Shown here in pieces: positions 1 to 64,000 of a stretch of 64,000 bases of DNA; the stretch's first letter is position 1, and every line of letters begins with the position of its first letter. Source of the stretch: Sedimenticola sp. GTDB lineage: Bacteria > Pseudomonadota > Gammaproteobacteria > Chromatiales > Chromatiaceae. A model generated the notes under the pieces. It did no database searches, had not been told where the DNA came from, and saw only the letters and a list, made by a program, of their open reading frames with translations. The stretch lies in contig PKUO01000088.1 of the NCBI GenBank assembly GCA_002869585.1, forward strand, positions 1 to 64,000. The letters run 5' to 3'. Position numbers and translations under genes: made by a program.

Positions 1-83
1 GGCGAGGGAGCTTGCTCCGCGGCCGTGTCAGCGCGAATCGTTCAACCGTCTAACGCCTGTCTGGAACAGGTGTGACGACGGTG

Positions 84-111
84 TTGGCGAATTCCGACAG
101 CATGGTAAGAT
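84..111 (+). promoter_or_regulatory. Putative sigma-70 promoter upstream of hemX
   Basis: A TTGGCG hexamer (84-89) and a TAAGAT hexamer (106-111) are separated by 16 bases, about 55 bases upstream of the hemX start codon. Both depart from consensus at two positions. hemX often sits downstream of hemC-hemD, so read-through from a gene to the left is also possible. I could not recognise a hemD tail in bases 1-83. That stretch begins with a short inverted repeat (GGAGC-TT-GCTCC, 7-18) and otherwise shows nothing. Confidence 0.3.
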
Positions 112-166
112 ACAGGACAACATCAGGTCCAAAGACCAATCATATTGATTTTATTCGGATAAACGA

Positions 167-1408
167 ATGAGCAAAAAAACCGAGCAGGATTCTGGACAGG
201 AACAGCCCGAGACTGAAGTCGACCAGGCAACAGTCGATGACGCCGAAATCGAGGGTGCTGGCAAAGAGGCCATCGATATCGACGGGGAGATCGTCGATGC
301 GGAGGTGACGGAGGTCACTGAGCGGGAGGCCCCGCCAGCGAAGGAGAAGAGCAGCAGCAAGGTATCTGTGATGGCCATTCTGCTGGCCCTGGTGGCGCTG
401 ATCGCCACGGCAGCCGGATTGGGTCTGGGCTATCAGCACTGGAAAAATCTCCAGGCCGATCTGCAGGAGATGAACACGGCGCTCGCGCAAGCGGTCAAGC
501 ATCAGAGCGAACTGCAACAACGTATCGACACCACCAACCAGGCTTTCGATGCCCAGAAGCAGCAGTTGGAGAGCCAGCGCCAGGCGCTGTCCAGTCAGGA
601 TGAGAAGCTGGCCGCTGAGCGGGCGAAGTTGGAAAAGCAGGGTAGCGAGATGCAGCAGACCCTGGAGTCCGTCTATCAACGGGTTGGCCGTAACAGCACC
701 GCCTGGATGGCCTCCGAGGCCGAGTATCTGCTGCAGGTGGCCAATCACCGGCTGCGCCTGGAGAATGATCCGGCCACGGCGATCAAGGCGCTTGAAGCCG
801 CCGATGCCCGCCTGCGTGACAGCGGTGATCCGGGCTGGATCGGGGTACGCGAGAGCATTGCCGCAGAGATTGCCAAGATCAAGGCGGTGGGCAGCCTGGA
901 TCGTGCCGGACTGTCAGCCAAACTGATCGGCATGGCCAAGCAGGTGGATGGACTCAAGGTGTTCGGCACCGAACCGATGCCGGCCGAGGAACGCAAGGCA
1001 GCGGAGATCAGCGAGGAGCAGGGGCGCTCCCTGGAAACCCTGGTGAGGGATGGTTGGGAGGGCTTCAAGTCGATCATGGTGATTCGTCACCACGGCAAAC
1101 CGGTAACCGCGATGATGCCGCCGGACCAGCAGTTTTTCGTGCAGCAGAATCTGCGCCTCAAGTTTGAATCGGCGAGAATGGCCATGCTGCGCGCCGATCA
1201 GCCCCTGTATCAGGCCAGCCTGGAGATCGCCCGACAGTGGCTGAACGACTTTTTCGAGACCGATAACAGCGCCGCCCAGGCGCTGCTGGTGCAGATCAAC
1301 GAGCTGGAAGCAGTGAATGTTCAGCCGGATCTTCCGGATATCTCCGCTTCGCTGCTGGCCCTGCGTGAGCGTATGAAGCAGTCGGCGGCAGGAGAGGCGG
1401 GCCAATGA
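167..1408 (+). CDS. hemX: HemX-family uroporphyrinogen-III C-methyltransferase-like membrane protein
   Basis: This 413-residue protein has the HemX layout: an acidic, disordered cytoplasmic N-terminus (about 1-65, rich in E, D and T), one transmembrane helix near 67-88 (AILLALVALIATAAGLGL), a coiled coil (about 95-170, rich in Q, K and E) and a conserved periplasmic domain. HemX is found in hem operons, but its role is poorly defined. The methyltransferase name is inherited and no SAM-binding motif is visible here. The ATG at 167 has only a weak ribosome site. The stop overlaps the hemY start by four bases (ATGA), so the two are co-transcribed and probably translationally coupled. Confidence 0.85.
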   Translation: MSKKTEQDSGQEQPETEVDQATVDDAEIEGAGKEAIDIDGEIVDAEVTEVTEREAPPAKEKSSSKVSVMAILLALVALIATAAGLGLGYQHWKNLQADLQEMNTALAQAVKHQSELQQRIDTTNQAFDAQKQQLESQRQALSSQDEKLAAERAKLEKQGSEMQQTLESVYQRVGRNSTAWMASEAEYLLQVANHRLRLENDPATAIKALEAADARLRDSGDPGWIGVRESIAAEIAKIKAVGSLDRAGLSAKLIGMAKQVDGLKVFGTEPMPAEERKAAEISEEQGRSLETLVRDGWEGFKSIMVIRHHGKPVTAMMPPDQQFFVQQNLRLKFESARMAMLRADQPLYQASLEIARQWLNDFFETDNSAAQALLVQINELEAVNVQPDLPDISASLLALRERMKQSAAGEAGQ

Positions 1409-2715
1409 AAACACTGATCATCGCGCTGATCATGCTGGGCGTTTCCGTCGCCCTGACCCTGGCCATCAAACAGGACAATGGCTATATCCTGCTCGGCTAT
1501 GGTGATTGGACCGTGGAGGGCAGCCTGGCCTTCTTTCTGCTGCTCAATCTGACGCTGTTCGTCATCCTCTACCTGCTGATCCGCGTGATTCTCAGGCTTT
1601 GGGCGGTACCGAGCAAGGTGCATGACTGGCGTGACCGCCGCGGCACCCGCCGGGCGCAAAAAGCCCTGACTCAGGGGCTGGTCGAACTCTCTGAAGGCAA
1701 CTGGAAAGTGGCCGAGAAAGACCTGGTACGCTTCGCTGCCAAATCCGACACCCCGCTACTCAACTATCTCGCCGCTGCCCGCTCTGCCCAACAACAGGGT
1801 GCCCATGACCGGCGCGACCACTATTTGCAACTGGCCCACGAGAGCATGCCTTCGGCGGATATCGCCGTCAGCCTGACCCAGGCCGAATTGCAACTGGGCC
1901 ACGAACAGTACGAGCAGGCGCTGGCGACACTGAAGCATCTGCGCGGCGTGGCGCCGAAACACACCCATGTGCTGAAACTGCTGAAGGAGCTGTACGAGCG
2001 GTTGGGCGAATGGCAGGCGCTGTATGAGCTGTTGCCCGAGCTGAAAAAGCGCAAGGTAATCAGCGAGGTCGAGCAGCGCTCCCTGGAACTGAATATCTTC
2101 CGCAGCGCGCTCAACAAGGCGGCGCAGGATGAGAACCCGCAGGCCCTGAGTTCCTGTTGGCGCACCCTGCCAATGCCTATACGCAATGATGAAACAATGA
2201 TCACCATCTATGCCAACCATCTGCTCAATCAGCGCCAGTTCAACCAGGTCGAAACCCTGTTGCGGGATGCCGTTACCCGTCAGTGGAACGATGATTTGGT
2301 GGAGCTGTATGGCAGGGTTCAGGCGGATGATGGCGCCAAGCAGCTGGCCACTGCGGAAGGCTGGCTGAAGGATGATAACCGCAACTCGGTACTGCTTCTG
2401 ACCCTGGGCAGGCTGTCACTGCGCAACAAGCTCTGGGGTAAGGCGCGCAGCTATCTCGAGGCGAGTATCGGGATCGAGCCCTCGGTCGATGCCTACCGTG
2501 AACTGGGCGCGCTGCTGGAGCGGATGGATGAAAAACAGAAATCGCTGACCTGCTTCAAGGCAGGCCTGGATCTGATCAGCAACACCCCGCTCAGCGAGCT
2601 GCCGGCAACCCTGACCAGTCCGGTATCATCGGCGAAATTGGAGGCCCCCGAGGCGATCGGAACGCCGACCGATATCAATCCCCCCAAGCGGGTGGAGGCG
2701 GCGGCTGAAAAATAG
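1405..2715 (+). CDS. hemY: HemY, haem-biosynthesis-associated TPR membrane protein
   Basis: This 436-residue protein starts with two hydrophobic helices (about 4-22 and 40-62, the second LAFFLLLNLTLFVILYLLI), followed by a long helical domain of tetratricopeptide-type repeats. That is the usual HemY_N plus TPR architecture, and the length is normal. In proteobacteria the protein sits in the inner membrane and is linked to the late haem pathway; its exact activity is debated. It is not the Bacillus HemY oxidase. It overlaps hemX by four bases and is followed within about 25 bases by a terminator, so it is the last gene of its operon. Confidence 0.88.
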   Translation: MKTLIIALIMLGVSVALTLAIKQDNGYILLGYGDWTVEGSLAFFLLLNLTLFVILYLLIRVILRLWAVPSKVHDWRDRRGTRRAQKALTQGLVELSEGNWKVAEKDLVRFAAKSDTPLLNYLAAARSAQQQGAHDRRDHYLQLAHESMPSADIAVSLTQAELQLGHEQYEQALATLKHLRGVAPKHTHVLKLLKELYERLGEWQALYELLPELKKRKVISEVEQRSLELNIFRSALNKAAQDENPQALSSCWRTLPMPIRNDETMITIYANHLLNQRQFNQVETLLRDAVTRQWNDDLVELYGRVQADDGAKQLATAEGWLKDDNRNSVLLLTLGRLSLRNKLWGKARSYLEASIGIEPSVDAYRELGALLERMDEKQKSLTCFKAGLDLISNTPLSELPATLTSPVSSAKLEAPEAIGTPTDINPPKRVEAAAEK

Positions 2716-2737
2716 CTTGTTGGCAGGGCAGAGACGA

Positions 2738-2762
2738 AAAAGGGGCCATCGCGGCCCCTTTT
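2738..2762. terminator. Bidirectional intrinsic terminator between hemY and the convergent reductase gene
   Basis: A perfect 10-base stem (AAAAGGGGCC / GGCCCCTTTT) encloses a five-base loop (ATCGC). A T-run lies on each strand side, so the hairpin can stop transcription from hemY and from the convergent gene ending at 2773. Confidence 0.9.
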
Positions 2763-2772
2763 CCTTTTCAGG

Positions 2773-3789
2773 TTATTTTTTCGGGTTGTCTTTGGCCCAC
2801 TCAAACACATCGGAATACATGTGATCCTCGCTCAGGCCGGCGTCCTTGAAGGCATCCCGTGCCGCGAAGATCATCGGCGGCGGGCCGCTCATGTAGAGAT
2901 CGACACCGCTCATGTCAGGGTGGTCGGCCAGTACCTGTTCATGCACCCAACCTTTGGCGCCTTCCCAGTCTGCGTCCGGTTCCGAGAGAACGGCGGTGAA
3001 GCGGATGTTGTCATTTTCCGCCGCCCAGCCTGCCGCCAGCTCGTCGAGGTAGAGGTCACGCTGGGAACGCACACCCCAGTAAAAGTGAATCGGACGTTTC
3101 GTCCCGATGTGCCGGGCATGTTCGAGAATACCCTTGAGTGGCGCGAAGCCGGTGCCGCCAGCCATGAAAATCAGTGGTCGTTCGGAATTCTCGCGCAGGT
3201 AAAAACCGCCGAGAGGGGCCTGGATGCTGTGGATATCGCCGGGCTTCATGGTGTCGAACACATGCTCGGTGAATTCACCGCCTTCCACGTAGCGGATATG
3301 CAGCTCGATACGCTCATCGTCGTGGGGGGCGTTGGCCATCGAGAAGGCGCGGCGGCGGCCGTCTGGCATCAGAAAATCGATGTACTGACCGGCAAGAAAC
3401 TGCAGCCGCTGGTTGTCCGGCAGTCGCAGGTAGACGCGCATCACGTCGTGGGAGAGCTGCTGCATCTCATCGACCTTGCAGGGCAGCGTTCGTACCTCGA
3501 TCTGCTTCTCGGTCTCGACCTCCTTGATATGGATCACCACATCGCTGGTGGCGACCGCCTTGCAGGGCAGGCAGTAACCCTCGTCGTGGGCGCTCAATTC
3601 ATCCTCTTCGACCTCCTCCGGATAGTTGAGGCTGCCTGAAAGCAGGGTTCCGGAGCAACTGCCACACAGGCCGTTACGACAACCGTAGGGGAGTTGAATA
3701 CCCTGGCGCTCAGCGGCGTCGAGAATGCTTTCGCCACCCCGGGTGGTAAATTGATGGCCGCTGGGTTTTACTTGTACTGTGAAGCTCAT
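2773..3789 (-). CDS. Ferredoxin-domain FAD/NAD(P)H reductase (CDP-6-deoxy-delta-3,4-glucoseen reductase-like)
   Basis: The N-terminal 90 residues are a plant-type [2Fe-2S] ferredoxin domain with ligands in GCRNGLCGSCSG and a later YCLPCKA. A ferredoxin-NADP reductase module follows: FAD site around RRAFSMAN, NAD site around GGTGFAPLKG, and a C-terminal SGPPPMI. The length (338) matches the family usually annotated AscD/RfbI-like, but in proteobacteria this copy lies near ubiD and not in sugar clusters, so the deoxysugar name is probably wrong. A role as electron donor to an oxygenase or quinone-modifying enzyme is possible but unproven. The ATG at 3789 is preceded by AAGGA at good spacing. 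Confidence 0.8.
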   Translation of the reverse strand: MSFTVQVKPSGHQFTTRGGESILDAAERQGIQLPYGCRNGLCGSCSGTLLSGSLNYPEEVEEDELSAHDEGYCLPCKAVATSDVVIHIKEVETEKQIEVRTLPCKVDEMQQLSHDVMRVYLRLPDNQRLQFLAGQYIDFLMPDGRRRAFSMANAPHDDERIELHIRYVEGGEFTEHVFDTMKPGDIHSIQAPLGGFYLRENSERPLIFMAGGTGFAPLKGILEHARHIGTKRPIHFYWGVRSQRDLYLDELAAGWAAENDNIRFTAVLSEPDADWEGAKGWVHEQVLADHPDMSGVDLYMSGPPPMIFAARDAFKDAGLSEDHMYSDVFEWAKDNPKK

Positions 3790-3853
3790 GAGATTCCTTG
3801 AAATTAGACTGCTTTTAATAATTCTCTACTATTTTACTGAGAAATAAAACCCT

Positions 3854-4732
3854 ATGATCAGAAAGACTATTATTGGCTGCGGCTATCTGGGCCAGCGGGT
3901 GGCTGGGGAGTTGCAGCAGAGCGGCGAACAGGTAGTTGGTGTGGTGCGTAGCGTGATCAGTGCTGAGGCGCTGAAAACGGCTGGGATCACGCCGATGTTA
4001 CTGGATCTCGATCAGCCGTTGCCGGATACCTTTTCAACCGCTGATCTGCCACTACAGGGTAGTGAACTCTTCTATTTTGCGCCGCCCCCCTCCAGCGGGG
4101 TGAGTGAAACCCGGGTGCGTAACCTGATCCGGTTGTTTGAAACCCTGGGACACCCGTGGCGCGTGGTCTATCTGAGCACCACCGGGGTGTATGGCGACTG
4201 CCAGGGGCGCTGGGTGGATGAGACCCATGCGGTCGACCCGGTGGTGGAGCGCGCCCGGCGGCGCTGGGATGCGGAGCAGGTCTTCCGGGAGTGGCGAGCA
4301 CGGAGCGGTGGTTCGCTGGTGGTGTTGCGGGTGGCCGGAATCTATGGACCGGGAAAGCTGCCGCTGGAACGGATCGAGAAGGGGTTGCCGATGGTGCGCG
4401 AGTCTGAGGCCCCCTTCACCAACAGGATACATGTGGATGACCTGGTGCAGGTGTGCATGGCTGCAATGGCGCGTGGTGGCGATGGCGAGATCTACAATGT
4501 CAGTGACGGCAGGCCTGGGACCATGACCGACTACTTCAACCGGGTTGCCGATCGCGCCGGGCTGCCACGTCCTGCGCAGATCAGTCTGGCCGATGGCGAA
4601 CAGCAGCTGAGCGCCGGTATGATGTCCTACATGCGTGAATCGCGGCGACTGCGGAATGACAAGATGCTGTCAGAGCTGGGCATCACGCTGATCCACCCGG
4701 ATCTCGCCCATGGCCTCGAGGCGAGTTTCTGA
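3854..4732 (+). CDS. NAD(P)-dependent SDR-family epimerase/dehydratase-like protein
   Basis: This 292-residue protein has a Rossmann nucleotide-binding start (IGCGYLGQRVAGELQ, residues 7-21) and the extended-SDR segments YLSTTGVYGD and RVAGIYGPGK. The family includes E. coli YeeZ. The SDR YxxxK pair is not obvious: the usual Tyr region reads VYGDCQGRWVDE, and a conventional YxxxK following it cannot be seen. Catalysis is therefore uncertain. It is divergent from the reductase gene at 3789 with a 64-bp AT-rich gap. Substrate unknown. Confidence 0.7.
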   Translation: MIRKTIIGCGYLGQRVAGELQQSGEQVVGVVRSVISAEALKTAGITPMLLDLDQPLPDTFSTADLPLQGSELFYFAPPPSSGVSETRVRNLIRLFETLGHPWRVVYLSTTGVYGDCQGRWVDETHAVDPVVERARRRWDAEQVFREWRARSGGSLVVLRVAGIYGPGKLPLERIEKGLPMVRESEAPFTNRIHVDDLVQVCMAAMARGGDGEIYNVSDGRPGTMTDYFNRVADRAGLPRPAQISLADGEQQLSAGMMSYMRESRRLRNDKMLSELGITLIHPDLAHGLEASF

Positions 4733-4741
4733 TAACTGGCT

Positions 4742-5383
4742 CTAGGGCCGGCTGTCGGCGCTGTTCAACCAGTCGAATATCGGGTCCCAGAGCACCACGT
4801 CCTGGGCCACCATCGAGGGGGCCAGTTCGAACAGTCCCAGGCCCCGTTCAGCGGCGCGGATGTAATTCTGGCTCTCGCGCAGGTGGGTGAGAAACGGGGT
4901 CTCAAGATGTCCGAGAAACTCCTCCAGCTGGCGGTAGATGAGGGTGTTCTCCTTGGCGCGATTGGCGACGATGGCCAGCCGTGTCTGCTGGCGGGATACC
5001 TTGCCGCTGTGCAGCAGCTCTTCCAGAAAGCGCTTGCAGGCGCGCATGTCGATGGGCGAGGGGAGCACCGGGATGATCAGGGTCTCCACCCGGCGCAGCA
5101 TGCTGTTGATCTCGGCGCCGTGGGTGCCGGCAGGGGCATCCATGATCAGAAAATCGGTCCCTTTGGCCGGCTTGATCTGTCCTTTGCTGGCATCAATGCC
5201 CTCGATCTCGGGAATCCCGGTGTAGTCCTTGCGGGCCTCCAGCCAGTCGAGTGAGGAGCCCTGGGGATCGAAGTCCGCCAGCGCCACTTTGGCACCGTCA
5301 TCGGCCAGCCAGGTGGCAATATTGGTGGCCAGGGTGGTCTTCCCGCAGCCGCCTTTGGCGTTCATCAACATGATGGTCCGCAT
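4742..5383 (-). CDS. ParA-family ATPase, orphan
   Basis: This 213-residue protein carries the deviant Walker A of ParA/MinD proteins (KGGCGKTT, residues 10-17), the Walker A' region ALADFDPQGSS and Walker B DFLIMDAPAG. Such ATPases dimerise on DNA or membrane to position cargo. No ParB, parS-like site or MinCE gene is nearby, and the protein lacks an N-terminal helix-turn-helix, so it is closer to orphan MipZ/ParA-like positioning ATPases than to plasmid partition proteins. The ATG at 5383 is preceded by AGGAGGAGAG. Cargo cannot be inferred from the neighbours. Confidence 0.8.
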   Translation of the reverse strand: MRTIMLMNAKGGCGKTTLATNIATWLADDGAKVALADFDPQGSSLDWLEARKDYTGIPEIEGIDASKGQIKPAKGTDFLIMDAPAGTHGAEINSMLRRVETLIIPVLPSPIDMRACKRFLEELLHSGKVSRQQTRLAIVANRAKENTLIYRQLEEFLGHLETPFLTHLRESQNYIRAAERGLGLFELAPSMVAQDVVLWDPIFDWLNSADSRP

Positions 5384-5458
5384 CGCTCTCCTCCTGTATC
5401 ACTTCGAAAGGGTACTCTCTGAATTCTAGGTAATTCGCGGGAAAGTTTACAGGGGTGT

Positions 5459-6925
5459 TCAATCGATCCCCAGTTGCTCCCAGATCTCATCGATACGCTT
5501 TTTCACTGCGTCATCCATGCGGATTGGCGTACCCCATTCGCGCTCGGTCTCCCCTGGCCACTTGTTGGTTGCGTCGAAGCCCATCTTCGAGCCGAGCCCC
5601 GAGACTGGCGAGGCGAAATCCAGGTAGTCGATCGGTGTGCGTTCGACGATCGTGGTATCCAGGGCCGGGTCCATGCGCGTGGTCATCGCCCAGATCACGT
5701 CCTGCCAGTCGCGCACATTGACGTCATCGTCGGTGACGATGACGAACTTGGTGTACATGAACTGGCGCAGAAACGACCAGACCCCCATCATCACCCGCTT
5801 GGCGTGACCGGGATACTGCTTCTTCATGGAGACCACCGCCATGCGATAGGAGCAGCCCTCCGGCGGCAGGTAGAAATCGACGATCTCCGGAAACTGCTTC
5901 TGTAGCAGCGGTACGAATACCTCGTTGAGCGCCACCCCGAGCATCGCCGGTTCATCCGGTGGCCGGCCGGTGTAGGTGCTGTGGTAGATTGGACTCTGGC
6001 GCCGGGTAATGCGCTCGATACTAAACACCGGGAACTGTTCCACCTCGTTGTAGTAGCCGGTGTGGTCGCCGAACGGGCCTTCCGGGGCGCGGTCGTCGGG
6101 GTGGATCACCCCCTCTAGCACGAATTCCGCCGAGGCGGGCACCTGAAGGTCTGAGCCGATGCACTGGCTCACCTCGGTACGGCTGCCGCGCAACAAGCCG
6201 GCAAAGGCGTATTCCGATAGGGTATCGGGCACAGGCGTCACCGCACCGAGGATGGTGGCGGGGTCGGCCCCCAGGGCCACCGCAATCGGGAAGGGTTCGC
6301 CAGGATGGGCCTGTTGCCAGTCGCGGAAATCCAGCGCCCCGCCGCGGTGCGACAACCAGCGCATGATGACGCGGTTTTTGCCGATCACCTGCATGCGGTA
6401 GATGCCCAGATTCTGCCGGGACTTTGTCGGGCCACGGGTCACCACCAGTCCCCAGGTGATCAGCGGTCCGACATCGCCGGGCCAGCAGGTCTGGACCGGG
6501 ATCTCTCCCAGATCGACCGCGTCGCCCTCGATGACAACCTCTTGGCAGGGCGCGCGCTTGATCTCCTTGGGCGCCATGTCCAGCACCTTGCGGAACATCG
6601 GGAGCTTGTCCCAGGCGTCCTTCATCCCCTTGGGCGGCTCTGGCTCTTTGAGCTGGGCGAGCAGTTTTCCGACCCCGCGCAGCGCCTCGGGGCTCTCCTC
6701 GCCCATTCCCAGCGCGACCCGTCGCGGGGTGCCGAACAGGTTGCCGAGGACCGGGATCTCCGAACCCTTGATCTTTTCGAACAGCAGCGCCGGTCCGCCG
6801 GCGCGCAGGGTGCGATCACAGATCTCGGTGATCTCCAGGTAGGGATCGACCTCGACGCTGATGCGTTTCAGTTCCCCCATGGATTCAAGTTGAGCTATGA
6901 AGTCGCGCAGATCTTTGTATTGCAT
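5459..6925 (-). CDS. ubiD: 4-hydroxy-3-polyprenylbenzoate decarboxylase (UbiD)
   Basis: This 488-residue protein is the normal UbiD length and starts [22 protein letters not shown], as in the E. coli enzyme. The prenylated-FMN site segments (for example [19 protein letters not shown] and the acidic [26 protein letters not shown]) are intact. UbiD removes the carboxylate from the polyprenylated hydroxybenzoate intermediate in ubiquinone synthesis and needs the cofactor from UbiX, which is not in this window. Its presence alongside the menaquinone genes at 25-33 kb means the organism probably makes both quinones. Confidence 0.95.
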
Positions 6926-6952
6926 GGGCGTGTTCCGCTGTGATTCAGGGGG

Positions 6953-7591
6953 TCAATGGGTTGCCTGCAGCAGACCGCTTTGGGCAATGCCGTCGAACAT
7001 GAACTGGACCGCCAGGGCCGATAGCAGTACCCCGAACACGCGGCTGATCACATGCATGCCAGTCACTCCCAGCAGTTGCTGCACCTTGGTGGCGAGCAGC
7101 AGCAGGAGCAGGGTCAGCAGGATCACCGCCAGCAGGGCGCCGATCACCACCGATTCGGCGATCAGATCGCCTTTTGCGTTGGCCATCAGCAGGATTGCAG
7201 CGCCCATGGTGCCGGGGCCGGCGATCAGGGGTGTGGCGAGGGGAAACACCGAGATATCTTTTTTCGCCAGTGCCTCGCTGGCCTCATCCTCGGTGGTCGA
7301 GGTGCCGCCAGAGGTGCGGGCAAACACCATGTCTATGCCAATCAGCAGCAACAGAATCCCGCCGGATACCTTGAGGGCGGCCAGGGAGATGCCGAGGGTG
7401 GAGAGCAGGATCTCTCCAGCCAGAGCGAAAAAGACCAGAATCACGCTGCTGATCAGGGTGCCGCGCAGTGCCATGGAGCGCCGCTCCGCCGGCGAGGCGT
7501 GGGGCGTCAGGGCGGCAAACATCGCCGCCACATCGATCGGGCCGATGGTTGCGAAAAAGGTGGTGAAGGCCACGATGGCGGTTTCAATCAT
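6953..7591 (-). CDS. MarC-family integral membrane protein
   Basis: This 212-residue protein has six predicted hydrophobic helices and the family signature of the MarC/NAAT group (FFATIGPIDVAAMFAALTP near the N-terminus; PLIAGPGTMGAAILL near 117). MarC was once tied to multiple antibiotic resistance, but its function is unknown. Members of the group have been proposed as amino-acid transporters. It follows ubiD by 27 bases in the opposite-to-transcription sense and could share a transcript with it. Confidence 0.85.
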   Translation of the reverse strand: MIETAIVAFTTFFATIGPIDVAAMFAALTPHASPAERRSMALRGTLISSVILVFFALAGEILLSTLGISLAALKVSGGILLLLIGIDMVFARTSGGTSTTEDEASEALAKKDISVFPLATPLIAGPGTMGAAILLMANAKGDLIAESVVIGALLAVILLTLLLLLLATKVQQLLGVTGMHVISRVFGVLLSALAVQFMFDGIAQSGLLQATH

Positions 7592-7699
7592 CGGATCAGG
7601 TTGCGCTTTCGGGAGATAAGATGTCGGTCTGTCAGGTGCAGCTGCATTCTAGCTCAGACCCGTGTTGAGTGCCAAAGTGGCGAAGGGGCATCGAGCCGG

Positions 7700-8179
7700 T
7701 TACTGCGCTGCCTTGGTCAGCCGGTAATTCTTATAGACGATCCCGGCGATAAAACTGCCAATCATCAGGGCCGCCGCCAGTAGCAGGTGCCAGACAGACA
7801 GCAGGATACCCTGGGGTGTCGTCTGTTCAGTGGGCGGGCTTGAATTGAGTGCGACCTGCCTGAGCTGGGCCAGCTCCTTGCGCAGTGCATGGGCCTCCGC
7901 CTGCAACTCCAGCAACATCACCCGCGCCGGTTTATCCTCGGTGATATAGGTCTTCTCGATCCAGCCTTCGCTGTTGTCGCTGAGCCGCACCCGGCTATAG
8001 GCGCCCCGGCTCTCCAGCACCTCGACCGGGGTGCCGCTGGTGATGGCCTGGATGGGCGCGAGTTCGGGATCAGGCCGCTCGAACACCCCGACCACCAATT
8101 GGTCGGTGATGCGTGCGGCCTGGCTGTGTCCGCCGAACAGCAGCAGGATCAGTAGCAGTCTGGGTATGGCTGGTGACAT
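7700..8179 (-). CDS. Secreted SH3-domain protein with C-terminal membrane anchor (YgiM-like)
   Basis: This 159-residue protein has a signal peptide (IPRLLLILLLFGGHSQA), a bacterial SH3 domain (about 25-85, with EVLESRGAYSRVRLSDNSEGWIEK read in part as GWIEKTYI), a short coiled coil (LLELQAEAHALRKELAQL) and a C-terminal transmembrane helix (LLAAALMIGSFIAGIVY) with a basic tail. This is the TIGR04211/YgiM layout. The SH3 domain should lie in the periplasm, perhaps touching peptidoglycan. It sits just downstream of prlC with a 19-bp gap. Confidence 0.8.
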   Translation of the reverse strand: MSPAIPRLLLILLLFGGHSQAARITDQLVVGVFERPDPELAPIQAITSGTPVEVLESRGAYSRVRLSDNSEGWIEKTYITEDKPARVMLLELQAEAHALRKELAQLRQVALNSSPPTEQTTPQGILLSVWHLLLAAALMIGSFIAGIVYKNYRLTKAAQ

Positions 8180-8198
8180 GGATGCAGGACCCGACCGA

Positions 8199-10232
8199 TC
8201 AGGCGGCTATGCCGGTGTGACGCAGCAGGGCATCGATCTGCGGTTCCCGGCCCCGGTAGGCGATGAACAGCTCCATGGCATCCCTGGAGCCGCCCTGCTC
8301 GAGGATGTTGTGGAGAAACCGCTGCCCGGCCTCAGGGTCGAAAATCCCCATCTCCTCGAACAGTGAAAAGGCGTCGGCGGAGAGCACCTCGGCCCACTTG
8401 TAGCTGTAGTATCCGGCCGCATAGCCCCCGGCAAAGATGTGCGAGAAACCGTGGGCGAAGCGGTTGAAGGGTGGCGGGGTGACCACCGCCACCTGCTGGC
8501 GCACCTCTTCCAGGATCGGGTAGATTCTACCGCCCAGTTCCGGCTTGTACTCGCGATGCATGCGGAAATCGAACAGGGCGAACTCGAGCTGGCGCACCAT
8601 CACCATGCCGGACTGGAAGTTTTTCGCCGCGCGCATCTTCTGGTAGAGCTCGTCCGGGATCGGCTGGCCGGTCTGATAGTGACCCGAGATCAGCTCCAGC
8701 GCTTCGGGCTCCCAGCACCAGTTCTCCATGAACTGGCTGGGCAGTTCCACCGCATCCCAGGCGACGCCGCTGATGCCGGCAATCGCCGGGTAGTCGATGC
8801 GGGTCAGCAGGTGATGCAGGCCGTGGCCGAACTCGTGAAACAGGGTCTGCACCTCGTCGTGGGTGAACAGTGCGGGCTTGTCGCCGATCGGCGGCGAGAA
8901 ATTACAGGTGAGGTAGGCCACCGGGATCTGGTCGCAGCTGTCAGTGAACAGACGGCTGGCGCACTCATCCATCCAGGCGCCACCGCGTTTTTTCGGGCGG
9001 GCGTAGAGGTCCAGGTAGAACTGGCCGCGCAGCTGGTGCTGGCTGTCGCGGATCTCGAAGAAGCGCACATCCGGGTGCCAGCAGTCGACCCCCTGCACTT
9101 CGGTGATCTGAATGCCGTAGAGGCGCTGCACCACCTCGAACATGCCCCCGATCACCCGGTCTTCCGGGAAGTAGGGTTTGAGCTCCTCCTGGGTTATCGC
9201 ATAGCGGTGCTGGCGCAGCTTTTCCGCGTGGTAACCGATATCCCAGGCCTGCAGGTCATCCGCGCCATGCTCTGTGCGGGCGAACTCGCGCAGTTCGTCC
9301 AGTTCACGCCGCGCCTGGTGGTGGGAGCGATCGGCCAGGTCATTGAGAAAATCCATCACCTCGTCGGTGCTTCTCGCCATCTTGGTCGCCAGCGAACGCT
9401 CCGCATAGTTGGCGAATCCCAGCAGGCCGGCAGCCTCGTGGCGCAGGCGCAGAATCTGCTCCATGATCTCGCTGTTGTCCCACTGTGCGGCGTCAGGGGC
9501 CTGGTCCGAGGCACGGGTGGCATAGGCGGTGTAGATCTCCTGGCGCAGTTCGCGGCTGTCCGCATAGGTCATCACCGGGATATAGGAGGGGAATTCCAGG
9601 GTCAGCATCCAGCCGTCCTGCTCGCGCTGTCCGGCGGTTTGCCGGGCCAGGTCGAGGGCCGATTCGGGCAGGCCTGTCAGTTCGTCCGGGTCCGTGATCA
9701 GCTTTGACCAGGCGTTGGTGGCATCCAGCAGGTTCTCCTCGTACTTGCTGGTGAGCGTCGACAGCTCCTGGCTGATCGCCTTGTAACGCGCCTTCTTATC
9801 GGCCGGGAGATCGACGCCGGAGAGATGGAAGTCCCGCAAGGCATTTTTCAGCATCTTTTTCTGGGCGTCATCGAGGGTTGCGTCGCCCTCGGCTACGGCC
9901 TTGTAGGCGGCATACAACTGTACGTTCTGGCCCATTTCGGTGGCGTAGTCGCTGAGTTTCGGCAGGCAGGCGTTGTAGGCCAGGCGCAGCTCCTCGCTGT
10001 TGACCACCGAGTTCAAATGGCTCACCGGGGACCAGGCGCGGCTGATGCGATCATCCATTAGCTCGAGTGGCTCGACCAGATTCTTCCAGGTGTACTGTTG
10101 TTGCGTGCTGAGCAGCGATTCGGTCAGTGTACGACTCTCCGCCAGCAACCGGTCGATGGCCGGTTCGACATGCGCCGGCTTGATTTGCGAGAACGGCGGC
10201 AGGCCGTCGAGGGTTAGCAGGGGATTCTCCAT
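8199..10232 (-). CDS. prlC: Oligopeptidase A (M3 zinc metallopeptidase)
   Basis: This enzyme has the zinc motif HEFGHGLHHLL and the M3 family C-terminus (HIFAGGYAAGYYSYKWAEVLSADAF). It degrades signal peptides and other short peptides in the cytosol. A longer frame opens at 10253, but the second ATG at 10232 (MENPLLTLDGLPPFSQI) matches where this family begins and has GGAGGA upstream, so I chose it, giving 677 residues. The next gene downstream is the SH3-domain protein in the same direction. Confidence 0.93.
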   Translation of the reverse strand: MENPLLTLDGLPPFSQIKPAHVEPAIDRLLAESRTLTESLLSTQQQYTWKNLVEPLELMDDRISRAWSPVSHLNSVVNSEELRLAYNACLPKLSDYATEMGQNVQLYAAYKAVAEGDATLDDAQKKMLKNALRDFHLSGVDLPADKKARYKAISQELSTLTSKYEENLLDATNAWSKLITDPDELTGLPESALDLARQTAGQREQDGWMLTLEFPSYIPVMTYADSRELRQEIYTAYATRASDQAPDAAQWDNSEIMEQILRLRHEAAGLLGFANYAERSLATKMARSTDEVMDFLNDLADRSHHQARRELDELREFARTEHGADDLQAWDIGYHAEKLRQHRYAITQEELKPYFPEDRVIGGMFEVVQRLYGIQITEVQGVDCWHPDVRFFEIRDSQHQLRGQFYLDLYARPKKRGGAWMDECASRLFTDSCDQIPVAYLTCNFSPPIGDKPALFTHDEVQTLFHEFGHGLHHLLTRIDYPAIAGISGVAWDAVELPSQFMENWCWEPEALELISGHYQTGQPIPDELYQKMRAAKNFQSGMVMVRQLEFALFDFRMHREYKPELGGRIYPILEEVRQQVAVVTPPPFNRFAHGFSHIFAGGYAAGYYSYKWAEVLSADAFSLFEEMGIFDPEAGQRFLHNILEQGGSRDAMELFIAYRGREPQIDALLRHTGIAA

Positions 10233-10253
10233 CGAAGCTGTTTCCTCCAGCAT

Positions 10254-10562
10254 GGCAGATGTTGGTTGCGCGCTATTGTGACATAAAAAACGTGACCGGA
10301 ATCACGCTAGAGTTTAAGGATATGTGGGTTGCGGCCGCCATAGTCAAGAGCCCTGGTTCGGACGCGTGACCGGATTCGGATAATGACGGTCCAGGTTTCC
10401 GGCCTGGGTGGCACTTGTTAAAACGTTATGTATTTGAAAAAAACGCTCTATACTAGACTGAATCCCGAACACAGGGATATGTAAATATTATTATAATAAA
10501 CAAGGTTGTCCGGCACACCATTAAAGCGGTAACGAGCAGCCTGAGAGGATTTAGGAGTAGTG
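10254..10562. promoter_or_regulatory. Divergent intergenic region with Crp/Fnr-like palindrome and candidate promoter
   Basis: This 309-bp region separates the divergent prlC and the secreted-protein gene. It holds CGTGA-N6-TCACG (10291-10306), a half-site arrangement resembling a Crp/Fnr-family operator. Further right is TATACT (10449-10454) with TTATGT 17 bases upstream, followed by AT-rich sequence. The Shine-Dalgarno AGGAG at 10553-10557 belongs to the gene starting at 10563. Which gene the palindrome serves is unknown. Confidence 0.3.
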
Positions 10563-11501
10563 ATGTTTTCAGTTTTCAAACGGCGTTGGGTCGCCGAGGT
10601 ATTTCTGTCTCTATTGTTTCTGGCGGTCGCCAGCGTCAGCCAGGCCCAGGAGAAGTTGAAGCCCTTTGTACTGGCCAGTGAATCCACGGCCGATTTTCAG
10701 GCCAGTATTGAGCAGGTCAGACAGGCCCTGGAGAGTGCGCAGTTTCAGGTGGCGGGTGAGTACTCCCCTTACCCGGATGCCCAGGTGATCATTGCCACCA
10801 GTCGGGATTTGCAGCGACTGGCGGCCAACGACCGCAATGCCGCCTTCCTGGTTGGCCAGCGCATCGCCGTAACCAAGGTGGGGAGAGGCGTGCAGGTCTC
10901 CTACACCAACCCGGACTATTTTGCCCTGGCCTACCGCATCCAAGGTGATATCGCCCCGATCAGCAAACGCCTGGCAAGTGCCCTGGGGCGGGCCGATACC
11001 TTTGGTTCCAAGGGCTTGTCCGCCTCCAAGCTGGGAAAATACCACTATACCTTCGGCATGGAGTATTTCGATGACGAACTGACCCTGGCCAAATACGATG
11101 ACCACGCCCAGGCGCTCAGCAAGGTCACGGCAGCTGTCAACGAAAAGCGCGGCGGCGTCACCCCGGTGTATCGCATCGAAATCCCAGAGGCGGAAATAGC
11201 GGTCATCGGGGTCGGGTTGAGCGAGGGGATGTCATCCGATCAGCAGATCATGCAGGTGGTAGATCACAAGCCTCTCAAGCATACCCCACATCTGCCCTAC
11301 GAGATGGTGATCGCGGGGGGCGAGGTGATCGCCCTTGCGCCGCGTTTCCGTATCGCCATCGATTTTCCGGACCTGAGAATGACTGGCGAACACGGCTTCA
11401 CCCAGCTGATGGCATCACCTGATGCCATTCGCAAGGCGCTTACCCTGGCCGCTGGCGGTGAATGGGAAGAGAAGACATTTGGCGGCCTGCAGGGACGTTG
11501 A
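10563..11501 (+). CDS. Secreted protein of unknown function, possibly DUF302-related
   Basis: This 312-residue protein has an N-terminal signal peptide (VFLSLLFLAVASVSQAQ, cleavage near QAQ-EKL). The mature N-terminal half resembles a DUF302-type fold (a repeat-like helix VRQALESAQFQVAGEY followed by strands); I hold this weakly. The C-terminal half (about 170-300) has segments such as IEIPEAEIAVIGVGLSEGM and PHLPYEMVIAGGEVIALAP that I do not recognise. There are no cysteines in the mature part that suggest metal or disulfide chemistry. The start at 10563 is preferred over the GTG at 10560 because AGGAG lies five bases upstream. It is convergent with the TonB receptor gene. Confidence 0.6.
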   Translation: MFSVFKRRWVAEVFLSLLFLAVASVSQAQEKLKPFVLASESTADFQASIEQVRQALESAQFQVAGEYSPYPDAQVIIATSRDLQRLAANDRNAAFLVGQRIAVTKVGRGVQVSYTNPDYFALAYRIQGDIAPISKRLASALGRADTFGSKGLSASKLGKYHYTFGMEYFDDELTLAKYDDHAQALSKVTAAVNEKRGGVTPVYRIEIPEAEIAVIGVGLSEGMSSDQQIMQVVDHKPLKHTPHLPYEMVIAGGEVIALAPRFRIAIDFPDLRMTGEHGFTQLMASPDAIRKALTLAAGGEWEEKTFGGLQGR

Positions 11502-11516
11502 GTTTCTCCTGTCCGG

Positions 11517-13589
11517 TCAGAACTGGTAGTTGAGGCCGGCGTAGAACCAGCGGTTGCGATTGGGGGTGGCGCGTATCACGGTGTCGCCTTCGCTACCCAG
11601 CCCTGTCCCGGGTGCGGGTGAGTCCCAGTCGGTGTCGAGCAGGTTCTTGATCTTGAAATGGGCGCTCAGCTTGGGTGAATAGCGGTACTGGATCTTGGTG
11701 TCGAATACCGCCACCGTGTCCTGTTCCGGCAGCACCGGATTGCCGCTGTGCAGAAAGCCGCTCAGGTTGAAGTTCCAGCGATTCCAATGGTAGTTGAAGT
11801 CGAATGAACCGACCCGTTTGGCCACATACTCTTCCGGTGAAGCGGTATCCAGGGGCTGTGACGAGCTGAAATCATTGGCCAGAATATGCTGATAATTCAT
11901 GCGCAGCGTTGCCTGATCTGACAACGGCAGGGTCGACTCCAGCTCAGCGCCGGTGGTGCGCTGGCTGCCGACATTGCGAAACTGCAACTGGCCCTCGAGC
12001 TCGGTGGGTACAGCCATCACGATATCTTCTGTCTCGGAGTGGTAGAGGTTGATGCTCGCCGCGTAACGGTCGGAGAAACGGCTGAAGCCGAGGTCGAAGG
12101 TTTTGACCACCGCCGGCTGAAGCTCCGGGTTGCCCAGTGTCTGCGGGTTGTTGTCGTTGTACATGCGACTCATGACCGGTGCCTGAAACGCCTCGCCATA
12201 GTGAAATTTCAGTTGCTGACTGGTATCCAGCCAGTAGATGGCCGATACCTTGGGGCTGAAACGGTTGCTGGAGTCGTTGTAAGAGTCGTAGCGTCCTCCC
12301 AGGGTCAGTTTCCAGTTATGACCGCTGATCTCGTCCTGCATGAACAGGCCGCGGTTGGTCCGGGTGACATCGGTGATGAAGCGGAAGTCGGGGTCGTCCA
12401 GCACCGTGGATGCGCCGAGATACAGAGGGGGCTGTTGCCGTACATCGTAATTGGACATGACGAAGGCATCAGGTGAATCCGACTTCTCATAGGCCAGCCC
12501 TGCGGACCAGGTGTGGGTGTCGTTCATATCCCAGGCAAAATGGCTGTTGAAGCTGAGTATCTGGTGGGTGAAATAGGGACCGATCACAAGATTGGGCGCT
12601 GGGCTGAACACTCCCCCCAGGCTCTGGGCCTCGTCCTCGAAGCGGCGGTAGCCGAGGTCGAAACTGGCCTTGAGCGAATCGGACAGGACGGGGTTATAGC
12701 CGAGGCTGAGGATGGAGGTGGCGCTCTCGTCGTAATTATCGCCATTGCCCAGATCACCAAACAGGTAGAAATCCTCCTGCTTCATGCGGGTATGAAACAG
12801 GCTGGCGGAAAAATCCTGGTAACGCCCTTTAAGGTGCAGGGTATAGGCCTGATTGGGGTCCTGGCTGGTGGTGGTCTGGTCATAGCGCTCGAACAGATCG
12901 GTATAGCGCTGACCGTCATCCCCGATACCTTCGAAAAACAGGCTGACACCACGGTCACGCTGCTCACGGGAGAGTCCAAGGGCGATGCGTCTGGCGCCAT
13001 GCTCGCCCGCTTCCAGCTGCACCTCGTTCATCTGGCTGCGGGTGATGAGATTGATGATCGCGACCGAGGCGGAATTTCCGTAGATGGATGAGCCGGGTCC
13101 GCGCATCACCTCCACCCGCTCCAGATTGTGCAGGCTCAGGTGGTGGGCGAAAATCATCGGCTTGGGATTGACCTGATCGTTGATCGGTTCGCCATCCAGC
13201 AGAATCAGCACCTGGGCGTTGTATTGACCACGCACATTGAATGCGGGCACGCGGTTGGCGGTTTTCGAGTCGTAGTCGACCTGGATGCCGGGGATGCGTG
13301 CGAGAAGTTCCGGCAGATTGTCCAGCCCCATCTTTGCTATCTGCTGGCGGCCGATCACGGTGATCGTCGCCGGGGCGTCACTCAAGCGCTGATCATAGCG
13401 TGAGGCGACCGTTACATGGCGGTTCATCAACGCCTCGATCGGCACGGTCAGCAACGAGTCGAACTGCTCGTTGAACAGCGGCAGATCATCGCCATGGGCC
13501 GTGGTCAGGGTCAGTGCGTTCAGGCAGCTGAAAAGCAACGTCTTGATGGCCACTGCATAGCGTGATGTGGGGGTGCTTGAATCAGGCAT
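11517..13589 (-). CDS. TonB-dependent outer-membrane receptor of the YfiR/hybrid-kinase operon
   Basis: This 690-residue protein has a signal sequence (AIKTLLFSCLNALTLTTAHG), a plug domain (RLSDAPATITVIGRQQIAKMG to about 200, with NVRGQYNAQVLILLDGEPIN) and a C-terminal beta barrel ending in RNRWFYAGLNYQF, with the terminal phenylalanine typical of outer-membrane proteins. The sequence before the plug, VPIEALMNRHVTVASR, is typical of receptors found next to YfiR (DUF4154) and CHASE8 kinases. Substrate unknown; vitamin B12, metal chelate or an oligosaccharide are all possible. Its start overlaps the kinase stop by eight bases. Confidence 0.88.
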   Translation of the reverse strand: MPDSSTPTSRYAVAIKTLLFSCLNALTLTTAHGDDLPLFNEQFDSLLTVPIEALMNRHVTVASRYDQRLSDAPATITVIGRQQIAKMGLDNLPELLARIPGIQVDYDSKTANRVPAFNVRGQYNAQVLILLDGEPINDQVNPKPMIFAHHLSLHNLERVEVMRGPGSSIYGNSASVAIINLITRSQMNEVQLEAGEHGARRIALGLSREQRDRGVSLFFEGIGDDGQRYTDLFERYDQTTTSQDPNQAYTLHLKGRYQDFSASLFHTRMKQEDFYLFGDLGNGDNYDESATSILSLGYNPVLSDSLKASFDLGYRRFEDEAQSLGGVFSPAPNLVIGPYFTHQILSFNSHFAWDMNDTHTWSAGLAYEKSDSPDAFVMSNYDVRQQPPLYLGASTVLDDPDFRFITDVTRTNRGLFMQDEISGHNWKLTLGGRYDSYNDSSNRFSPKVSAIYWLDTSQQLKFHYGEAFQAPVMSRMYNDNNPQTLGNPELQPAVVKTFDLGFSRFSDRYAASINLYHSETEDIVMAVPTELEGQLQFRNVGSQRTTGAELESTLPLSDQATLRMNYQHILANDFSSSQPLDTASPEEYVAKRVGSFDFNYHWNRWNFNLSGFLHSGNPVLPEQDTVAVFDTKIQYRYSPKLSAHFKIKNLLDTDWDSPAPGTGLGSEGDTVIRATPNRNRWFYAGLNYQF

Positions 13590-16317
13590 GGTTGTTCATC
13601 CAGCGTTGTATTACTTGGTAGAGTTCGGTCGGCGTGAAGGGCTTCACCAGAGAGTCGCAGATACCCATCTCCAGGAACGCCCGTTGCTGATGTGTTGCGG
13701 CCTTGCTAGTCAGGGCGATGATGGGTGGAAAATCGGCTGTGCCAGAATCTTGCTGCAGCCTGCCTATCACCTCGGCGCCACTGATTCCGGGTGTCGCCAT
13801 GTCCATCATGATCAGGTCGATAGCCCCCTCGGCATAGCGATCCAGGGCCTCCTGGCCACTCTTTGCCTCCACCACCTCGGCGCCATGCTGGCGCAGTAGG
13901 GCCGCGGTAAGCATCAGGTTTATCTGGTTATCATCGACCAGCAGTATCCGGGTGTTATCGAGCAGGTGCGTTGAAGTTGCGTTTTGCTCGTCTTCATGCG
14001 CCAGGCCTGTCTGGGACAGCAGCCGCTCCAGTTTGCGAAGCAGGCTGGCGGCAGGCTCCACTTTGGCCAGTGCAAGCGCCGCCCCCTGTTGCTGGAGGCT
14101 TTGCAATTGCGCATTATCGGTGCTGTTGACCAGTACCACGAGCCGGGCAGAATCGAGAGCGGAAAATTGCTCGAGCAACTGTGCAAATTCCAGCTCTTCA
14201 CTCTGCTGCTGATCCAGGCCGCACAGGAGCAGGGTCGATCCGTCTTCTCTCTGGTACTGTTCCAGCGCCTCGGGGTTTTGCAACTGTTCGGCCTCGGCTC
14301 CCCAGGCCTGCAACTGCCGGATCAGCTGGCGCGCAATCAGTGGATTATGGTCATAGACCAGGCAGTGCACGCCCTGCAGGCGGGTGATCTGACGGGCTGG
14401 CAGCGAACCCCGGTCGACCTGCAAAGAGATCCTGAAGGTGCTGCCTTTGCCTGCCTGGCTCTCGACTCTGATATCGCCGCCCATCAGTTCCAGGAGGCGT
14501 TTGGCAATGATCAGGCCCAGGCCGCTGCCGCCAAAGCGCCGGGTGATCGAGCTGTCGGCCTGGCTGAATGCCTGGAACAGGCGCTGTTGCTGCTCCTCTG
14601 AAATGCCGATGCCGGTGTCGCTGATAGTAATTCGCAGCAGGATGCCCCCGGAATGGGCATCGCCCTGTTCAACCCGGATCACCACGCTGCCTTGGTCGGT
14701 GAATTTCACTGCATTGCCGAGCAGATTCAGCAGCACCTGGCGGATGCGACCCGGGTCGCCGCTGAGTCCGGAGGTCACTCCAGGATCGATTGATTTGACC
14801 AGCTCCAGCCCCTTGGCGTAGGCCTGGGGCGCGAGCAGCATCAGGACATCATCGATCAGTTCGCCCAGATCGAAGGGGATCTTTTCGAGAGTGAGTTTAT
14901 CTGACTCCAGCCTGGAGAAGTCCAGCACATCGTCGATGATCGCCATCAGGTTTTTGGTGGAAATGGTGATGGTGTGCAGATAATCCGCCTGGGTTTCGTC
15001 CAGTCTGGTATTTCGCAACAGCGAGGTAAACCCGATGATGCCGTTCATTGGTGTGCGGATCTCGTGACTCATCCTCGACAGGAATTCACTCTTGGCCTGG
15101 CTGGCCGATTCGGCACGCTCCTTGGCGTCCTGCAGATCGAGCTGGGTCTGTTTCAGGTCGCTGATGTCGTTGGCGATCTCCAGACGCACCATGCGTCCGT
15201 CATCCCAGGGGATGGCCCGGTCACGCAGAGTGTACCAGCGGTCGGTGATGGTGTTCCGGGTCTCCCAGGAGTGCGGGGCAGTAGGCTGTCCCTGCTCATC
15301 CAGCAGGAGGTCATTGGTACAGAAAGGGCAGGGGCCCTGCTGATTGGCCTGGAGTGATTTCCAGCAGAGTTGGCCCACAACATCGCCAAAAACCTCTTTC
15401 CCTGCTTGATTGAGAAACAGCACTTCATGAGTCTCCATGTCGGCCACGTAGATCAGTGAGTCGATGGAGTTGAGCACGGTGGCGAAGCGGTTTATGGCTG
15501 CATCCAGCTCGTAGGTTCGCAGCAGGATCAGCTCCTCGAGTCCGGAGCGATGCTGTTCCAGCTCTTTGTCACGCTCCTGGACATGGGCCAGCATCTCGTT
15601 GAATCCCTCAACCAGCTTGCCCACCTCGTCGTCACTCTGGTGTCTGGCGCGCAGTGAGAAATTGGATTCGCGCGCCACCGATTCCATCGTGCCAAGAAGA
15701 TTGAGCAGCGGCTTGGTGATGATCTGCTGTAGCCGCGAGGAGAGCAGAACGGCGATGACTATCGTGGCAGCCACCAGCGCTAATGCGGTGAGCGTGAGTG
15801 TGAACAGGCGCTTATTGATCTCTTTGGTGCTACCGATGATGTGAATGCTGCCAAGCACCCGATCATGATTGATGCTTATGGGCTGCAGCAGGTGAATGTG
15901 CGGACCATGTCTCCAGGTGGTAAAACCCTGTGGTGTGGAGTTGCCCGGGTTTATCGTCCGGGCCTGGTCAGGCAGGGTGAATTCATCCATCTGCCCCAGG
16001 CTGTTTCCCGCGGCCAGGAAGCGGGCGAATGGCACGCCGTCCAGTGTATAGATGATTGCCGCCTCTACCTGGGGCTGGGTGCTGAGGGTGGCCAATATCT
16101 CCCTGGCGGCATCAGCGTCCCTGAACTGAATGGCCGCCGTGCTGTTGGCGCCGAGGATTGATGCCATGGATTGCAGCCGTTGCTGCTGGGAGGCCTGGTA
16201 GCTGAGCACATCGCTGGTGATATAGACCACCATATTCAGCATCAGGACAATACCTGCTGTGAACAGCATGACGGCGGTCAGCTTGTGGCTGATGGAGGGG
16301 TTGCGCAGTGGATTCAT
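13582..16317 (-). CDS. CHASE8-HAMP-PAS hybrid sensor histidine kinase with receiver domain
   Basis: This 911-residue protein has a transmembrane helix at about 15-37, a periplasmic CHASE8-type domain (45-165), a second helix (171-193), HAMP (194-247), a PAS domain (275-390), a HisKA domain with phosphoacceptor His418 (SRMSHEIRTPMNG), and an ATPase domain (N-box LLNLLGNAVKF, DTGIGIS, GGSGLGLI). A degenerate receiver-like segment follows (from VHCLVYDHNP), then a C-terminal receiver with Asp near 839 (LIMMDMATPG). An AGGAGG lies six bases before the ATG at 16317, so the frame upstream to 16350 is not used. It follows yfiR and precedes the TonB receptor in one operon. Confidence 0.9.
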   Translation of the reverse strand: MNPLRNPSISHKLTAVMLFTAGIVLMLNMVVYITSDVLSYQASQQQRLQSMASILGANSTAAIQFRDADAAREILATLSTQPQVEAAIIYTLDGVPFARFLAAGNSLGQMDEFTLPDQARTINPGNSTPQGFTTWRHGPHIHLLQPISINHDRVLGSIHIIGSTKEINKRLFTLTLTALALVAATIVIAVLLSSRLQQIITKPLLNLLGTMESVARESNFSLRARHQSDDEVGKLVEGFNEMLAHVQERDKELEQHRSGLEELILLRTYELDAAINRFATVLNSIDSLIYVADMETHEVLFLNQAGKEVFGDVVGQLCWKSLQANQQGPCPFCTNDLLLDEQGQPTAPHSWETRNTITDRWYTLRDRAIPWDDGRMVRLEIANDISDLKQTQLDLQDAKERAESASQAKSEFLSRMSHEIRTPMNGIIGFTSLLRNTRLDETQADYLHTITISTKNLMAIIDDVLDFSRLESDKLTLEKIPFDLGELIDDVLMLLAPQAYAKGLELVKSIDPGVTSGLSGDPGRIRQVLLNLLGNAVKFTDQGSVVIRVEQGDAHSGGILLRITISDTGIGISEEQQQRLFQAFSQADSSITRRFGGSGLGLIIAKRLLELMGGDIRVESQAGKGSTFRISLQVDRGSLPARQITRLQGVHCLVYDHNPLIARQLIRQLQAWGAEAEQLQNPEALEQYQREDGSTLLLCGLDQQQSEELEFAQLLEQFSALDSARLVVLVNSTDNAQLQSLQQQGAALALAKVEPAASLLRKLERLLSQTGLAHEDEQNATSTHLLDNTRILLVDDNQINLMLTAALLRQHGAEVVEAKSGQEALDRYAEGAIDLIMMDMATPGISGAEVIGRLQQDSGTADFPPIIALTSKAATHQQRAFLEMGICDSLVKPFTPTELYQVIQRWMNNHA

Positions 16318-16330
16318 CTCGCCCTCCTGA

Positions 16331-16879
16331 TCATGGCTGTTCTCCGACAAGCCGCGCCAGTTTCAATAGTCGAGAACTGAGGGCCAGTCCCGCAGCGTTG
16401 GCGGCCTGATGATTGATCTCGAACCGGATTTTGCTTCCCTCCCAGAAGAAGCCGATCATCCCGCCGCTTGCGGCAAAGCCGGGCAGATCGCTGACAGTGA
16501 GAACCGGTAGCGCGTCGATTGTTTCCAGTAAAAATTCCAGGCGGGGTAGCTCCGACTCGCCGATAAACAGGAGTCGACACCCGGAAGGATCATCCCCCAG
16601 GTGCAGGCTGCGCACCCTGATCTGGCGCTGGTTGAGTGTTTCCCCCTGCAGACGCTGCAGCGCCTCGATTACCCGGCTGGTGCCGGTCAGGCAGAGTTGG
16701 AACTCCGGGGTGTCAGGCATGGACTCTGGCCATTTGACGTACTGGGCAAAATTGTAGACAAACACCGCTTTCAGCTTGTCTGCCTCTTCCGGCTGCGCGG
16801 TTGCCGGCAGAGAGACGAGGGCCAAAAGGCAAGCCAATAGAGGCAGAACCAAAACAAAGATCCGTCTATGCAAAATCAT
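16331..16879 (-). CDS. YfiR-family (DUF4154) periplasmic protein
   Basis: This 182-residue protein has a clear signal peptide (RIFVLVLPLLACLLALVSLPATA) and the YfiR signature KLKAVFVYNFAQYVKWPE at the start of the mature domain. In Pseudomonas, YfiR is a periplasmic repressor of the diguanylate cyclase YfiN. Here it is followed directly by a hybrid kinase and a TonB receptor, an arrangement seen in many gammaproteobacteria. I propose that it relays a periplasmic or receptor signal to the CHASE8 domain. An open frame extends upstream to a TTG at 16960, but the signal peptide starts naturally at 16879. Confidence 0.82.
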   Translation of the reverse strand: MILHRRIFVLVLPLLACLLALVSLPATAQPEEADKLKAVFVYNFAQYVKWPESMPDTPEFQLCLTGTSRVIEALQRLQGETLNQRQIRVRSLHLGDDPSGCRLLFIGESELPRLEFLLETIDALPVLTVSDLPGFAASGGMIGFFWEGSKIRFEINHQAANAAGLALSSRLLKLARLVGEQP

Positions 16880-17057
16880 CAATCCTGGAGGACAAGAAAT
16901 CCCAGCCATATATTTATACTGCTGTTGGCTTTTCCGGCCTGCCCGCTCGACAGGCCCCAAGCCTGTAACTATAGAGACTTCGGGGACGCTTATGAAGGAA
17001 AAATGCTGGAAAAGTGGGCGCTGGTGAAGCCTGGCTACAGGGTTCGGGTGGACAGGG

Positions 17058-18014
17058 TCATTTCACACGCAGGAAAAACATCAGAATGGCGCCGATGCCG
17101 AAGGCGAAAAACAGGGCCATCGAGAAACCGGCCCAGAGCCGGTAGTGTTTGACCAGGTCGAATTCCGGCAGTGTGGAGATCAGAAAAGGCTGTTTGTGTG
17201 AACCGGTAGCGCCGAGACTGTGCAGGCTCTGTCCGTGCAGCTGTTGTCTGTGCTCCATCTCGGCCAGTTGCCGGGCCGATTCGCGGGCCTGCTCCCACTC
17301 ATCCATCTCGATGCTGCCGCTGCGGTTCGTGTCAAACCTGCGTAAAAGTCCCGCCTGGTCAGCTTTCCAGTCGCGCAGTATGCGCGTGGCGATGGCGCTG
17401 CGCGACTGCTGGTGATCCATGTCGTCGAGGCTTTTGAACAGGCCGATGCTGTAGATCATGTCGCCGGGATAGATGTACTCTTCGGTGTAGCGGTAGCGGC
17501 TGCCTACGCCCAGCTCGGAGTTGAGCAGGTCGCCCACCCGTTGCAGGGTGGAGGGTGTCTTGTGATCCTGGGGCGCCAGCCAGCCCTCGGGATAGCGGGA
17601 GCTGCCGTGCCAGACCCGCTTGTCGCTCGGAGTGATCTCCGCCCCCTCCGGATTGATGATGCACTGGCCGGTTTCGTCGGCTATCAGGAAAGCGGCGGCG
17701 CTGGTTTTGCTCTCCAGGCTGCGCCAGCTCTTGTCGTTACGCCGTTCGATCTTGTAGCGGAACCAGCAGCAGGGCTTGCCGCTCAGGGGGGCAATCACTG
17801 GATTGTCAGGCAGATCCAGGGCCTGGCCGTTGAGCTCGACATAGCCCTGTTGGGCAGAGCGGATCTTGGCGGTTGGGATGTCCTCGATGGTTCGGGCGCG
17901 GTTGAGATTGCGAAAGGCGAAGAAAAACCCGGCCAAAGATGCGATAACGGCCAGTCCGAAGAAGATCCAGAACTGGCCGTTGGAGAGATGCAGCATCTGC
18001 TCGGTGATGCTCAT
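17058..18014 (-). CDS. GIDE-domain membrane protein with an EF-hand-like insert
   Basis: This 318-residue protein starts with a transmembrane helix (FWIFFGLAVIASLAGFFFAF, about 14-33), then a domain of the GIDE type (PF12483) containing PVIAPLSGKPCCWFRYKIE. It has a C-terminal helix (HYRLWAGFSMALFFAFGIGAILMFF). Between them is FDTNRSGSIEMDEW, which fits an EF-hand calcium loop (D-x-N-x-S-G-S-I-x3-E). GIDE proteins are related to the eukaryotic MUL1 E3-ligase accessory domain, but there is no RING finger here. Its neighbour is lemA, and this pairing recurs in bacteria; the function is unknown. Confidence 0.75.
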   Translation of the reverse strand: MSITEQMLHLSNGQFWIFFGLAVIASLAGFFFAFRNLNRARTIEDIPTAKIRSAQQGYVELNGQALDLPDNPVIAPLSGKPCCWFRYKIERRNDKSWRSLESKTSAAAFLIADETGQCIINPEGAEITPSDKRVWHGSSRYPEGWLAPQDHKTPSTLQRVGDLLNSELGVGSRYRYTEEYIYPGDMIYSIGLFKSLDDMDHQQSRSAIATRILRDWKADQAGLLRRFDTNRSGSIEMDEWEQARESARQLAEMEHRQQLHGQSLHSLGATGSHKQPFLISTLPEFDLVKHYRLWAGFSMALFFAFGIGAILMFFLRVK

Positions 18015-18024
18015 CGGTACGGGC

Positions 18025-18597
18025 CTAGCCGTTGAACAGGGACTTCAGATCGACGTCCTGTTTCTCTTCCTCGCTGAACTCCAGCAGCTCGGCGGCCTTG
18101 AAGTTGAACATGCGGGCGATGATCAGATCGGGAAACTGCTCGATGCGCACGTTGTTGTTGTTGACGCTTTCGTTGTAGAACTCGCGCCGGTCGGCGATGC
18201 TCTCCTCCAGGCCGCTGATGCGCGTCTGCAGGTGCTGGAAGGTCTCGTTGGCCTTCAGGTCGGGATAGGCCTCGGCGACCGCGAACAGATTGCCCAGTCC
18301 CAGGCGCAACTGGCCCTCGGCGGCGCCCAGCGCACCCATGTCGCCCTGCTGCTGGGCGTTGTGCACGGCCGCTCTGGCCTGCATCACCTTCTCCAGGGTC
18401 TCCTGCTCGTACTCCATGTACTGCTTGCAGGTCTCGACCAGTTTGGGCAGTTCATCGTGGCGCTGCTTGAGCAGCACATCGATATTCGACCAGGCCTTGG
18501 ATACGCCGTGCTTCAGGCTCACCAGATTGTTGTAGATCATCACCGCATAGCCGGCAATGGCTGCAATGACACCAAAAAATATAAGGGTGCTTTCCAT
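18025..18597 (-). CDS. LemA-family protein
   Basis: This 190-residue protein has an N-terminal transmembrane helix (LIFFGVIAAIAGYAVMIYNNL) followed by a long helical domain with the family motifs LVSLKHGVSKAWSNIDVLLKQR (in part), ELPKLVETCKQYM and DLIIARMFNFKAAELLEF. The length is typical. LemA proteins are membrane proteins of undefined function. GGAGAG lies five bases before the ATG at 18597. The GIDE-domain gene follows after 10 bases in the same transcript. Confidence 0.9.
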   Translation of the reverse strand: MESTLIFFGVIAAIAGYAVMIYNNLVSLKHGVSKAWSNIDVLLKQRHDELPKLVETCKQYMEYEQETLEKVMQARAAVHNAQQQGDMGALGAAEGQLRLGLGNLFAVAEAYPDLKANETFQHLQTRISGLEESIADRREFYNESVNNNNVRIEQFPDLIIARMFNFKAAELLEFSEEEKQDVDLKSLFNG

Positions 18598-18666
18598 CCG
18601 CGCTCTCCGTTAGACTGGAACTCGGGGTAGTATACCACCACCCCTAATATTGCAACTCAAGCAAAT

Positions 18667-18733
18667 TGTAGGAGCGTCCTTGAGTCCTATGGGTATTCAG
18701 GCGCGAACGGGTCGAAGCTAAAGCACCCCTACA
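18667..18733. repeat. Decayed REP-like inverted repeat
   Basis: TGTAGG (18667-18672) and CCTACA (18728-18733) flank about 55 bases containing GGAGCG and GCGCGAACGG. The outer sequence resembles the better-preserved element at 21501-21557. It lies between divergent lemA and the carbonic anhydrase gene. The interior has diverged and no long stem remains. Confidence 0.45.
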
Positions 18734-18752
18734 GTTACAAGCGGAGACTGAA

Positions 18753-19295
18753 ATGCCGGATATCCGTAGTTTTGCCGGACATACCCCCAGGATCGCCGAA
18801 GATGCCTGGATTGACGAGAGTGCGGTGGTCATCGGCGATGTCCAGGTCGGCGCCGGATCATCGATCTGGCCGCTGACCGTTGTCAGGGGTGATATCCACT
18901 CGATCCGCATCGGGCAGCGCAGCAATATTCAGGATGGCTCGGTGCTGCATGTCACCCATGCCAGCGATTTCAATCCGGAGGGCTTCCCCCTGGTGGTCGG
19001 GGACGATGTCACCGTCGGCCACAAGGTGATGCTGCACGGTTGCGAGATCCGGCACCACTGCCTGATCGGCATGGGCGCGATCATCATGGACGGGGTTGTG
19101 GTCGAGCCCTACAGCATCATTGCCGCTGGTAGTCTGGTGCCCGGTGGAAAAGTGCTGGAGGGTGGGTATCTTTGGCGTGGCTCGCCAGCCAGACAGGTGC
19201 GGGAGTTGACCGGCAAAGAGCGGGATTATCTCGATTACGTTGCCGCCAATTATGTCCGGTTGGCGGCTAAATACCGAGGTGCGACATGTTCATAA
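18753..19295 (+). CDS. Gamma carbonic anhydrase-family hexapeptide-repeat protein
   Basis: This 180-residue left-handed beta-helix protein has repeated [IV]G-type hexapeptides and candidate zinc histidines in VLHVTH and VTVGHKVMLHGCEI. It resembles E. coli YrdA and CaiE. The trimer would bind zinc at subunit interfaces. Some family members hydrate CO2, many have no shown activity, and I cannot decide from sequence. The stop overlaps the start of the serine dehydratase gene by 10 bases. Confidence 0.85.
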   Translation: MPDIRSFAGHTPRIAEDAWIDESAVVIGDVQVGAGSSIWPLTVVRGDIHSIRIGQRSNIQDGSVLHVTHASDFNPEGFPLVVGDDVTVGHKVMLHGCEIRHHCLIGMGAIIMDGVVVEPYSIIAAGSLVPGGKVLEGGYLWRGSPARQVRELTGKERDYLDYVAANYVRLAAKYRGATCS

Positions 19296-20665
19296 GCGTT
19301 TTGGAGCTGTTCAAGATAGGGATCGGCCCTTCCAGTTCTCACACCATGGGGCCGATGCTGGCCGCGCGGGATTTTCTTGGCCGTATTCAACAATACCTGA
19401 CCGACCACAATGCCTCTCACGGGGGGCGGGTCAGGTGTCTGCTCAAGGGCTCCCTGGCCTTTACCGGCAAGGGCCATGCCACCGACCACGCGGTGGCCCT
19501 GGGTCTGCATGGCTACACACCTGAAGATCTGGCTGAGCGGTCCGTGAGCAGGCTGGTTGAGGAGCTCTGGCATGATCGGCCCATTGCCGGGCATGGGGCG
19601 CAGAGGGTGATGCTGGCGCCCGAGGTGGATATCGTTTTCGACCGCGGCAAGCCCCTGCCGCAACACCCGAACGGGATGATCTTCGAGCTGACCGGGCAGA
19701 GCGGAGAGGTGGTCCTGACGGAAACATACTTCTCCATCGGCGGCGGCTTCATCAACACCCTGGCCGAGATCAGCCAGCTGGTGGCACCATTGCGCATGGA
19801 GCCGGCTGTCTCCTATCCCCATGCCTTCGATTCGGCCGCCTCGATGCTGCGCATGGCAGAGGACAGCGGCCTGTCGATAGCCGCTATGAAACGCACCAAT
19901 GAACAGAGGCACTTATCCGATGCAGAGTTGGATCAGGGACTCGACAAGATCTGGCAGTGCATGTGCCATTGCGTGGAGAAGGGGCTTGCGACTGAGGGCA
20001 TTCTGCCCGGCGGGCTGGCGTTGCCGCGCCGGGCAAAGCCGTTATACGAGCAGTTGCAGAGCCACCCCCAAACGGCCAACCTGAATGACTGGTTGTGCGC
20101 CTATGCCATGGCGGTCAACGAGGAGAACGCGGCGGGACATATGGTGGTTACAGCGCCGACCAATGGGGCGGCGGGGGTGATACCGGCGGTGCTGTACCAC
20201 TTCATCACCCACGAGGGCGGGAACCTGGAGCAGATCCGGGAATTTCTGCTCACCGCCAGCGCCATCGGCGGCATCATCAAATACCGCAGCTCGATCTCGG
20301 GGGCGGAAGTGGGCTGTCAGGGCGAGGTCGGCTCTGCGGCGTCCATGGCCGCGGCGGGTCTGTGCGCTGTGCGCGGGGGAACGCCACAGCAGATTGAAAA
20401 TGCCGCAGAGATCGCCCTCGAGCACCACCTCGGCATGACCTGCGACCCGGTCAATGGGCTGGTGCAGGTGCCCTGCATCGAACGCAACGGCTTTGGGGCG
20501 ATCAAAGCGCACACCGCCGCCTCGCTTGCCCTGCGCGGTACCGGTCAGCATTTCATGCCCCTGGATAGCTGTATCGCCGCGATGAAGCAAACAGGTCTGG
20601 AGATGTCGGAAAAGTACAAAGAGACCTCGCTGGGTGGTCTCGCGGTGAGTATCACCGAGTGCTGA
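19286..20665 (+). CDS. L-serine ammonia-lyase, single-chain iron-sulfur type
   Basis: This 459-residue enzyme converts L-serine to pyruvate and ammonia with an oxygen-sensitive [4Fe-4S] cluster. It starts [21 protein letters not shown], the beta-domain signature, and has the alpha-domain cysteines in [12 protein letters not shown] and [19 protein letters not shown]. Both domains are fused, as in E. coli SdaA. GAGGTG precedes the ATG at 19286. The start lies inside the end of the carbonic anhydrase gene, implying coupling. It converges on aroE with only one base between them and no terminator. Confidence 0.93.
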
Positions 20666-20666
20666 T

Positions 20667-21488
20667 TCAGCCGTTGTCGCGTAATGACTGGATGACGGAT
20701 GCCGTCTGTGGTCTTACGCCACGCCACAGATAGAAGGATTCGGCGGCCTGCTCCACCAGCATGCCCAGGCCATCCAGTGCCTGGGTGGCTGCATGCGCCA
20801 GACCCCAGCGGACGAAGGCGGTCGGTTCGCTGCCGTACATCATGTCGTAGCTCCAACCGCCCGGCTTCAGGCAGCCGTCAGGGATGGGAGGCACTTCGCC
20901 ATGCAGACCGGCGGAGGTGCCATTGATGATCACATCGAACGACTGTTGCTGGAGTTCATCGAATCCACAGCCGGAGACTGGCCCCAGTTCAGCCAAGTCA
21001 TTGGCCAGCGCCAGTGCCTTGGAAGCGGTGCGGTTGGCGATGGTGAGATGCGCGATGCCGGACTCCAGGAGGGGTCTGACCACCCCGCGCGAGGCGCCCC
21101 CCGCCCCCAGCAACAGCACCTTGGAACCGCCGAGCGGACAGCCGTGATTGATGCTCAGATCGCGCACCAGACCGACACCGTCGGTGTTGTCGCCGCGCAG
21201 CCGCCCATCATCCAGCAGAATCAGGGTGTTGACTGCACCGGCGACCTCGGCGCGGGGTGAGCGCTCACTGACCATGCGCCAGGCCTGTTCCTTGAAGGGG
21301 ACGGTGACATTCAGCCCCTTGCCGCCGTTGCCAAAGAAATCATGGACATCCTGCTCGAAGGCGTCGAGCCGCCCGAGCAGCCGGGTGTACGCGACATCCT
21401 CGCCGGTCTGCCGGGCAAATGCGGCATGGATCAGGGGTGATTTGCTGTGCTCGATGGGGTTGCCGATGACGGCATAGCGGTCAGCCAT
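20667..21488 (-). CDS. aroE: Shikimate dehydrogenase (NADP+)
   Basis: This 273-residue enzyme reduces 3-dehydroshikimate in the chorismate pathway. The substrate site NPIEHSKSPLIHAAF, the catalytic lysine in NVTVPFKEQAW, the nucleotide-binding GAGGASRGV and the adenosine-phosphate pocket IANRTASKA are all present. The length matches E. coli AroE. Chorismate feeds both menaquinone (menF) and ubiquinone in this genome. hemB lies directly upstream in the same direction, with a REP-like hairpin between them. Confidence 0.95.
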   Translation of the reverse strand: MADRYAVIGNPIEHSKSPLIHAAFARQTGEDVAYTRLLGRLDAFEQDVHDFFGNGGKGLNVTVPFKEQAWRMVSERSPRAEVAGAVNTLILLDDGRLRGDNTDGVGLVRDLSINHGCPLGGSKVLLLGAGGASRGVVRPLLESGIAHLTIANRTASKALALANDLAELGPVSGCGFDELQQQSFDVIINGTSAGLHGEVPPIPDGCLKPGGWSYDMMYGSEPTAFVRWGLAHAATQALDGLGMLVEQAAESFYLWRGVRPQTASVIQSLRDNG

Positions 21489-21500
21489 GTTGTTACCTGT

Positions 21501-22579
<1,079 letters not shown>

Positions 22580-22678
22580 TCACTATCTGGGAATCATAAT
22601 GGGGGTATAAGATACCGCAGAGGAAGGCGCTGCAGCAATTCTGTATGCTAGGGACTATTCTGGAGGAGGATAAAAAAG

Positions 22679-23602
22679 ATGCGAAAAATTATGCCAATCG
22701 CCCTGTACCTGATCCTGTCACTCGGCAGTATCAGCGCTACTGCCGGCCTTGAATTGCAGAAGGTCACGGATCAGGTCTATGCCATAGTCGGCGAGCTGTC
22801 CCAGCGCTCGCCGGAGAATCTCGGCAACAACGCCACCTTTGGTCTGATCGTGACCAATGCGGGCCTGGTGCTGGTCGATCCGGGTGGCAGTGAACAGGGT
22901 GCCGCTGCAATCCACGCCCTGATCAAGGGGGTCAGTGATCAGCCGGTCAAATGGGTGATCAATACCGGTGGTCAGGATCACCGTTGGCTGGGTAATCACT
23001 ACTGGGCAGAGCGCGGGGCCAGCATCATCGCCTCCAGTGCCGCGGTTGCGGACCAGAAGAACCGCTCCGGTGGGCAACTCGGTACCCTGCAGCAGCTGGT
23101 GGGCGAGGCGGGCATGGCTGGCACCTCCCCCCGGTATGCCGATCAGCTCTTCGAGAATGAGCTGGCCCTCGAGCTGGGTGGCGTACAGCTGCTGATACGC
23201 CATCTGGGCGCGGCGCATACCCCGGGGGACAGCTTTGTCTATCTGCCGCAACAGAATGTGCTCTTCTCCGGTGATATCATCTATCTGGAGCGCATGCTGG
23301 GGGTTGGTTCCCAGTCAAACAGCAAAAGCTGGCTGGCAGTGCTCGAAGCGATTGCCGAGCTGAATCCCGAGTGGGTGATTCCGGGGCATGGTCACGCCGC
23401 CGGCTTCGACAAGGCCCAGCGCGATACCATCGACTATCTGCGGACCCTGCGCCAGCGGGTTGCCGAGTTTCTCGATGAGGGCGGTGCCCTGGAAGAGATA
23501 GGGCAGGTGGATCAGTCTGAATTCGATTATCTTGAGGTCTCCGACCAACTGGCCGGCAGGAATGCCCACCAGGTGTTTCAGGAGATGGAGTTTGAGTTTT
23601 AA
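22679..23602 (+). CDS. Secreted metallo-beta-lactamase-fold protein with altered metal site
   Basis: This 307-residue protein has a signal peptide (ALYLILSLGSISATAG) and a metallo-beta-lactamase fold (NATFGLIVTNAGLVLVDPGGS; later FSGDIIYLERMLGVG and VIPGHGHAAGF). The usual HxHxDH motif is replaced by TGGQDH at about 96-101, one residue shorter and lacking the first two histidines. The later ligands in AAHTPGD, SGD and PGHGH remain. It therefore may bind one metal or act without hydrolysis. Related proteins accompany Sox and quinoprotein systems. GGAGGAGG precedes the ATG. Thioredoxin-like and MlaC-like genes follow within a few bases. Confidence 0.8.
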   Translation: MRKIMPIALYLILSLGSISATAGLELQKVTDQVYAIVGELSQRSPENLGNNATFGLIVTNAGLVLVDPGGSEQGAAAIHALIKGVSDQPVKWVINTGGQDHRWLGNHYWAERGASIIASSAAVADQKNRSGGQLGTLQQLVGEAGMAGTSPRYADQLFENELALELGGVQLLIRHLGAAHTPGDSFVYLPQQNVLFSGDIIYLERMLGVGSQSNSKSWLAVLEAIAELNPEWVIPGHGHAAGFDKAQRDTIDYLRTLRQRVAEFLDEGGALEEIGQVDQSEFDYLEVSDQLAGRNAHQVFQEMEFEF

Positions 23603-23605
23603 GTC

Positions 23606-23983
23606 ATGAGTGCAAGCAGTAAGAGCAGTACCAAGTCACCCTATATTTTTGATGTTGACGAGGCCGGTTTTGAGCAACAGGTGCTGGTAGCCTCGGAGTC
23701 GGTAATTATGCTGGTGGATTTCTGGGCGGACTGGTGCTCCCCCTGCCTGTCCCTGGCCCCGGCGCTGGAAAAAGTGATCAATGAATATGACGGTGCCGTC
23801 AGACTGGCCAAGGTCGAGGCGGATGACAACATGAAACTGGCCGGGCATTACCGGTTGCGGGGCTTCCCGACAGTAATTATGTTTGATCGGCGCGAGGAGA
23901 AGGGGCGCTTCGGCGGTTCACGCGCCGTTCACTGGATTCGTGACTGGATCGATGAGCATGCCGGGGACAGTCTGAGGGAGTAA
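23606..23983 (+). CDS. Thioredoxin-like protein with CSPC active site
   Basis: This 125-residue thioredoxin fold (FEQQVLVASESVIMLVDFWADWCSPC, cis-proline in LRGFPTVIMF) has CSPC in place of the usual CGPC, which should shift its redox potential. There is no signal peptide, so it is cytoplasmic, unlike the exported protein encoded three bases upstream. The family of short co-chaperone-like thioredoxins is a possible relative. Its stop overlaps the next start (TAATG). Confidence 0.8.
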   Translation: MSASSKSSTKSPYIFDVDEAGFEQQVLVASESVIMLVDFWADWCSPCLSLAPALEKVINEYDGAVRLAKVEADDNMKLAGHYRLRGFPTVIMFDRREEKGRFGGSRAVHWIRDWIDEHAGDSLRE

Positions 23984-24714
23984 TGCAGGTGACTCGCGCG
24001 TTGTCCTGGATGTGGACCGTCATGGAAATATGGACAAAACAGGGATGCCATTCACCATTCATTAAGAGGCCCGGGTTCCCCGGTGCCTTTTTATCTTGTC
24101 TCATCCTGGTGTTGTGGTTTTGTGGGTCAGCCATAGCCGGGACACTGAGTGAACCGCAACGGGTTATTCAGTCACTGTCAGATCAGATGCAGCAGGCGCT
24201 GCGCGATCGGCACTCTGAGTTGCAGCGGGAGCCGGAAAGTATCTTTCGCCTGGTAGAGCAGATTCTTGTTCCCCGTGTCGATTTCTCCCGTCTCTCCAAC
24301 CTGGCCCTGGGAAAGCATTGGCGGGAAGCGACAGATGAGCAGCGTCAGGCATTCGCCCAGGCGTTCCAGTCAATGCTGGTGCGCACCTATGCCACGGCCT
24401 TCCATGAATTCAAGATGTGGGAGATGCGTTTCCTGCCGTTAAGGAGCGCGGTTGAAGATCAACAGGATATCGAGGTTCGCACCCAGGTAGTGCGGCCGGG
24501 GGCGCAGCCTGTGGATGTGATTTACCGCATGCATAACACCGGGCTGGGCTGGATGGCCTATGATGTCAGCATCGAAGGCATCAGCCTTGCCACCAATTAC
24601 CGCAGCAGTTTCTCGAAAATGATCCGCCAGCACGGCATGGATGGCCTGATCCGGAGAATTTCCGAACTCAATCAACAGCGCCTGAAGCCAAACCAGGAGC
24701 CTGAAAAAAGTTAG
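23983..24714 (+). CDS. MlaC-family phospholipid-binding periplasmic protein
   Basis: This 243-residue protein has an N-terminal hydrophobic export signal (GAFLSCLILVLWFCGSAIAG) and an MlaC (Ttg2D) domain: SIFRLVEQILVPRVDFSRLSN at its start, ALGKHWREATDEQRQAF in the middle, and GLGWMAYDVSIEGISLATNYRSSF near the end (quoted in part). MlaC shuttles phospholipids between membranes in the Mla system, but no mlaABDEF genes are in this window. Here it is the last gene of a trio with the metallo-beta-lactamase-fold and thioredoxin-like genes, by one-base overlap. The long N-terminus before the signal peptide is unusual; an in-frame ATG at 24022 is an alternative start. Confidence 0.78.
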   Translation: MQVTRALSWMWTVMEIWTKQGCHSPFIKRPGFPGAFLSCLILVLWFCGSAIAGTLSEPQRVIQSLSDQMQQALRDRHSELQREPESIFRLVEQILVPRVDFSRLSNLALGKHWREATDEQRQAFAQAFQSMLVRTYATAFHEFKMWEMRFLPLRSAVEDQQDIEVRTQVVRPGAQPVDVIYRMHNTGLGWMAYDVSIEGISLATNYRSSFSKMIRQHGMDGLIRRISELNQQRLKPNQEPEKS

Positions 24715-24814
24715 AATTATCAGTTAGATTTAATATTCCAAGTAGATTTTGCAGGGTTGCTTTTTGCGACCTGGGTCAAAAAAATCACTCATACAGGAAA
24801 TTTCTCTAAAGTAA

Positions 24815-24842
24815 TTGTCTTTCAGGTCGTTAAGGAGATAAC
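24815..24842 (+). promoter_or_regulatory. Putative promoter of the candidate small RNA
   Basis: TTGTCT (24815-24820) and GATAAC (24837-24842) are 16 bases apart, each matching four of six consensus positions. A start near 24849 would place the first hairpin at the 5' end of the RNA. Confidence 0.3.
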
Positions 24843-24848
24843 AGCGTT

Positions 24849-25027
24849 TGGCAGTCGAGGGAGTGAAATCCCTTTTTAGCAGCTGTTGCGGGTTTGAACC
24901 CCCCGCAAGACAGTTCGGTTGGGTTGGCGTAATAGTTCTTATTACGAGAAACAATCGAAATGTCACCTCCTCCGGCGCTTACACAGCGCATTCAGGCCCA
25001 TTCTCTCCCCAGGTGGGCCTTTTTTTT
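24849..25027 (+). ncRNA. Candidate structured small RNA with anti-Shine-Dalgarno tract
   Basis: The gap between the MlaC-like gene and menD holds a run of perfect hairpins on the plus strand: AGGGA/TCCCT (24858-24873), TTGCGGG/CCCGCAA (24886-24908), CGTAATA/TATTACG (24928-24946), GCGCT/AGCGC (24975-24989) and a terminator (24994-25027). Between the third and fourth is an unpaired CACCTCCTCC (24964-24973), complementary to strong ribosome-binding sites. The T8 tail and A-rich linker fit an Hfq-dependent RNA of about 180 nt. I do not recognise a known family. It could instead be a long 3' untranslated region of the upstream operon. Confidence 0.45.
24994..25027 (+). terminator. Strong intrinsic terminator on the plus strand
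   Basis: AGGCCCA (24994-25000) pairs with TGGGCCT (25014-25020) across a 13-base loop, and the hairpin ends in eight T (25020-25027). It works only for plus-strand transcription, because the other side has no T-run. It can end the candidate small RNA or the operon of the MlaC-like gene. Confidence 0.88.
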
Positions 25028-25073
25028 ATTCTGTGATTAATGATCAGGCTTTCACCGCCCCTGCACTGTTTTT

Positions 25074-25128
25074 AACAGGATAGGATCGGCTTTGCCAACT
25101 CAAGATTCGGTTCTTAATTTATCCTGTT
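25074..25128. repeat. Nine-base inverted repeat downstream of menD
   Basis: AACAGGATA (25074-25082) and TATCCTGTT (25120-25128) are perfectly complementary across a 37-base spacer. On the minus strand, where menD ends at 25141, the distal arm is followed by AAAAAC, not T, so it is not an intrinsic terminator. It may be an mRNA 3' hairpin. Confidence 0.4.
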
Positions 25129-25140
25129 TAGGGTTCTCCC

Positions 25141-26838
25141 TCACTCTACGTTTAAGCGTGTCCAGAGTCGTTTATGTTGAGCGAGACTTGTTGACCGGGT
25201 CAGTTGCAGGTGGAGCAGGGAGACGCCATGTGAATTGGCCGCCTCTGAGATGTGATTGGCCAGTTGCCCTGGAGTGGTTGGCAGATAATCGACCCCGAAT
25301 CCTTGGACAATGGCCGGTATATCAACTTCATTTGGCGTGCTAAACAGCGCATCATGCTCCGGCAGTACCGCCTGGGGCAGGTGGTCGAATATGCCGCCGC
25401 CGCCATTGTCCAGAACCAGTAGTGTGGCGTTTAATCCCTTTGCCGCAGCCAGCGAGCCGATGTCGTGGATCAGGGTCAGGTCACCGAGCAGTCCGACCAC
25501 CGGCTGCCTGCAGGCGCTGGCCATTCCCAGCAGGGTGGCGATATTGCCATCAATGCCTGATGCCCCACGGTTGCAGGTGATCCGCAACGGCCTTTCTCTG
25601 CCACGGTGAAACCAGTCGAGCTGGCGGATCGGCAGCGAGTTGCCACTCAATAACAGGGTGTTTTCCGGGAGTGTCAGGGTCAGTGTGTCGATCAGCTGTT
25701 TCTCTTCAGGCGCCTCTTCATCGATGATCTCCCTTACGCGCTTTTGCTGGTTTTTCCAGCGTTGCAGATAATCCTCATCAGCCGGTGAAACCCTTGAGCC
25801 CAGACCCTGGGCAACCCCGGCCGGATCGGCCTGTAGCAGGTCCGTCGTCTGGTGCAGGGGATCTGCCCAGCGACCATGGGCATCCACCAGGATATGCCTG
25901 ATGCCGTCCAGCCCCTCAAGGAATTGGTTAAGGGTCTTGGAGACTGGCATGGCCCCGAAGCGTAACACCCATTGTGGTCTGACCTCTCCTGCAAAGGAGG
26001 GATTGCGCAACGCCAGATCGTACAGGGCGATGACCTGTGATCTGTCGTGCGAGCCATCACGCAGATTGGAGAGGGGGTCGGCGAGAATCGGGGCGTTGAG
26101 TCTGTTGGCCAGGACGGCGATTTCGTGGGCTGGCAAGGCTGTGCCGGTCTCTGGCCCGCAGACGATAATGCCGGGGCGAGAGCTGATCGCCTGGGCAACT
26201 CTATCCAGGTGTTCCGGGTTGGGATCGAGTACCGGCCGGGAGAGATGTGCCGGCTGCAGATTGTCTGGTAGCGGAAAATCCACCGGGGTCAGGGGTTCGC
26301 GAAAGGGGATGTTCAGGTGCACCGGACCGGGTAGTGGCCAGTGCGCCGATCCGGCCGCCTGGACTGCGAAGCGGCAGGCGGCGGCATACAGCCCTTGTTC
26401 CGGCAGGGGAAGCTCCATGCTGAATCGGCAACTGTTGCCAAACAGGTCGGTCTGCCGGGTGGTCTGGTTGGCGCCGCACTGGCGCAGTTCAGGAGGCCGA
26501 TCAGCCGAGAGCAGAATCAGGGGGATGCGCGCCAGATCCGCTTCGGTCACTGCCGGCAGCCATTCGCTGACCGCTGTTCCCGAGGTGGCAATCAGGGCGG
26601 TCGGTCTGCCGCTGGCCTTCGCCGCTCCCAGGGCAAAAAAGGCCGCTGTGCGTTCGTCGAGTATGACGCGGGTCTGTAGTTCGGGATGGCGAAAGGCGGC
26701 CAGCGCCAGAGGGGTCGAGCGCGAGCCAGGCGAGATGATCACCTGCAGGACACCACCGGCCCGCAAGCCTTCACAGATGGCCCAGGCCCAGGCGTAGTTC
26801 AGATCGGCATTATCTTTCATCGGTTGAGCATGCCGCAT
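25141..26838 (-). CDS. menD: 2-succinyl-5-enolpyruvyl-6-hydroxy-3-cyclohexene-1-carboxylate synthase (MenD)
   Basis: This 565-residue thiamine-diphosphate enzyme adds 2-oxoglutarate-derived succinic semialdehyde to isochorismate in menaquinone synthesis. It has the MenD start NYAWAWAICEGLRAGGV, the isochorismate/ThDP segment ISPGSRSTPLALA, the ThDP-activating glutamate in LDERTAAFFALG and a C-terminal ThDP-binding GDLTLIHDIGSL. The length is standard. An in-frame ATG at 26820 (MKDNADLNY) may be the true start; neither has a strong ribosome site. It lies 21 bases downstream of menF. Confidence 0.95.
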   Translation of the reverse strand: MRHAQPMKDNADLNYAWAWAICEGLRAGGVLQVIISPGSRSTPLALAAFRHPELQTRVILDERTAAFFALGAAKASGRPTALIATSGTAVSEWLPAVTEADLARIPLILLSADRPPELRQCGANQTTRQTDLFGNSCRFSMELPLPEQGLYAAACRFAVQAAGSAHWPLPGPVHLNIPFREPLTPVDFPLPDNLQPAHLSRPVLDPNPEHLDRVAQAISSRPGIIVCGPETGTALPAHEIAVLANRLNAPILADPLSNLRDGSHDRSQVIALYDLALRNPSFAGEVRPQWVLRFGAMPVSKTLNQFLEGLDGIRHILVDAHGRWADPLHQTTDLLQADPAGVAQGLGSRVSPADEDYLQRWKNQQKRVREIIDEEAPEEKQLIDTLTLTLPENTLLLSGNSLPIRQLDWFHRGRERPLRITCNRGASGIDGNIATLLGMASACRQPVVGLLGDLTLIHDIGSLAAAKGLNATLLVLDNGGGGIFDHLPQAVLPEHDALFSTPNEVDIPAIVQGFGVDYLPTTPGQLANHISEAANSHGVSLLHLQLTRSTSLAQHKRLWTRLNVE

Positions 26839-26859
26839 TACCGCGATGGCTGTCCATTC

Positions 26860-28191
26860 CTACGCCTCTTGCAGCGCTTTGGCGGTATTGTCCAGCTTCA
26901 GTTCGGTCTCTTCCCACTCCGCCAGGGAGTTGGAATCGGCCACCAGGCCGGCGCCGGCGAACAGATCGACCTGGTTTTGTCGGATACAGGCACAACGCAG
27001 CACCACGTTCAGCGCGGCATCACCGGCGGTGTCGATCCAGCCGGTCAGCCCCGTGAACAAGCGGCGGTCGAGGGGCTCATGCCGGTCGAGCCACGGTTGG
27101 GCGTCGTCACGAGGGTAGCCGCAGATCGCCGGACTGGGGTGCAGTCGCTGGGCAATACACAATGGGTGTTGCGCCTGCTTGAGTGTGCCCCTGATCGGGG
27201 TGTAGAGATGCTGCAATCCGCGCAGCTTGAGCAGGGTCGGTTGTGGATTGATCTCCAGTTGCGAGCAGAGCGGAGAGAGCCCTTCCCGCAGGGAGTCGAC
27301 CACCAGTTGGTGCTCATGCTGGTTTTTCCTGTCGTGCAGCAACCATTGCCCCAGCTTGTTATCGACACTTTCCCAGGGATCGCGGCGGATGGTGCCGGCC
27401 ACTGCTTCGGAAAACACCTGGTCCCGTTGCTGGTCGAGCAGGATCTCCGGGGATGCGCCAAGCCAGCAGCCATCCTCCCGGTCCAGGGCGAAGATTGTGC
27501 AGCCGGACTGCTGATAGAGCAGTGTCTGAATCAGATGGGCGGTGGAGAGTTCGCGCTGCGCCTGCAGGCGCACCTGGCGGGTCAGCACCAGCTTGCTCAG
27601 CCGATTGTGTGCCAGCTCGTTGACCGCTTTATCGGCCAGACTCAGCCAGACAGTGGCATCCGGTGTCTGTTGCAGTTGCGTCAGCTGGGGTGGTCCCGGC
27701 AGGGGTTTGCCGGGTGTGGTGAGTGCTTTCAGACCGCGTTCCAGGAGATCAGGCCAGAGTTGCGGTTGTTGCGGGTCGGGGGTGACGGTGAGCCTGGTCA
27801 GCCCCTGATTCTGCTGGAACTGAACTGACGGAAGATTGAGACGGCCTTGCCGGCGTTCCGATGCCAGGGTAAAACGTGGCGCAAGCGCACAGCCCTGGGG
27901 ATCGATATGCCGCAGTTCTGCACAGAAGGTCTGGGCGGCATCGGCCAGATCAAGCAGGTGCGACTCCCCGCTGGCGTTGCATTGCCAGGCGCTACCCAGC
28001 CCAAGCCAGTAGTCTTCCCTGTCCGGACGTGCCCAGAAATAGCGTTCATCGGCTATTTGCGGCAGACTATGGACCGGAATTCCGGCGACCGGGAGAGTGA
28101 CGCTGATCCACTGACCCTGTTCTGCCCGGGCCTGCTCCAGCAACTCTTTGAACCTCAAAACCAGGGTGTGAATGTCCGTCATGTCTCTCAA
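26860..28191 (-). CDS. menF: Isochorismate synthase (MenF-type)
   Basis: This 443-residue chorismate-utilising enzyme makes isochorismate, the first committed step to menaquinone. The C-terminal half holds the family motifs KLVLTRQVRLQ, PEILLDQQRDQVFSEAVAGT and FAGAGLVADSNSLAEWEETELK (in part). A siderophore-type isochorismate synthase is an alternative in principle, but the adjacent menD decides the role. The ATG at 28182 (MTDIHTL) could be the start instead. It is divergent from menC, so the two halves of the pathway share a short promoter region near 28200-28250. Confidence 0.93.
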   Translation of the reverse strand: MRDMTDIHTLVLRFKELLEQARAEQGQWISVTLPVAGIPVHSLPQIADERYFWARPDREDYWLGLGSAWQCNASGESHLLDLADAAQTFCAELRHIDPQGCALAPRFTLASERRQGRLNLPSVQFQQNQGLTRLTVTPDPQQPQLWPDLLERGLKALTTPGKPLPGPPQLTQLQQTPDATVWLSLADKAVNELAHNRLSKLVLTRQVRLQAQRELSTAHLIQTLLYQQSGCTIFALDREDGCWLGASPEILLDQQRDQVFSEAVAGTIRRDPWESVDNKLGQWLLHDRKNQHEHQLVVDSLREGLSPLCSQLEINPQPTLLKLRGLQHLYTPIRGTLKQAQHPLCIAQRLHPSPAICGYPRDDAQPWLDRHEPLDRRLFTGLTGWIDTAGDAALNVVLRCACIRQNQVDLFAGAGLVADSNSLAEWEETELKLDNTAKALQEA

Positions 28192-28254
28192 TCTTGGATC
28201 TGCCCCGCGGCAACGACCCGTGTTTTACACCAGCAAAACGACTACGACAAGCTA

Positions 28255-29319
28255 ATGGCCATCACCCAGGCAACTCTCCATCCCTATCGGTTACGGCTGA
28301 AACGTCCCTGGATCACGGCAAGCGGCCGGATCGACTGGCGTCAGGGGTGGTTGCTGGCGATACGCGACAGCGCTGGCATTACCGGTTGGGGTGATTGCGC
28401 GCCGCTGCCGGAGGCGGGCAGCGAGAGTCACCAAAAGGGTGCCGATTCTCTGGCCCAGTTTATCCGTCATCTGCCGGGAGGTGAACCCGATCTTTTCATC
28501 GGACAGCAGAATGACCTGCCTCCTGCCGCCCGTTGTGCCGTGGAAACGGCTGTGCTGGATCTGCAGGCGCGTCGTCATGGCATCTCGTTTACCGAACAGT
28601 TGGGTGCCGGGCGACAGTCGTGTATAGCAGTCAATGCCGCCTGTGGTGATCTGTTGGGCGGTGGGCAGGCTTGTGCTGACCAGGCGATTGCCTCGGGCTT
28701 TCGGATCATCAAATTCAAGATCGGGGTGGCTGATCCTGCCCGGGAGATTGCCATCCTGGAAGCAGTGGCACGGGAGTGTGGCAGGAAAATCGCCTTTCGA
28801 CTGGATGCCAATGGCGCCTGGAATTTGCAGCAGGCAATCGAGTTCATCGGCCAGCTGCAGGGGCTGAATATCGAGTCTCTGGAGGAGCCGCTCATGCGGT
28901 CTGAACTGGATCAGTTCAACCAGTTGCAGGAGCGGTGTGATTTTCCCCTGGCGCTGGATGAATCGCTGGCGCATCTCGATCCTGCTGCTGCGCTGGCGTT
29001 GACGGGTGCGCGTCGCTGGGTGTTGAAACCGACCGTGTTGGGAGGGCCGTTGGCAGTGATGGGCTGGGCCGGGGTGGCGGCTGATGCGGGGACCGAAGTG
29101 GTGGTCACCAGCAGCCTGGAGTCGGTCATCGGGGTGGCGATGTGCGCCCAGTTGGCGGCAGCCCTGCCTCCTGGACCGGTGCATGGTCTGGCTACCGGTG
29201 GCTGGTATGTCGAGGATGTCGCTCCGGTGTTGGAGATCGACCGGGGCTCGTTGCTGCTGCCGCAAGGACCCGGCCTCGGTCATGCGCCGGATATGTGCTG
29301 GCTGGCAAAGCAGGGTTGA
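28255..29319 (+). CDS. menC: o-Succinylbenzoate synthase (MenC)
   Basis: This enolase-superfamily dehydratase has the lysine pair KFKIGV, metal ligands in FRLDANGAW, LEEP and LDESL, and the second catalytic lysine in VLKPTVLGG. It starts at 28255 (MAITQATLHPYRLRLKRPW), where homology to MenC begins. The frame is open further left, but that sequence overlaps menF antisense and looks non-coding. Length 354. It forms 2-succinylbenzoate from SHCHC. Its ribosome site is weak, and it lies 23 bases before the thioesterase gene. Confidence 0.92.
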   Translation: MAITQATLHPYRLRLKRPWITASGRIDWRQGWLLAIRDSAGITGWGDCAPLPEAGSESHQKGADSLAQFIRHLPGGEPDLFIGQQNDLPPAARCAVETAVLDLQARRHGISFTEQLGAGRQSCIAVNAACGDLLGGGQACADQAIASGFRIIKFKIGVADPAREIAILEAVARECGRKIAFRLDANGAWNLQQAIEFIGQLQGLNIESLEEPLMRSELDQFNQLQERCDFPLALDESLAHLDPAAALALTGARRWVLKPTVLGGPLAVMGWAGVAADAGTEVVVTSSLESVIGVAMCAQLAAALPPGPVHGLATGGWYVEDVAPVLEIDRGSLLLPQGPGLGHAPDMCWLAKQG

Positions 29320-29342
29320 ATCAAGAGAAGGGAGATTGCCGA

Positions 29343-29732
29343 ATGTTCGAGCAGAAAACAGCGATACTGATGGGGCAGGTGGATGCCGCAGGGGTGGTGT
29401 TCGGGCCGCGCCTGCTGGAGATGGCGCACGCGGCCTACGAGGCCTTTCTGTTTGAGAATGGCTGGTCGGTTCAGCGAATTCTGGATGAAGGCTGGGCGCT
29501 GCCCATTGTCCACCTGGAGGCGGATTTTTCCGGGCCCTTGCGCCTGGGTGATCTGGTAACAGTACAGCTGTCAGTCGAGCGCTTGGGCGGGAGCAGCTTT
29601 ACCCTGGGCTATGCGTTTGTCAAACAGGGGCAGGTGGCGGCCAGTGCGAGAAGTGTGCATGTGGCGCTGATTGCGGGTGACAAGTCGCCGTTGCCGGATG
29701 ACTTTCGCCACATATTGTCGCCTCACGCCTGA
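29343..29732 (+). CDS. Hot-dog thioesterase, probably DHNA-CoA hydrolase
   Basis: This 129-residue 4HBT-family protein has the signature MGQVDAAGVVFGPRLLEMAH, in which the Asp and the AGVVF match the 4-hydroxybenzoyl-CoA thioesterase active site. GGGAG lies eight bases before the ATG at 29343. Its position between menC and menE suggests that it hydrolyses 1,4-dihydroxy-2-naphthoyl-CoA, the MenI step; this is inference from context. Its end overlaps the convergent menE by 10 bases. Confidence 0.8.
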   Translation: MFEQKTAILMGQVDAAGVVFGPRLLEMAHAAYEAFLFENGWSVQRILDEGWALPIVHLEADFSGPLRLGDLVTVQLSVERLGGSSFTLGYAFVKQGQVAASARSVHVALIAGDKSPLPDDFRHILSPHA

Positions 29733-31087
29733 GCGGCCAGGCGTTTCACGCCCAGACGATCGATCTTGCCGTTACTGAGCAGCGGCAGCTTTTCCAGGCA
29801 GATCACCCGGCGCGGGCGCATGGCCGCCGGCAGCCGGTCGCGGCACCACGCCAGTAGTTGCTCCATATCGTTAACGCCGCTCACCACGGCGGTGATGATC
29901 TCGCCGTAGACCGGGTCCGGCGTGCCGGTCACGACTACCTCTCTGAGGCCGGGATAGGCCTGCAGCAACTGTTCAATCTGTGCCGGATGGACATTGATTC
30001 CGCCACTGATGATCATCGCGTCACTGCGCCCCAGCAGCTGTAGCGAACCCTGTTCATCCAGCCTGCCGAGGTCATTGGTCTGAAACCAGCCGTCGGCTTC
30101 CAGTCCCACGCCCGGTTGCAGCGCGGGATTGAGATAGCCGGTCATCAGCATCGGACCGCGCAGCTGAATCGGCCCATACTCCTCGGACGCGGTTTTGGCA
30201 ATTCTCACCTGCATGCCGTTCAGGGGGTGGCCGACCCTGCCGGGTTGCCAGTCGCGCTCACGGGTGCACAGGGTCGCTACCTGGGAGCCTGCCTCGCTCA
30301 GACCATAGCTGACGCACAGCGGCCAGCCCTGGTCGATGGCCGCGCGATAGAGCGTGGAGGAGAGTGCGCCGCCCCCGATCAGTACCTTGCGCAGATGCTC
30401 CGGTGGCGGTTGCTGTTTGCTCTGTTCCAGCAAGCGGGCCAGCATCGCCGGGACCAGCGAGAGGTGGGTCACCGGTTGCTGGCGCAGACGCGCCCAGACG
30501 GTCTCGGCATCGAAGCCGGGCAACAGGCTGACCCTCGCGGCTTGAAGCAGCGTCCGCTCCAGTATCGCCATGCCGCCGATGTGCCAGGGGGCGAGGCAGA
30601 GCAGCCAGAGATCATCCCGTTGCAGGTGCAGACGCCGGTTGGCCGCTTCTGCTGCCGCCTCGATGGCGGGTGCGCTGAGCATCACCCCCCGCGCTTGCCC
30701 CTCGCTGCCGCTGGTGTGGATGATCAGACCGATGGGCAATGGCGGAGCATCCGCTTGCCGGGGATGGTGCAGGGTCTCGTTGCGGGAGCGCCGCTGGATG
30801 ACCAGGCTGTTATCCCTGCCCCTATCCAGCAGAACCGCGTTACCGGCGCTTGCCAGAATCCGGCTGACCTGCTCATCGGTCAGATCCGGGTTGAGGGGCA
30901 TGAACGGCTGCTCCACGGCGTGGGCCAGCGCCCAGATCCAGGGCCAGACGGCGGGGTCTTTGCTCTGAACCGCGAGGACATTTTCAGGTCCAATCTGGAG
31001 TTCCCCCAGTCTGGGGATCAGTTTCCCGACCCGCTCGATCAGGGCCGCAGGATGAAATGGCAGGTCTGTGTGCTGGAATGGATGCAT
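29723..31087 (-). CDS. menE: o-Succinylbenzoate-CoA ligase (MenE)
   Basis: This 454-residue acyl-adenylate-forming enzyme activates 2-succinylbenzoate with ATP and CoA. It has the AMP-binding loop IIHTSGSEGQARGV, the SYGLSEAGSQVA motif, the hinge region LGRSDAMIISGGINVHP and the C-terminal catalytic lysine in LPLLSNGKIDRLGVK. Assignment to MenE rests on length and on the surrounding men genes. It runs opposite to menC, the thioesterase and menB, so the cluster is not a single operon. Confidence 0.88.
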   Translation of the reverse strand: MHPFQHTDLPFHPAALIERVGKLIPRLGELQIGPENVLAVQSKDPAVWPWIWALAHAVEQPFMPLNPDLTDEQVSRILASAGNAVLLDRGRDNSLVIQRRSRNETLHHPRQADAPPLPIGLIIHTSGSEGQARGVMLSAPAIEAAAEAANRRLHLQRDDLWLLCLAPWHIGGMAILERTLLQAARVSLLPGFDAETVWARLRQQPVTHLSLVPAMLARLLEQSKQQPPPEHLRKVLIGGGALSSTLYRAAIDQGWPLCVSYGLSEAGSQVATLCTRERDWQPGRVGHPLNGMQVRIAKTASEEYGPIQLRGPMLMTGYLNPALQPGVGLEADGWFQTNDLGRLDEQGSLQLLGRSDAMIISGGINVHPAQIEQLLQAYPGLREVVVTGTPDPVYGEIITAVVSGVNDMEQLLAWCRDRLPAAMRPRRVICLEKLPLLSNGKIDRLGVKRLAAQA

Positions 31088-31183
31088 GTGTCAGGGAATT
31101 GAATTGACCGATGTTAATGTATTGTCCCTATTATGGCGTCAGAATCGCCGCCACTGAATGCTTTTCGGAATTTGAGGATTACC

Positions 31184-31705
31184 ATGCAGAGACGAAACTT
31201 TCTACTTGCCCTGGGTATGAGCGCTGTTGCGCCGCTGGCAACCGCTGTTGAGATCACCACCCCGGTGGAGTCTCTGAGCGACCGGCCACCGATGCCCGAT
31301 TTCCAGCTGACCGACCTGGATGGCAAGGTCTATCGCCCGGAGGATTTTCGCGGTCGGGTGCTGATCGTCAACTTCTGGGCCACCTGGTGCCCACCCTGTC
31401 GCGCGGAAATGCCCTCCATGGAGCGCATGCTGGAGAATTTCAAAGATGCGCCACTGGCATTGATCGCCATCGCCATGGGGCAGACGGAAAAGCAGGTCAG
31501 GGAGTTTGCCGCGGAGAATCCGCACAGCTTCCCGCTGCTGCCGGATCCGGACGGCAAGGTGTCAGAGGCCTTCGGGGTCACCGGCCTGCCCACCACTTTT
31601 GTAGTGGATGGCGGCGGCAATATGGTGTTCCGTGCTGAAGGTGGCCGCCAGTGGGATTCCGAAAGGCTGTTGCGCACCATCAGCCTGGTGCTCCCCAAGT
31701 CATAG
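31184..31705 (+). CDS. TlpA-family thiol-disulfide protein with Tat-like signal
   Basis: This 173-residue exported thioredoxin has a WCPPC active site (FWATWCPPCRAEMPSME) and the TlpA core LPTTFVVDGGGNMVFRAEG (in part). The start is placed at 31184 because GAGG lies six bases upstream and the signal peptide begins there: MQRRNFLLALGMSAVAPLATA has a twin-arginine followed by N-F-L, close to a Tat motif. An open frame to 31133 adds residues without export logic. TlpA-like proteins reduce periplasmic disulfides, often for cytochrome maturation. The location between menE and menB is unusual. Confidence 0.82.
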   Translation: MQRRNFLLALGMSAVAPLATAVEITTPVESLSDRPPMPDFQLTDLDGKVYRPEDFRGRVLIVNFWATWCPPCRAEMPSMERMLENFKDAPLALIAIAMGQTEKQVREFAAENPHSFPLLPDPDGKVSEAFGVTGLPTTFVVDGGGNMVFRAEGGRQWDSERLLRTISLVLPKS

Positions 31706-31758
31706 GTTAGAATCACGGCTCACCCGCTTTGGGTGGATACTATTTGTGAGGGTTGATG

Positions 31759-32580
31759 ATGAATTGGCAGAAGGTCGCAGGCAGCGCGTTTGAGGATATC
31801 CGGTACGAGCAGGCCGAGGGCATGGCCAAGATCACCATCAACCGCCCCGAAGTGCGCAACGCCTTTCGCCCGGAAACGGTCAGCGAACTGATCAACGCCT
31901 TTCACCATGCCCATCATGATCCGAATGTCGGTGTGATCATCCTCACCGGCGAAGGCCCAGAGGCCTTCTGTTCCGGCGGTGATCAGCGTATCCGCGGCAG
32001 CGAGGGCGGCTACAAGGACCAGGTCGGCGTGCAGCATCTCAACGTGCTCGATCTGCAGATACAGATTCGACGCCTGCCAAAGCCGGTTGTGGCGATGGTG
32101 GCCGGCTATGCGATCGGTGGCGGGCATGTGCTGCATCTGGTCTGTGACCTGACCATCGCTGCCGAAAATGCCCGCTTTGGCCAGACCGGCCCGAAGGTGG
32201 GCAGTTTCGATGCCGGGCTGGGTGCCGGCCTGATGGCCAGAACCGTGGGGCTCAAGCGGGCCAAGGAGATCTGGTTTCTCTGTCGCCAGTACAATGTCGC
32301 CGAGGCCCTGGAGATGGGGCTGGTGAATACGGTGGTGCCCCTGGAGCGGCTGGAGCAGGAGACCATCGACTGGTGTCGGCAGATGCTCACTCACTCACCC
32401 ACCGCGCTGCGCCTGCTCAAGGCCGGCTTCAACGCGGATACCGATGGACTGGCGGGGATTCAGGAACTGGCGGGCAATGCCACCGGGCTCTATTACATGA
32501 CCCCCGAGGCGAACGAAGGCAAACAGGCGTTTCTGGAGAAGCGGCCGCCGGATTTCTCGAAGTTCCCACGGCGGCCCTGA
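31759..32580 (+). CDS. menB: 1,4-Dihydroxy-2-naphthoyl-CoA synthase (MenB)
   Basis: This 273-residue crotonase-fold enzyme closes the naphthoquinone ring. It has the oxyanion-hole regions [11 protein letters not shown] and [20 protein letters not shown], and [18 protein letters not shown] as in the bicarbonate-dependent E. coli-type MenB. It ends [10 protein letters not shown], the typical MenB tail. Of three adjacent possible starts (TTG 31753, ATG 31756, ATG 31759) the last is best spaced from GAGGG at 31748-31752. It follows the TlpA-like gene and converges on hemF. Confidence 0.95.
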
Positions 32581-32604
32581 TCAGCTCTTATCCAGGGGCG
32601 GGCG

Positions 32605-33534
<930 letters not shown>

Positions 33535-33562
33535 TTATCGCTGTTTCGACAACGATAGCATC

Positions 33563-34120
33563 TCAGGCGCGGATGATGCGACCGCTGGCGGCATCGATGA
33601 TGCGGCTGGGGGTCAGGCGCCTGCCGGTGTCGCCGACCAGGAGGTAATCCAGCCGATCATCAAACATGCGCCGCACCGTCAGGGCATTGCGCGCCGGGGG
33701 GAGGCCGGCAGGGTTGGCGCTGGTAGAGACCAGCGGAGAGTTGCACGCCCGGCACAGGGCGGCGGTCAGGGGGTGGTCGCTGACCCTGACGGCCAGGGTC
33801 GCATGTTTACCGCTCAGCCAATAGGGCAGATCCGGGGCAGCTGGCAGCAGCCAGGTGGTTGGGCCGGGCCAACTGGCAAACACCCGTTGCATCGCCTCAT
33901 CATCCAGCGGGGTGATGAAGGGTCGCAACTGGGCATAGTCGGCCGCGACGAGAATCAGCCCCTTGTCGATCGGGCGCTGCTTCAGCCTGAGTATGCCCAG
34001 CACCGCATCGGCGTTGAGCGGGTCGCACCCCAGCCCGTAGACCGCCTCGGTCGGGTAGGCGAGAAGGCCGCCCGAGCGGAAATGGCGGGCAGCCTCTCTC
34101 AGCTTCCAGGGGTGGACCAC
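33563..34120 (-). CDS. tsaC: Threonylcarbamoyl-AMP synthase (TsaC/YrdC)
   Basis: This 185-residue protein makes threonylcarbamoyladenylate for the t6A modification of ANN-decoding tRNAs. It has the Sua5/YciO/YrdC start GGLLAYPTEAVYGLGCDPLN, the KQRPIDKGLIL segment and SANPAGLPPARN. It is the short YrdC form without the Sua5 C-terminal domain. Its position between purE and hemF resembles that in other gammaproteobacteria, where tsaC sits near aroE and hemF. Confidence 0.93.
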   Translation of the reverse strand: MVHPWKLREAARHFRSGGLLAYPTEAVYGLGCDPLNADAVLGILRLKQRPIDKGLILVAADYAQLRPFITPLDDEAMQRVFASWPGPTTWLLPAAPDLPYWLSGKHATLAVRVSDHPLTAALCRACNSPLVSTSANPAGLPPARNALTVRRMFDDRLDYLLVGDTGRRLTPSRIIDAASGRIIRA

Positions 34121-34145
34121 AAGGCGCCTCTATCGGTCGTTGATT

Positions 34146-34652
34146 TCAGCGGGCCAGCTCGGTCTGCAGTTTGGCGTCTTTGGCCTTTACCTCGTTGGCA
34201 TTCGCCTCACGATCGGCCTTCACCCGGGCTGCCAGCTCGGCATCGGAGAGGGCGAGGATCTGCGCGGCCAGATAGGCGGCGTTCTTGGCGCCGGCCTTGC
34301 CGACCGCGACCGTAGCCACGGGAATGCCACCCGGCATCATGACCGTGGACATCAGCGAATCCAGCCCCTGCAAGGGGCCGGCATCCAGCGGAATGCCGAT
34401 AACCGGTTTCAGGGTTAGGCCCGCGACGGTGCCGGCCAGATGGGCAGCAAGGCCGGCGGCGGCGATAAACACCGCGCAACCGCGCTGGTCGGCATCTTTC
34501 ACATAGCTGTGGGTGGCATCCGGTGTGCGGTGCGCCGAGGTGATCTTCACCTCGAATGGGATATCCAGATCCTTCAGGACAGCCAGTGTTGCCTGTAATA
34601 CCGGCAAATCAGAATCCGAACCCATAAGTACGGCAACAAAAGGTTTACTCAT
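34146..34652 (-). CDS. purE: N5-carboxyaminoimidazole ribonucleotide mutase (PurE)
   Basis: This 168-residue protein has the class I PurE motifs GSDSDLPVLQ, SAHRTPDATHSYV, FIAAAGLAAHLAGTVAG and GIPLDAGPLQGLDSL. It interconverts N5-CAIR and CAIR in purine synthesis. The start at 34652 (MSKPFVAVLMGSDSD) matches the family; the frame is open 13 codons further upstream. The partner purK is not adjacent. The tail beyond about 150 is rich in A, K and E and slightly longer than usual. Confidence 0.94.
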   Translation of the reverse strand: MSKPFVAVLMGSDSDLPVLQATLAVLKDLDIPFEVKITSAHRTPDATHSYVKDADQRGCAVFIAAAGLAAHLAGTVAGLTLKPVIGIPLDAGPLQGLDSLMSTVMMPGGIPVATVAVGKAGAKNAAYLAAQILALSDAELAARVKADREANANEVKAKDAKLQTELAR

Positions 34653-34768
34653 TGTTCCTACTCTTTTCTGTGGAGATAAAAATGAGGGCAAACATACCTG
34701 ATTTGCCGTCTTGGGCCAAATCTATCTCGGTGTTTCGGCTGTTATGTGCACTCTTCCATGAATAATGA

Positions 34769-37700
34769 TTACTGCGAATTTTCGGCATCTTTGGCCAGCT
34801 TTGCCGTTTCCGAGAATCCCAGGTCATGCAGGATGCTGAACAGCGCAGGCACCATCAGCAGCACCAGCAGGGTGGTGGCCATCAGGCCGAAAATGATGCT
34901 GGTGGCCATAGGCACCAGGACCTGTGCCTGGGTACTCTTTTCCAGCAGCAGGGGGACCAGCCCGGCCATGGTGGTGATCGAGGTGAGCAGGACTGCCCGG
35001 AAGCGGTCGCGGCTCGCCTGCTTGGCCGCCTCGATGGTGTGCAGCCCCTCTTTTACCCGGTATTTGAGAAACTCCACCAGCAGGATCGAGTCATTGACCA
35101 CGATGCCCGCTAGCGAGGTGAAACCGATGACACCAGGCATGGAGAGGTTCAGCCCCATCAGCAGGTGCCCCCAGACCACGCCGATGAAGGCCAGCGGGAT
35201 GATCGACATCACCACCAGCGGTTCGATATAACTGCGGAACTGGAAGCTGAGCAGGATAAAGATTCCGATCAGGCCGATGCTGAAACCCCTGAGCATCGAG
35301 GCGCCGGTTTTGGCCGACTCCTTGGCCTGTCCCTGTACGCCCACCCGCACACTGGGATAGCGTTCTAGCAGGCCCGGCACAAAATCCCGCAGGGTGTGGC
35401 TGATGATCTCCTGGGCATTGGCCAGGCGGGTATCGATATCGCCGCTGACGGTGATGGTGCGCACGCCATTGACCCGCAGAATGCGCGAGTAGCCACGATC
35501 CTCGTTGATCTCGGCGACCGCGCTCAGAGGGATGGCGTCGCCCTGTGCCGTGGTGATTCTGAAGTCCTCGATATCGACCAGGGAGGACTGGTCCTCCGGT
35601 GCCAGGCGCACATCGATCTCCAGCGACTCGGGGCCGACCTGGATCTCATTGGCAGTGGTGCCGTAAAAGGCCGCGCGCAGCTGGCTGGCGATGGTCGAGG
35701 CATCCAGTCCGAGGGCGAAGGCGCCGTCACGCAGCTTCAAACGCAGTTCAGGCTTACCCGGGCGCAGGTTGTCGGACAGGTCGAACACCCCCTGGTAGCG
35801 GCTGAACCACTCCTGCAGCTCCCGGGAGGCGAGTTTCAACTCGCCCAGGTCCTTGCCGGTGAGACGTATCTCCAGCGGGATGCCGCCGGGGCCGATAGTC
35901 GGTTCCTTGAAGTTGAGGGCGACCACGTCGGGTTGTTCGCCGACGCTATCGCGCCACAGGTTGATCATGTCATCGAGCTTGCCCTGGCGCTCCTCTGCGG
36001 TGAGCAGATCGGCCGAGACGGTGGCCAGATGGGGGCCTGTTTCGCTGGCGTCCTGATTGACATTGAAGCGAACCTGAACATTCTTCACCAGGCGTTTGCC
36101 GTCGGTCTGCAACGGGCTGAACTGGTCATCCACCACCTGCAGGGCATCGGTGATTTTTTGCACCAGCTCCTCGGTACGCCACAGCGGGGTGCCCTGGGGC
36201 AGCAGCAGGCGGGTTTCGATGTTGTCGCCTTCGATGTCCGGGAAGGCCTGAAACTTCAGCTTGCCGCCAATCACCATGCTCACACTGAGCAGAAACAGCG
36301 CGATCACCAGGCCCGCGAACAGGTAACGCTGGTGTATCGCGAAGTCGATCAGGTGTCCGAGGGTATTGTCCCGGAACTGCTCCAGGCGTCGGTCGAAGCC
36401 CTGGCGGAAACGGCTCACCTTGTTTTCATGATGCCTGAGTGACTGGGCCAGATGGTGGGGCAGGATCATGAACGCCTCGATCAGGCTCACCGCCAGCACC
36501 AGGATCAGCACCATCGGGATGAACTGCAGCACCTTGCCCATCTGCCCGGAGAGGAAGGCGAGGGGGCCAAACACCGAGACAGTGGTGAGAAAGGAGGAGA
36601 CCACGCCGGGGGCGACCTGCTTGGTGCCATCGATTGCCGCCGTCATGGCGCTCTTCCCCTTACGCAGCTGGGTGGCGATGTTTTCCGAGATGACGATGGC
36701 GTCGTCCATCAACAGGCCGATGGCGATCAGCAGGGCGAACATGGTGATCATGTTGATGGTCAGCCCGAGCAGGCTCATGAAGAACAGCGCACCGAGAAAT
36801 GAGATCGGCAGGCCCATCGCCACCCAGAAAGCGAAGCGTCCCTGAAAGAACAGCCACATCACCAGGAACACCAGCACCAGCCCCTGGCCGCCGTTTTTCG
36901 TCAGCAGGCTGAGGCGGTCGCGCACGATCGATGAGCGGTCCTGGGTGATGGTGAACTCCACCCCGGCCGGGGCTGTTCGGCGGGTCTTTTCCAGAAACTG
37001 GGTGACCGCATCCATCACAACCAGGGTGTCCTGCTGCTTGGTTTTAAGCACCTGCAGCAGGGCTGCGCGCTTGCCGTTGAACAGGGTTTTCTCTTCATCC
37101 AGCTCAAAGCGGTCGGTAATGCTGGCGATATCCCCCAGGCGTATCTCCGCACCGGAGGTGGCCCCCACCACGATCAGGTCCGCCAGCTCGCTCGGCGTGC
37201 GGCGCAGATCGGTGAAGCGCAGCAGGATGTCGCGGTTGCGCGTCTCCAGTCCGCCGGCGGGAATGTCGATCCCCTGGCGCGCCACGGTATTGGCGATATC
37301 CGACATGCTTAGTCCGAACTGGCGCAGTTTGCGCTCGGGCACCTCGATGCGCAGTTGGTGATCGGAGAAGCCGGCGACGTTGACCTGGGTGATCTGCGCC
37401 GAGCGCTGCAACTGCTCCTTGATCTGCTCGGCATAGGCCTTGAGATCGCTCGGGCTCATCTTGCCGGTGATGGCGATGGTCACCACGCTGGAGGTGCGGC
37501 CAAGCTCCTTGATGATGGGTTGCTCGGTGTTCTCCGGGAAGTTGTTGATCGCCTCGATCTCGGATTTGACATCATCCATGAACACCGAGATGTCGCTGCC
37601 GTCGGTCATCTCCACCACGGCGATGGCGATCCCTTCACGTGCCTCGCAGGTCAGTTCGTTGACATCGTTGATGCCATCCACCGCATCCTCGATGCGCTGG

Positions 37701-37885
37701 CAGATGGCCTCCTCCACGTCCTCGGCGCTGGCGCCGGGGTAGATTACCCGCACCTCCACCTGCTGGGCATCGAAATCGGGGAAGGTCTCACGCTGCAGGC
37801 CGGGGAGGGCCATCAGGCCGAGCACGGCGAGGAACAGCATGAGCAGGTTGCCGGCTGTCGGGTGTCGGGCAAAAAACGCGACCAT
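34769..37885 (-). CDS. RND-family efflux permease
   Basis: This 1038-residue inner-membrane pump has 12 predicted helices in two halves with large periplasmic loops. The helix-4 proton-relay aspartates are in IAIGLLMDDAIVISENI, and PGASAEDVEEAICQRIED is at the first pore domain. It belongs to the AcrB-like (HAE) type, not the heavy-metal CusA type, as no methionine-rich metal pathway is visible. The substrate is unknown. It starts two bases after the adaptor stop. No TolC-type outer-membrane gene or regulator is adjacent. Confidence 0.9.
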   Translation of the reverse strand: MVAFFARHPTAGNLLMLFLAVLGLMALPGLQRETFPDFDAQQVEVRVIYPGASAEDVEEAICQRIEDAVDGINDVNELTCEAREGIAIAVVEMTDGSDISVFMDDVKSEIEAINNFPENTEQPIIKELGRTSSVVTIAITGKMSPSDLKAYAEQIKEQLQRSAQITQVNVAGFSDHQLRIEVPERKLRQFGLSMSDIANTVARQGIDIPAGGLETRNRDILLRFTDLRRTPSELADLIVVGATSGAEIRLGDIASITDRFELDEEKTLFNGKRAALLQVLKTKQQDTLVVMDAVTQFLEKTRRTAPAGVEFTITQDRSSIVRDRLSLLTKNGGQGLVLVFLVMWLFFQGRFAFWVAMGLPISFLGALFFMSLLGLTINMITMFALLIAIGLLMDDAIVISENIATQLRKGKSAMTAAIDGTKQVAPGVVSSFLTTVSVFGPLAFLSGQMGKVLQFIPMVLILVLAVSLIEAFMILPHHLAQSLRHHENKVSRFRQGFDRRLEQFRDNTLGHLIDFAIHQRYLFAGLVIALFLLSVSMVIGGKLKFQAFPDIEGDNIETRLLLPQGTPLWRTEELVQKITDALQVVDDQFSPLQTDGKRLVKNVQVRFNVNQDASETGPHLATVSADLLTAEERQGKLDDMINLWRDSVGEQPDVVALNFKEPTIGPGGIPLEIRLTGKDLGELKLASRELQEWFSRYQGVFDLSDNLRPGKPELRLKLRDGAFALGLDASTIASQLRAAFYGTTANEIQVGPESLEIDVRLAPEDQSSLVDIEDFRITTAQGDAIPLSAVAEINEDRGYSRILRVNGVRTITVSGDIDTRLANAQEIISHTLRDFVPGLLERYPSVRVGVQGQAKESAKTGASMLRGFSIGLIGIFILLSFQFRSYIEPLVVMSIIPLAFIGVVWGHLLMGLNLSMPGVIGFTSLAGIVVNDSILLVEFLKYRVKEGLHTIEAAKQASRDRFRAVLLTSITTMAGLVPLLLEKSTQAQVLVPMATSIIFGLMATTLLVLLMVPALFSILHDLGFSETAKLAKDAENSQ

Positions 37886-37887
37886 GC

Positions 37888-39240
37888 CTAGATCTCCCCT
37901 GAAATGGCCGATTGTTTCAGCTGTTCCAGGCTCTCCGGGTCGTCAATCGGTTGCAGCAGCATGCCCTCGATGGCCGGTATCAGATCAGAGCTGACAATCC
38001 GGTCACCAGCGCTGAGGCCCTCGCTGACTACCAGGTATTCCGGTTGGGTGAGGCTGATTTTCACCGGGCGGATCTCAAGGCGGTTATCCTGGTTGATCAG
38101 GTAGACCTTATCGTCGTGCAGGGCCGAGCGCGGAATCACCAGGCTGTCCAGGCGAGGCTTGCCGGCCAGCAATACCTCGACAAACAGCCCCTTGACCAGG
38201 GGAGGACGGATGCCGGGCTGTACCTGGTCGTAGGGATTGTCGACCTCGACAATGACCCCGACGGTGCGGGTTTTGGTGTCCAGGGTGTCGCTCATCCGCG
38301 CAAAACGGGCCTGCCAGCTGGCGCTGAGTGCCCCCTCTTCCAAGTGTACGCCGGCGCTGATATCAAGCCGGTTGGCCAGATCCTGCTGGTTGCTGCCGAG
38401 CACGTCGATGGTCTGGCCGGAATAGAACAGATCGCTCATGCGTTCAATCGGGATCTGCACCTCCACCTCGGCGCTCTGCAGGTCGTCGGCGATGGTCAGG
38501 ATTTCACCCTCGCGCACATACTGATCCTGTTCGACATTCACCTCGGAGATGCGCCCGGTGAAGGGCAGGTTGATTTCGCTATGGGCCAGGTTGCGGTGGG
38601 CGGTCTGCAGCTGGACCTGGTAGCGGGCCAGTTGCGCCTCGAGTAGGGAGCGTTCGCTGGGGATCAGGTTGAGGCTGTTCTTCTGGGTCTGGACGCTCTG
38701 CTGCTGTGCCAGCAGGGTGCGCTCCTGGGTATCCAGGTCGGAACGGCTGATACCACCCTTGCCGATCAGCGAGCGTTTGCGCTCCAGCTCCTTTTCACCG
38801 AGGGTGAGTGCCTCCTGTTCGATCCTGAGCGAGGCGCGGGTGTTTCTCTCCTTGGCTTGCAGCTCTAGCAGTTGCGCCTCGGCCGCCTGGATATCCGCCT
38901 CGGTCTGGGCGATCGCCAGCTGATAATCGGTGGGGTCGATTTTCAGCAGCTGAGTCCCGGCTTCCAGGATGGCCCCTTTCCGCAGGCGCGCATTCTTCTC
39001 GACAATCTTGCCTTTCACCTGGGCCACCGCCTCCCAGCTTCGTGATGGCCTTACCGTACCAAAGCCGCTTGCCTTGGGGATCACATCGAGCTGCGGCACG
39101 GCAATGCTGCGGACCAGTTTCGGCGTCTCCTGTATCGTCGCCTGAACCGGAGTCAGCTTGTTCTGTTTCATGACGACGACGGCGGCGATGCCGGCAAGAA
39201 TGGGAATGAGAATGACCCATTTTCTGGGTTTGCTGGCCAT
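37888..39240 (-). CDS. RND efflux periplasmic adaptor (membrane-fusion protein)
   Basis: This 450-residue protein starts with a membrane anchor (WVILIPILAGIAAVVVM), then a biotinyl-lipoyl-like domain, a long coiled-coil hairpin (about 110-220, rich in E, Q and L), and beta-barrel segments (LPFTGRISEVNVEQDQYVREG; VPRSALHDDKVYLI-like region near the end). It should bridge the permease encoded just downstream to an outer-membrane channel. A short palindrome AACG-N6-CGTT (39290-39303) upstream could be a repressor site, but this is weak. Confidence 0.9.
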   Translation of the reverse strand: MASKPRKWVILIPILAGIAAVVVMKQNKLTPVQATIQETPKLVRSIAVPQLDVIPKASGFGTVRPSRSWEAVAQVKGKIVEKNARLRKGAILEAGTQLLKIDPTDYQLAIAQTEADIQAAEAQLLELQAKERNTRASLRIEQEALTLGEKELERKRSLIGKGGISRSDLDTQERTLLAQQQSVQTQKNSLNLIPSERSLLEAQLARYQVQLQTAHRNLAHSEINLPFTGRISEVNVEQDQYVREGEILTIADDLQSAEVEVQIPIERMSDLFYSGQTIDVLGSNQQDLANRLDISAGVHLEEGALSASWQARFARMSDTLDTKTRTVGVIVEVDNPYDQVQPGIRPPLVKGLFVEVLLAGKPRLDSLVIPRSALHDDKVYLINQDNRLEIRPVKISLTQPEYLVVSEGLSAGDRIVSSDLIPAIEGMLLQPIDDPESLEQLKQSAISGEI

Positions 39241-39360
39241 GTCGGACTCCGGTTGTGATTGTTATTTTTGCTGAACTTGGGACAGGTCCAACGAAAAAAC
39301 GTTCCTTTCAGCAAAGAGCGGGACTATAGGCAAGACTGTAGGGCAAATCATTGCGATTCA

Positions 39361-39393
39361 TCAAGCGCTGCAACGGTCGATTGCAGCGCTTGA
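39361..39393. terminator. Perfect 13-bp hairpin at the topA 3' end
   Basis: TCAAGCGCTGCAA (39361-39373) and TTGCAGCGCTTGA (39381-39393) pair perfectly around a seven-base loop, starting 15 bases after the topA stop on the minus strand. No T-run follows, so it is not a classical intrinsic terminator. It may be a 3'-end stabiliser, or act with Rho. Confidence 0.55.
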
Positions 39394-39407
39394 ATGCTGA
39401 TGCGGGG

Positions 39408-41690
39408 TTATTCCTGCTCTTCGACCGGCTCCGAGAAGGAGCAGTCGGGTTGCGGGCAGACCTTCTCGGTGCCCTTGCGCTTGGTCGTTTTGATGGTGAG
39501 CACCGGCCAGCCGCACTGGGGGCAGGGTTCGGCAACCGGCTCGTTCCAGGTGGCGTAGTCGCAGTCGGGGTAGGTGGAGCAGGAGAAAAAGATCTTGCCT
39601 CGCCGCGACTTGCGGCGCAGCAGGGTGCCCTTGCTGCATTTCGGGCAGCTCACGCCGGTGTCCACCGGCTTTTCCAGGGGCTCGATGAATTTGCACGCGG
39701 GGTAGGATGAACAGCCGATGAATTTGCCGTACTTGCCTTTTTTGATCACCAGATCGGAGTCGCATTCCGGGCATTTGCGCCCCTCGACCACCTGGGGTTC
39801 TTCCGCCTCACGCTTGTCGCCGTTGAGATCGCGGGTGTACTTGCACTCGGGATAGTTGGTGCAGCCGATGAAACGACCGTGCCGGCCGAGGCGGATGGAG
39901 AGCGGTTTGCCGCACTCCGGGCAGGCCTCATCCAGTGCTTCGTGGGTGACGTCGCTGCGCTTGACGTTCTCCTCGGTGTGGTCGATCTGGTCCTTGAAGG
40001 GCTGCCAGAACTGGCGCATCAGCGGTATCCACTCCTCTTCACCGCGGGAGACGGCATCCAGTTCATCCTCCAGTTTGGCGGTGAAGTCGTAATCGACGTA
40101 ACGGGTGAAATACTGGGTGAGAAATTTGTTCACCACCCGACCGACGTCGGTCGGATAGAAGCGTTTTTTCTCCAGCTCCACATACTCGCGATCCTGCAGC
40201 GTGGAGATGATCGAGGCATAGGTCGAGGGACGGCCGATGCCGTACTCTTCTAGCGCCTTGACCAGGGTCGCCTCGCTGTAGCGCGGTGGCGGTTCGGTGA
40301 AGTGCTGTTCCGGGCGGATTGCCTTGAGACTGACGCGCTCCCCCTCTTCCATCGCGGGCAGCAGCTTGTTGTCGCCATCGGCGTTTTTCGCGTCGTCGAT
40401 GCCTTCCTGGTAGACCGCGATGAAGCCCGGGTTGGTGATGACCGAACCATTGGCGCGGAAGGTGTTGCCCTCGCCACAGGCCAGGTCGACCGCCACGGTA
40501 TCGAAGGTGGCGTGGATCATCTGGCAGGCGACGGTGCGTTTCCAGATCAGTTCATAGAGACGAAACTGGTCTTTGCTGAGGTAGTTCTTCAGCTCTTCCG
40601 GTGTGCGCAGCGCCGAGGTCGGGCGGATTGCCTCATGGGCCTCCTGGGCATTCTTCTGTTTGGTTTTGTACTGGCGCGGCTCTTTCGGCAGCTGTGCAGC
40701 GCCGTAGCGTTCACTGATGAAGTCCCTCAGCTCGCCGATTGCCTCGTCGGCCAGATGCACCGAGTCGGTACGCATGTAGGTGATCAGGCCCACCGCCCCG
40801 CTGCCGGTATCTATGCCTTCATAGAGCTGCTGTGCGGTGCGCATCGCGCGCTGTGCAGTGAAGCCCAGCTTGCGTACCGCCTCCTGCTGCAGGGTGGAGG
40901 TGGTGAACGGCGCTGCCGGATTGCGTTTGCGTTGCTTTTTCTGGACCTTGGCGACCGTCAGGCTGCCTTTGCTCGCTGCCAGCAGACTCTTTTCCGCGGT
41001 ATGCGCGCTTTCGGTGTCGGTGATGCTGAACTGCTCCACCTTCTCGCCATTGTACTGGATCAGTTTGGCGGCGAAGTCCTGGTTCTCTTTGTTCAGGTCC
41101 GCTTCGATGGTCCAGTATTCGCGCGCATTGAACGCCTCGATCTCCTCTTCGCGTTCGACAATCATGCGCAGCGCGGGGCTCTGTACCCGCCCGGCGGAGA
41201 GGCCGCGGCGTACCTTTTTCCAGAGCAGTGGAGAGAGGTTGAAGCCTACCAGATAGTCGAGTGCCCGCCGTGCCTGCTGGGCGTTGATGAGGTCCATGGA
41301 GAGGTCGCGCGGATTGGCGATCGCCTCCTGAATGGCCTTTTTGGTGATCTCGTTGAATACCACGCGCTGAACTGTCTTGTCTTTCAGCAGCCGGCGATTG
41401 TTCAGCAGTTCGTACAGGTGCCAGGAGATCGCCTCGCCTTCGCGGTCCGGGTCAGTTGCCAGATAGAGGGCGTCGGCCTTCTTCAGCGCTGTTGATATAG
41501 CCTTGACGTGCCGGTCGTTCTTTTCAATGACCTGATACTTCATTTTGAAGTCATCAGCCGGATCAACGGCGCCTTCCTTGGGCACGAGGTCGCGCACATG
41601 GCCGTAAGAGGCCAGTACTTCGAAATCCTTGCCAAGGTATTTCTTTATGGTTTTGGCTTTCGCGGGCGATTCAACAATTACCAGATTCAT
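39408..41690 (-). CDS. topA: DNA topoisomerase I
   Basis: This 760-residue type IA topoisomerase has the Toprim start LVIVESPAKAKTIKKYLG, acidic metal site DPDREGEAISWHL and the active-site tyrosine in GLITYMRTDSVHLAD. Four C-terminal zinc-ribbon-like repeats follow (CPECGKPL...CTNYPEC; CPECDSDL...CSSYPAC; CPKCSKGTL...CSTYPDC; CPQCGWPV...CPQPDC), so the C-terminal DNA-binding region is complete. It relaxes negative supercoils. The topA-smg-dprA-lysM order is conserved in many gammaproteobacteria. Confidence 0.97.
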   Translation of the reverse strand: MNLVIVESPAKAKTIKKYLGKDFEVLASYGHVRDLVPKEGAVDPADDFKMKYQVIEKNDRHVKAISTALKKADALYLATDPDREGEAISWHLYELLNNRRLLKDKTVQRVVFNEITKKAIQEAIANPRDLSMDLINAQQARRALDYLVGFNLSPLLWKKVRRGLSAGRVQSPALRMIVEREEEIEAFNAREYWTIEADLNKENQDFAAKLIQYNGEKVEQFSITDTESAHTAEKSLLAASKGSLTVAKVQKKQRKRNPAAPFTTSTLQQEAVRKLGFTAQRAMRTAQQLYEGIDTGSGAVGLITYMRTDSVHLADEAIGELRDFISERYGAAQLPKEPRQYKTKQKNAQEAHEAIRPTSALRTPEELKNYLSKDQFRLYELIWKRTVACQMIHATFDTVAVDLACGEGNTFRANGSVITNPGFIAVYQEGIDDAKNADGDNKLLPAMEEGERVSLKAIRPEQHFTEPPPRYSEATLVKALEEYGIGRPSTYASIISTLQDREYVELEKKRFYPTDVGRVVNKFLTQYFTRYVDYDFTAKLEDELDAVSRGEEEWIPLMRQFWQPFKDQIDHTEENVKRSDVTHEALDEACPECGKPLSIRLGRHGRFIGCTNYPECKYTRDLNGDKREAEEPQVVEGRKCPECDSDLVIKKGKYGKFIGCSSYPACKFIEPLEKPVDTGVSCPKCSKGTLLRRKSRRGKIFFSCSTYPDCDYATWNEPVAEPCPQCGWPVLTIKTTKRKGTEKVCPQPDCSFSEPVEEQE

Positions 41691-41829
41691 TAACTTAAAT
41701 TTCAGGTCGGTTTTTTAGAGCAACAGGGTTTCCAGCAGCGTTGAAAAGGACAACACAGCGGGCTGTCGCCGCCGTGCACAGACACTCATTCATGGGATGA
41801 GGCGTGCCGTTTTGTGTCGTCGATCCTGG

Positions 41830-42306
41830 CTAATGGAGATAAACAGGGATGTCGTTGTACACCAGGTCTTCCATTTGTGCAAAGGCGGACTCTTGTCCGG
41901 GCTGGCTCATCAGCACCATCAGAATGATCCATTTCAACTCCTCGACACCAAACTGCGGGGTGTCCAGGGCCAGTGCCCGGTCGATCACCAGTTCACGGCT
42001 CTGCTGGTCGACGATGCTGTTCTGTTCAAGAAACAGCAGCAGACCCCGGCAGTCGACATCCAGGCGGTTTTGCTCTTTCTCGGTGTAGATGCGGATCGAG
42101 TTTTCCGTCTGCACCTGGTGGCTCTGCATCTCCTGGCGCATGGCCAGTTCATCCATCCACACGAAGGCCTTGTCTATCTCGTGCTCGGGGAAGCCCGCCT
42201 GGAGCAGTTCCTCATGGATGACGGCCTGATCGGAGGTGTTGTTGGGATCACCGTCCATGTAGTTTTCATACAGGTAGATCAGGATATCGACGACATTTTC
42301 GTTCAT
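41830..42306 (-). CDS. smg: Smg-family protein (DUF494)
   Basis: This 158-residue protein starts MNENVVDILIYLYENYMD and ends GQESAFAQMEDLVYNDI, matching the DUF494/Smg family throughout. Its function is unknown, although it always lies next to dprA and def. No catalytic or membrane features are visible; it is acidic and helical. It is followed by topA and preceded by dprA in the same direction. Confidence 0.9.
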   Translation of the reverse strand: MNENVVDILIYLYENYMDGDPNNTSDQAVIHEELLQAGFPEHEIDKAFVWMDELAMRQEMQSHQVQTENSIRIYTEKEQNRLDVDCRGLLLFLEQNSIVDQQSRELVIDRALALDTPQFGVEELKWIILMVLMSQPGQESAFAQMEDLVYNDIPVYLH

Positions 42307-42363
42307 ACTGCTCCTTCAAATGTGGATGGCCTTTTTCCACAAGGTAATTCAGGGCGTTGAAGT

Positions 42364-43506
42364 TCAGGTTTTGCCCGTGCGTACATAGCGGCTGCCCGGA
42401 GCAGATGCCACGTAACCTTCAAGCTCAAGTAATATCAGCATGGAGGAAACTGACTCCGCGGTCAATCCACTTGTTTGAATCAGGGTGTCCACGGGGATTG
42501 GGTCAAAGCCGAGGTGTTGCAATAACCGCTGGTAATCCTCGTCCCACTGCTGGACCGGTTCGGTCCCTGATTCGCCTGATTCCGGAAGCGGTTGATCAGG
42601 ACGTTCAAGGCTGCCCAGCATCGCCCCCAACTCCTCAATGATGTCGCTGGCGGTCTCCACCAGTTTCGCCCCCTGGCGGATCAGGGCATGGCAGCCGCGC
42701 ACCAGGGGGTTGTGGATCGAACCGGGGATGGCAAAGATCTCGCGGCCCTGTTCTGCGGCCATGCGCGCCGTGATCAGTGAGCCGCTCTGCTTGGCCGCCT
42801 CGACCACCAGGGTCCCGACACTGAGACCGCTGATAATCCGGTTGCGCCGCGGGAAATTGCCCGGGCGGGGTGGCGTGCCGGGTGGAAACTCGGACAGCAT
42901 GATGCCGGTTTCGGTAATCCGGTGGGCCAGCTCCCGGTGGCGTGCCGGGTAGACACGATCCAGCCCGGTGCCGGTCACGGCGATTGTGGTTCCGCCGACA
43001 TCGAGAGCGCCCTGATGGCTGGCCGCATCGATGCCGAGCGCCAGACCGCTGGTGATGGTCAGGCCCGTCCGCGCCAGATGCCGGGCGAAATCCTGGGCTG
43101 TCTGCCGGCCAGAGGCACTGGGGTTCCTGGAGCCGACCATGGCCAGTTGCGGGGTGTTGAGCAGATCCGGGTTGCCATGCACGAACAACAACGGCGGTGG
43201 ATCATCGATCGCCGCCAGCAGGGGCGGGTAGCAGGGGTCGGTGAGCGGAATCAGGTGTCGGCCAGGCTGGTCCAGCCACTTCAGGTCCTGCTCCACGCTC
43301 GCCCAGTCGGGGGATTTCAGGTATCCGCGGAGATCGCAGTTGCGCAGTTCAAGCCGGTCGGCCAGTTTGGGTTGCTGAAACAGCGCCCCGGGGTCGCCAA
43401 TCTGCCCGATCAGGTGATTGAAGCCGCGACTGCCCAGCCCCGGTGCATGCACCAGGGCCAACCAGAATTTGAGCTTTTCGCTGTTTGGGATAGGGGAGTC
43501 GTCCAT
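42364..43506 (-). CDS. dprA: DNA-processing protein DprA
   Basis: This 380-residue protein loads RecA on single-stranded DNA during natural transformation. It has the extended Rossmann DNA-binding core (GSRNPSASGRQTAQDFA; TSGLALGIDAASHQGAL; GTGLDRVYPARHREL; RNRIISGLSVGTLVVEAA) and a C-terminal winged-helix DML1-like domain (LQHLGFDPIPVDTLIQTSGL). The length and both domains are normal. Whether the organism is competent cannot be told here. Confidence 0.95.
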   Translation of the reverse strand: MDDSPIPNSEKLKFWLALVHAPGLGSRGFNHLIGQIGDPGALFQQPKLADRLELRNCDLRGYLKSPDWASVEQDLKWLDQPGRHLIPLTDPCYPPLLAAIDDPPPLLFVHGNPDLLNTPQLAMVGSRNPSASGRQTAQDFARHLARTGLTITSGLALGIDAASHQGALDVGGTTIAVTGTGLDRVYPARHRELAHRITETGIMLSEFPPGTPPRPGNFPRRNRIISGLSVGTLVVEAAKQSGSLITARMAAEQGREIFAIPGSIHNPLVRGCHALIRQGAKLVETASDIIEELGAMLGSLERPDQPLPESGESGTEPVQQWDEDYQRLLQHLGFDPIPVDTLIQTSGLTAESVSSMLILLELEGYVASAPGSRYVRTGKT

Positions 43507-43541
43507 GACTCGTCAGGTATTTTGTCCTTTTTCTTCCGGCA

Positions 43542-44579
43542 TCAGGGGTTGTGCACCCGGTCCAGCACGTGAATGGCCTGGGTGGCATCCATCACCAGCC
43601 CGAAGCTGACGCGCGGGAAGATGCGGAATACCATCAGCGTACCCGCCGCCTCATCCGGCAGCTTCACGGTTTCCCTCGGATCTTTGGCTATCTTATCGCG
43701 CACCGTGCGGCCTTTGTGGTCAATCGCCAGTACGTCGCCCACGGCCAGGCCGTCGCTCTCGCCGCGGTCGATTACCACCACATTGAATTGCCCGATCTGG
43801 CTGACGCCATTGAGCACATCGATGATGCTGCCCTTGATCTCGCGATCTGGCGCCTTGGGAAAGAAGGTGGTGATCGGGACATCCTGGGATACGGGTATGA
43901 GCCGATCGCCAATGGTGCTTTCAAGCTCCGTGTCGGTAATCATCACGCTCGCCGGATCGCCGGTGCTCAGCAATACCGCGCCAGCGATGTATAGCGCCTC
44001 ATAGCCAAGAATTTCGTCGGTGTCGGCATCCTTGTAGGGGCCACCCGGGCGAACTATGTTCCACTTCAGGTTGTCTTCATTGTCGATAGACCTGATATAG
44101 GCCTTGATATTGTTGGAACCGAGAATGTGTTCGTTGGCGAAGTGCACGACATACGGAGCGCTCTCCAGCTCACCGGCGTCCATTACGAACGGACGGGTGA
44201 GAAACTGCTGAATGGCGTCCACCGGGATTGACGGGATGGCGCCATCCAGTTCGCTGGAGCGCACCCGCGGCGAGAGTTTCACCAGGGAGCCGCGTTCCAG
44301 ACCGAGTCTCGGCTGGCCGTTGACGTAGGTCATGACGATCACGTCGCCCGGATAGATGAGATGCGGGTTGGCGATCTGTGGATTGACGTGCCAGACATCG
44401 GGCCAGCGCCATGGCTCACGCAGAAAGCGCGCTGAGATATCCCACAGGGTGTCGCCCTTGACCACGACATAGCGGTCGGGATGGCTAGGATTGACGGCAA
44501 CGGGTTCGGCAGCCACAACCTGCCAGCAGAGTAAAATGCTGAAGAGAAGGCTGACGAGCTTGGTTCTAGGCGTTAGCAT
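43542..44579 (-). CDS. Exported LysM-domain protein
   Basis: This 345-residue protein has a signal peptide (VSLLFSILLCWQVVAAEP) and one LysM peptidoglycan-binding domain (RYVVVKGDTLWDISARFL to PHLIYPGDVIVM, about 35-85). The remaining 250 residues (VKLSPRVRS onward) form a conserved domain of unknown role that always accompanies LysM in the dprA-def neighbourhood. It is divergent from def with a 142-bp AT-rich gap, which should hold both promoters. A cell-envelope role is likely. Confidence 0.88.
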   Translation of the reverse strand: MLTPRTKLVSLLFSILLCWQVVAAEPVAVNPSHPDRYVVVKGDTLWDISARFLREPWRWPDVWHVNPQIANPHLIYPGDVIVMTYVNGQPRLGLERGSLVKLSPRVRSSELDGAIPSIPVDAIQQFLTRPFVMDAGELESAPYVVHFANEHILGSNNIKAYIRSIDNEDNLKWNIVRPGGPYKDADTDEILGYEALYIAGAVLLSTGDPASVMITDTELESTIGDRLIPVSQDVPITTFFPKAPDREIKGSIIDVLNGVSQIGQFNVVVIDRGESDGLAVGDVLAIDHKGRTVRDKIAKDPRETVKLPDEAAGTLMVFRIFPRVSFGLVMDATQAIHVLDRVHNP

Positions 44580-44721
44580 AGCGGTCCTTTTTGATGTTAC
44601 GGCTAATTTTTTATGCTCCCGGATGTCAGAAATTTGAACCGGAACTATGATTCAGAATCCTGTATCATCATAATGTTAGCGAATTTTATTATCTTTGTAC
44701 TATAGATTTGTGGAAATCCCA

Positions 44722-45252
44722 ATGGCAATACTCGATATATTGCATTTTCCTGACCCCAGACTGCGAACCAAGGCACAACCTGTCGAGCAGGTGGACGATG
44801 CCCTGCGCCAGCTGGTGGACGACATGTTTGAGACCATGTACGACGCGCCGGGCATAGGGTTGGCCGCGACCCAGGTCAATGTGCACAAGCGCGTGGTGGT
44901 TATCGACATCTCCGAGGAACATGACCAGCCGCTGTGCCTGATCAACCCTGAAATCATCGCCCGCGACGGTGAAGAGGAGATGGATGAGGGTTGTCTCTCC
45001 GTTCCCGGTGTCTACGAAAGGGTGGTGAGAGCGGACAGCATCCGGGTGAGAACCCTGACACGTGAGGGTGAGAGTATCGAATTTGACGCGGATGGGCTGC
45101 TGGCGGTCTGCATTCAGCATGAGCTTGATCACCTGGACGGCAAGCTGTTCATCGATTACCTCTCAAACCTCAAGCGGCAACGAATCCGTAAAAAGTTGGA
45201 AAAAGAGAGTCGTTCCCGGCCATCGCAGCCCTCTGCCGCGACGGTTATCTGA
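44722..45252 (+). CDS. def: Peptide deformylase
   Basis: This 176-residue metalloenzyme removes the N-terminal formyl group from new proteins. The three signature motifs are present: [16 protein letters not shown] (cysteine metal ligand) and QHELDHLDG (two histidine ligands). The start at 44722 ([15 protein letters not shown]) is the family norm, although the frame is open nine codons upstream. It begins the def-fmt-rsmB operon. Confidence 0.97.
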
Positions 45253-45352
45253 CACCTCGTTGGACTTTACCGCCGGATTTGCCGCAAAAGCTGCGACTCC
45301 GGTCCCAAACTGAAACATTCGGCGCCTGATCAGCGCAGATGGTGAATTTTCG

Positions 45353-46291
45353 ATGAGCGACAAGCTGAATATTATCTTTGCCGGAACCCCGGAATTCTCC
45401 GTGCCGCCGCTGCAGGCGCTGCTCGACTCCGAACACAATGTTATTGCCGTCTACACCCAGCCGGACCGGCCGGCCGGTCGCGGACGAAAACTGACCGCCA
45501 GCCCGGTCAAGCAGCTGGCCCAGGAGCACGGCATCCCGGTCTACCAGCCGAAAAATTTCAAGGCCGAACAGGACCTGTCAGAACTCGAGGCGTTGCAGGC
45601 CGATTTGATGGTGGTAGTCGCCTATGGCCTGATCCTGCCGCAACAGGTGCTGGATGCGCCGCGTCTGGGATGCATCAATATTCATGCCTCACTCCTCCCC
45701 CGCTGGCGCGGTGCCGCCCCGATTCAGCGGGCGGTGCTGGCCGGTGATCAGCAGAGCGGTATCACTATCATGCAGATGGAAGCCGGTCTGGATACCGGGC
45801 CGATGCTGCTGAAACTGACCACCCCGATCGCTGTCGATGAGACCGGTGGTTCCCTGCATGACCGGCTCTCGGTCATGGGCGCCGAAGCACTGATGCAGGC
45901 GCTGCCCGGTATTGCCGAGGCGAGTATCCAGCCGGTCGTGCAAAACGATGCCCTTGCCAACTATGCCTCGAAACTGGATAAATCCGAGGCCAGTATCGAC
46001 TGGCAGCAGAGCGCCGCGGCAATCGATCGGCAGGTGCGTGCCTTCAATCCCTGGCCGGTCGCACAAACCCTGTGGGGCGACAAGGTGGTCAGGATTTGGC
46101 AATCAGCGTCGGTTGCGGCAGAGTCTGCCAACAGGCCCGGCACAGTGCTTGGCGCCTCCAAGCAGGGGATCGATGTGGCCACGGGTGACGGCGTGCTGCG
46201 AATCCTTTCACTGCAGATGCCCGGCAAACGCGCCATGAGCGCCGCCGATTTTCTCAATGCCCACAAGATTGATGGAGTGCTGTTTGGCTAA
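45353..46291 (+). CDS. fmt: Methionyl-tRNA formyltransferase
   Basis: This 312-residue enzyme formylates initiator Met-tRNA using 10-formyl-THF. It has IIFAGTPEFSVPPLQALL at the start, the catalytic region NIHASLLPRWRGAAPIQRA and a C-terminal OB-like domain (VRAFNPWPVAQTLWGDKVVRIW). The 100-bp gap after def is longer than in many relatives. Its end overlaps rsmB by eight bases if rsmB uses the TTG start. Confidence 0.96.
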   Translation: MSDKLNIIFAGTPEFSVPPLQALLDSEHNVIAVYTQPDRPAGRGRKLTASPVKQLAQEHGIPVYQPKNFKAEQDLSELEALQADLMVVVAYGLILPQQVLDAPRLGCINIHASLLPRWRGAAPIQRAVLAGDQQSGITIMQMEAGLDTGPMLLKLTTPIAVDETGGSLHDRLSVMGAEALMQALPGIAEASIQPVVQNDALANYASKLDKSEASIDWQQSAAAIDRQVRAFNPWPVAQTLWGDKVVRIWQSASVAAESANRPGTVLGASKQGIDVATGDGVLRILSLQMPGKRAMSAADFLNAHKIDGVLFG

Positions 46292-47627
46292 TCCCGCACA
46301 GCGATCGGCCTATCGACAGGGGTCAAGAAAAAATGCCCGGGCGATTGCCGCCAGACTACTTGCCAAGGTCTCCGGCGGGAGTTCGCTCACGGCGCTGTTT
46401 CAGGATCAACTGGCGGGTGTCAATGACAGTGACCAGAGCCTGGTCAAGGAGATCTGCTTTGGCGTGGCGCGCTACTGGCCGCGTCTGAACGCCCTGGCAG
46501 AGGTGCTTCTCGAACGACCTCTGAAGGCCAAGGATAGCGATATCCACTGTCTGATGCTGGTTGGTTTCTACCAGCTTCTCTATATGCGCACCGCGCAACA
46601 TGCGGCGGTGGCGGAGACCGTGGAGGCGGCGCGCAGCCTGAAAAAGCCCTGGGCGGCCGGCCTGCTCAACGGAGTGTTGCGGCGCTTGCTGCGAGAGCAG
46701 GCCGATCTGCTGGCGCGCCTGGATGTCGATCCGGCTGTGCAACTCGCCTGCCCGGAATGGTTGCTGAAGCGCCTGCGCACGGCATGGCCGGAGCAGTGGA
46801 TGCAGATTGCCCAGGCGCTGAATGAAAGACCGCCGATGACCATCCGCGTCAATCTGTCAAAAGTGACCCGCCAGACATATATCCAGGAGCTGTCGAAACT
46901 CTCCATCCTCTGTCGCCCGGTACCGGCGGTGCCCAGCGCCCTGGTGCTGGAAGAGTCACTGGATGTCGCCCGGTTGCCGTGTTTCGCCGAGGGTTGGGTA
47001 TCGGTACAGGATGGCGGTGCGCAGTTGGCGGCAACGCTGCTGGATGTTGCGCCCGGACAGCGGGTGCTGGACGCCTGCGCCGCTCCGGGCGGCAAGACCG
47101 GCCATCTGCTGGAACTGACGCGGGATATCGAGCTGACCGCCATTGATGTCGATCCGCTACGGCTGCAGCGTGTGTCGGAGAACCTGCGGCGGTTGGGTGT
47201 CGCGGAAGGGGTCAGCGTTGTCCAGGGAGATGCCGCCAAACCAGCCGGCGCATGGGGCGGTGCCGAATATGACCGCATTCTGCTGGATGTGCCCTGCTCG
47301 GCCACCGGGGTTATTCGCCGCCATCCCGACATCAAGGTGCTGCGCCGCGAGTCCGATATCGCCCCATTGGTGGCCAGGCAAAGGGAGATCCTGTGCGCCA
47401 TCTGGCCGCGGCTGAAACCCGGCGGCATGTTGCTGTATGTCACCTGTTCGCTGCTGCCCGAGGAGAATCATCGCCAGATCGAGGAGTTTCTGGCGCAACA
47501 GCCGGATGCCCGCGAGCGCCCCATCCAGGCATCCTGGGGAGAGGCGTTGCCGATCGGTCGTCAGACGCTGCCGGGCGAGGGCAGTATGGATGGCTTTTAC
47601 TACGCCTGTCTGGAGAAGCTGGGTTGA
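46284..47627 (+). CDS. rsmB: 16S rRNA (cytosine-967-C5)-methyltransferase RsmB
   Basis: This protein of about 447 residues joins an N-terminal NusB-like RNA-binding domain (NARAIAARLLAKV) to a SAM-dependent methyltransferase (LDACAAPGGKTGHLLEL). The two catalytic cysteines are in LDVPCSATGVIRRHPD and YVTCSLLPEEN. I place the start at TTG 46284, with GGAG six bases upstream; an ATG at 46257 would overlap fmt by 35 bases. Either way fmt and rsmB overlap. Confidence 0.93.
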   Translation: MANPAQRSAYRQGSRKNARAIAARLLAKVSGGSSLTALFQDQLAGVNDSDQSLVKEICFGVARYWPRLNALAEVLLERPLKAKDSDIHCLMLVGFYQLLYMRTAQHAAVAETVEAARSLKKPWAAGLLNGVLRRLLREQADLLARLDVDPAVQLACPEWLLKRLRTAWPEQWMQIAQALNERPPMTIRVNLSKVTRQTYIQELSKLSILCRPVPAVPSALVLEESLDVARLPCFAEGWVSVQDGGAQLAATLLDVAPGQRVLDACAAPGGKTGHLLELTRDIELTAIDVDPLRLQRVSENLRRLGVAEGVSVVQGDAAKPAGAWGGAEYDRILLDVPCSATGVIRRHPDIKVLRRESDIAPLVARQREILCAIWPRLKPGGMLLYVTCSLLPEENHRQIEEFLAQQPDARERPIQASWGEALPIGRQTLPGEGSMDGFYYACLEKLG

Positions 47628-47649
47628 TATCGATGAGGCTGACAGGGTG

Positions 47650-48201
47650 ATGCGTCTCCTCCGCTTTGGCCTGTTGCTGCTGATGGCCTGTCAGTCATTT
47701 ATTGTTCTGGCGGAGGATTTCGAGATTCCGCAGCTTTCCGTGCGACTGCTGGATGGCATCTACAGCATGGATGCGGATATCGATTATCGCTTCTCTGAAC
47801 AGGCCCTGGAGGCCCTGCACAACGGTGTGCCTTTGACCCTTGAGGTGCATGTGCAGCTGCGCCGGGCGGGCGCCTGGGTGTGGGAGAAGGATCTGTTCGA
47901 GCTGCGTCTGCGCTATCAGTTCCGCTATCACGCCCTGGCCGAGCTCTACCAGGTGATTGATCTGCAGTCAGGCACCGAGCAGGATTTTGTCACCCGTTCC
48001 GCGGCGCTCAGCGCCCTGGGCAAGATCCGCGGGGTGTCGCTGATTGAGCAAGAACAACTGGAGCCGGAGCAGAGCTACGCCCTCTCCGTGCAGACCGCCC
48101 TGGATATCGAGGCGTTGCCGTTGCCGCTGCGGCCGTTGGCCTATCTCACCCCCGCCTGGAGCCTCTCCAGCGAGACGAAGACATGGTACCTGCGTCCCTG
48201 A
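47650..48201 (+). CDS. Exported DUF4390 protein
   Basis: This 183-residue protein has a signal peptide (LLRFGLLLLMACQSFIVLA) and the DUF4390 domain, a single beta-rich domain with RLLDGIYSMDADIDYRFSE and YRFRYHALAELYQVID-like strands (approximate). DUF4390 genes nearly always precede an NtrY-type kinase, so it may be a periplasmic partner of that sensor; this is inference. The end overlaps the kinase start by 19 bases. Confidence 0.85.
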   Translation: MRLLRFGLLLLMACQSFIVLAEDFEIPQLSVRLLDGIYSMDADIDYRFSEQALEALHNGVPLTLEVHVQLRRAGAWVWEKDLFELRLRYQFRYHALAELYQVIDLQSGTEQDFVTRSAALSALGKIRGVSLIEQEQLEPEQSYALSVQTALDIEALPLPLRPLAYLTPAWSLSSETKTWYLRP

Positions 48202-50414
48202 AGCGCTTCACCGCCGGCGCGCTCCCGGTCGCCGGGTTGCTCACGCTGGTGCTGCTCTCGCTGCACCTCATGAGCAGCGCGGTACAGAACTCCGAGCAGT
48301 TGAGCCGGTTGTTCATCCCGCTGCTGATCGCCAGCGTGGTTGGGCTGTTCGCGCTGGTCATTGTGGTGGGCGTCAACATTGTCCAGCTCATCATCCGTTA
48401 TCGCCGCCAGGCCGCGGGTTCGCGCCTGACCCTGCGGATGGTGATCATCTTCGCCACCCTGTCCCTGGCGCCGGTGGCGGTCGTCTACTACTACTCCCAA
48501 CAGTTTCTGCTGCACGGCATCGACAGCTGGTTCGATGTGCAGATCGATCAGGCGATGGAGGATGCCCTGGAACTGAGCAAGGCGTCGCTGGATCTGCACA
48601 AGCGCGAACGCTACAAATCGACCCAGCGGTTGCTGTCGGAGATGCGTGGTGTTTCCACCACGGGTCTGAGTCTCAGCCTTGAGGATCTCAGGGAGAAGTA
48701 CGGCGCGGTAGAGGTGGATCTGATTGATCCCTCCGGCAAGGTGCTGATCAACGTCAACATGGACCCGACCCTGCTGGTGCCGAGCGAACCGGACAGCTCG
48801 ATTCTGCAACAGGTCCAAGCCGGGGATGATTTTGTCGGCCTGACCCTGAAAGGGGATGGCGACCTGATCGAGGTCCGGGTGGTGCTGAATGATCACCAGC
48901 GTGGCATGTTCCTGCAGGCGATTTACAACACCTCGGCGAATATCACCCATCTGGCGGAAACGGTGCAGAATGCCTACAGCCGTTACAAGGAGCTGGCCTT
49001 TCTGCGCAAAAGCCTGAAAAGCACCTTTACCCTGACCCTGGCGATGGTGTTGCTGTTCAGCCTGCTGGCGGCTATCTGGGCGGCATTTTTTTCCGCCCGC
49101 CGCCTGGTGGCGCCGATTGCCGATATCGCCGAGGGTACGCGTGCGGTGGCGGAGGGCGATTACGATATGCGCCTGCCGCTGCCCAGGTTTACCGATGAGC
49201 TTTCGTTTCTGGTCAGCTCATTCAATAGCATGACCCGGAGCATTGCCCTGGCGCGGGATCAGGCCGCTACCAGCCAGCAGCAACTCGAGGCGCAGCACGC
49301 CTATCTGGAGGCGGTGCTGGGCAGGCTCTCCTCCGGCGTTATTGTGCTGGATCGGGACGGCGCAGTGGGCACCGCCAACCAAGCGGCGCATGACATTCTG
49401 CGTTTACCCCCGGGGGCGTTGCTGGACAGCGCATTGGAGCAGGTAGGTGCGGATTCACAGTCGTTCCAGCAGTTTTTCGAGATTGTCAGCGACAAGGCGA
49501 TATCCGAAGACCGGGACTGGCGCGAGGAGTTGACGCTGTTTGCCGCCGATGGCCGGCAGGTGCTGCTGTGCCGGGGTACGCCTCTCAACCAGCCCGGTGG
49601 TGAGCGTTCCGGCTATGTGGTGGTGTTTGATGATATCACCCAGTTGATCCGGGCGCAGCGCGACGCGGCCTGGGGCGAGGTGGCCCGCAGGCTGGCCCAT
49701 GAGATCAAGAATCCGCTGACCCCGATACAGCTTTCCGCGGAACGGCTGCGCCACAAGTATCTGCATAAGATGACGGGAGCCGATGCCGAGGTGCTGGACA
49801 GGGCGACGCACACCATCGTTCAGCAGGTGGAGGCGATGAAGTCGATGGTGAATGATTTCTCCGACTATGCCCGGCCGCCGAAAATGAGCCTGCAGCCACT
49901 GCCCCTGGATCAATTGGTCGAGGAGGTGGTTCATCTCTACCAGAGCGCCGGTTTGAAGTTTAAACTGGAGATCGATCTGGCCGCCGAAGCCTCCCAGATC
50001 GAGGCCGATCCCGTGCGCATGCGTCAGGTGATCCACAATCTGATAAAAAATGCCAGTGAGGCCGTGGAAGGTTCAGATAACCCCAGGGTGACTGTGCAGA
50101 CCTGTAAAAGAAAAGAGGCGGAGTGTCTGTTTGTCGAGCTGCGGATCATGGATAATGGTCCGGGTTTTGAAGACCAGATCAAACTGCATCTGTTTGAGCC
50201 CTATGTGACCAGCAAGGTCAAGGGTACCGGTTTGGGACTGGCGATTGTGAAAAAGATCGTAGAGGAGCACGGCGGCATGGTCTGGGCCGATAATCTGCCG
50301 GAGGGTGGCGCCAGCGTGGTCATCAGGCTGCCGGTTCTGGCAGCCAAGGGCGCCAAACCTGGCGATAGCCGCAAAATACTACCGGAGCCGGGTTTGAGGA
50401 CTGAAAGCCAATGA
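48183..50414 (+). CDS. ntrY: NtrY-like membrane sensor histidine kinase
   Basis: This 743-residue kinase has helices near 16-36, 40-64 and 87-107, a periplasmic sensor region (about 110-275), another helix (FTLTLAMVLLFSLLAAIWAAFF), HAMP, PAS (from LEAVLGRLSSGVIVLDRDG) and a kinase core with phosphoacceptor His in ARRLAHEIKNPLTPIQLSAERL (in part). The ATP site has NLIKNASEAV, MDNGPGF and GTGLGLAIV. It is encoded with an NtrX-type regulator (four-base overlap). The system has been linked to nitrogen control and redox or envelope responses in other bacteria. Confidence 0.92.
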   Translation: MVPASLKRFTAGALPVAGLLTLVLLSLHLMSSAVQNSEQLSRLFIPLLIASVVGLFALVIVVGVNIVQLIIRYRRQAAGSRLTLRMVIIFATLSLAPVAVVYYYSQQFLLHGIDSWFDVQIDQAMEDALELSKASLDLHKRERYKSTQRLLSEMRGVSTTGLSLSLEDLREKYGAVEVDLIDPSGKVLINVNMDPTLLVPSEPDSSILQQVQAGDDFVGLTLKGDGDLIEVRVVLNDHQRGMFLQAIYNTSANITHLAETVQNAYSRYKELAFLRKSLKSTFTLTLAMVLLFSLLAAIWAAFFSARRLVAPIADIAEGTRAVAEGDYDMRLPLPRFTDELSFLVSSFNSMTRSIALARDQAATSQQQLEAQHAYLEAVLGRLSSGVIVLDRDGAVGTANQAAHDILRLPPGALLDSALEQVGADSQSFQQFFEIVSDKAISEDRDWREELTLFAADGRQVLLCRGTPLNQPGGERSGYVVVFDDITQLIRAQRDAAWGEVARRLAHEIKNPLTPIQLSAERLRHKYLHKMTGADAEVLDRATHTIVQQVEAMKSMVNDFSDYARPPKMSLQPLPLDQLVEEVVHLYQSAGLKFKLEIDLAAEASQIEADPVRMRQVIHNLIKNASEAVEGSDNPRVTVQTCKRKEAECLFVELRIMDNGPGFEDQIKLHLFEPYVTSKVKGTGLGLAIVKKIVEEHGGMVWADNLPEGGASVVIRLPVLAAKGAKPGDSRKILPEPGLRTESQ

Positions 50415-51778
50415 GTACTTCGCACATCCTGGTTGTGGACGACGAGCCGGATATCCGCACCCTGGTCAAGGAGATCCTGGAAGACGAGGGGTATCGGGTA
50501 GCGACCGCCGAAAACGGCGCCAAGGCGCGCCAGGCATTGCGTGAGCGCAGGCCCGACCTGGTGTTGCTGGACATCTGGATGCCGGATATCGACGGTATCT
50601 CTCTGCTCAAGGAGTGGTCCGAGATGGACGGACTCCCCTGCCCGGTGATCATGATGTCAGGACATGGCACTGTGGAAACCGCGGTGGAGGCGACTCGCCT
50701 GGGCGCCTATGATTTTCTGGAAAAACCCCTCTCACTGGCGAAACTGCTGCTCACGGTTGAGCGGGCGGTGGAGGCCGACAAGCTGAAGCTCGAGAATATC
50801 GGTTTGCGCCGCCACGCGGAACACGTGGTGGAGCCGACCGGCCACAGCGCGGGCATCCAGCGCCTGCGCGAGCAGGTTAAACGTATCGCCCAGCATGACA
50901 CCTGGGTGCTGATCACCGGCGAACCCGGCAGTGGGCGCGAAACCTTCGCCCGCTATCTCCACTCCCAGAGCCTGCGCAAGGACCGGCCGTTCGTCGATGT
51001 CTCTGTCTCCTCAATCGCCAAGGGCAATTCTGCCAAGGAGCTGTTTGGCAGCGAGGAGGGTGATCATGTCCATTACGGGGCGTTGGAGCAGGCCATGGGT
51101 GGGACCCTGTTCCTCGATGAGGTGGCGGACATGGACCTGGATGCCCAGGCGCAACTGCTGGGCGCCCTTGATACCGGGTCGTTCATGCGTGTTGGCGGCA
51201 GTGAACCTGTGCATATCGATGTGCGTATCATCGCTGCCACCCAGCACAATCTCGAGGAGATGGTGCAGGCCGGGAAATTCAGGGAGGACCTGTTTTACCA
51301 TCTCAACGTGGTGCCGCTGCACATACCGCCCCTCCGGGAGCATAAAGAGGATGTGCCGGATCTGCTCAACACCTATGTCGATTTCTTCGTCGCCCATGAA
51401 AAACTGCCCTACCGCCGGTTCGATGTGGGCGCCCAGAACTTTTTGCGTAATCACCCCTGGCACGGCAATATCCGCGAGTTGAAGAACCTTGTGCAGCGTC
51501 TGCTGATTCTCGGCAATGGCGGGGCGATCACCCAGGAAGAGGTGGAAGCCGCCCTGGGTTCGGTGGAATTCAAGTGGGAGGCGCCATCCACCTTTCCAGT
51601 CTCCTTCGATCAGCCCCTGCGCCAGGCGCGCGAGGAGTTTGAAAAGGCCTATCTGGAGTTTCAGCTGGATAAGCATGCCGGCAATGTCAGTCGTGTGGCC
51701 ACCGAGGCGGGTATGGAACGGACCCATCTCTACCGCAAACTGAGATCGCTGGGGATTGATGTGAAAGAGCGCCGGTGA
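50411..51778 (+). CDS. ntrX: NtrX-family response regulator with degenerate sigma-54 features
   Basis: This 455-residue protein has a receiver with phosphoacceptor Asp54 (LVLLDIWMPDIDG), an AAA+ domain and a Fis-type helix-turn-helix (GNVSRVATEAGMERTHLYRKL). The Walker A reads GEPGSGRE (170-177), with Arg176 where lysine is expected, and the GAFTGA loop that contacts sigma-54 is absent: FGSEEGDHVHYGALEQAMGG stands in its place. Walker B (TLFLDEVADM) is normal. I infer that it regulates transcription by DNA binding and not by sigma-54 remodelling. It is followed by trkA. Confidence 0.88.
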   Translation: MSTSHILVVDDEPDIRTLVKEILEDEGYRVATAENGAKARQALRERRPDLVLLDIWMPDIDGISLLKEWSEMDGLPCPVIMMSGHGTVETAVEATRLGAYDFLEKPLSLAKLLLTVERAVEADKLKLENIGLRRHAEHVVEPTGHSAGIQRLREQVKRIAQHDTWVLITGEPGSGRETFARYLHSQSLRKDRPFVDVSVSSIAKGNSAKELFGSEEGDHVHYGALEQAMGGTLFLDEVADMDLDAQAQLLGALDTGSFMRVGGSEPVHIDVRIIAATQHNLEEMVQAGKFREDLFYHLNVVPLHIPPLREHKEDVPDLLNTYVDFFVAHEKLPYRRFDVGAQNFLRNHPWHGNIRELKNLVQRLLILGNGGAITQEEVEAALGSVEFKWEAPSTFPVSFDQPLRQAREEFEKAYLEFQLDKHAGNVSRVATEAGMERTHLYRKLRSLGIDVKERR

Positions 51779-51830
51779 AAAAACGCCGACTGGTTAAACT
51801 TTTCTGTGTATTAGCCGCTAGCAAAAAACA

Positions 51831-53204
51831 ATGAAAATAATCATCTTGGGTGCGGGTCAGGTCGGAACATCGGTGGCCAACAATCTGGCCTCGGAGGCCA
51901 ACGACATCACCGTGGTCGATCAGGACCCTGAACTGCTCAGCGCCCTTCAGGACAGGCTGGATCTGCGCACCGTGCAGGGGCATGCGGCACATCCGGATGT
52001 GCTGATGCGCGCCGGTGCGGAAGATGCCGATATGATTCTGGCGGTGACCAACAGCGACGAGACCAATATGGTCGCCTGTCAGGTTGCCTACACCCTGTTC
52101 CATACGCCGACAAAAATCGCCCGGGTGCGGGCGGTGGGTTTTACCAATCACCCGCGGCTGTTCGCCCAGGATGCCCTGCCGATCGATGTGCTGATCAGCC
52201 CGGAACAGTTGGTGACTGACTACATCATGCGTCTGATCGAGAATCCCGGCGCGCTTCAGGTTCTCGATTTTGCCGGTGGGCGGGTGCGACTGGTGGCGGT
52301 CAAGGCCTACTATGGCGGTCCGCTGGTGGGCAACGAGCTGCGAACCCTGTATGAGCATATGCCGCATGTGGATGCGCGGGTCGCTGCCATCTATCGTCAG
52401 GGGCAGGCGATTCGTCCCAAGGGCAGCACCATTATCGAGGCCGACGACGAGGTGTTTTTCATCGCCGCGACCAAGAATATCCGCGCGGTGATGAGTGAAT
52501 TGCGCAAGCTGGAGCGCCCCTACAAGCGGCTGATTCTGGCGGGCGGCGGCAACATCGGCAAACGCCTGGCGACCAATCTGGAGCGCCACTATCAGGTCAA
52601 GCTGATCGAGTGCGACAAGATACGGGCGCAGCAGATTGCCGAGGATCTGCAGAAGACCATTGTGCTGCATGGCGATGTCGCCGATGAGAATCTGCTGTTG
52701 GAAGAGAATATCGAGAACACCGATGTATTTTGCGCGGTGACCAACGACGACGAGGCGAACATCCTCTCCTCGATGCTGGCCAAGCGCCTGGGTGCGCGCA
52801 AGGTGATGACCCTGATCAATCGCGCCGCCTATGTGGATATGGTGCAGAGCGGCCCGATCGATATCGCGATTTCGCCTCAGCAGGCGACCATCGGCAGCCT
52901 GCTCACCTTCGTGCGGCGCGGCGACGTGGTCATGGTGCATTCTCTGCGCCGGGGCGCTGCCGAGGCGATTGAGGCGGTGGCCCATGGCGACCGGGGTTCT
53001 TCCAAGGTGGTGGGACGCGCCATCGAGGAGATCGACCTGCCCAAGGGGACCAGTATCGGCGCCATCGTGCGTGGCGACGAGGTGCTGATCGCCCATCACG
53101 ATACGGTGATTCTGTCTGAGGATCATGTGATCCTGTTTGTGGTCGACAAGCAGCAGATTCCCGAAGTGGAGCGGCTGTTCCAGGTGGGGATCACATTTCT
53201 GTGA
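51831..53204 (+). CDS. trkA: Trk potassium-uptake regulatory protein TrkA
   Basis: This 457-residue cytoplasmic gating subunit has two tandem TrkA-N/TrkA-C halves. The first NAD-binding site is [17 protein letters not shown], the second [18 protein letters not shown]. Each is followed by a TrkA-C domain ([18 protein letters not shown] in the first). It gates the TrkH channel encoded 26 bases downstream. The location after ntrYX is conserved in gammaproteobacteria. Confidence 0.95.
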
Positions 53205-53230
53205 AGAAGCGACGGGCGATAGTGTAGACC

Positions 53231-54682
53231 ATGCAATTTACCGCGGTTCAACGCATCCTTGGCATCCTGCTGATGCTGTTCAGCCTGACCATGATACCGC
53301 CTGTGCTGGTCTCATTCTGGTATGACGACGGATCTGCTGCGGCTTTCCTGATTGCCTTTGTGGTGATCCTGATGGTTGGCGGTTCGGCCTGGGTCATGGT
53401 GCAAGGCGAGGTCAAGGAGTTGCGCCTGCGCGATGGTTTCATGGTGGTGGTGCTGTTCTGGACGGTGCTCGGCATCAGTGGTTCGCTACCGTTCATGTTG
53501 TCGGAGAATCCGCAGATCACCCTGACCGACTCGGTCTTCGAGTCGATTTCCGGTTTGACCACCACTGGTTCGACAGTGATCGTCGGACTGGACAATCTTC
53601 CGCCCTCGATCCTGTACTATCGCCAGCAACTGCAATGGCTGGGGGGTATGGGGATCATCGTTCTGGCGGTGGCGGTGCTGCCGATGCTGGGCATCGGTGG
53701 CATGCAGCTCTATCGCGCGGAAACACCCGGGCCGATGAAGGACTCCAAGCTGACTCCGCGCATCACCGAGACCGCCAAGGCGCTGTGGTACATCTATCTG
53801 GGGCTCACCATCGCCTGCAGCCTGGCATACTGGGCAGGCGGGATGTCTCTGTTCGACGCCATTGGACATGCGTTTTCCACCGTCGCCATTGGCGGTTTCT
53901 CGACCCATGACGCCAGCATGGGCTATTTCGACAGCACCCTGATCGAGATGATCGCAGTGGTGTTTCTGCTGATATCCGGGGCCAATTTCGCGCTGCATTT
54001 CGTCGCCTTCCGGCGGCGCAGTTTCAGCACCTATTTTCAGGACAGTGAATTCCGCTTCTACATCACCATTCTATTTGTCGTGGCCATCATCGTCAGCCTG
54101 ACCCTGCACTCTACCGGCACCTATGATTCCTGGTATGAGTCTCTGGCCAAGGGTATTTTTCAGGCGGTGTCGATAGGCACCACGGCCGGATTCACCACGG
54201 CGGACTATTCAATCTGGCCCGGTTTCATCGCCATCGTGCTGCTGTTCGCCAGCTTTATCGGTGGTTGTGCCGGTTCCACTGGCGGTGGAATCAAGGTGAT
54301 CCGTTTTCTGCTGCTGGTCAAGCAGGGTTTTCGGGAGATCACGCGGCTGATTCATCCCAGTGCCCAGATCCCGATCCGGGTTGGCGACAAGACCATCTCA
54401 TCGCGGGTGGTGGAGGCGGTCTGGGGATTTTTTGCGCTGTATGTCGCCAGTTTTACCTTCATGTACCTTGCCCTGGCCTTCACCGGTCTGGATCTGATGA
54501 CCTCTTTCTCCGCAGTGGCCGCGTCGATCAACAACCTGGGACCCGGGCTTGCATCGGTTGGCACCAACTACGCCTCTCTGAATGATCCGGCCAAGTGGAT
54601 TCTCTGTTTTGCCATGTTGCTGGGACGGCTTGAGATCTTCACCCTGCTGGTATTGCTGACACCGGCCTATTGGCGAAAATAG
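53231..54682 (+). CDS. trkH: Trk potassium channel subunit TrkH
   Basis: This 483-residue integral membrane protein has about ten helices and repeated pore motifs, for example SISGLTTTGSTV (filter 1), STVAIGGFSTHD (filter 2), SIGTTAGFTTADY (filter 3) and AASINNLGPGLA (filter 4). Gly residues of each filter are present. TrkH with TrkA takes up K+ using the membrane potential. It is the last gene of the def-trkH run. Confidence 0.96.
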   Translation: MQFTAVQRILGILLMLFSLTMIPPVLVSFWYDDGSAAAFLIAFVVILMVGGSAWVMVQGEVKELRLRDGFMVVVLFWTVLGISGSLPFMLSENPQITLTDSVFESISGLTTTGSTVIVGLDNLPPSILYYRQQLQWLGGMGIIVLAVAVLPMLGIGGMQLYRAETPGPMKDSKLTPRITETAKALWYIYLGLTIACSLAYWAGGMSLFDAIGHAFSTVAIGGFSTHDASMGYFDSTLIEMIAVVFLLISGANFALHFVAFRRRSFSTYFQDSEFRFYITILFVVAIIVSLTLHSTGTYDSWYESLAKGIFQAVSIGTTAGFTTADYSIWPGFIAIVLLFASFIGGCAGSTGGGIKVIRFLLLVKQGFREITRLIHPSAQIPIRVGDKTISSRVVEAVWGFFALYVASFTFMYLALAFTGLDLMTSFSAVAASINNLGPGLASVGTNYASLNDPAKWILCFAMLLGRLEIFTLLVLLTPAYWRK

Positions 54683-54696
54683 GTTGGTCGCATCAG

Positions 54697-56310
54697 CTAA
54701 TTCGTAAATGCCGCACCCATGCGCAATGCCAGCGCTGCGATGGTCAGGGCGGGTGATTCTCCGCCACCGATTGAGGGGAAAACCGAGGCATCGGCAATAT
54801 AGAGATTTTTCCAGCGGTGGTGCCTCAGATCGCTGTTCACCACGGATATGTCGGGATTAATTCCCATCCGGCAAGTACCTGCCACGTGGGTGGAATTGAA
54901 AAAGTCGTAGCTGCCGTACTGCTCGAAAATTGATTCCACTCCTGCCGCTTGAAGTATCTCCCGGTTCTTTTTCGCAATGAAGTCGATGCGCCGGATATCC
55001 TGCTCTGACAGGTGGCTGTTAATCCTCGCCAGTGGCGTTCCGTGCTGATCTGTGGTTGAGGGGTCAAGGTCGATAAAGGTATCTGGGTTTGGAAGAAAGT
55101 CCCCAATACCGCCAATACCCAGTACATTGCCACAGCTGCTTCGCATGGCCTGTTTGTGCGCCTTTCCCCAGCCGCCGATGACCCGGCTGGCATAGATGCT
55201 GGCGCCAAAAAAGCCTGCTTCAACGGTGACGGGAGAAAGTCGGCACCCGCCGATAACACCAGGAATGGCATCTGGTGCATTGAAATCCCAGCAGATATAA
55301 CCCGAGGGCAGGCCTCTGTGGCTTCCGAGCGGTTCCGGGTGCAGGCCCAGGGTTGCGAAAGATAGGGTCTCCATGAAATTTCTACCGACTTCGCCACTCT
55401 CATTTCCCAGTTCTGAATGGAGCAGTAAACGGGGTGACTCGACAGCACCGGCTGCCAATACATAACGTGAGGCGCGAAGCTTATGCTGGTTGCCTGCTGG
55501 GTCAGCAGTAATGACGTGATCGATCTGATCCCCTTTTCCGGCAACCAGATGCAGAACCTGCAATCCAGGGCGTATTTCACATTTACCTGTTGCCAAGGCT
55601 GCGGGCACAAAGGTCTGATCCGCGCTGCCCTTGTCTCGCCGGGGACATCCGAAGTTGCAACCGGCACAGTAGTTACAGGGTGGGCGTCCCTGGTGAGGCT
55701 GGGAAAGCACGGCCAGGCTGTTGGGCGTCCAGTTCAAGCCGAGCTGCTCCATTCCTTTCCCAAGCGTCTGGTCCGCGTAGGAGGGGAGGTGCGCCGGTTG
55801 TGGGCAGGGTTCGTTATTTCGCGTGAGTCCCGCAACCCCGATCTGTACCTCGGCCTGACGGTAGAAAGGCAATAACTCCTCATAGCGCACCGGCCAGTCG
55901 GCGGCCACGCCATACTGGGAAAGCATCTGCATGGATGCGGGATTGAGGCGATGGGCCTCACCTGTGAAATGCAGTGTACTCCCGCCAATGCCCCGCACAT
56001 GATTGTAGGCGTTGAATTTGCGCGTGTTGTCCTTATTCAGAAAGCCGTACAGGTGACTGTGTGAACGGAGATGCTGCCATCGCTGATCCAGGAGTTGTGC
56101 CTTTCCGTAGCTATACTTGCCCTGGCTGCCAGGTTTTTGAGGAAAGCGTTCAGCCTCCCAGTTGGGGTCATTCAAACGGTAATCGGTGTCAGGGTTGAAT
56201 GCCGGGCCGGCATCGAGCAACTGCACGGTGAGTCCACGCTGAGTCAGTGCATAGGCACTGGCGCCCCCGCCCATGCCGGCGCCAATGATCAATACATCTG
56301 GATCAGGCAT
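54697..56310 (-). CDS. GMC-family FAD oxidoreductase with four-cysteine cluster motif
   Basis: This 537-residue protein has an FAD-binding start (DVLIIGAGMGGGASAYALTQRG), the GMC signature RGIGGSTLHFTGEAHR, and a catalytic-type C-terminus (NSTHVAGTCRMG; NLYIADASVFPSIGGGESPALTIAALALRM). Cysteines 212, 215, 218 and 222 (CNYCAGCNFGC) suggest an iron-sulfur cluster like those in membrane FAD dehydrogenases; this is inference. The partner is the small Tat-type subunit at 56303-56797. A cytochrome c subunit is not encoded nearby. The substrate, perhaps a sugar or alcohol, is unknown. Confidence 0.85.
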   Translation of the reverse strand: MPDPDVLIIGAGMGGGASAYALTQRGLTVQLLDAGPAFNPDTDYRLNDPNWEAERFPQKPGSQGKYSYGKAQLLDQRWQHLRSHSHLYGFLNKDNTRKFNAYNHVRGIGGSTLHFTGEAHRLNPASMQMLSQYGVAADWPVRYEELLPFYRQAEVQIGVAGLTRNNEPCPQPAHLPSYADQTLGKGMEQLGLNWTPNSLAVLSQPHQGRPPCNYCAGCNFGCPRRDKGSADQTFVPAALATGKCEIRPGLQVLHLVAGKGDQIDHVITADPAGNQHKLRASRYVLAAGAVESPRLLLHSELGNESGEVGRNFMETLSFATLGLHPEPLGSHRGLPSGYICWDFNAPDAIPGVIGGCRLSPVTVEAGFFGASIYASRVIGGWGKAHKQAMRSSCGNVLGIGGIGDFLPNPDTFIDLDPSTTDQHGTPLARINSHLSEQDIRRIDFIAKKNREILQAAGVESIFEQYGSYDFFNSTHVAGTCRMGINPDISVVNSDLRHHRWKNLYIADASVFPSIGGGESPALTIAALALRMGAAFTN

Positions 56311-56797
56311 GGTGGCAGGGCTGTTGGAAATCCGGATGCCCGGCTGGCTGAGGATTTTGTTCCCAGACGGTACCGACGCGGCTGCGTGGGTCTGCGTAGT
56401 AGAGTTTCATGGCCTCCAGGCGCGTGTAGAGGAAAAAACTGTTTGGAATACTATCGCCTGATTCTTTTGAAGCCATGGCGATCAGGCTTTCAGTCTCAGA
56501 TTCACTCAGGGCGGTGTAGGGTGTGTCGAATCGGTCTTTTGCTGTTTTATAGAGCCAAAGCGTTCCCTTCTCAACCAGATCCAGGTATTCAGGTTTTTCC
56601 AGTATCTTTGCGTCTATTCCCAGTGATAGTGCCCCAGGTGTTTCATCTTCGGGTATCAGGTGATCGATCCAGACGCGCCAGGTTGCCTGTTGATCAAAAT
56701 CCGGATAATGGGGGAAAAGTGCTTGCTTGAACAGCCAGCCTGCCCCGGCCAGGAGACCCAGGCCGGAGAGGCGTTGTAGTAATACTCGCCGGTTCAT
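56303..56797 (-). CDS. Gluconate 2-dehydrogenase subunit 3-like protein with Tat signal
   Basis: This 164-residue protein starts MNRRVLLQRLSGLGLLAGAGWLF, a twin-arginine signal (RRVLL). The mature domain (WRVWIDHLIPEDETPGALSLGID) matches the small subunit of gluconate/FAD dehydrogenases, which guides the catalytic subunit across the membrane by Tat. It overlaps the GMC gene by eight bases. The start at 56797 is preferred to 56818, because the signal begins there. Confidence 0.83.
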   Translation of the reverse strand: MNRRVLLQRLSGLGLLAGAGWLFKQALFPHYPDFDQQATWRVWIDHLIPEDETPGALSLGIDAKILEKPEYLDLVEKGTLWLYKTAKDRFDTPYTALSESETESLIAMASKESGDSIPNSFFLYTRLEAMKLYYADPRSRVGTVWEQNPQPAGHPDFQQPCHHA

Positions 56798-56857
56798 GTG
56801 CGGTCCGTTTTCTACCATACCAAGTCATTTAGATGAAAAGTGCAATATAGTTATTTA

Positions 56858-57397
56858 CTAGACGTCTCCGCAAATCACCGCCACATAACATGTGCTTGTA
56901 TTGGGTAGTATCATGCCAATGGTGCATTCTGGTGTTGTCGATGGTGTATCTAGTTGGCATGAAGTATTGCCGTCAGGGACATAACGTATGTCGTTGATTC
57001 TTTGTGGCACGCCGCTAGTATTATCTACTTGTATGTTATCAGTAGGCGGGTTGGGTACGGGGATATTAAGCACTCCACCAGCAGGATTCGATAATCCTGC
57101 TGCTTGGGCATAGGCGGTTTTCAGAAAATCGTAACCGGGTATCATCGTCGCGCCCAGCAAGGCCAATGCGACTATCGAGGCCAGAGGGCTACCGCCAGAC
57201 GTATTACGTATCAGGCGGAAAGCAATGCCAGCCATCAATAGTCCGGTAATAATGAGCATAAAGTCAGATAGTGTGGGCACGGCGGTGGCGGCTGCTGGAC
57301 TGTAGGTAATTTCAATTGTGCCTGAATCACCGGCGAACACGTTGCCCACGAAAAACAGGCCGGTCAGTGCCAGCATAAGTCTCATGATTGGTTTCAT
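56858..57397 (-). CDS. Midcut-by-XrtH-type exported protein (probable exosortase substrate)
   Basis: This 179-residue protein has a signal peptide (MRLMLALTGLFFVGNVFAG), a short mature spacer and then AVPTLSDFMLIITGLLMAGIAFRLIRN, a PTLS motif plus transmembrane helix plus basic end, in the middle of the chain. A second hydrophobic segment (LASIVALALLGATMIPGYDF) and a soluble C-terminal domain with paired cysteines (CQLD, CTIG, CYVA, CGDV) follow. This layout is that of proteins thought to be cut mid-chain by exosortase XrtH. No exosortase gene lies in this window. Purine-rich AAGGGGAAGGGAA precedes the ATG. Confidence 0.6.
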   Translation of the reverse strand: MKPIMRLMLALTGLFFVGNVFAGDSGTIEITYSPAAATAVPTLSDFMLIITGLLMAGIAFRLIRNTSGGSPLASIVALALLGATMIPGYDFLKTAYAQAAGLSNPAGGVLNIPVPNPPTDNIQVDNTSGVPQRINDIRYVPDGNTSCQLDTPSTTPECTIGMILPNTSTCYVAVICGDV

Positions 57398-57632
57398 TTT
57401 CCCTTCCCCTTAAATTCTACGTTGGTTGTTGGTTGAAATCCTTGTTGTATTAATTGGTTATGCTGGACTTCAACGTCCCATAGCATAAACTTCGCTTATA
57501 GAATAATCCAGGAATGATTATCGAAAGCCGCGGACAGGCCGTTTCAGCAAGGCGTGTTGTTCCTGTTCAGCCTGCGTTCATCCTCGCTCCCCTATTCTGT
57601 GATTACAGTCAAATGTACACAGGAGAAGAGAG

Positions 57633-58073
57633 ATGAAAAAGACCATTACTATTTCACTGGCCGCCCTTATTGGATTCATTCTGGTTCAGCCGGTTTCCGC
57701 AGAAGGTTATGGGCGAGGGATCGAGCGCATGGCCGATCAGCAACATCAACAGATCAGGCAAGGTGTGAAGCGGGGTGATCTGACCAAATCAGAGGCGCGA
57801 GCGCTTAAGAATCAGCAGCGCCGAATTGCTTCCCTGAAACGAGAGTTCAGAGAAGACGGCTGGCTGAGCAAGAAAGAGCGGCGCATCCTGCGGGAGCGCT
57901 ATCAGCGGGCTGACCACCGGATTGATCGTCTGCGTAACAACGATGAGAGCCGGAGGCACAGAAGCACCTCTCATCATCGTCACGGTGGGGATCACACACG
58001 CCATTATGACAAAGGACCGCGATTCGGTTTCTGGTATCGCGATGATGGCTGGTACGTGCAGCGTAAATGGTGA
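57633..58073 (+). CDS. Small basic exported protein of unknown function
   Basis: This 146-residue protein has a signal peptide (ISLAALIGFILVQPVSAEG). The mature part is helical and very basic: a Q/R/K-rich pair of helices (HQQIRQGVKRGDLTKSEA; DGWLSKKERRILRERYQRA), then a His/Arg-rich stretch (RRHRSTSHHRHGGDHTRHY) and a short aromatic tail (FGFWYRDDGWYVQRKW). The two similar helix pairs (LTKSEARAL and LSKKERRIL) look like an internal repeat. The His-rich region could bind metal, and the family is unknown. GGAGAAGAGAG precedes the ATG. Confidence 0.65.
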   Translation: MKKTITISLAALIGFILVQPVSAEGYGRGIERMADQQHQQIRQGVKRGDLTKSEARALKNQQRRIASLKREFREDGWLSKKERRILRERYQRADHRIDRLRNNDESRRHRSTSHHRHGGDHTRHYDKGPRFGFWYRDDGWYVQRKW

Positions 58074-58112
58074 TAGCGGGATGATGGCTGGGCCGGTCTG
58101 TATCGGGCCGGC

Positions 58113-58541
58113 TCAGTTTGCTCCAGGCAGCAGTGCGAGCAATACCGCGTAACGCGCCCCCTTGCCCAGCGCAATGAAAAGTGCCGATGGCAGAAAGCGA
58201 ACGCCTGCCCAGCCAGCAGCAACGCAGAGCGGGTCACCGATCACCGGCACCCAGGAGAGCAGTAGCAATGGGCTGCCGTAGTCTTGCAGCCTGCTCAGCG
58301 CCTTCTGGTGCTCCGCTTTATGCAGGGCGCGATCGGGAAAGCGCCGGTTAATCCACCAGCCAATTCCCCAGCCCGTGAGTCCACCCAGGGTGTTTCCCAG
58401 AGTGGCAATCATCCAAAGCAGTGCGATGGGGGTATGGCTCTGGGTTGCAGCATAGCCCACGACCACCTCGGACCCGCCTGGCAACAGGGTCGATGCGAGG
58501 AAACTGCTGGTGAATACCGCCCAAAGGGTTAGATCAGACAC
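58113..58541 (-). CDS. YqaA-like DedA-superfamily membrane protein
   Basis: This 142-residue integral membrane protein has the VTT/DedA-type core STLLPGGSEVVVGYAA, then ATLGNTLGGLTGWGIGWWI and LLLLSWVPVIGDPLCVAAGWAG. The length and motifs fit E. coli YqaA. DedA-superfamily proteins include undecaprenyl-phosphate flippases, but the substrate of YqaA is unknown. Its start overlaps the end of the sterol-desaturase-family gene by eight bases, so the two are coupled. Confidence 0.8.
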   Translation of the reverse strand: MSDLTLWAVFTSSFLASTLLPGGSEVVVGYAATQSHTPIALLWMIATLGNTLGGLTGWGIGWWINRRFPDRALHKAEHQKALSRLQDYGSPLLLLSWVPVIGDPLCVAAGWAGVRFLPSALFIALGKGARYAVLLALLPGAN

Positions 58542-59379
58542 CGTCCGGCTTGGGTATAGCTGTTATTTTTTCGGGTTTGTATCTGAAAGGTGTAAGCAGC
58601 ATGCCCATGATGCTCTGCCATTTTTCTTCCTGTAATCCCCTGACGCCCAGCTCTTTGGGGATTGGCAGTCTGGGCTGCTGAAAGGTCCGGAACAGTTTGT
58701 CCCATATCACCAGGCCTGTACCGTAGTTGCTATCGTGCTCTGCTCGGATAATCGAATGGTGGTGTTTGTGGATAGCAGGGGAAATGACCGCAAGACTGAG
58801 TATGTATTCGAGTCTGTCAGGGACTCGTATATTGGCATGTTGCAGCAAGATAAATGGCAAAAAAATAATTTCACGCAAGGCAATTATCCATAATGGAATT
58901 CCGAAAAGCAGACAGCCGACAGCTTTCCACAAATTTCCAAGGACGAGGTCAAAAGGGTGATTTCTGATGCTAGTGGTGACATCCAGCTCTATGTCCGAGT
59001 GATGTACAGAGTGTATCTGCCACAGCCAGGGGATTTGATGGAGTAGGCGATGAAATAGATACGAAAAAACATCTATTACCAGTATGCCTGCAATGATCAG
59101 TAATACGCTGGATGGCAAGGGTAACCAGTAAAATAAGCCAAAGGATATTTGATAGAGATGGTCTGGTATCTTGAGAAAAGCTATCCCGATAACCAGATCG
59201 GCGACAACAAAGGCGGTTAACCAGAGCCCGAAATTTCGTATGGCGTGTCGGACCTGATTTTTTTCCTGATCTGAATTGAGAGGCGCAAGCGCCTCAACCC
59301 AGATCATCATTGCAAAGCACGTCCCGATGGTTGCGAAAAATAATGTTACAAACCCTTCAAAGGGCAGCGTTTCATCCAT
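58534..59379 (-). CDS. Sterol desaturase/fatty acid hydroxylase-family membrane protein
   Basis: This 281-residue protein has four or five hydrophobic helices and the eight-histidine di-iron pattern of the family: HRLLH, HSVHH, and a distal HKHHH. The substrate, a lipid of some type, is unknown. The gene is AT-richer than its surroundings. It lies upstream of the yqaA-like gene with overlap, which suggests a membrane-lipid role for the pair. Confidence 0.82.
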   Translation of the reverse strand: MDETLPFEGFVTLFFATIGTCFAMMIWVEALAPLNSDQEKNQVRHAIRNFGLWLTAFVVADLVIGIAFLKIPDHLYQISFGLFYWLPLPSSVLLIIAGILVIDVFSYLFHRLLHQIPWLWQIHSVHHSDIELDVTTSIRNHPFDLVLGNLWKAVGCLLFGIPLWIIALREIIFLPFILLQHANIRVPDRLEYILSLAVISPAIHKHHHSIIRAEHDSNYGTGLVIWDKLFRTFQQPRLPIPKELGVRGLQEEKWQSIMGMLLTPFRYKPEKITAIPKPDGV

Positions 59380-59419
59380 CAGAGATAAGAGCAGCTTTGT
59401 TTAGATTTCTGTGATCAGT

Positions 59420-59605
59420 TTATTTTTTGAATTTTGTGATGAATTTCGCACCAATGATGCCCAGTGCGATGGCTGCGCCTATGAGTCCTGCCTCTCCAAT
59501 GGCAGGAATAGCCTGGGGGACAAATGGTATTCCGTTTGGCATTCCTGCAAAAACAGCGGGGGCAAAAAAAACGGAGATAGCAGAAACAAGGGTTTGTCTG
59601 GTCAT
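59420..59605 (-). CDS. 61-residue exported protein with sorting-signal-like tail
   Basis: This short protein has an N-terminal signal peptide (TLVSAISVFFAPAVFAG), a 15-residue linker rich in P and G (MPNGIPFVPQAIPAIGE), a C-terminal hydrophobic helix (AGLIGAAIALGIIGAKF) and a basic end (ITKFKK). A short motif, helix and basic tail is the plan of exosortase-type CTERM signals, but IPAIGE is not a classical PEP-CTERM or IPTL-CTERM motif. If processed at both ends almost nothing would remain, so it may act as a small membrane or signal peptide. It could also be a spurious frame; codon use is not decisive. Confidence 0.4.
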   Translation of the reverse strand: MTRQTLVSAISVFFAPAVFAGMPNGIPFVPQAIPAIGEAGLIGAAIALGIIGAKFITKFKK

Positions 59606-59700
59606 CGAGGTAATCTCAGTATTGTATTTAGAGGCACTATGATTCTGGGTAAAAGCCTGATGTAAGTCAAGAACAGTGAAATTTGCAAGGCCGGATTGAT

Positions 59701-60636
59701 TTATTTAAGTATCAACCAACATTGATGAACCCGATGCCGCTTGAAATCCTCGGGGATGGTTTTTGCGGTAATCTCCTGGACTTGCGCCTCTTCGCTCAAT
59801 GCTGGGTCAAGCTTGAAGCGTCGCAGATTGGTGGAGAAGTAAAGGGTTCCGCCAGGGCGCAGAATCTGCAGGCAGTCGCGAATCAGTTTTGGGTGATCCC
59901 GTTGCACATCCAGGGTGTCGTCCATTTTCTTGGAATTGGAGAAGCTGGGCGGGTCCATTACGATCAGGTCAAACAGTTGGCGCTGACGGATGGCTTGTTG
60001 CAGGTAGTCAAACACATCGGCCCGAACCAGTTGGTGATGTTCCAGGTCTATTCCATTCAGGAGAAAATTCCGTTTGCTCCACTCCTGGTAGGTGTTGGAC
60101 AGGTCGACGGTGATCGATTCACGGGCGCCACCGGCCGCGGCGTAAACCGTGAAACTGCCGGTGTAGGCGAACAGGTTCAGGAAACGCTTGTCCCGGGACT
60201 GCTCGCGGACCATCTGCCGGGTCTGGCTATGATCGAGAAACAGGCCGGTGTCCAGGTAGCTGTTCAGATTCACGGAAAATTTCAGTCCGTTCTCAGAGAC
60301 GATGATCTCCTTACCCCGCATGCCGGTTTTCTGATACTGGGCGCTGCCTTTCTGGCGCTGGCGGGTCTTCAGGGCAAGTTGTTGTGCGGGGATCTCCAGT
60401 GCCAGGCAGATGGTCTCGATCAGCTCAGAGCGCTGAGCCGGCGTCATCTCCTGATCACTGCCGCGGGCAAACTCCTGGGCATGGACATGGCCTTCATACC
60501 AGTCGATGGCCCAGGGAAATTCGGGGATATCGCGATCGTAGATGCGAAAGCAGCCGATCTCCCTCCTGCGCGCCCATTTTTTCCAGTGACGGGAATTTTT
60601 TGTCAGACGGTTGCCAAAGGCGGTCAGATCACTCAT
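59701..60636 (-). CDS. Stand-alone RlmK-type 23S rRNA methyltransferase
   Basis: This 311-residue protein matches the C-terminal half of E. coli RlmKL: FGNRLTKNSRHWKKWARRREIGCFRIYDRDIPEF, then the SAM-binding FLNLFAYTGSFTVYAAAGGA and the catalytic DPPSFSNSK. In E. coli this half methylates 23S rRNA guanosine 2069 (m7G). Here it is not fused to RlmL. It is the last gene of a four-gene operon and overlaps the DUF423 gene by eight bases. Confidence 0.8.
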   Translation of the reverse strand: MSDLTAFGNRLTKNSRHWKKWARRREIGCFRIYDRDIPEFPWAIDWYEGHVHAQEFARGSDQEMTPAQRSELIETICLALEIPAQQLALKTRQRQKGSAQYQKTGMRGKEIIVSENGLKFSVNLNSYLDTGLFLDHSQTRQMVREQSRDKRFLNLFAYTGSFTVYAAAGGARESITVDLSNTYQEWSKRNFLLNGIDLEHHQLVRADVFDYLQQAIRQRQLFDLIVMDPPSFSNSKKMDDTLDVQRDHPKLIRDCLQILRPGGTLYFSTNLRRFKLDPALSEEAQVQEITAKTIPEDFKRHRVHQCWLILK

Positions 60637-61024
60637 CAGAGTTGACTGCTGCAGGCAGTTTTAGCGTGGCAATGGCCAGACTGAGCCAGCCCAGCAGGAA
60701 GCAGACGCCACCAAGCGGCGTGATCATGCCCAGCGCCCGGTTACCGGTAATGGCGAGCAGATAGAGACTGCCGGAAATCAGCAGAATGCCGAGCAGAAAC
60801 AGCCAGCCGGCCCGGTTCAGCCAGTTTGAAGTGGCTCTGAGAGCGATCAGGCCCAGTATGAGCAACGCCAGAGCGTGCAGCCCTTGATATTGGATGCCGG
60901 TCTGGAATACCTCATAATAGTTGCCCTGTAGCCGATCGCGCAGGGCATGGGCGCCAAACGCACCCAGCGCCACGGTGAGAAACCCATTGAGCGCGCCAAT
61001 AAAAAGAAAGGGGTGTCGCATCAA
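60629..61024 (-). CDS. DUF423 membrane protein (YgdD-like)
   Basis: This 131-residue protein has four hydrophobic helices and starts FLFIGALNGFLTVALGAFGAHAL, the DUF423 signature, with ALMLAGSLYLLAITG-like central helix (approximate) and GGVCFLLGWLSLAI at the end. Function unknown. It overlaps the genes on both sides (four bases upstream, eight downstream), so it is part of a tightly packed operon. Confidence 0.9.
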   Translation of the reverse strand: MMRHPFLFIGALNGFLTVALGAFGAHALRDRLQGNYYEVFQTGIQYQGLHALALLILGLIALRATSNWLNRAGWLFLLGILLISGSLYLLAITGNRALGMITPLGGVCFLLGWLSLAIATLKLPAAVNSDE

Positions 61025-61575
61025 TGCCGCTCCAGCTTGCCCAGTTCATCGAGAATGCTTACCACGAGCTGCTCGGTCTGGGTATTCATCCCCTTGCAGA
61101 GCGTGTGCGGATCACGCTCGCCGTTAATCAGCGGGCGTATCACCGAGGCCAGTTTCGCCATCGGTCCGCCGGCCTTGCTCATCTGTTCTGCCATGTCGCT
61201 GATCAGGGTCAGTGCCTCGACGTTGCCGCGTGCTGCGGTATGAATCATGCCTGCCAGACCGGGTGCGGCCAGGGTGGCTTCCGGTTTGGCGGAAGGGTCG
61301 GGCAGGCTGGCGGGATTCTGCAGGCCGCGCATGATCGCCTCGGCAATCACCTGGTCTTCCTGATCCAGGCCCTTGATGCTGTTCAGATCACGCTGACCGG
61401 CTATGATCAGGCGGATTGCCTCGACCAGCTTGCCCCAGCCATTCTCCTGGGCGGTTTGCAGCAGTGTCTGGTAGTCCCTCTGGTGCTGTTCGCTCTTGCT
61501 GAATTTCACTACCTGGTTGATAAACGCGGCATGCATGATGATGATCTGCTGATGTTTTTCCGGGAGAGTAGGCAT
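61021..61575 (-). CDS. Cytoplasmic helical protein of unknown function
   Basis: This 184-residue protein has no signal or membrane segment. It is helical throughout and contains two similar-looking segments (AIRLIIAGQRDLNSIKGLDQEDQVIAEAI and VIRPLINGERDPHTLCKGMNTQTEQLVVSIL, read here in part), which suggests an internal duplication with a shared GxRDxxxxxGL pattern. I do not recognise it. It lies 17 bases after the thioredoxin-HEAT gene and overlaps DUF423 by four bases, so it probably works with one of them. Confidence 0.65.
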   Translation of the reverse strand: MPTLPEKHQQIIIMHAAFINQVVKFSKSEQHQRDYQTLLQTAQENGWGKLVEAIRLIIAGQRDLNSIKGLDQEDQVIAEAIMRGLQNPASLPDPSAKPEATLAAPGLAGMIHTAARGNVEALTLISDMAEQMSKAGGPMAKLASVIRPLINGERDPHTLCKGMNTQTEQLVVSILDELGKLERH

Positions 61576-61592
61576 AGTGACGGGTCCTGGGG

Positions 61593-62249
61593 TTATTGAT
61601 GCAGCACGGCTTCAAGACTTGCGGCTGACTCCATGGCGATCTCACGCACCTGCGGATCGGGATCGTCGCTCAGGGCGTGAACTGCCTCCAGTGACTCTGG
61701 CGCGTGGGTCAGGCTGAGGTAGTGGCAGGCATCGGCGCGAATCTGCTGGTCTTCGGACTGTGTCAGGCGGATGAGTTCCGGCACAATGCCTTCCAGTAGA
61801 TCGCTACCGGAAAACTCCTCCAGTACGGCGCCCACGCCGATACGCACGTTCATCGGGGTATCCATCGAGCCCGCCAGCAGCACCAGGTCGAGGAGGGTGG
61901 CGGGATAATCCCTGATCCGTTCAATTACCTTGTCCAACTGGCTGGATTTGAGCAGGTGAGTGTAGTAATCGGTCATACCGCCTTCATCGGCGGCCTGTTG
62001 CGCCCAGCGCTTGAGTTCGCCGTAGCTTTGCGCACCTTCGATTTCGAATCCCCCGATGCGCGTCCAGGGCACCGATCTCACCCCCAGTTTTTGGGCAATC
62101 TCCGGGTGCTCGAACAGATTCACGATCTCCAGCCTGCCAAGTGCCCCCTCTTTGACCAGGCGCGTCAGCCCTTCCATGACGGCAGGGCAATAGGTGCATT
62201 GCGGGGATATCAGCAGCAGGGCGCTGGGTTTGGGTTTTGTGTCATTCAT
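61593..62249 (-). CDS. Thioredoxin-fold protein fused to HEAT repeats
   Basis: This 218-residue protein begins with a short thioredoxin/glutaredoxin-like domain (ALLLISPQCTYCPAVMEGLTRLV with CxxC, then VPWTRIGGFEIEGAQSYGEL). A C-terminal helical part has about three HEAT-type repeats (IRADACHYLSLTHAP; QVREIAMESAASLEAVL). The combination suggests a redox-dependent scaffold. It has no signal peptide. It is the first gene of the operon to RlmK and is divergent from aprB. Confidence 0.78.
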   Translation of the reverse strand: MNDTKPKPSALLLISPQCTYCPAVMEGLTRLVKEGALGRLEIVNLFEHPEIAQKLGVRSVPWTRIGGFEIEGAQSYGELKRWAQQAADEGGMTDYYTHLLKSSQLDKVIERIRDYPATLLDLVLLAGSMDTPMNVRIGVGAVLEEFSGSDLLEGIVPELIRLTQSEDQQIRADACHYLSLTHAPESLEAVHALSDDPDPQVREIAMESAASLEAVLHQ

Positions 62250-62758
62250 GGTGTGTCGATCGGCAGAACTTTCAGGGGATTTTAAACCATAACCGGGTCA
62301 CGGGTGGGTGGCAAAGTCGATTTTATAAAAAAGTTATAGCGGTCCTGGTTCAATTCGACCGGCAAAAGGAGTGTTCAGACCTTGTTGATCGGCGTAAATA
62401 CTTAGTAAATTACTGCGAAAAATGAGCGCGCTAAATCGTTATTTTTCATATAGATAGAGACAATAAAGGGAATTTATGGAATGACCAAAAGTATTGTTTG
62501 GCACTTTGTCCCGCAAGTCTTTATGGTGAACACCCCTGATTTCAGGTCAATACGTATTATAACGCCTGCGATAGTTTGTCCAGGTGATTGACAGAAACAA
62601 GAATTAACGCAACCGGAAATTCCCGGTAGGCGCCCAGGGATGGGTAGAAAAATTGAGAGAAACCGCCAGGCAAACGCCGGGTATTTGGCTCGAATCTCGT
62701 TATCATAATAATAGTGATGGCGATTTATCACTGCAGTGAAACTTAGGAGAAAAGCACC
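62250..62758. promoter_or_regulatory. 509-bp leader region of aprBA
   Basis: No gene or RNA family is recognised in this AT-richer region. It contains a short hairpin ACCGG/CCGGT (62612-62627), and a perfect 12-base palindrome TCACTGCAGTGA (62728-62739), overlapped by AGTGA/TCACT arms (62713-62717 and 62728-62732), just before the aprB ribosome site. An isolated TTGACA (62590s) has no fitting -10 element. A promoter for the divergent thioredoxin-HEAT gene must lie at the left end. Confidence 0.4.
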
Positions 62759-63232
62759 ATGCCAACATTTGTGCGTACTGATAAGTGCGATGGCTGTAAG
62801 GGTCAGGACAAGACTGCTTGCATGTACATCTGCCCGCATGATCTGATGAAACTTGACAAAGACGGTTCTGAAACCGGCCATGCCATGAAATCCTACAACC
62901 AGGAGCCTGAGCAGTGCTGGGAATGCTATTCATGCATCAAGATCTGTCCTCAGCAGGCTATCGAAGCTCGCCCATATGCTGACATCGTACCTCTGGGTGC
63001 TTCCGTACAGCCTCTGCGTGGTACTGATTCCATCATGTGGACCATCAAGTTCCGTAACGGCACCATGAAACGCTTCAAGTTCCCTATCCGTACAACCCCA
63101 GAAGGTTCTATCGATCCTTACGGTGGCAAGGCTGCTGCAGAAATCGGCAACATCGCAAAGCCCGGTTTCTTTAACCACAATGAGCAGAACGGCTATCGTG
63201 ACGGCAATCCTGCTGAACTGATCCGCAAGTAA
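62759..63232 (+). CDS. aprB: Adenylylsulfate reductase beta subunit
   Basis: This 157-residue iron-sulfur protein has two [4Fe-4S] binding patterns: CDGCKGQDKTACMYICPHDL (N-terminal) and CWECYSCIKICPQQAIEARP. A C-terminal extension with a conserved tail contacts AprA. In sulfur oxidisers AprBA works in reverse, from sulfite plus AMP to APS. The direction is inferred from the organism type. AGGAG lies nine bases before the ATG. Codon use is strongly biased, typical of high expression. Confidence 0.97.
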   Translation: MPTFVRTDKCDGCKGQDKTACMYICPHDLMKLDKDGSETGHAMKSYNQEPEQCWECYSCIKICPQQAIEARPYADIVPLGASVQPLRGTDSIMWTIKFRNGTMKRFKFPIRTTPEGSIDPYGGKAAAEIGNIAKPGFFNHNEQNGYRDGNPAELIRK

Positions 63233-63278
63233 GCTGGATTCAGGCAAATTAGAACTTTAGATAATTGAGGTATTGAAA

Positions 63279-64000
63279 ATGGCTGAATTCGGAAATCCGG
63301 AAGTCGTCCAGGAAGAGGTTGACATCCTGTTGATCGGTGGTGGTATGGCCTGTTGTGGCGCCGCTTATGAGATCGGTCCCTGGTTGGACGCGGCTAAGAA
63401 AGAAGGTGTTGATATCAAGGTCAAGCTGGTCGACAAGGCCGCTATGGACCGTTCAGGCGCTGTTGCACAGGGTCTGTCAGCAATCAACACATACATTGGT
63501 TCAGAGCAGGATCCGGCTGATTACGCTCGCATGGTCTCCAACGACCTGATGGGCATCACCCGTGATGACCTGGCTTATGACCTGGGCCGTCATGTTGACG
63601 AGTCTGTTCACCTGTTCGAAGAGTGGGGCCTGCCCATTTGGAAGACTGACGAGAACGGCGAGCGTTTCGACGGTTCCAAAGGCATGACTCCTCTGAAAGA
63701 CGGCGGCAAGCCCGTACGTTCTGGTAAGTGGCAGATCATGATCAACGGCGAATCCTACAAGTGGATCGTTGCTGAGGCCGCCAAGAAAGCGCTGGGCATG
63801 GATAACATCCAGGAGCGTATCTTCATCGTCAAGCTGGTTAACGACAAGAACGACAAGAACCGCATCGCCGGTGCCGTCGGTTTCTCAACTCGTGAACATC
63901 AGCTGGTCGTGATCAAGGCCAAGGCCATCCTGCTGGCCGCCGGTGGTTGTGTAAACATCTTCCGTCCACGTTCAGTGGGTGAAGGTCAGGGTCGTGCCTG
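63279..64000 (+). CDS. aprA: Adenylylsulfate reductase alpha subunit (partial, runs off the window)
   Basis: The first 240 residues of AprA are visible: an FAD-binding start (VDILLIGGGMACCGAAYEIG), the substrate-loop region (LVDKAAMDRSGAVAQGLSAINTYIG, in part) and an intact frame to the window edge. AprA is the flavoprotein that binds APS and AMP. GAGG lies eight bases before the ATG, 46 bases after aprB. The 3' end is beyond 64000. Confidence 0.97.
   Translation, partial: MAEFGNPEVVQEEVDILLIGGGMACCGAAYEIGPWLDAAKKEGVDIKVKLVDKAAMDRSGAVAQGLSAINTYIGSEQDPADYARMVSNDLMGITRDDLAYDLGRHVDESVHLFEEWGLPIWKTDENGERFDGSKGMTPLKDGGKPVRSGKWQIMINGESYKWIVAEAAKKALGMDNIQERIFIVKLVNDKNDKNRIAGAVGFSTREHQLVVIKAKAILLAAGGCVNIFRPRSVGEGQGRA

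Follow-up and report, generated by a model that had tools for sequence, protein, structure and literature searches.

Several small RNAs are known in which an unpaired CU-rich tract complementary to ribosome-binding sites is followed by a hairpin and a Rho-independent terminator, within a short conserved 3' part. The available parts of the reports describe this plan for the RNAs of Rfam family RF02278 (ncS03/05/27/62 and bdhR1 of B. cenocepacia) and for S17 of B. pertussis (PMC11722255, PMC5688073). S17 exists as a long form of ~190 nt and a processed form of 67 nt (PMC11722255, PMC5688073). According to the available part of one of these reports, it coprecipitates with Hfq, and the conserved single-stranded tract of its 67-nt 3' form represses the mRNA of a sigma54-dependent regulator, pairing with the ribosome-binding site (RBS) being predicted (PMC11722255). 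The small RNA (sRNA) gene considered here lies in a stretch of 64,000 nucleotides (the window), and its predicted structure shows the same plan of an unpaired CU-rich tract, then a hairpin and a terminator. At the gathering threshold no Rfam family matched in the window, in agreement with the first-pass annotation, which had recognised none; RF02278 came closest with 26.0 bits (cut-off 50). Besides this low score, the window RNA differs from RF02278 by a GCGC hairpin and by a promoter of sigma28 type instead of sigma70 type. S17 is the direct precedent for the window sRNA, and we infer that the window family works like RF02278 and S17.

Small RNAs tied to the flagellar sigma factor are described in E. 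coli and in Campylobacter, the latter belonging to another phylum. As far as the descriptions in the available text go, UhpU, MotR, FliX and FlgO of E. coli resemble the window sRNA in being controlled by the flagellar sigma factor and in adding an sRNA layer to the flagellar regulon, but they are derived from UTRs, whereas the window sRNA comes from an intergenic gene, has a promoter to itself and contains an anti-Shine-Dalgarno core (PMC10578931). The same text reports conservation of the E. coli sigma28 sRNAs among some Enterobacteriaceae and good conservation of the motR promoter across proteobacteria (PMC10578931). CjNC1/CjNC4 of Campylobacter, taken here to be CJnc10/CJnc170 (= FlmR), are also similar by description, being sigma28-dependent and short with predicted pairing over the RBS, although CJnc170, unlike the window sRNA, measures 47 nt (PMC4626219, PMC11187230, both available in part). 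CjNC1 and CjNC4 are predicted to cover the RBS of sigma54-dependent flagellar mRNAs; the available part of the report gives partial repression of some flagellar genes in an E. coli reporter, and deletion or overexpression without phenotype (PMC4626219). Furthermore, a putative anti-Shine-Dalgarno motif is marked in the RpoN-dependent CJnc230 (FlmE), again in a source available in part (PMC11187230).

A third comparison is with RF02837, the anti-hemB RNA, which Rfam describes as Burkholderia RNA 7. It shares with the window sRNA a CUCCCU complementary to Shine-Dalgarno sequences and, in some genomes, the nearby hemB. Read by eye, its CUCCCU lies in the loop of the first hairpin, whereas the window tract lies in a single-stranded linker. 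The RF02837 model scores 19.3 bits in the window against a cut-off of 49.5, gives no hit in the own genome at E 0.001, and matches 11 of 18 scanned loci of the family weakly, with up to 28.5 bits. Orthology to Burkholderia anti-hemB, suggested by the hemB synteny and these weak scores, was rejected: among the listed places, those of RF02837 and of our core model R2 (below) lie apart in all 12 class genomes that could be compared, and structure and promoters are different. Within the class, RF02837 was found at E <=0.001 in 167 of 369 genomes, 20 above cut-off, and HemB was in reach at one of 27 inspected RF02837 loci. As a separate observation, 19 of 27 RF02837-like loci (e.g. L235, L240, L249) have a GGAACTT-N14-17-GTCTTA-like site, which we take to be of sigmaE type, compared with 18 of 540 shuffles, the count of 19 being optimistic because the word was picked after viewing these loci.

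The window corresponds to G000:C101:1-64000 of the own genome (3.93 Mb). As the first-pass annotation had it, the gene occupies the gap that follows an MlaC-domain gene (23983-24714) and ends at a menD-like gene running towards it on the minus strand (25141-26838). All its parts are on the plus strand. Five hairpins are indeed predicted there, but they are not all perfect as had been claimed. Two leader hairpins (24857-24874 and 24886-24908) are absent from other genera. They are followed by a long leader hairpin (24909-24964), nested and interrupted, whose outer stem is kept in the same-genus genome G001 with compensating changes, four leader pairs being altered on both sides with pairing retained (n=2 sequences). 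Next come a hairpin GCGCU-loop-AGCGC (24975-24989), which is conserved, and an intrinsic terminator (24994-25027). The strong terminator with eight T of the first-pass annotation is confirmed: the stem at ~24994-25020 runs into T8 at 25020-25027, which gives the Rho-independent terminator with long U tail expected of Hfq-type sRNAs. Together with the Hfq association of S17, this U8 tail makes an Hfq-type character plausible by analogy. The fold energy of 24847-25032 is -63.0 kcal/mol against -51.3 +/- 4.4 kcal/mol for shuffles (z -2.7), and none of 200 shuffles equals it. The tract CACCTCCTCC is found exactly at 24964-24973, where it had been reported, and within it lies the anti-Shine-Dalgarno seed CCTCCTCC (CCUCCUCC) at 24966-24973. 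Positions 24965-24974 are unpaired in the minimum-energy fold, and in the predicted transcript the first 7 nt of the seed have a mean unpaired probability of 0.83.

A blastn search of 55 genomes with 24780-25040 as query matched seven, the own genome among them, and in the six others the aligned parts were confined to query positions 181-257 (window 24960-25036). Judged by sequence comparison, what is conserved across genera is a 3' core of ~70 nt, comprising the anti-Shine-Dalgarno tract, the GCGC hairpin and the terminator, and not the five hairpins; conservation of hairpins and seed in relatives therefore holds for the 3' core and the seed, while the upstream hairpins are not common to other genera. 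A covariance model built from the seven blastn-stage sequences (R1) picked up 80 places, spread over 76 of the 210 family genomes and 20 of 61 genera. Three of these places (G011:C267, G122:C175 and G125:C56) are a different, sibling-like RNA with CTCCTCTCTCT and were left out of the matrix test and the synteny count below; since G125 holds the sibling place alone, a hand count leaves 75 genomes and 19 genera with the core itself. From 53 of R1's matches a second model, R2, was made, which matched 82 of the same 210 genomes. The conserved core of the window (24955-25028) scores 64.2 bits with R1 and 70.8 bits with R2, scores that include itself as the window sequence is among those building both models. 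The core is borne by Sedimenticola, Candidatus Thiodiazotropha and tubeworm endosymbionts, and was seen for instance in Sedimenticola selenatireducens DSM 17993 (G119:C9, NZ_KE386615.1), Candidatus Thiodiazotropha endolucinida (G008:C12, NZ_MARB01000012.1) and the endosymbiont of Escarpia spicata (G111:C18, QFXE01000008.1).

In the alignment of 53 sequences, 97.2% of pair cells are standard, eight of 12 pairs show two-sided change, and the terminator stem does so in seven of seven modelled pairs. The covariation score is 0.439 against 0.235 +/- 0.012 for shuffled and at most 0.163 for slid alignments, figures that are flattered because the alignment was fitted to the structure. When only the seven hand-aligned sequences are taken, covariation is no better than in shuffles; seven of 12 pairs are invariant there. 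Seed and terminator stem are conserved to about the same degree. Across the class, R2 matched 28 of 369 genomes, two of those being family members, and the other 26 may mix window-type RNAs with RF02278-like ones. Core-pattern matches in scattered unrelated genomes (Clostridia, Paenibacillus and others, among the matches listed) are taken as chance.

The promoter had been placed at 24815-24842, and a promoter does overlap this region, at 24807-24833, but it is of sigma28 type and differs from the one described. A sigma70-type scan of 24300-25500 found none, and the homologues carry sigma70-like sites upstream no more often than shuffles do (13 of 74, compared with 23%); a sigma70 promoter for the window sRNA is not supported. 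Upstream of the first seven loci a site like TAAA-N15-GNCGNTA can be seen by eye, looser in L007. The E. coli sigma28 consensus is TAAAGTTT-N11-GCCGATAA; of 77 stretches taken upstream, each 200 nt long at most and the three sibling-like places included, 61 match it in at least 12 of 16 positions, compared with 39 of 1540 shuffles. An independent matrix was learned solely from the flagellin upstream regions of 40 sRNA-bearing genomes, seeded with this consensus; 34 of the 40 were used. Its consensus is TAAAGTTT-N11-GCCGTTAC, and 30 of the 34 sites lie 147-155 nt ahead of the start of the flagellin match. The own flagellin promoter, TAAAGAAT-N11-GTCGTTAC, has the same elements and spacing as that of the sRNA, with its -35 element TAAAGTAA at 24807-24814 and its -10 element GTCGTTAA at 24826-24833. 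This window site scores 15.9 bits for -35 and -10 together, and its spacer of 11 is the right spacing for a sigma28-dependent sRNA.

With the same matrix, 61 of 74 homologues reach 10 bits or more somewhere in the 200 nt that precede the core (three family loci were too short for scoring), compared with 25 of 3700 shuffles, none of 74 reverse complements and none of 71 downstream stretches. Other anti-Shine-Dalgarno loci gave 0/27 (RF02837-like) and 0/22 (RF02278-like). At least one genome with a site is present in 18 of 19 genera (hand count). In loci above 10 bits the site lies 42-156 nt from the core, and the predicted RNAs measure 84-199 nt. Among class loci outside the family, nine of 18 reach 10 bits, against six of 900 shuffles and two of 18 reverse complements; G296, G334, G419 and G445, where R2 and RF02278 coincide, lay outside these 18. 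Thirteen homologues stay below 10 bits. Five of them (G223, G224, G226, G227, G228) are all those scored in genus g81, though flagellin is present there; the others are G213 (4.9 bits), G117 and G118 (5.8 each), G166, G210 and G211 (9.0-9.2), G221 (-1.5) and the second G209 locus (0.9).

The sRNA is found mainly in flagellated genomes. FliA is encoded in the own genome (269.9 bits, cut-off 189.6), and flagellin (PF00669) was found in 142 of the 210 family genomes. The sRNA and flagellin occur together in 72 genomes, the sRNA only in four, flagellin only in 70 and neither in 64, with G125, which has only the sibling-like RNA, counted as sRNA-positive. Flagellin is thus found in 72 of 76 genomes with the sRNA against 70 of 134 others (Fisher p 2e-11, uncorrected for relatedness, with many close relatives in the set). 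Given the 70 flagellated genomes without a match, the RNA is dispensable for flagella. As for the four without flagellin, G025 and G165 have FliA above cut-off, hence flagellin was probably missed in incomplete assemblies, and the FliA of G102 is split into two pieces that overlap, a TGA standing in one of them. In the fourth, G221 (L085), no FliA above cut-off and no flagellin match were found, and the core is kept (R2 61.1 bits) with the sigma28 site absent. It is a single natural case, yet the one predicted by the FliA model.

The seed is predicted to be exposed beyond the window. Across the 51 predicted RNAs whose promoter site reaches 10 bits and whose tract is readable, its median unpaired probability is 0.75; 34 of the 51 reach 0.7, and in the other 17 the mean is below 0.7 (e.g. 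0.44 in G113). Conservation, covariation and the predicted accessibility lend good support to an sRNA with an exposed anti-Shine-Dalgarno seed, as proposed by the first-pass annotation. Overall its observation is partly confirmed and its interpretation partly supported; the restriction of conservation between genera to the 3' core, the sigma28-type promoter, the link with flagellated genomes and the likeness to RF02278 and S17 had escaped it. The conserved structured core, predicted seed exposure, sigma28-type promoter and co-occurrence with flagellin are the computed support for our main reading, in which the window gene encodes a FliA-dependent, trans-acting sRNA of ~187 nt that would block purine-rich ribosome-binding sites. 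We give it a probability of about two in three; transcription, the start site, a possible ~70-nt processed form, help from Hfq and translational repression are steps that we infer.

The neighbourhood could speak for another origin. In most well-flanked loci the core is near Trx, MlaC or hemB: where 1000 nt or more of upstream flank are available (68 family loci), Trx is present in 56, MlaC in 21, hemB (other strand) in 42 and any of them in 61. HemB is also within reach in six of 18 class loci outside the family. The core could then be cut from the 3' UTR of a thioredoxin-MlaC operon mRNA, the end being the operon terminator with the seed and the sigma28-like site being incidental, much as B. 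pertussis makes S17S, a 67-nt form, by processing according to the available part of its report (PMC11722255). We hold this to be unlikely, given that the sigma28-type site which precedes the core, by no more than 200 nt, in 61 of 74 homologues is absent from controls, that the upstream neighbour changes (MlaC, Trx or neither) while core and site stay, and that the site is missing in G221, with no FliA above cut-off. That the window RNA is itself a member of RF02278, with S17 and bdhR1 among the betaproteobacterial toxic sRNAs, and so a general sRNA with a housekeeping promoter, appears quite improbable. RF02278 is the best Rfam match of the stretch (E 0.0046 for 601 bases), the plan is the same, and among the 22 class genomes where R2 and RF02278 both have matches a place coincides in four, those named above. 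However, the listed places differ in the remaining 18, the score of 26.0 bits is below the gathering score of 50, and two other places of the own genome match better (33.7 and 33.2 bits). Moreover, sigma70-type sites (at least 9/12) are found in 16 of 22 RF02278-like loci against 27% of shuffles, unlike the 13 of 74 against 23% of the window family, and the sigma28 site is in none of the 22.

The sequence CACCUCC is part of the 16S 3' tail, and the tract contains it. The RNA could hence serve as a general decoy, aimed at the 30S subunit or at leaders, broadly lowering translation in motile cells instead of selecting targets, and RF02278 RNAs do inhibit E. coli growth from a cloning vector according to the available parts of two reports (PMC4603805, PMC7011215). 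However, the tract exceeds the 16S motif in length and adjoins a conserved hairpin; this would rather fit a choice of targets, and a general decoy seems to us about as improbable as membership of RF02278. The position between convergent genes would finally suit a mere shared terminator or a cis element of menD. This is very improbable: no run of T accompanies the stem when the minus strand is read, menD was found beside the core in only two of 80 loci (G000 and G001, some downstream flanks being short), and the seed is about as well kept as the stem.

For the FliA-dependent sRNA, FliA-RNA polymerase would start near 24841, ~7 nt past the -10 element, and stop at the T8 terminator, giving a predicted primary transcript of ~187 nt (24841-25027), down to ~84 nt in relatives with the promoter close to the core. 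Its 3' core would show CCUCCUCC single-stranded beside the GCGC hairpin, possibly after processing to a ~70-nt form, perhaps aided by Hfq. The seed could then pair with purine-rich Shine-Dalgarno sequences (GGAGGAGG) and block ribosome entry on chosen mRNAs, and such blocking, coinciding with filament synthesis, would provide sigma28 with a repressing arm. The seed exposure and the precedents of S17 and Campylobacter are the reasons for holding that a FliA-made RNA may repress selected GGAGG-rich leaders.

Run as a pattern search, the seed scan of the genome gave two plausible starts and no conserved target. The pattern GGAGGAGG-N3-9-ATG has 22 places in the own genome (three overlapping pairs) compared with 16 for the reversed pattern, and only two, at an MBL-fold and a sufD-like gene, begin frames of more than 100 aa with few open codons ahead. 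Three further frames of that length (L216, L217/L218, L228) are open for at least 53 codons upstream, so that these starts are probably internal. Four relatives have 43, 24, 47 and 19 places against 28, 12, 36 and 5 for the reversed pattern, and by eye no target gene recurs among the 30 of 133 places read as loci. The cleanest candidate target of the own genome, on sequence grounds and as a candidate only, is the metallo-beta-lactamase-fold gene 2.2 kb upstream (22679-23602, plus strand), whose RBS GGAGGAGG at 22662-22669 is an exact complement of the seed. Duplex ranking covered the window plus a further 60.7 kb of the own genome, together giving 114 called frames, of which those with a usable start were ranked, starts being chosen crudely. 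Rank three went to a flhF-like frame with -21.3 kcal/mol, rank seven to the MBL-fold gene with -19.5 and rank eleven to a flhB-like frame with -17.3, where flhF and flhB are presumed names given from the N-termini; this ranking is only a lead.

A literature search, made mostly outside subscription journals, found no paper on the window sRNA. Against the known kinds, the predicted novelty is an anti-Shine-Dalgarno sRNA with its own intergenic sigma28-type promoter, in sulfur oxidisers and symbionts. In sulfur-oxidising marine bacteria and symbionts, motility may thus carry its own translational brake. If true, a conserved repressing RNA joins the flagellar sigma28 regulon beyond enterics and Campylobacter, and one promoter with one 8-nt seed offers a concrete handle on gene repression by the flagellar sigma factor. 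The family includes clam and tubeworm symbionts, for which quitting the motile state should matter. Three anti-Shine-Dalgarno families seem wired to three sigma factors (RF02278-like to sigma70, RF02837-like to sigmaE, the window family to sigma28), which suggests that such RNAs are perhaps distributed one per sigma factor. A bolder and rather doubtful extension is that Gammaproteobacteria, in the wide GTDB sense, keep one ribosome-binding-site mimic per sigma regulon, each repressing translation of competing programmes, that of sigma28 acting as a checkpoint that separates basal body from filament, or motility from a symbiotic or sessile state.

Some further observations were made along with this work. 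The own genome has a second flagellin N-terminal match, at G000:C62:14973-15383, which contains one TAG stop. The sibling-like RNA with the CTCCTCTCTCT seed (L090, G011:C267:198-271; L086, G122:C175:251-324; L092, G125:C56:20375-20449) lies directly behind a seeming short-chain dehydrogenase gene, which we take from its sequence to be phaB-like; upstream of it no sigma28 site was found, the 9/16 matches in each of the three loci being at shuffle level. In genus g68 the core is ~30-40 nt longer in L082 (G081) and L087 (G082), apparently within the loop of the first hairpin. Lastly, the two own-genome places that match RF02278 better than the window, though below its cut-off, are further anti-Shine-Dalgarno sRNA candidates, L295 at G000:C8:22190-22247 (plus strand) and L296 at G000:C53:142135-142201 (minus strand), with CTCCTCCATCCTCCTTTGGTGG and, by eye, TTGAC and TATTAG-like words upstream.
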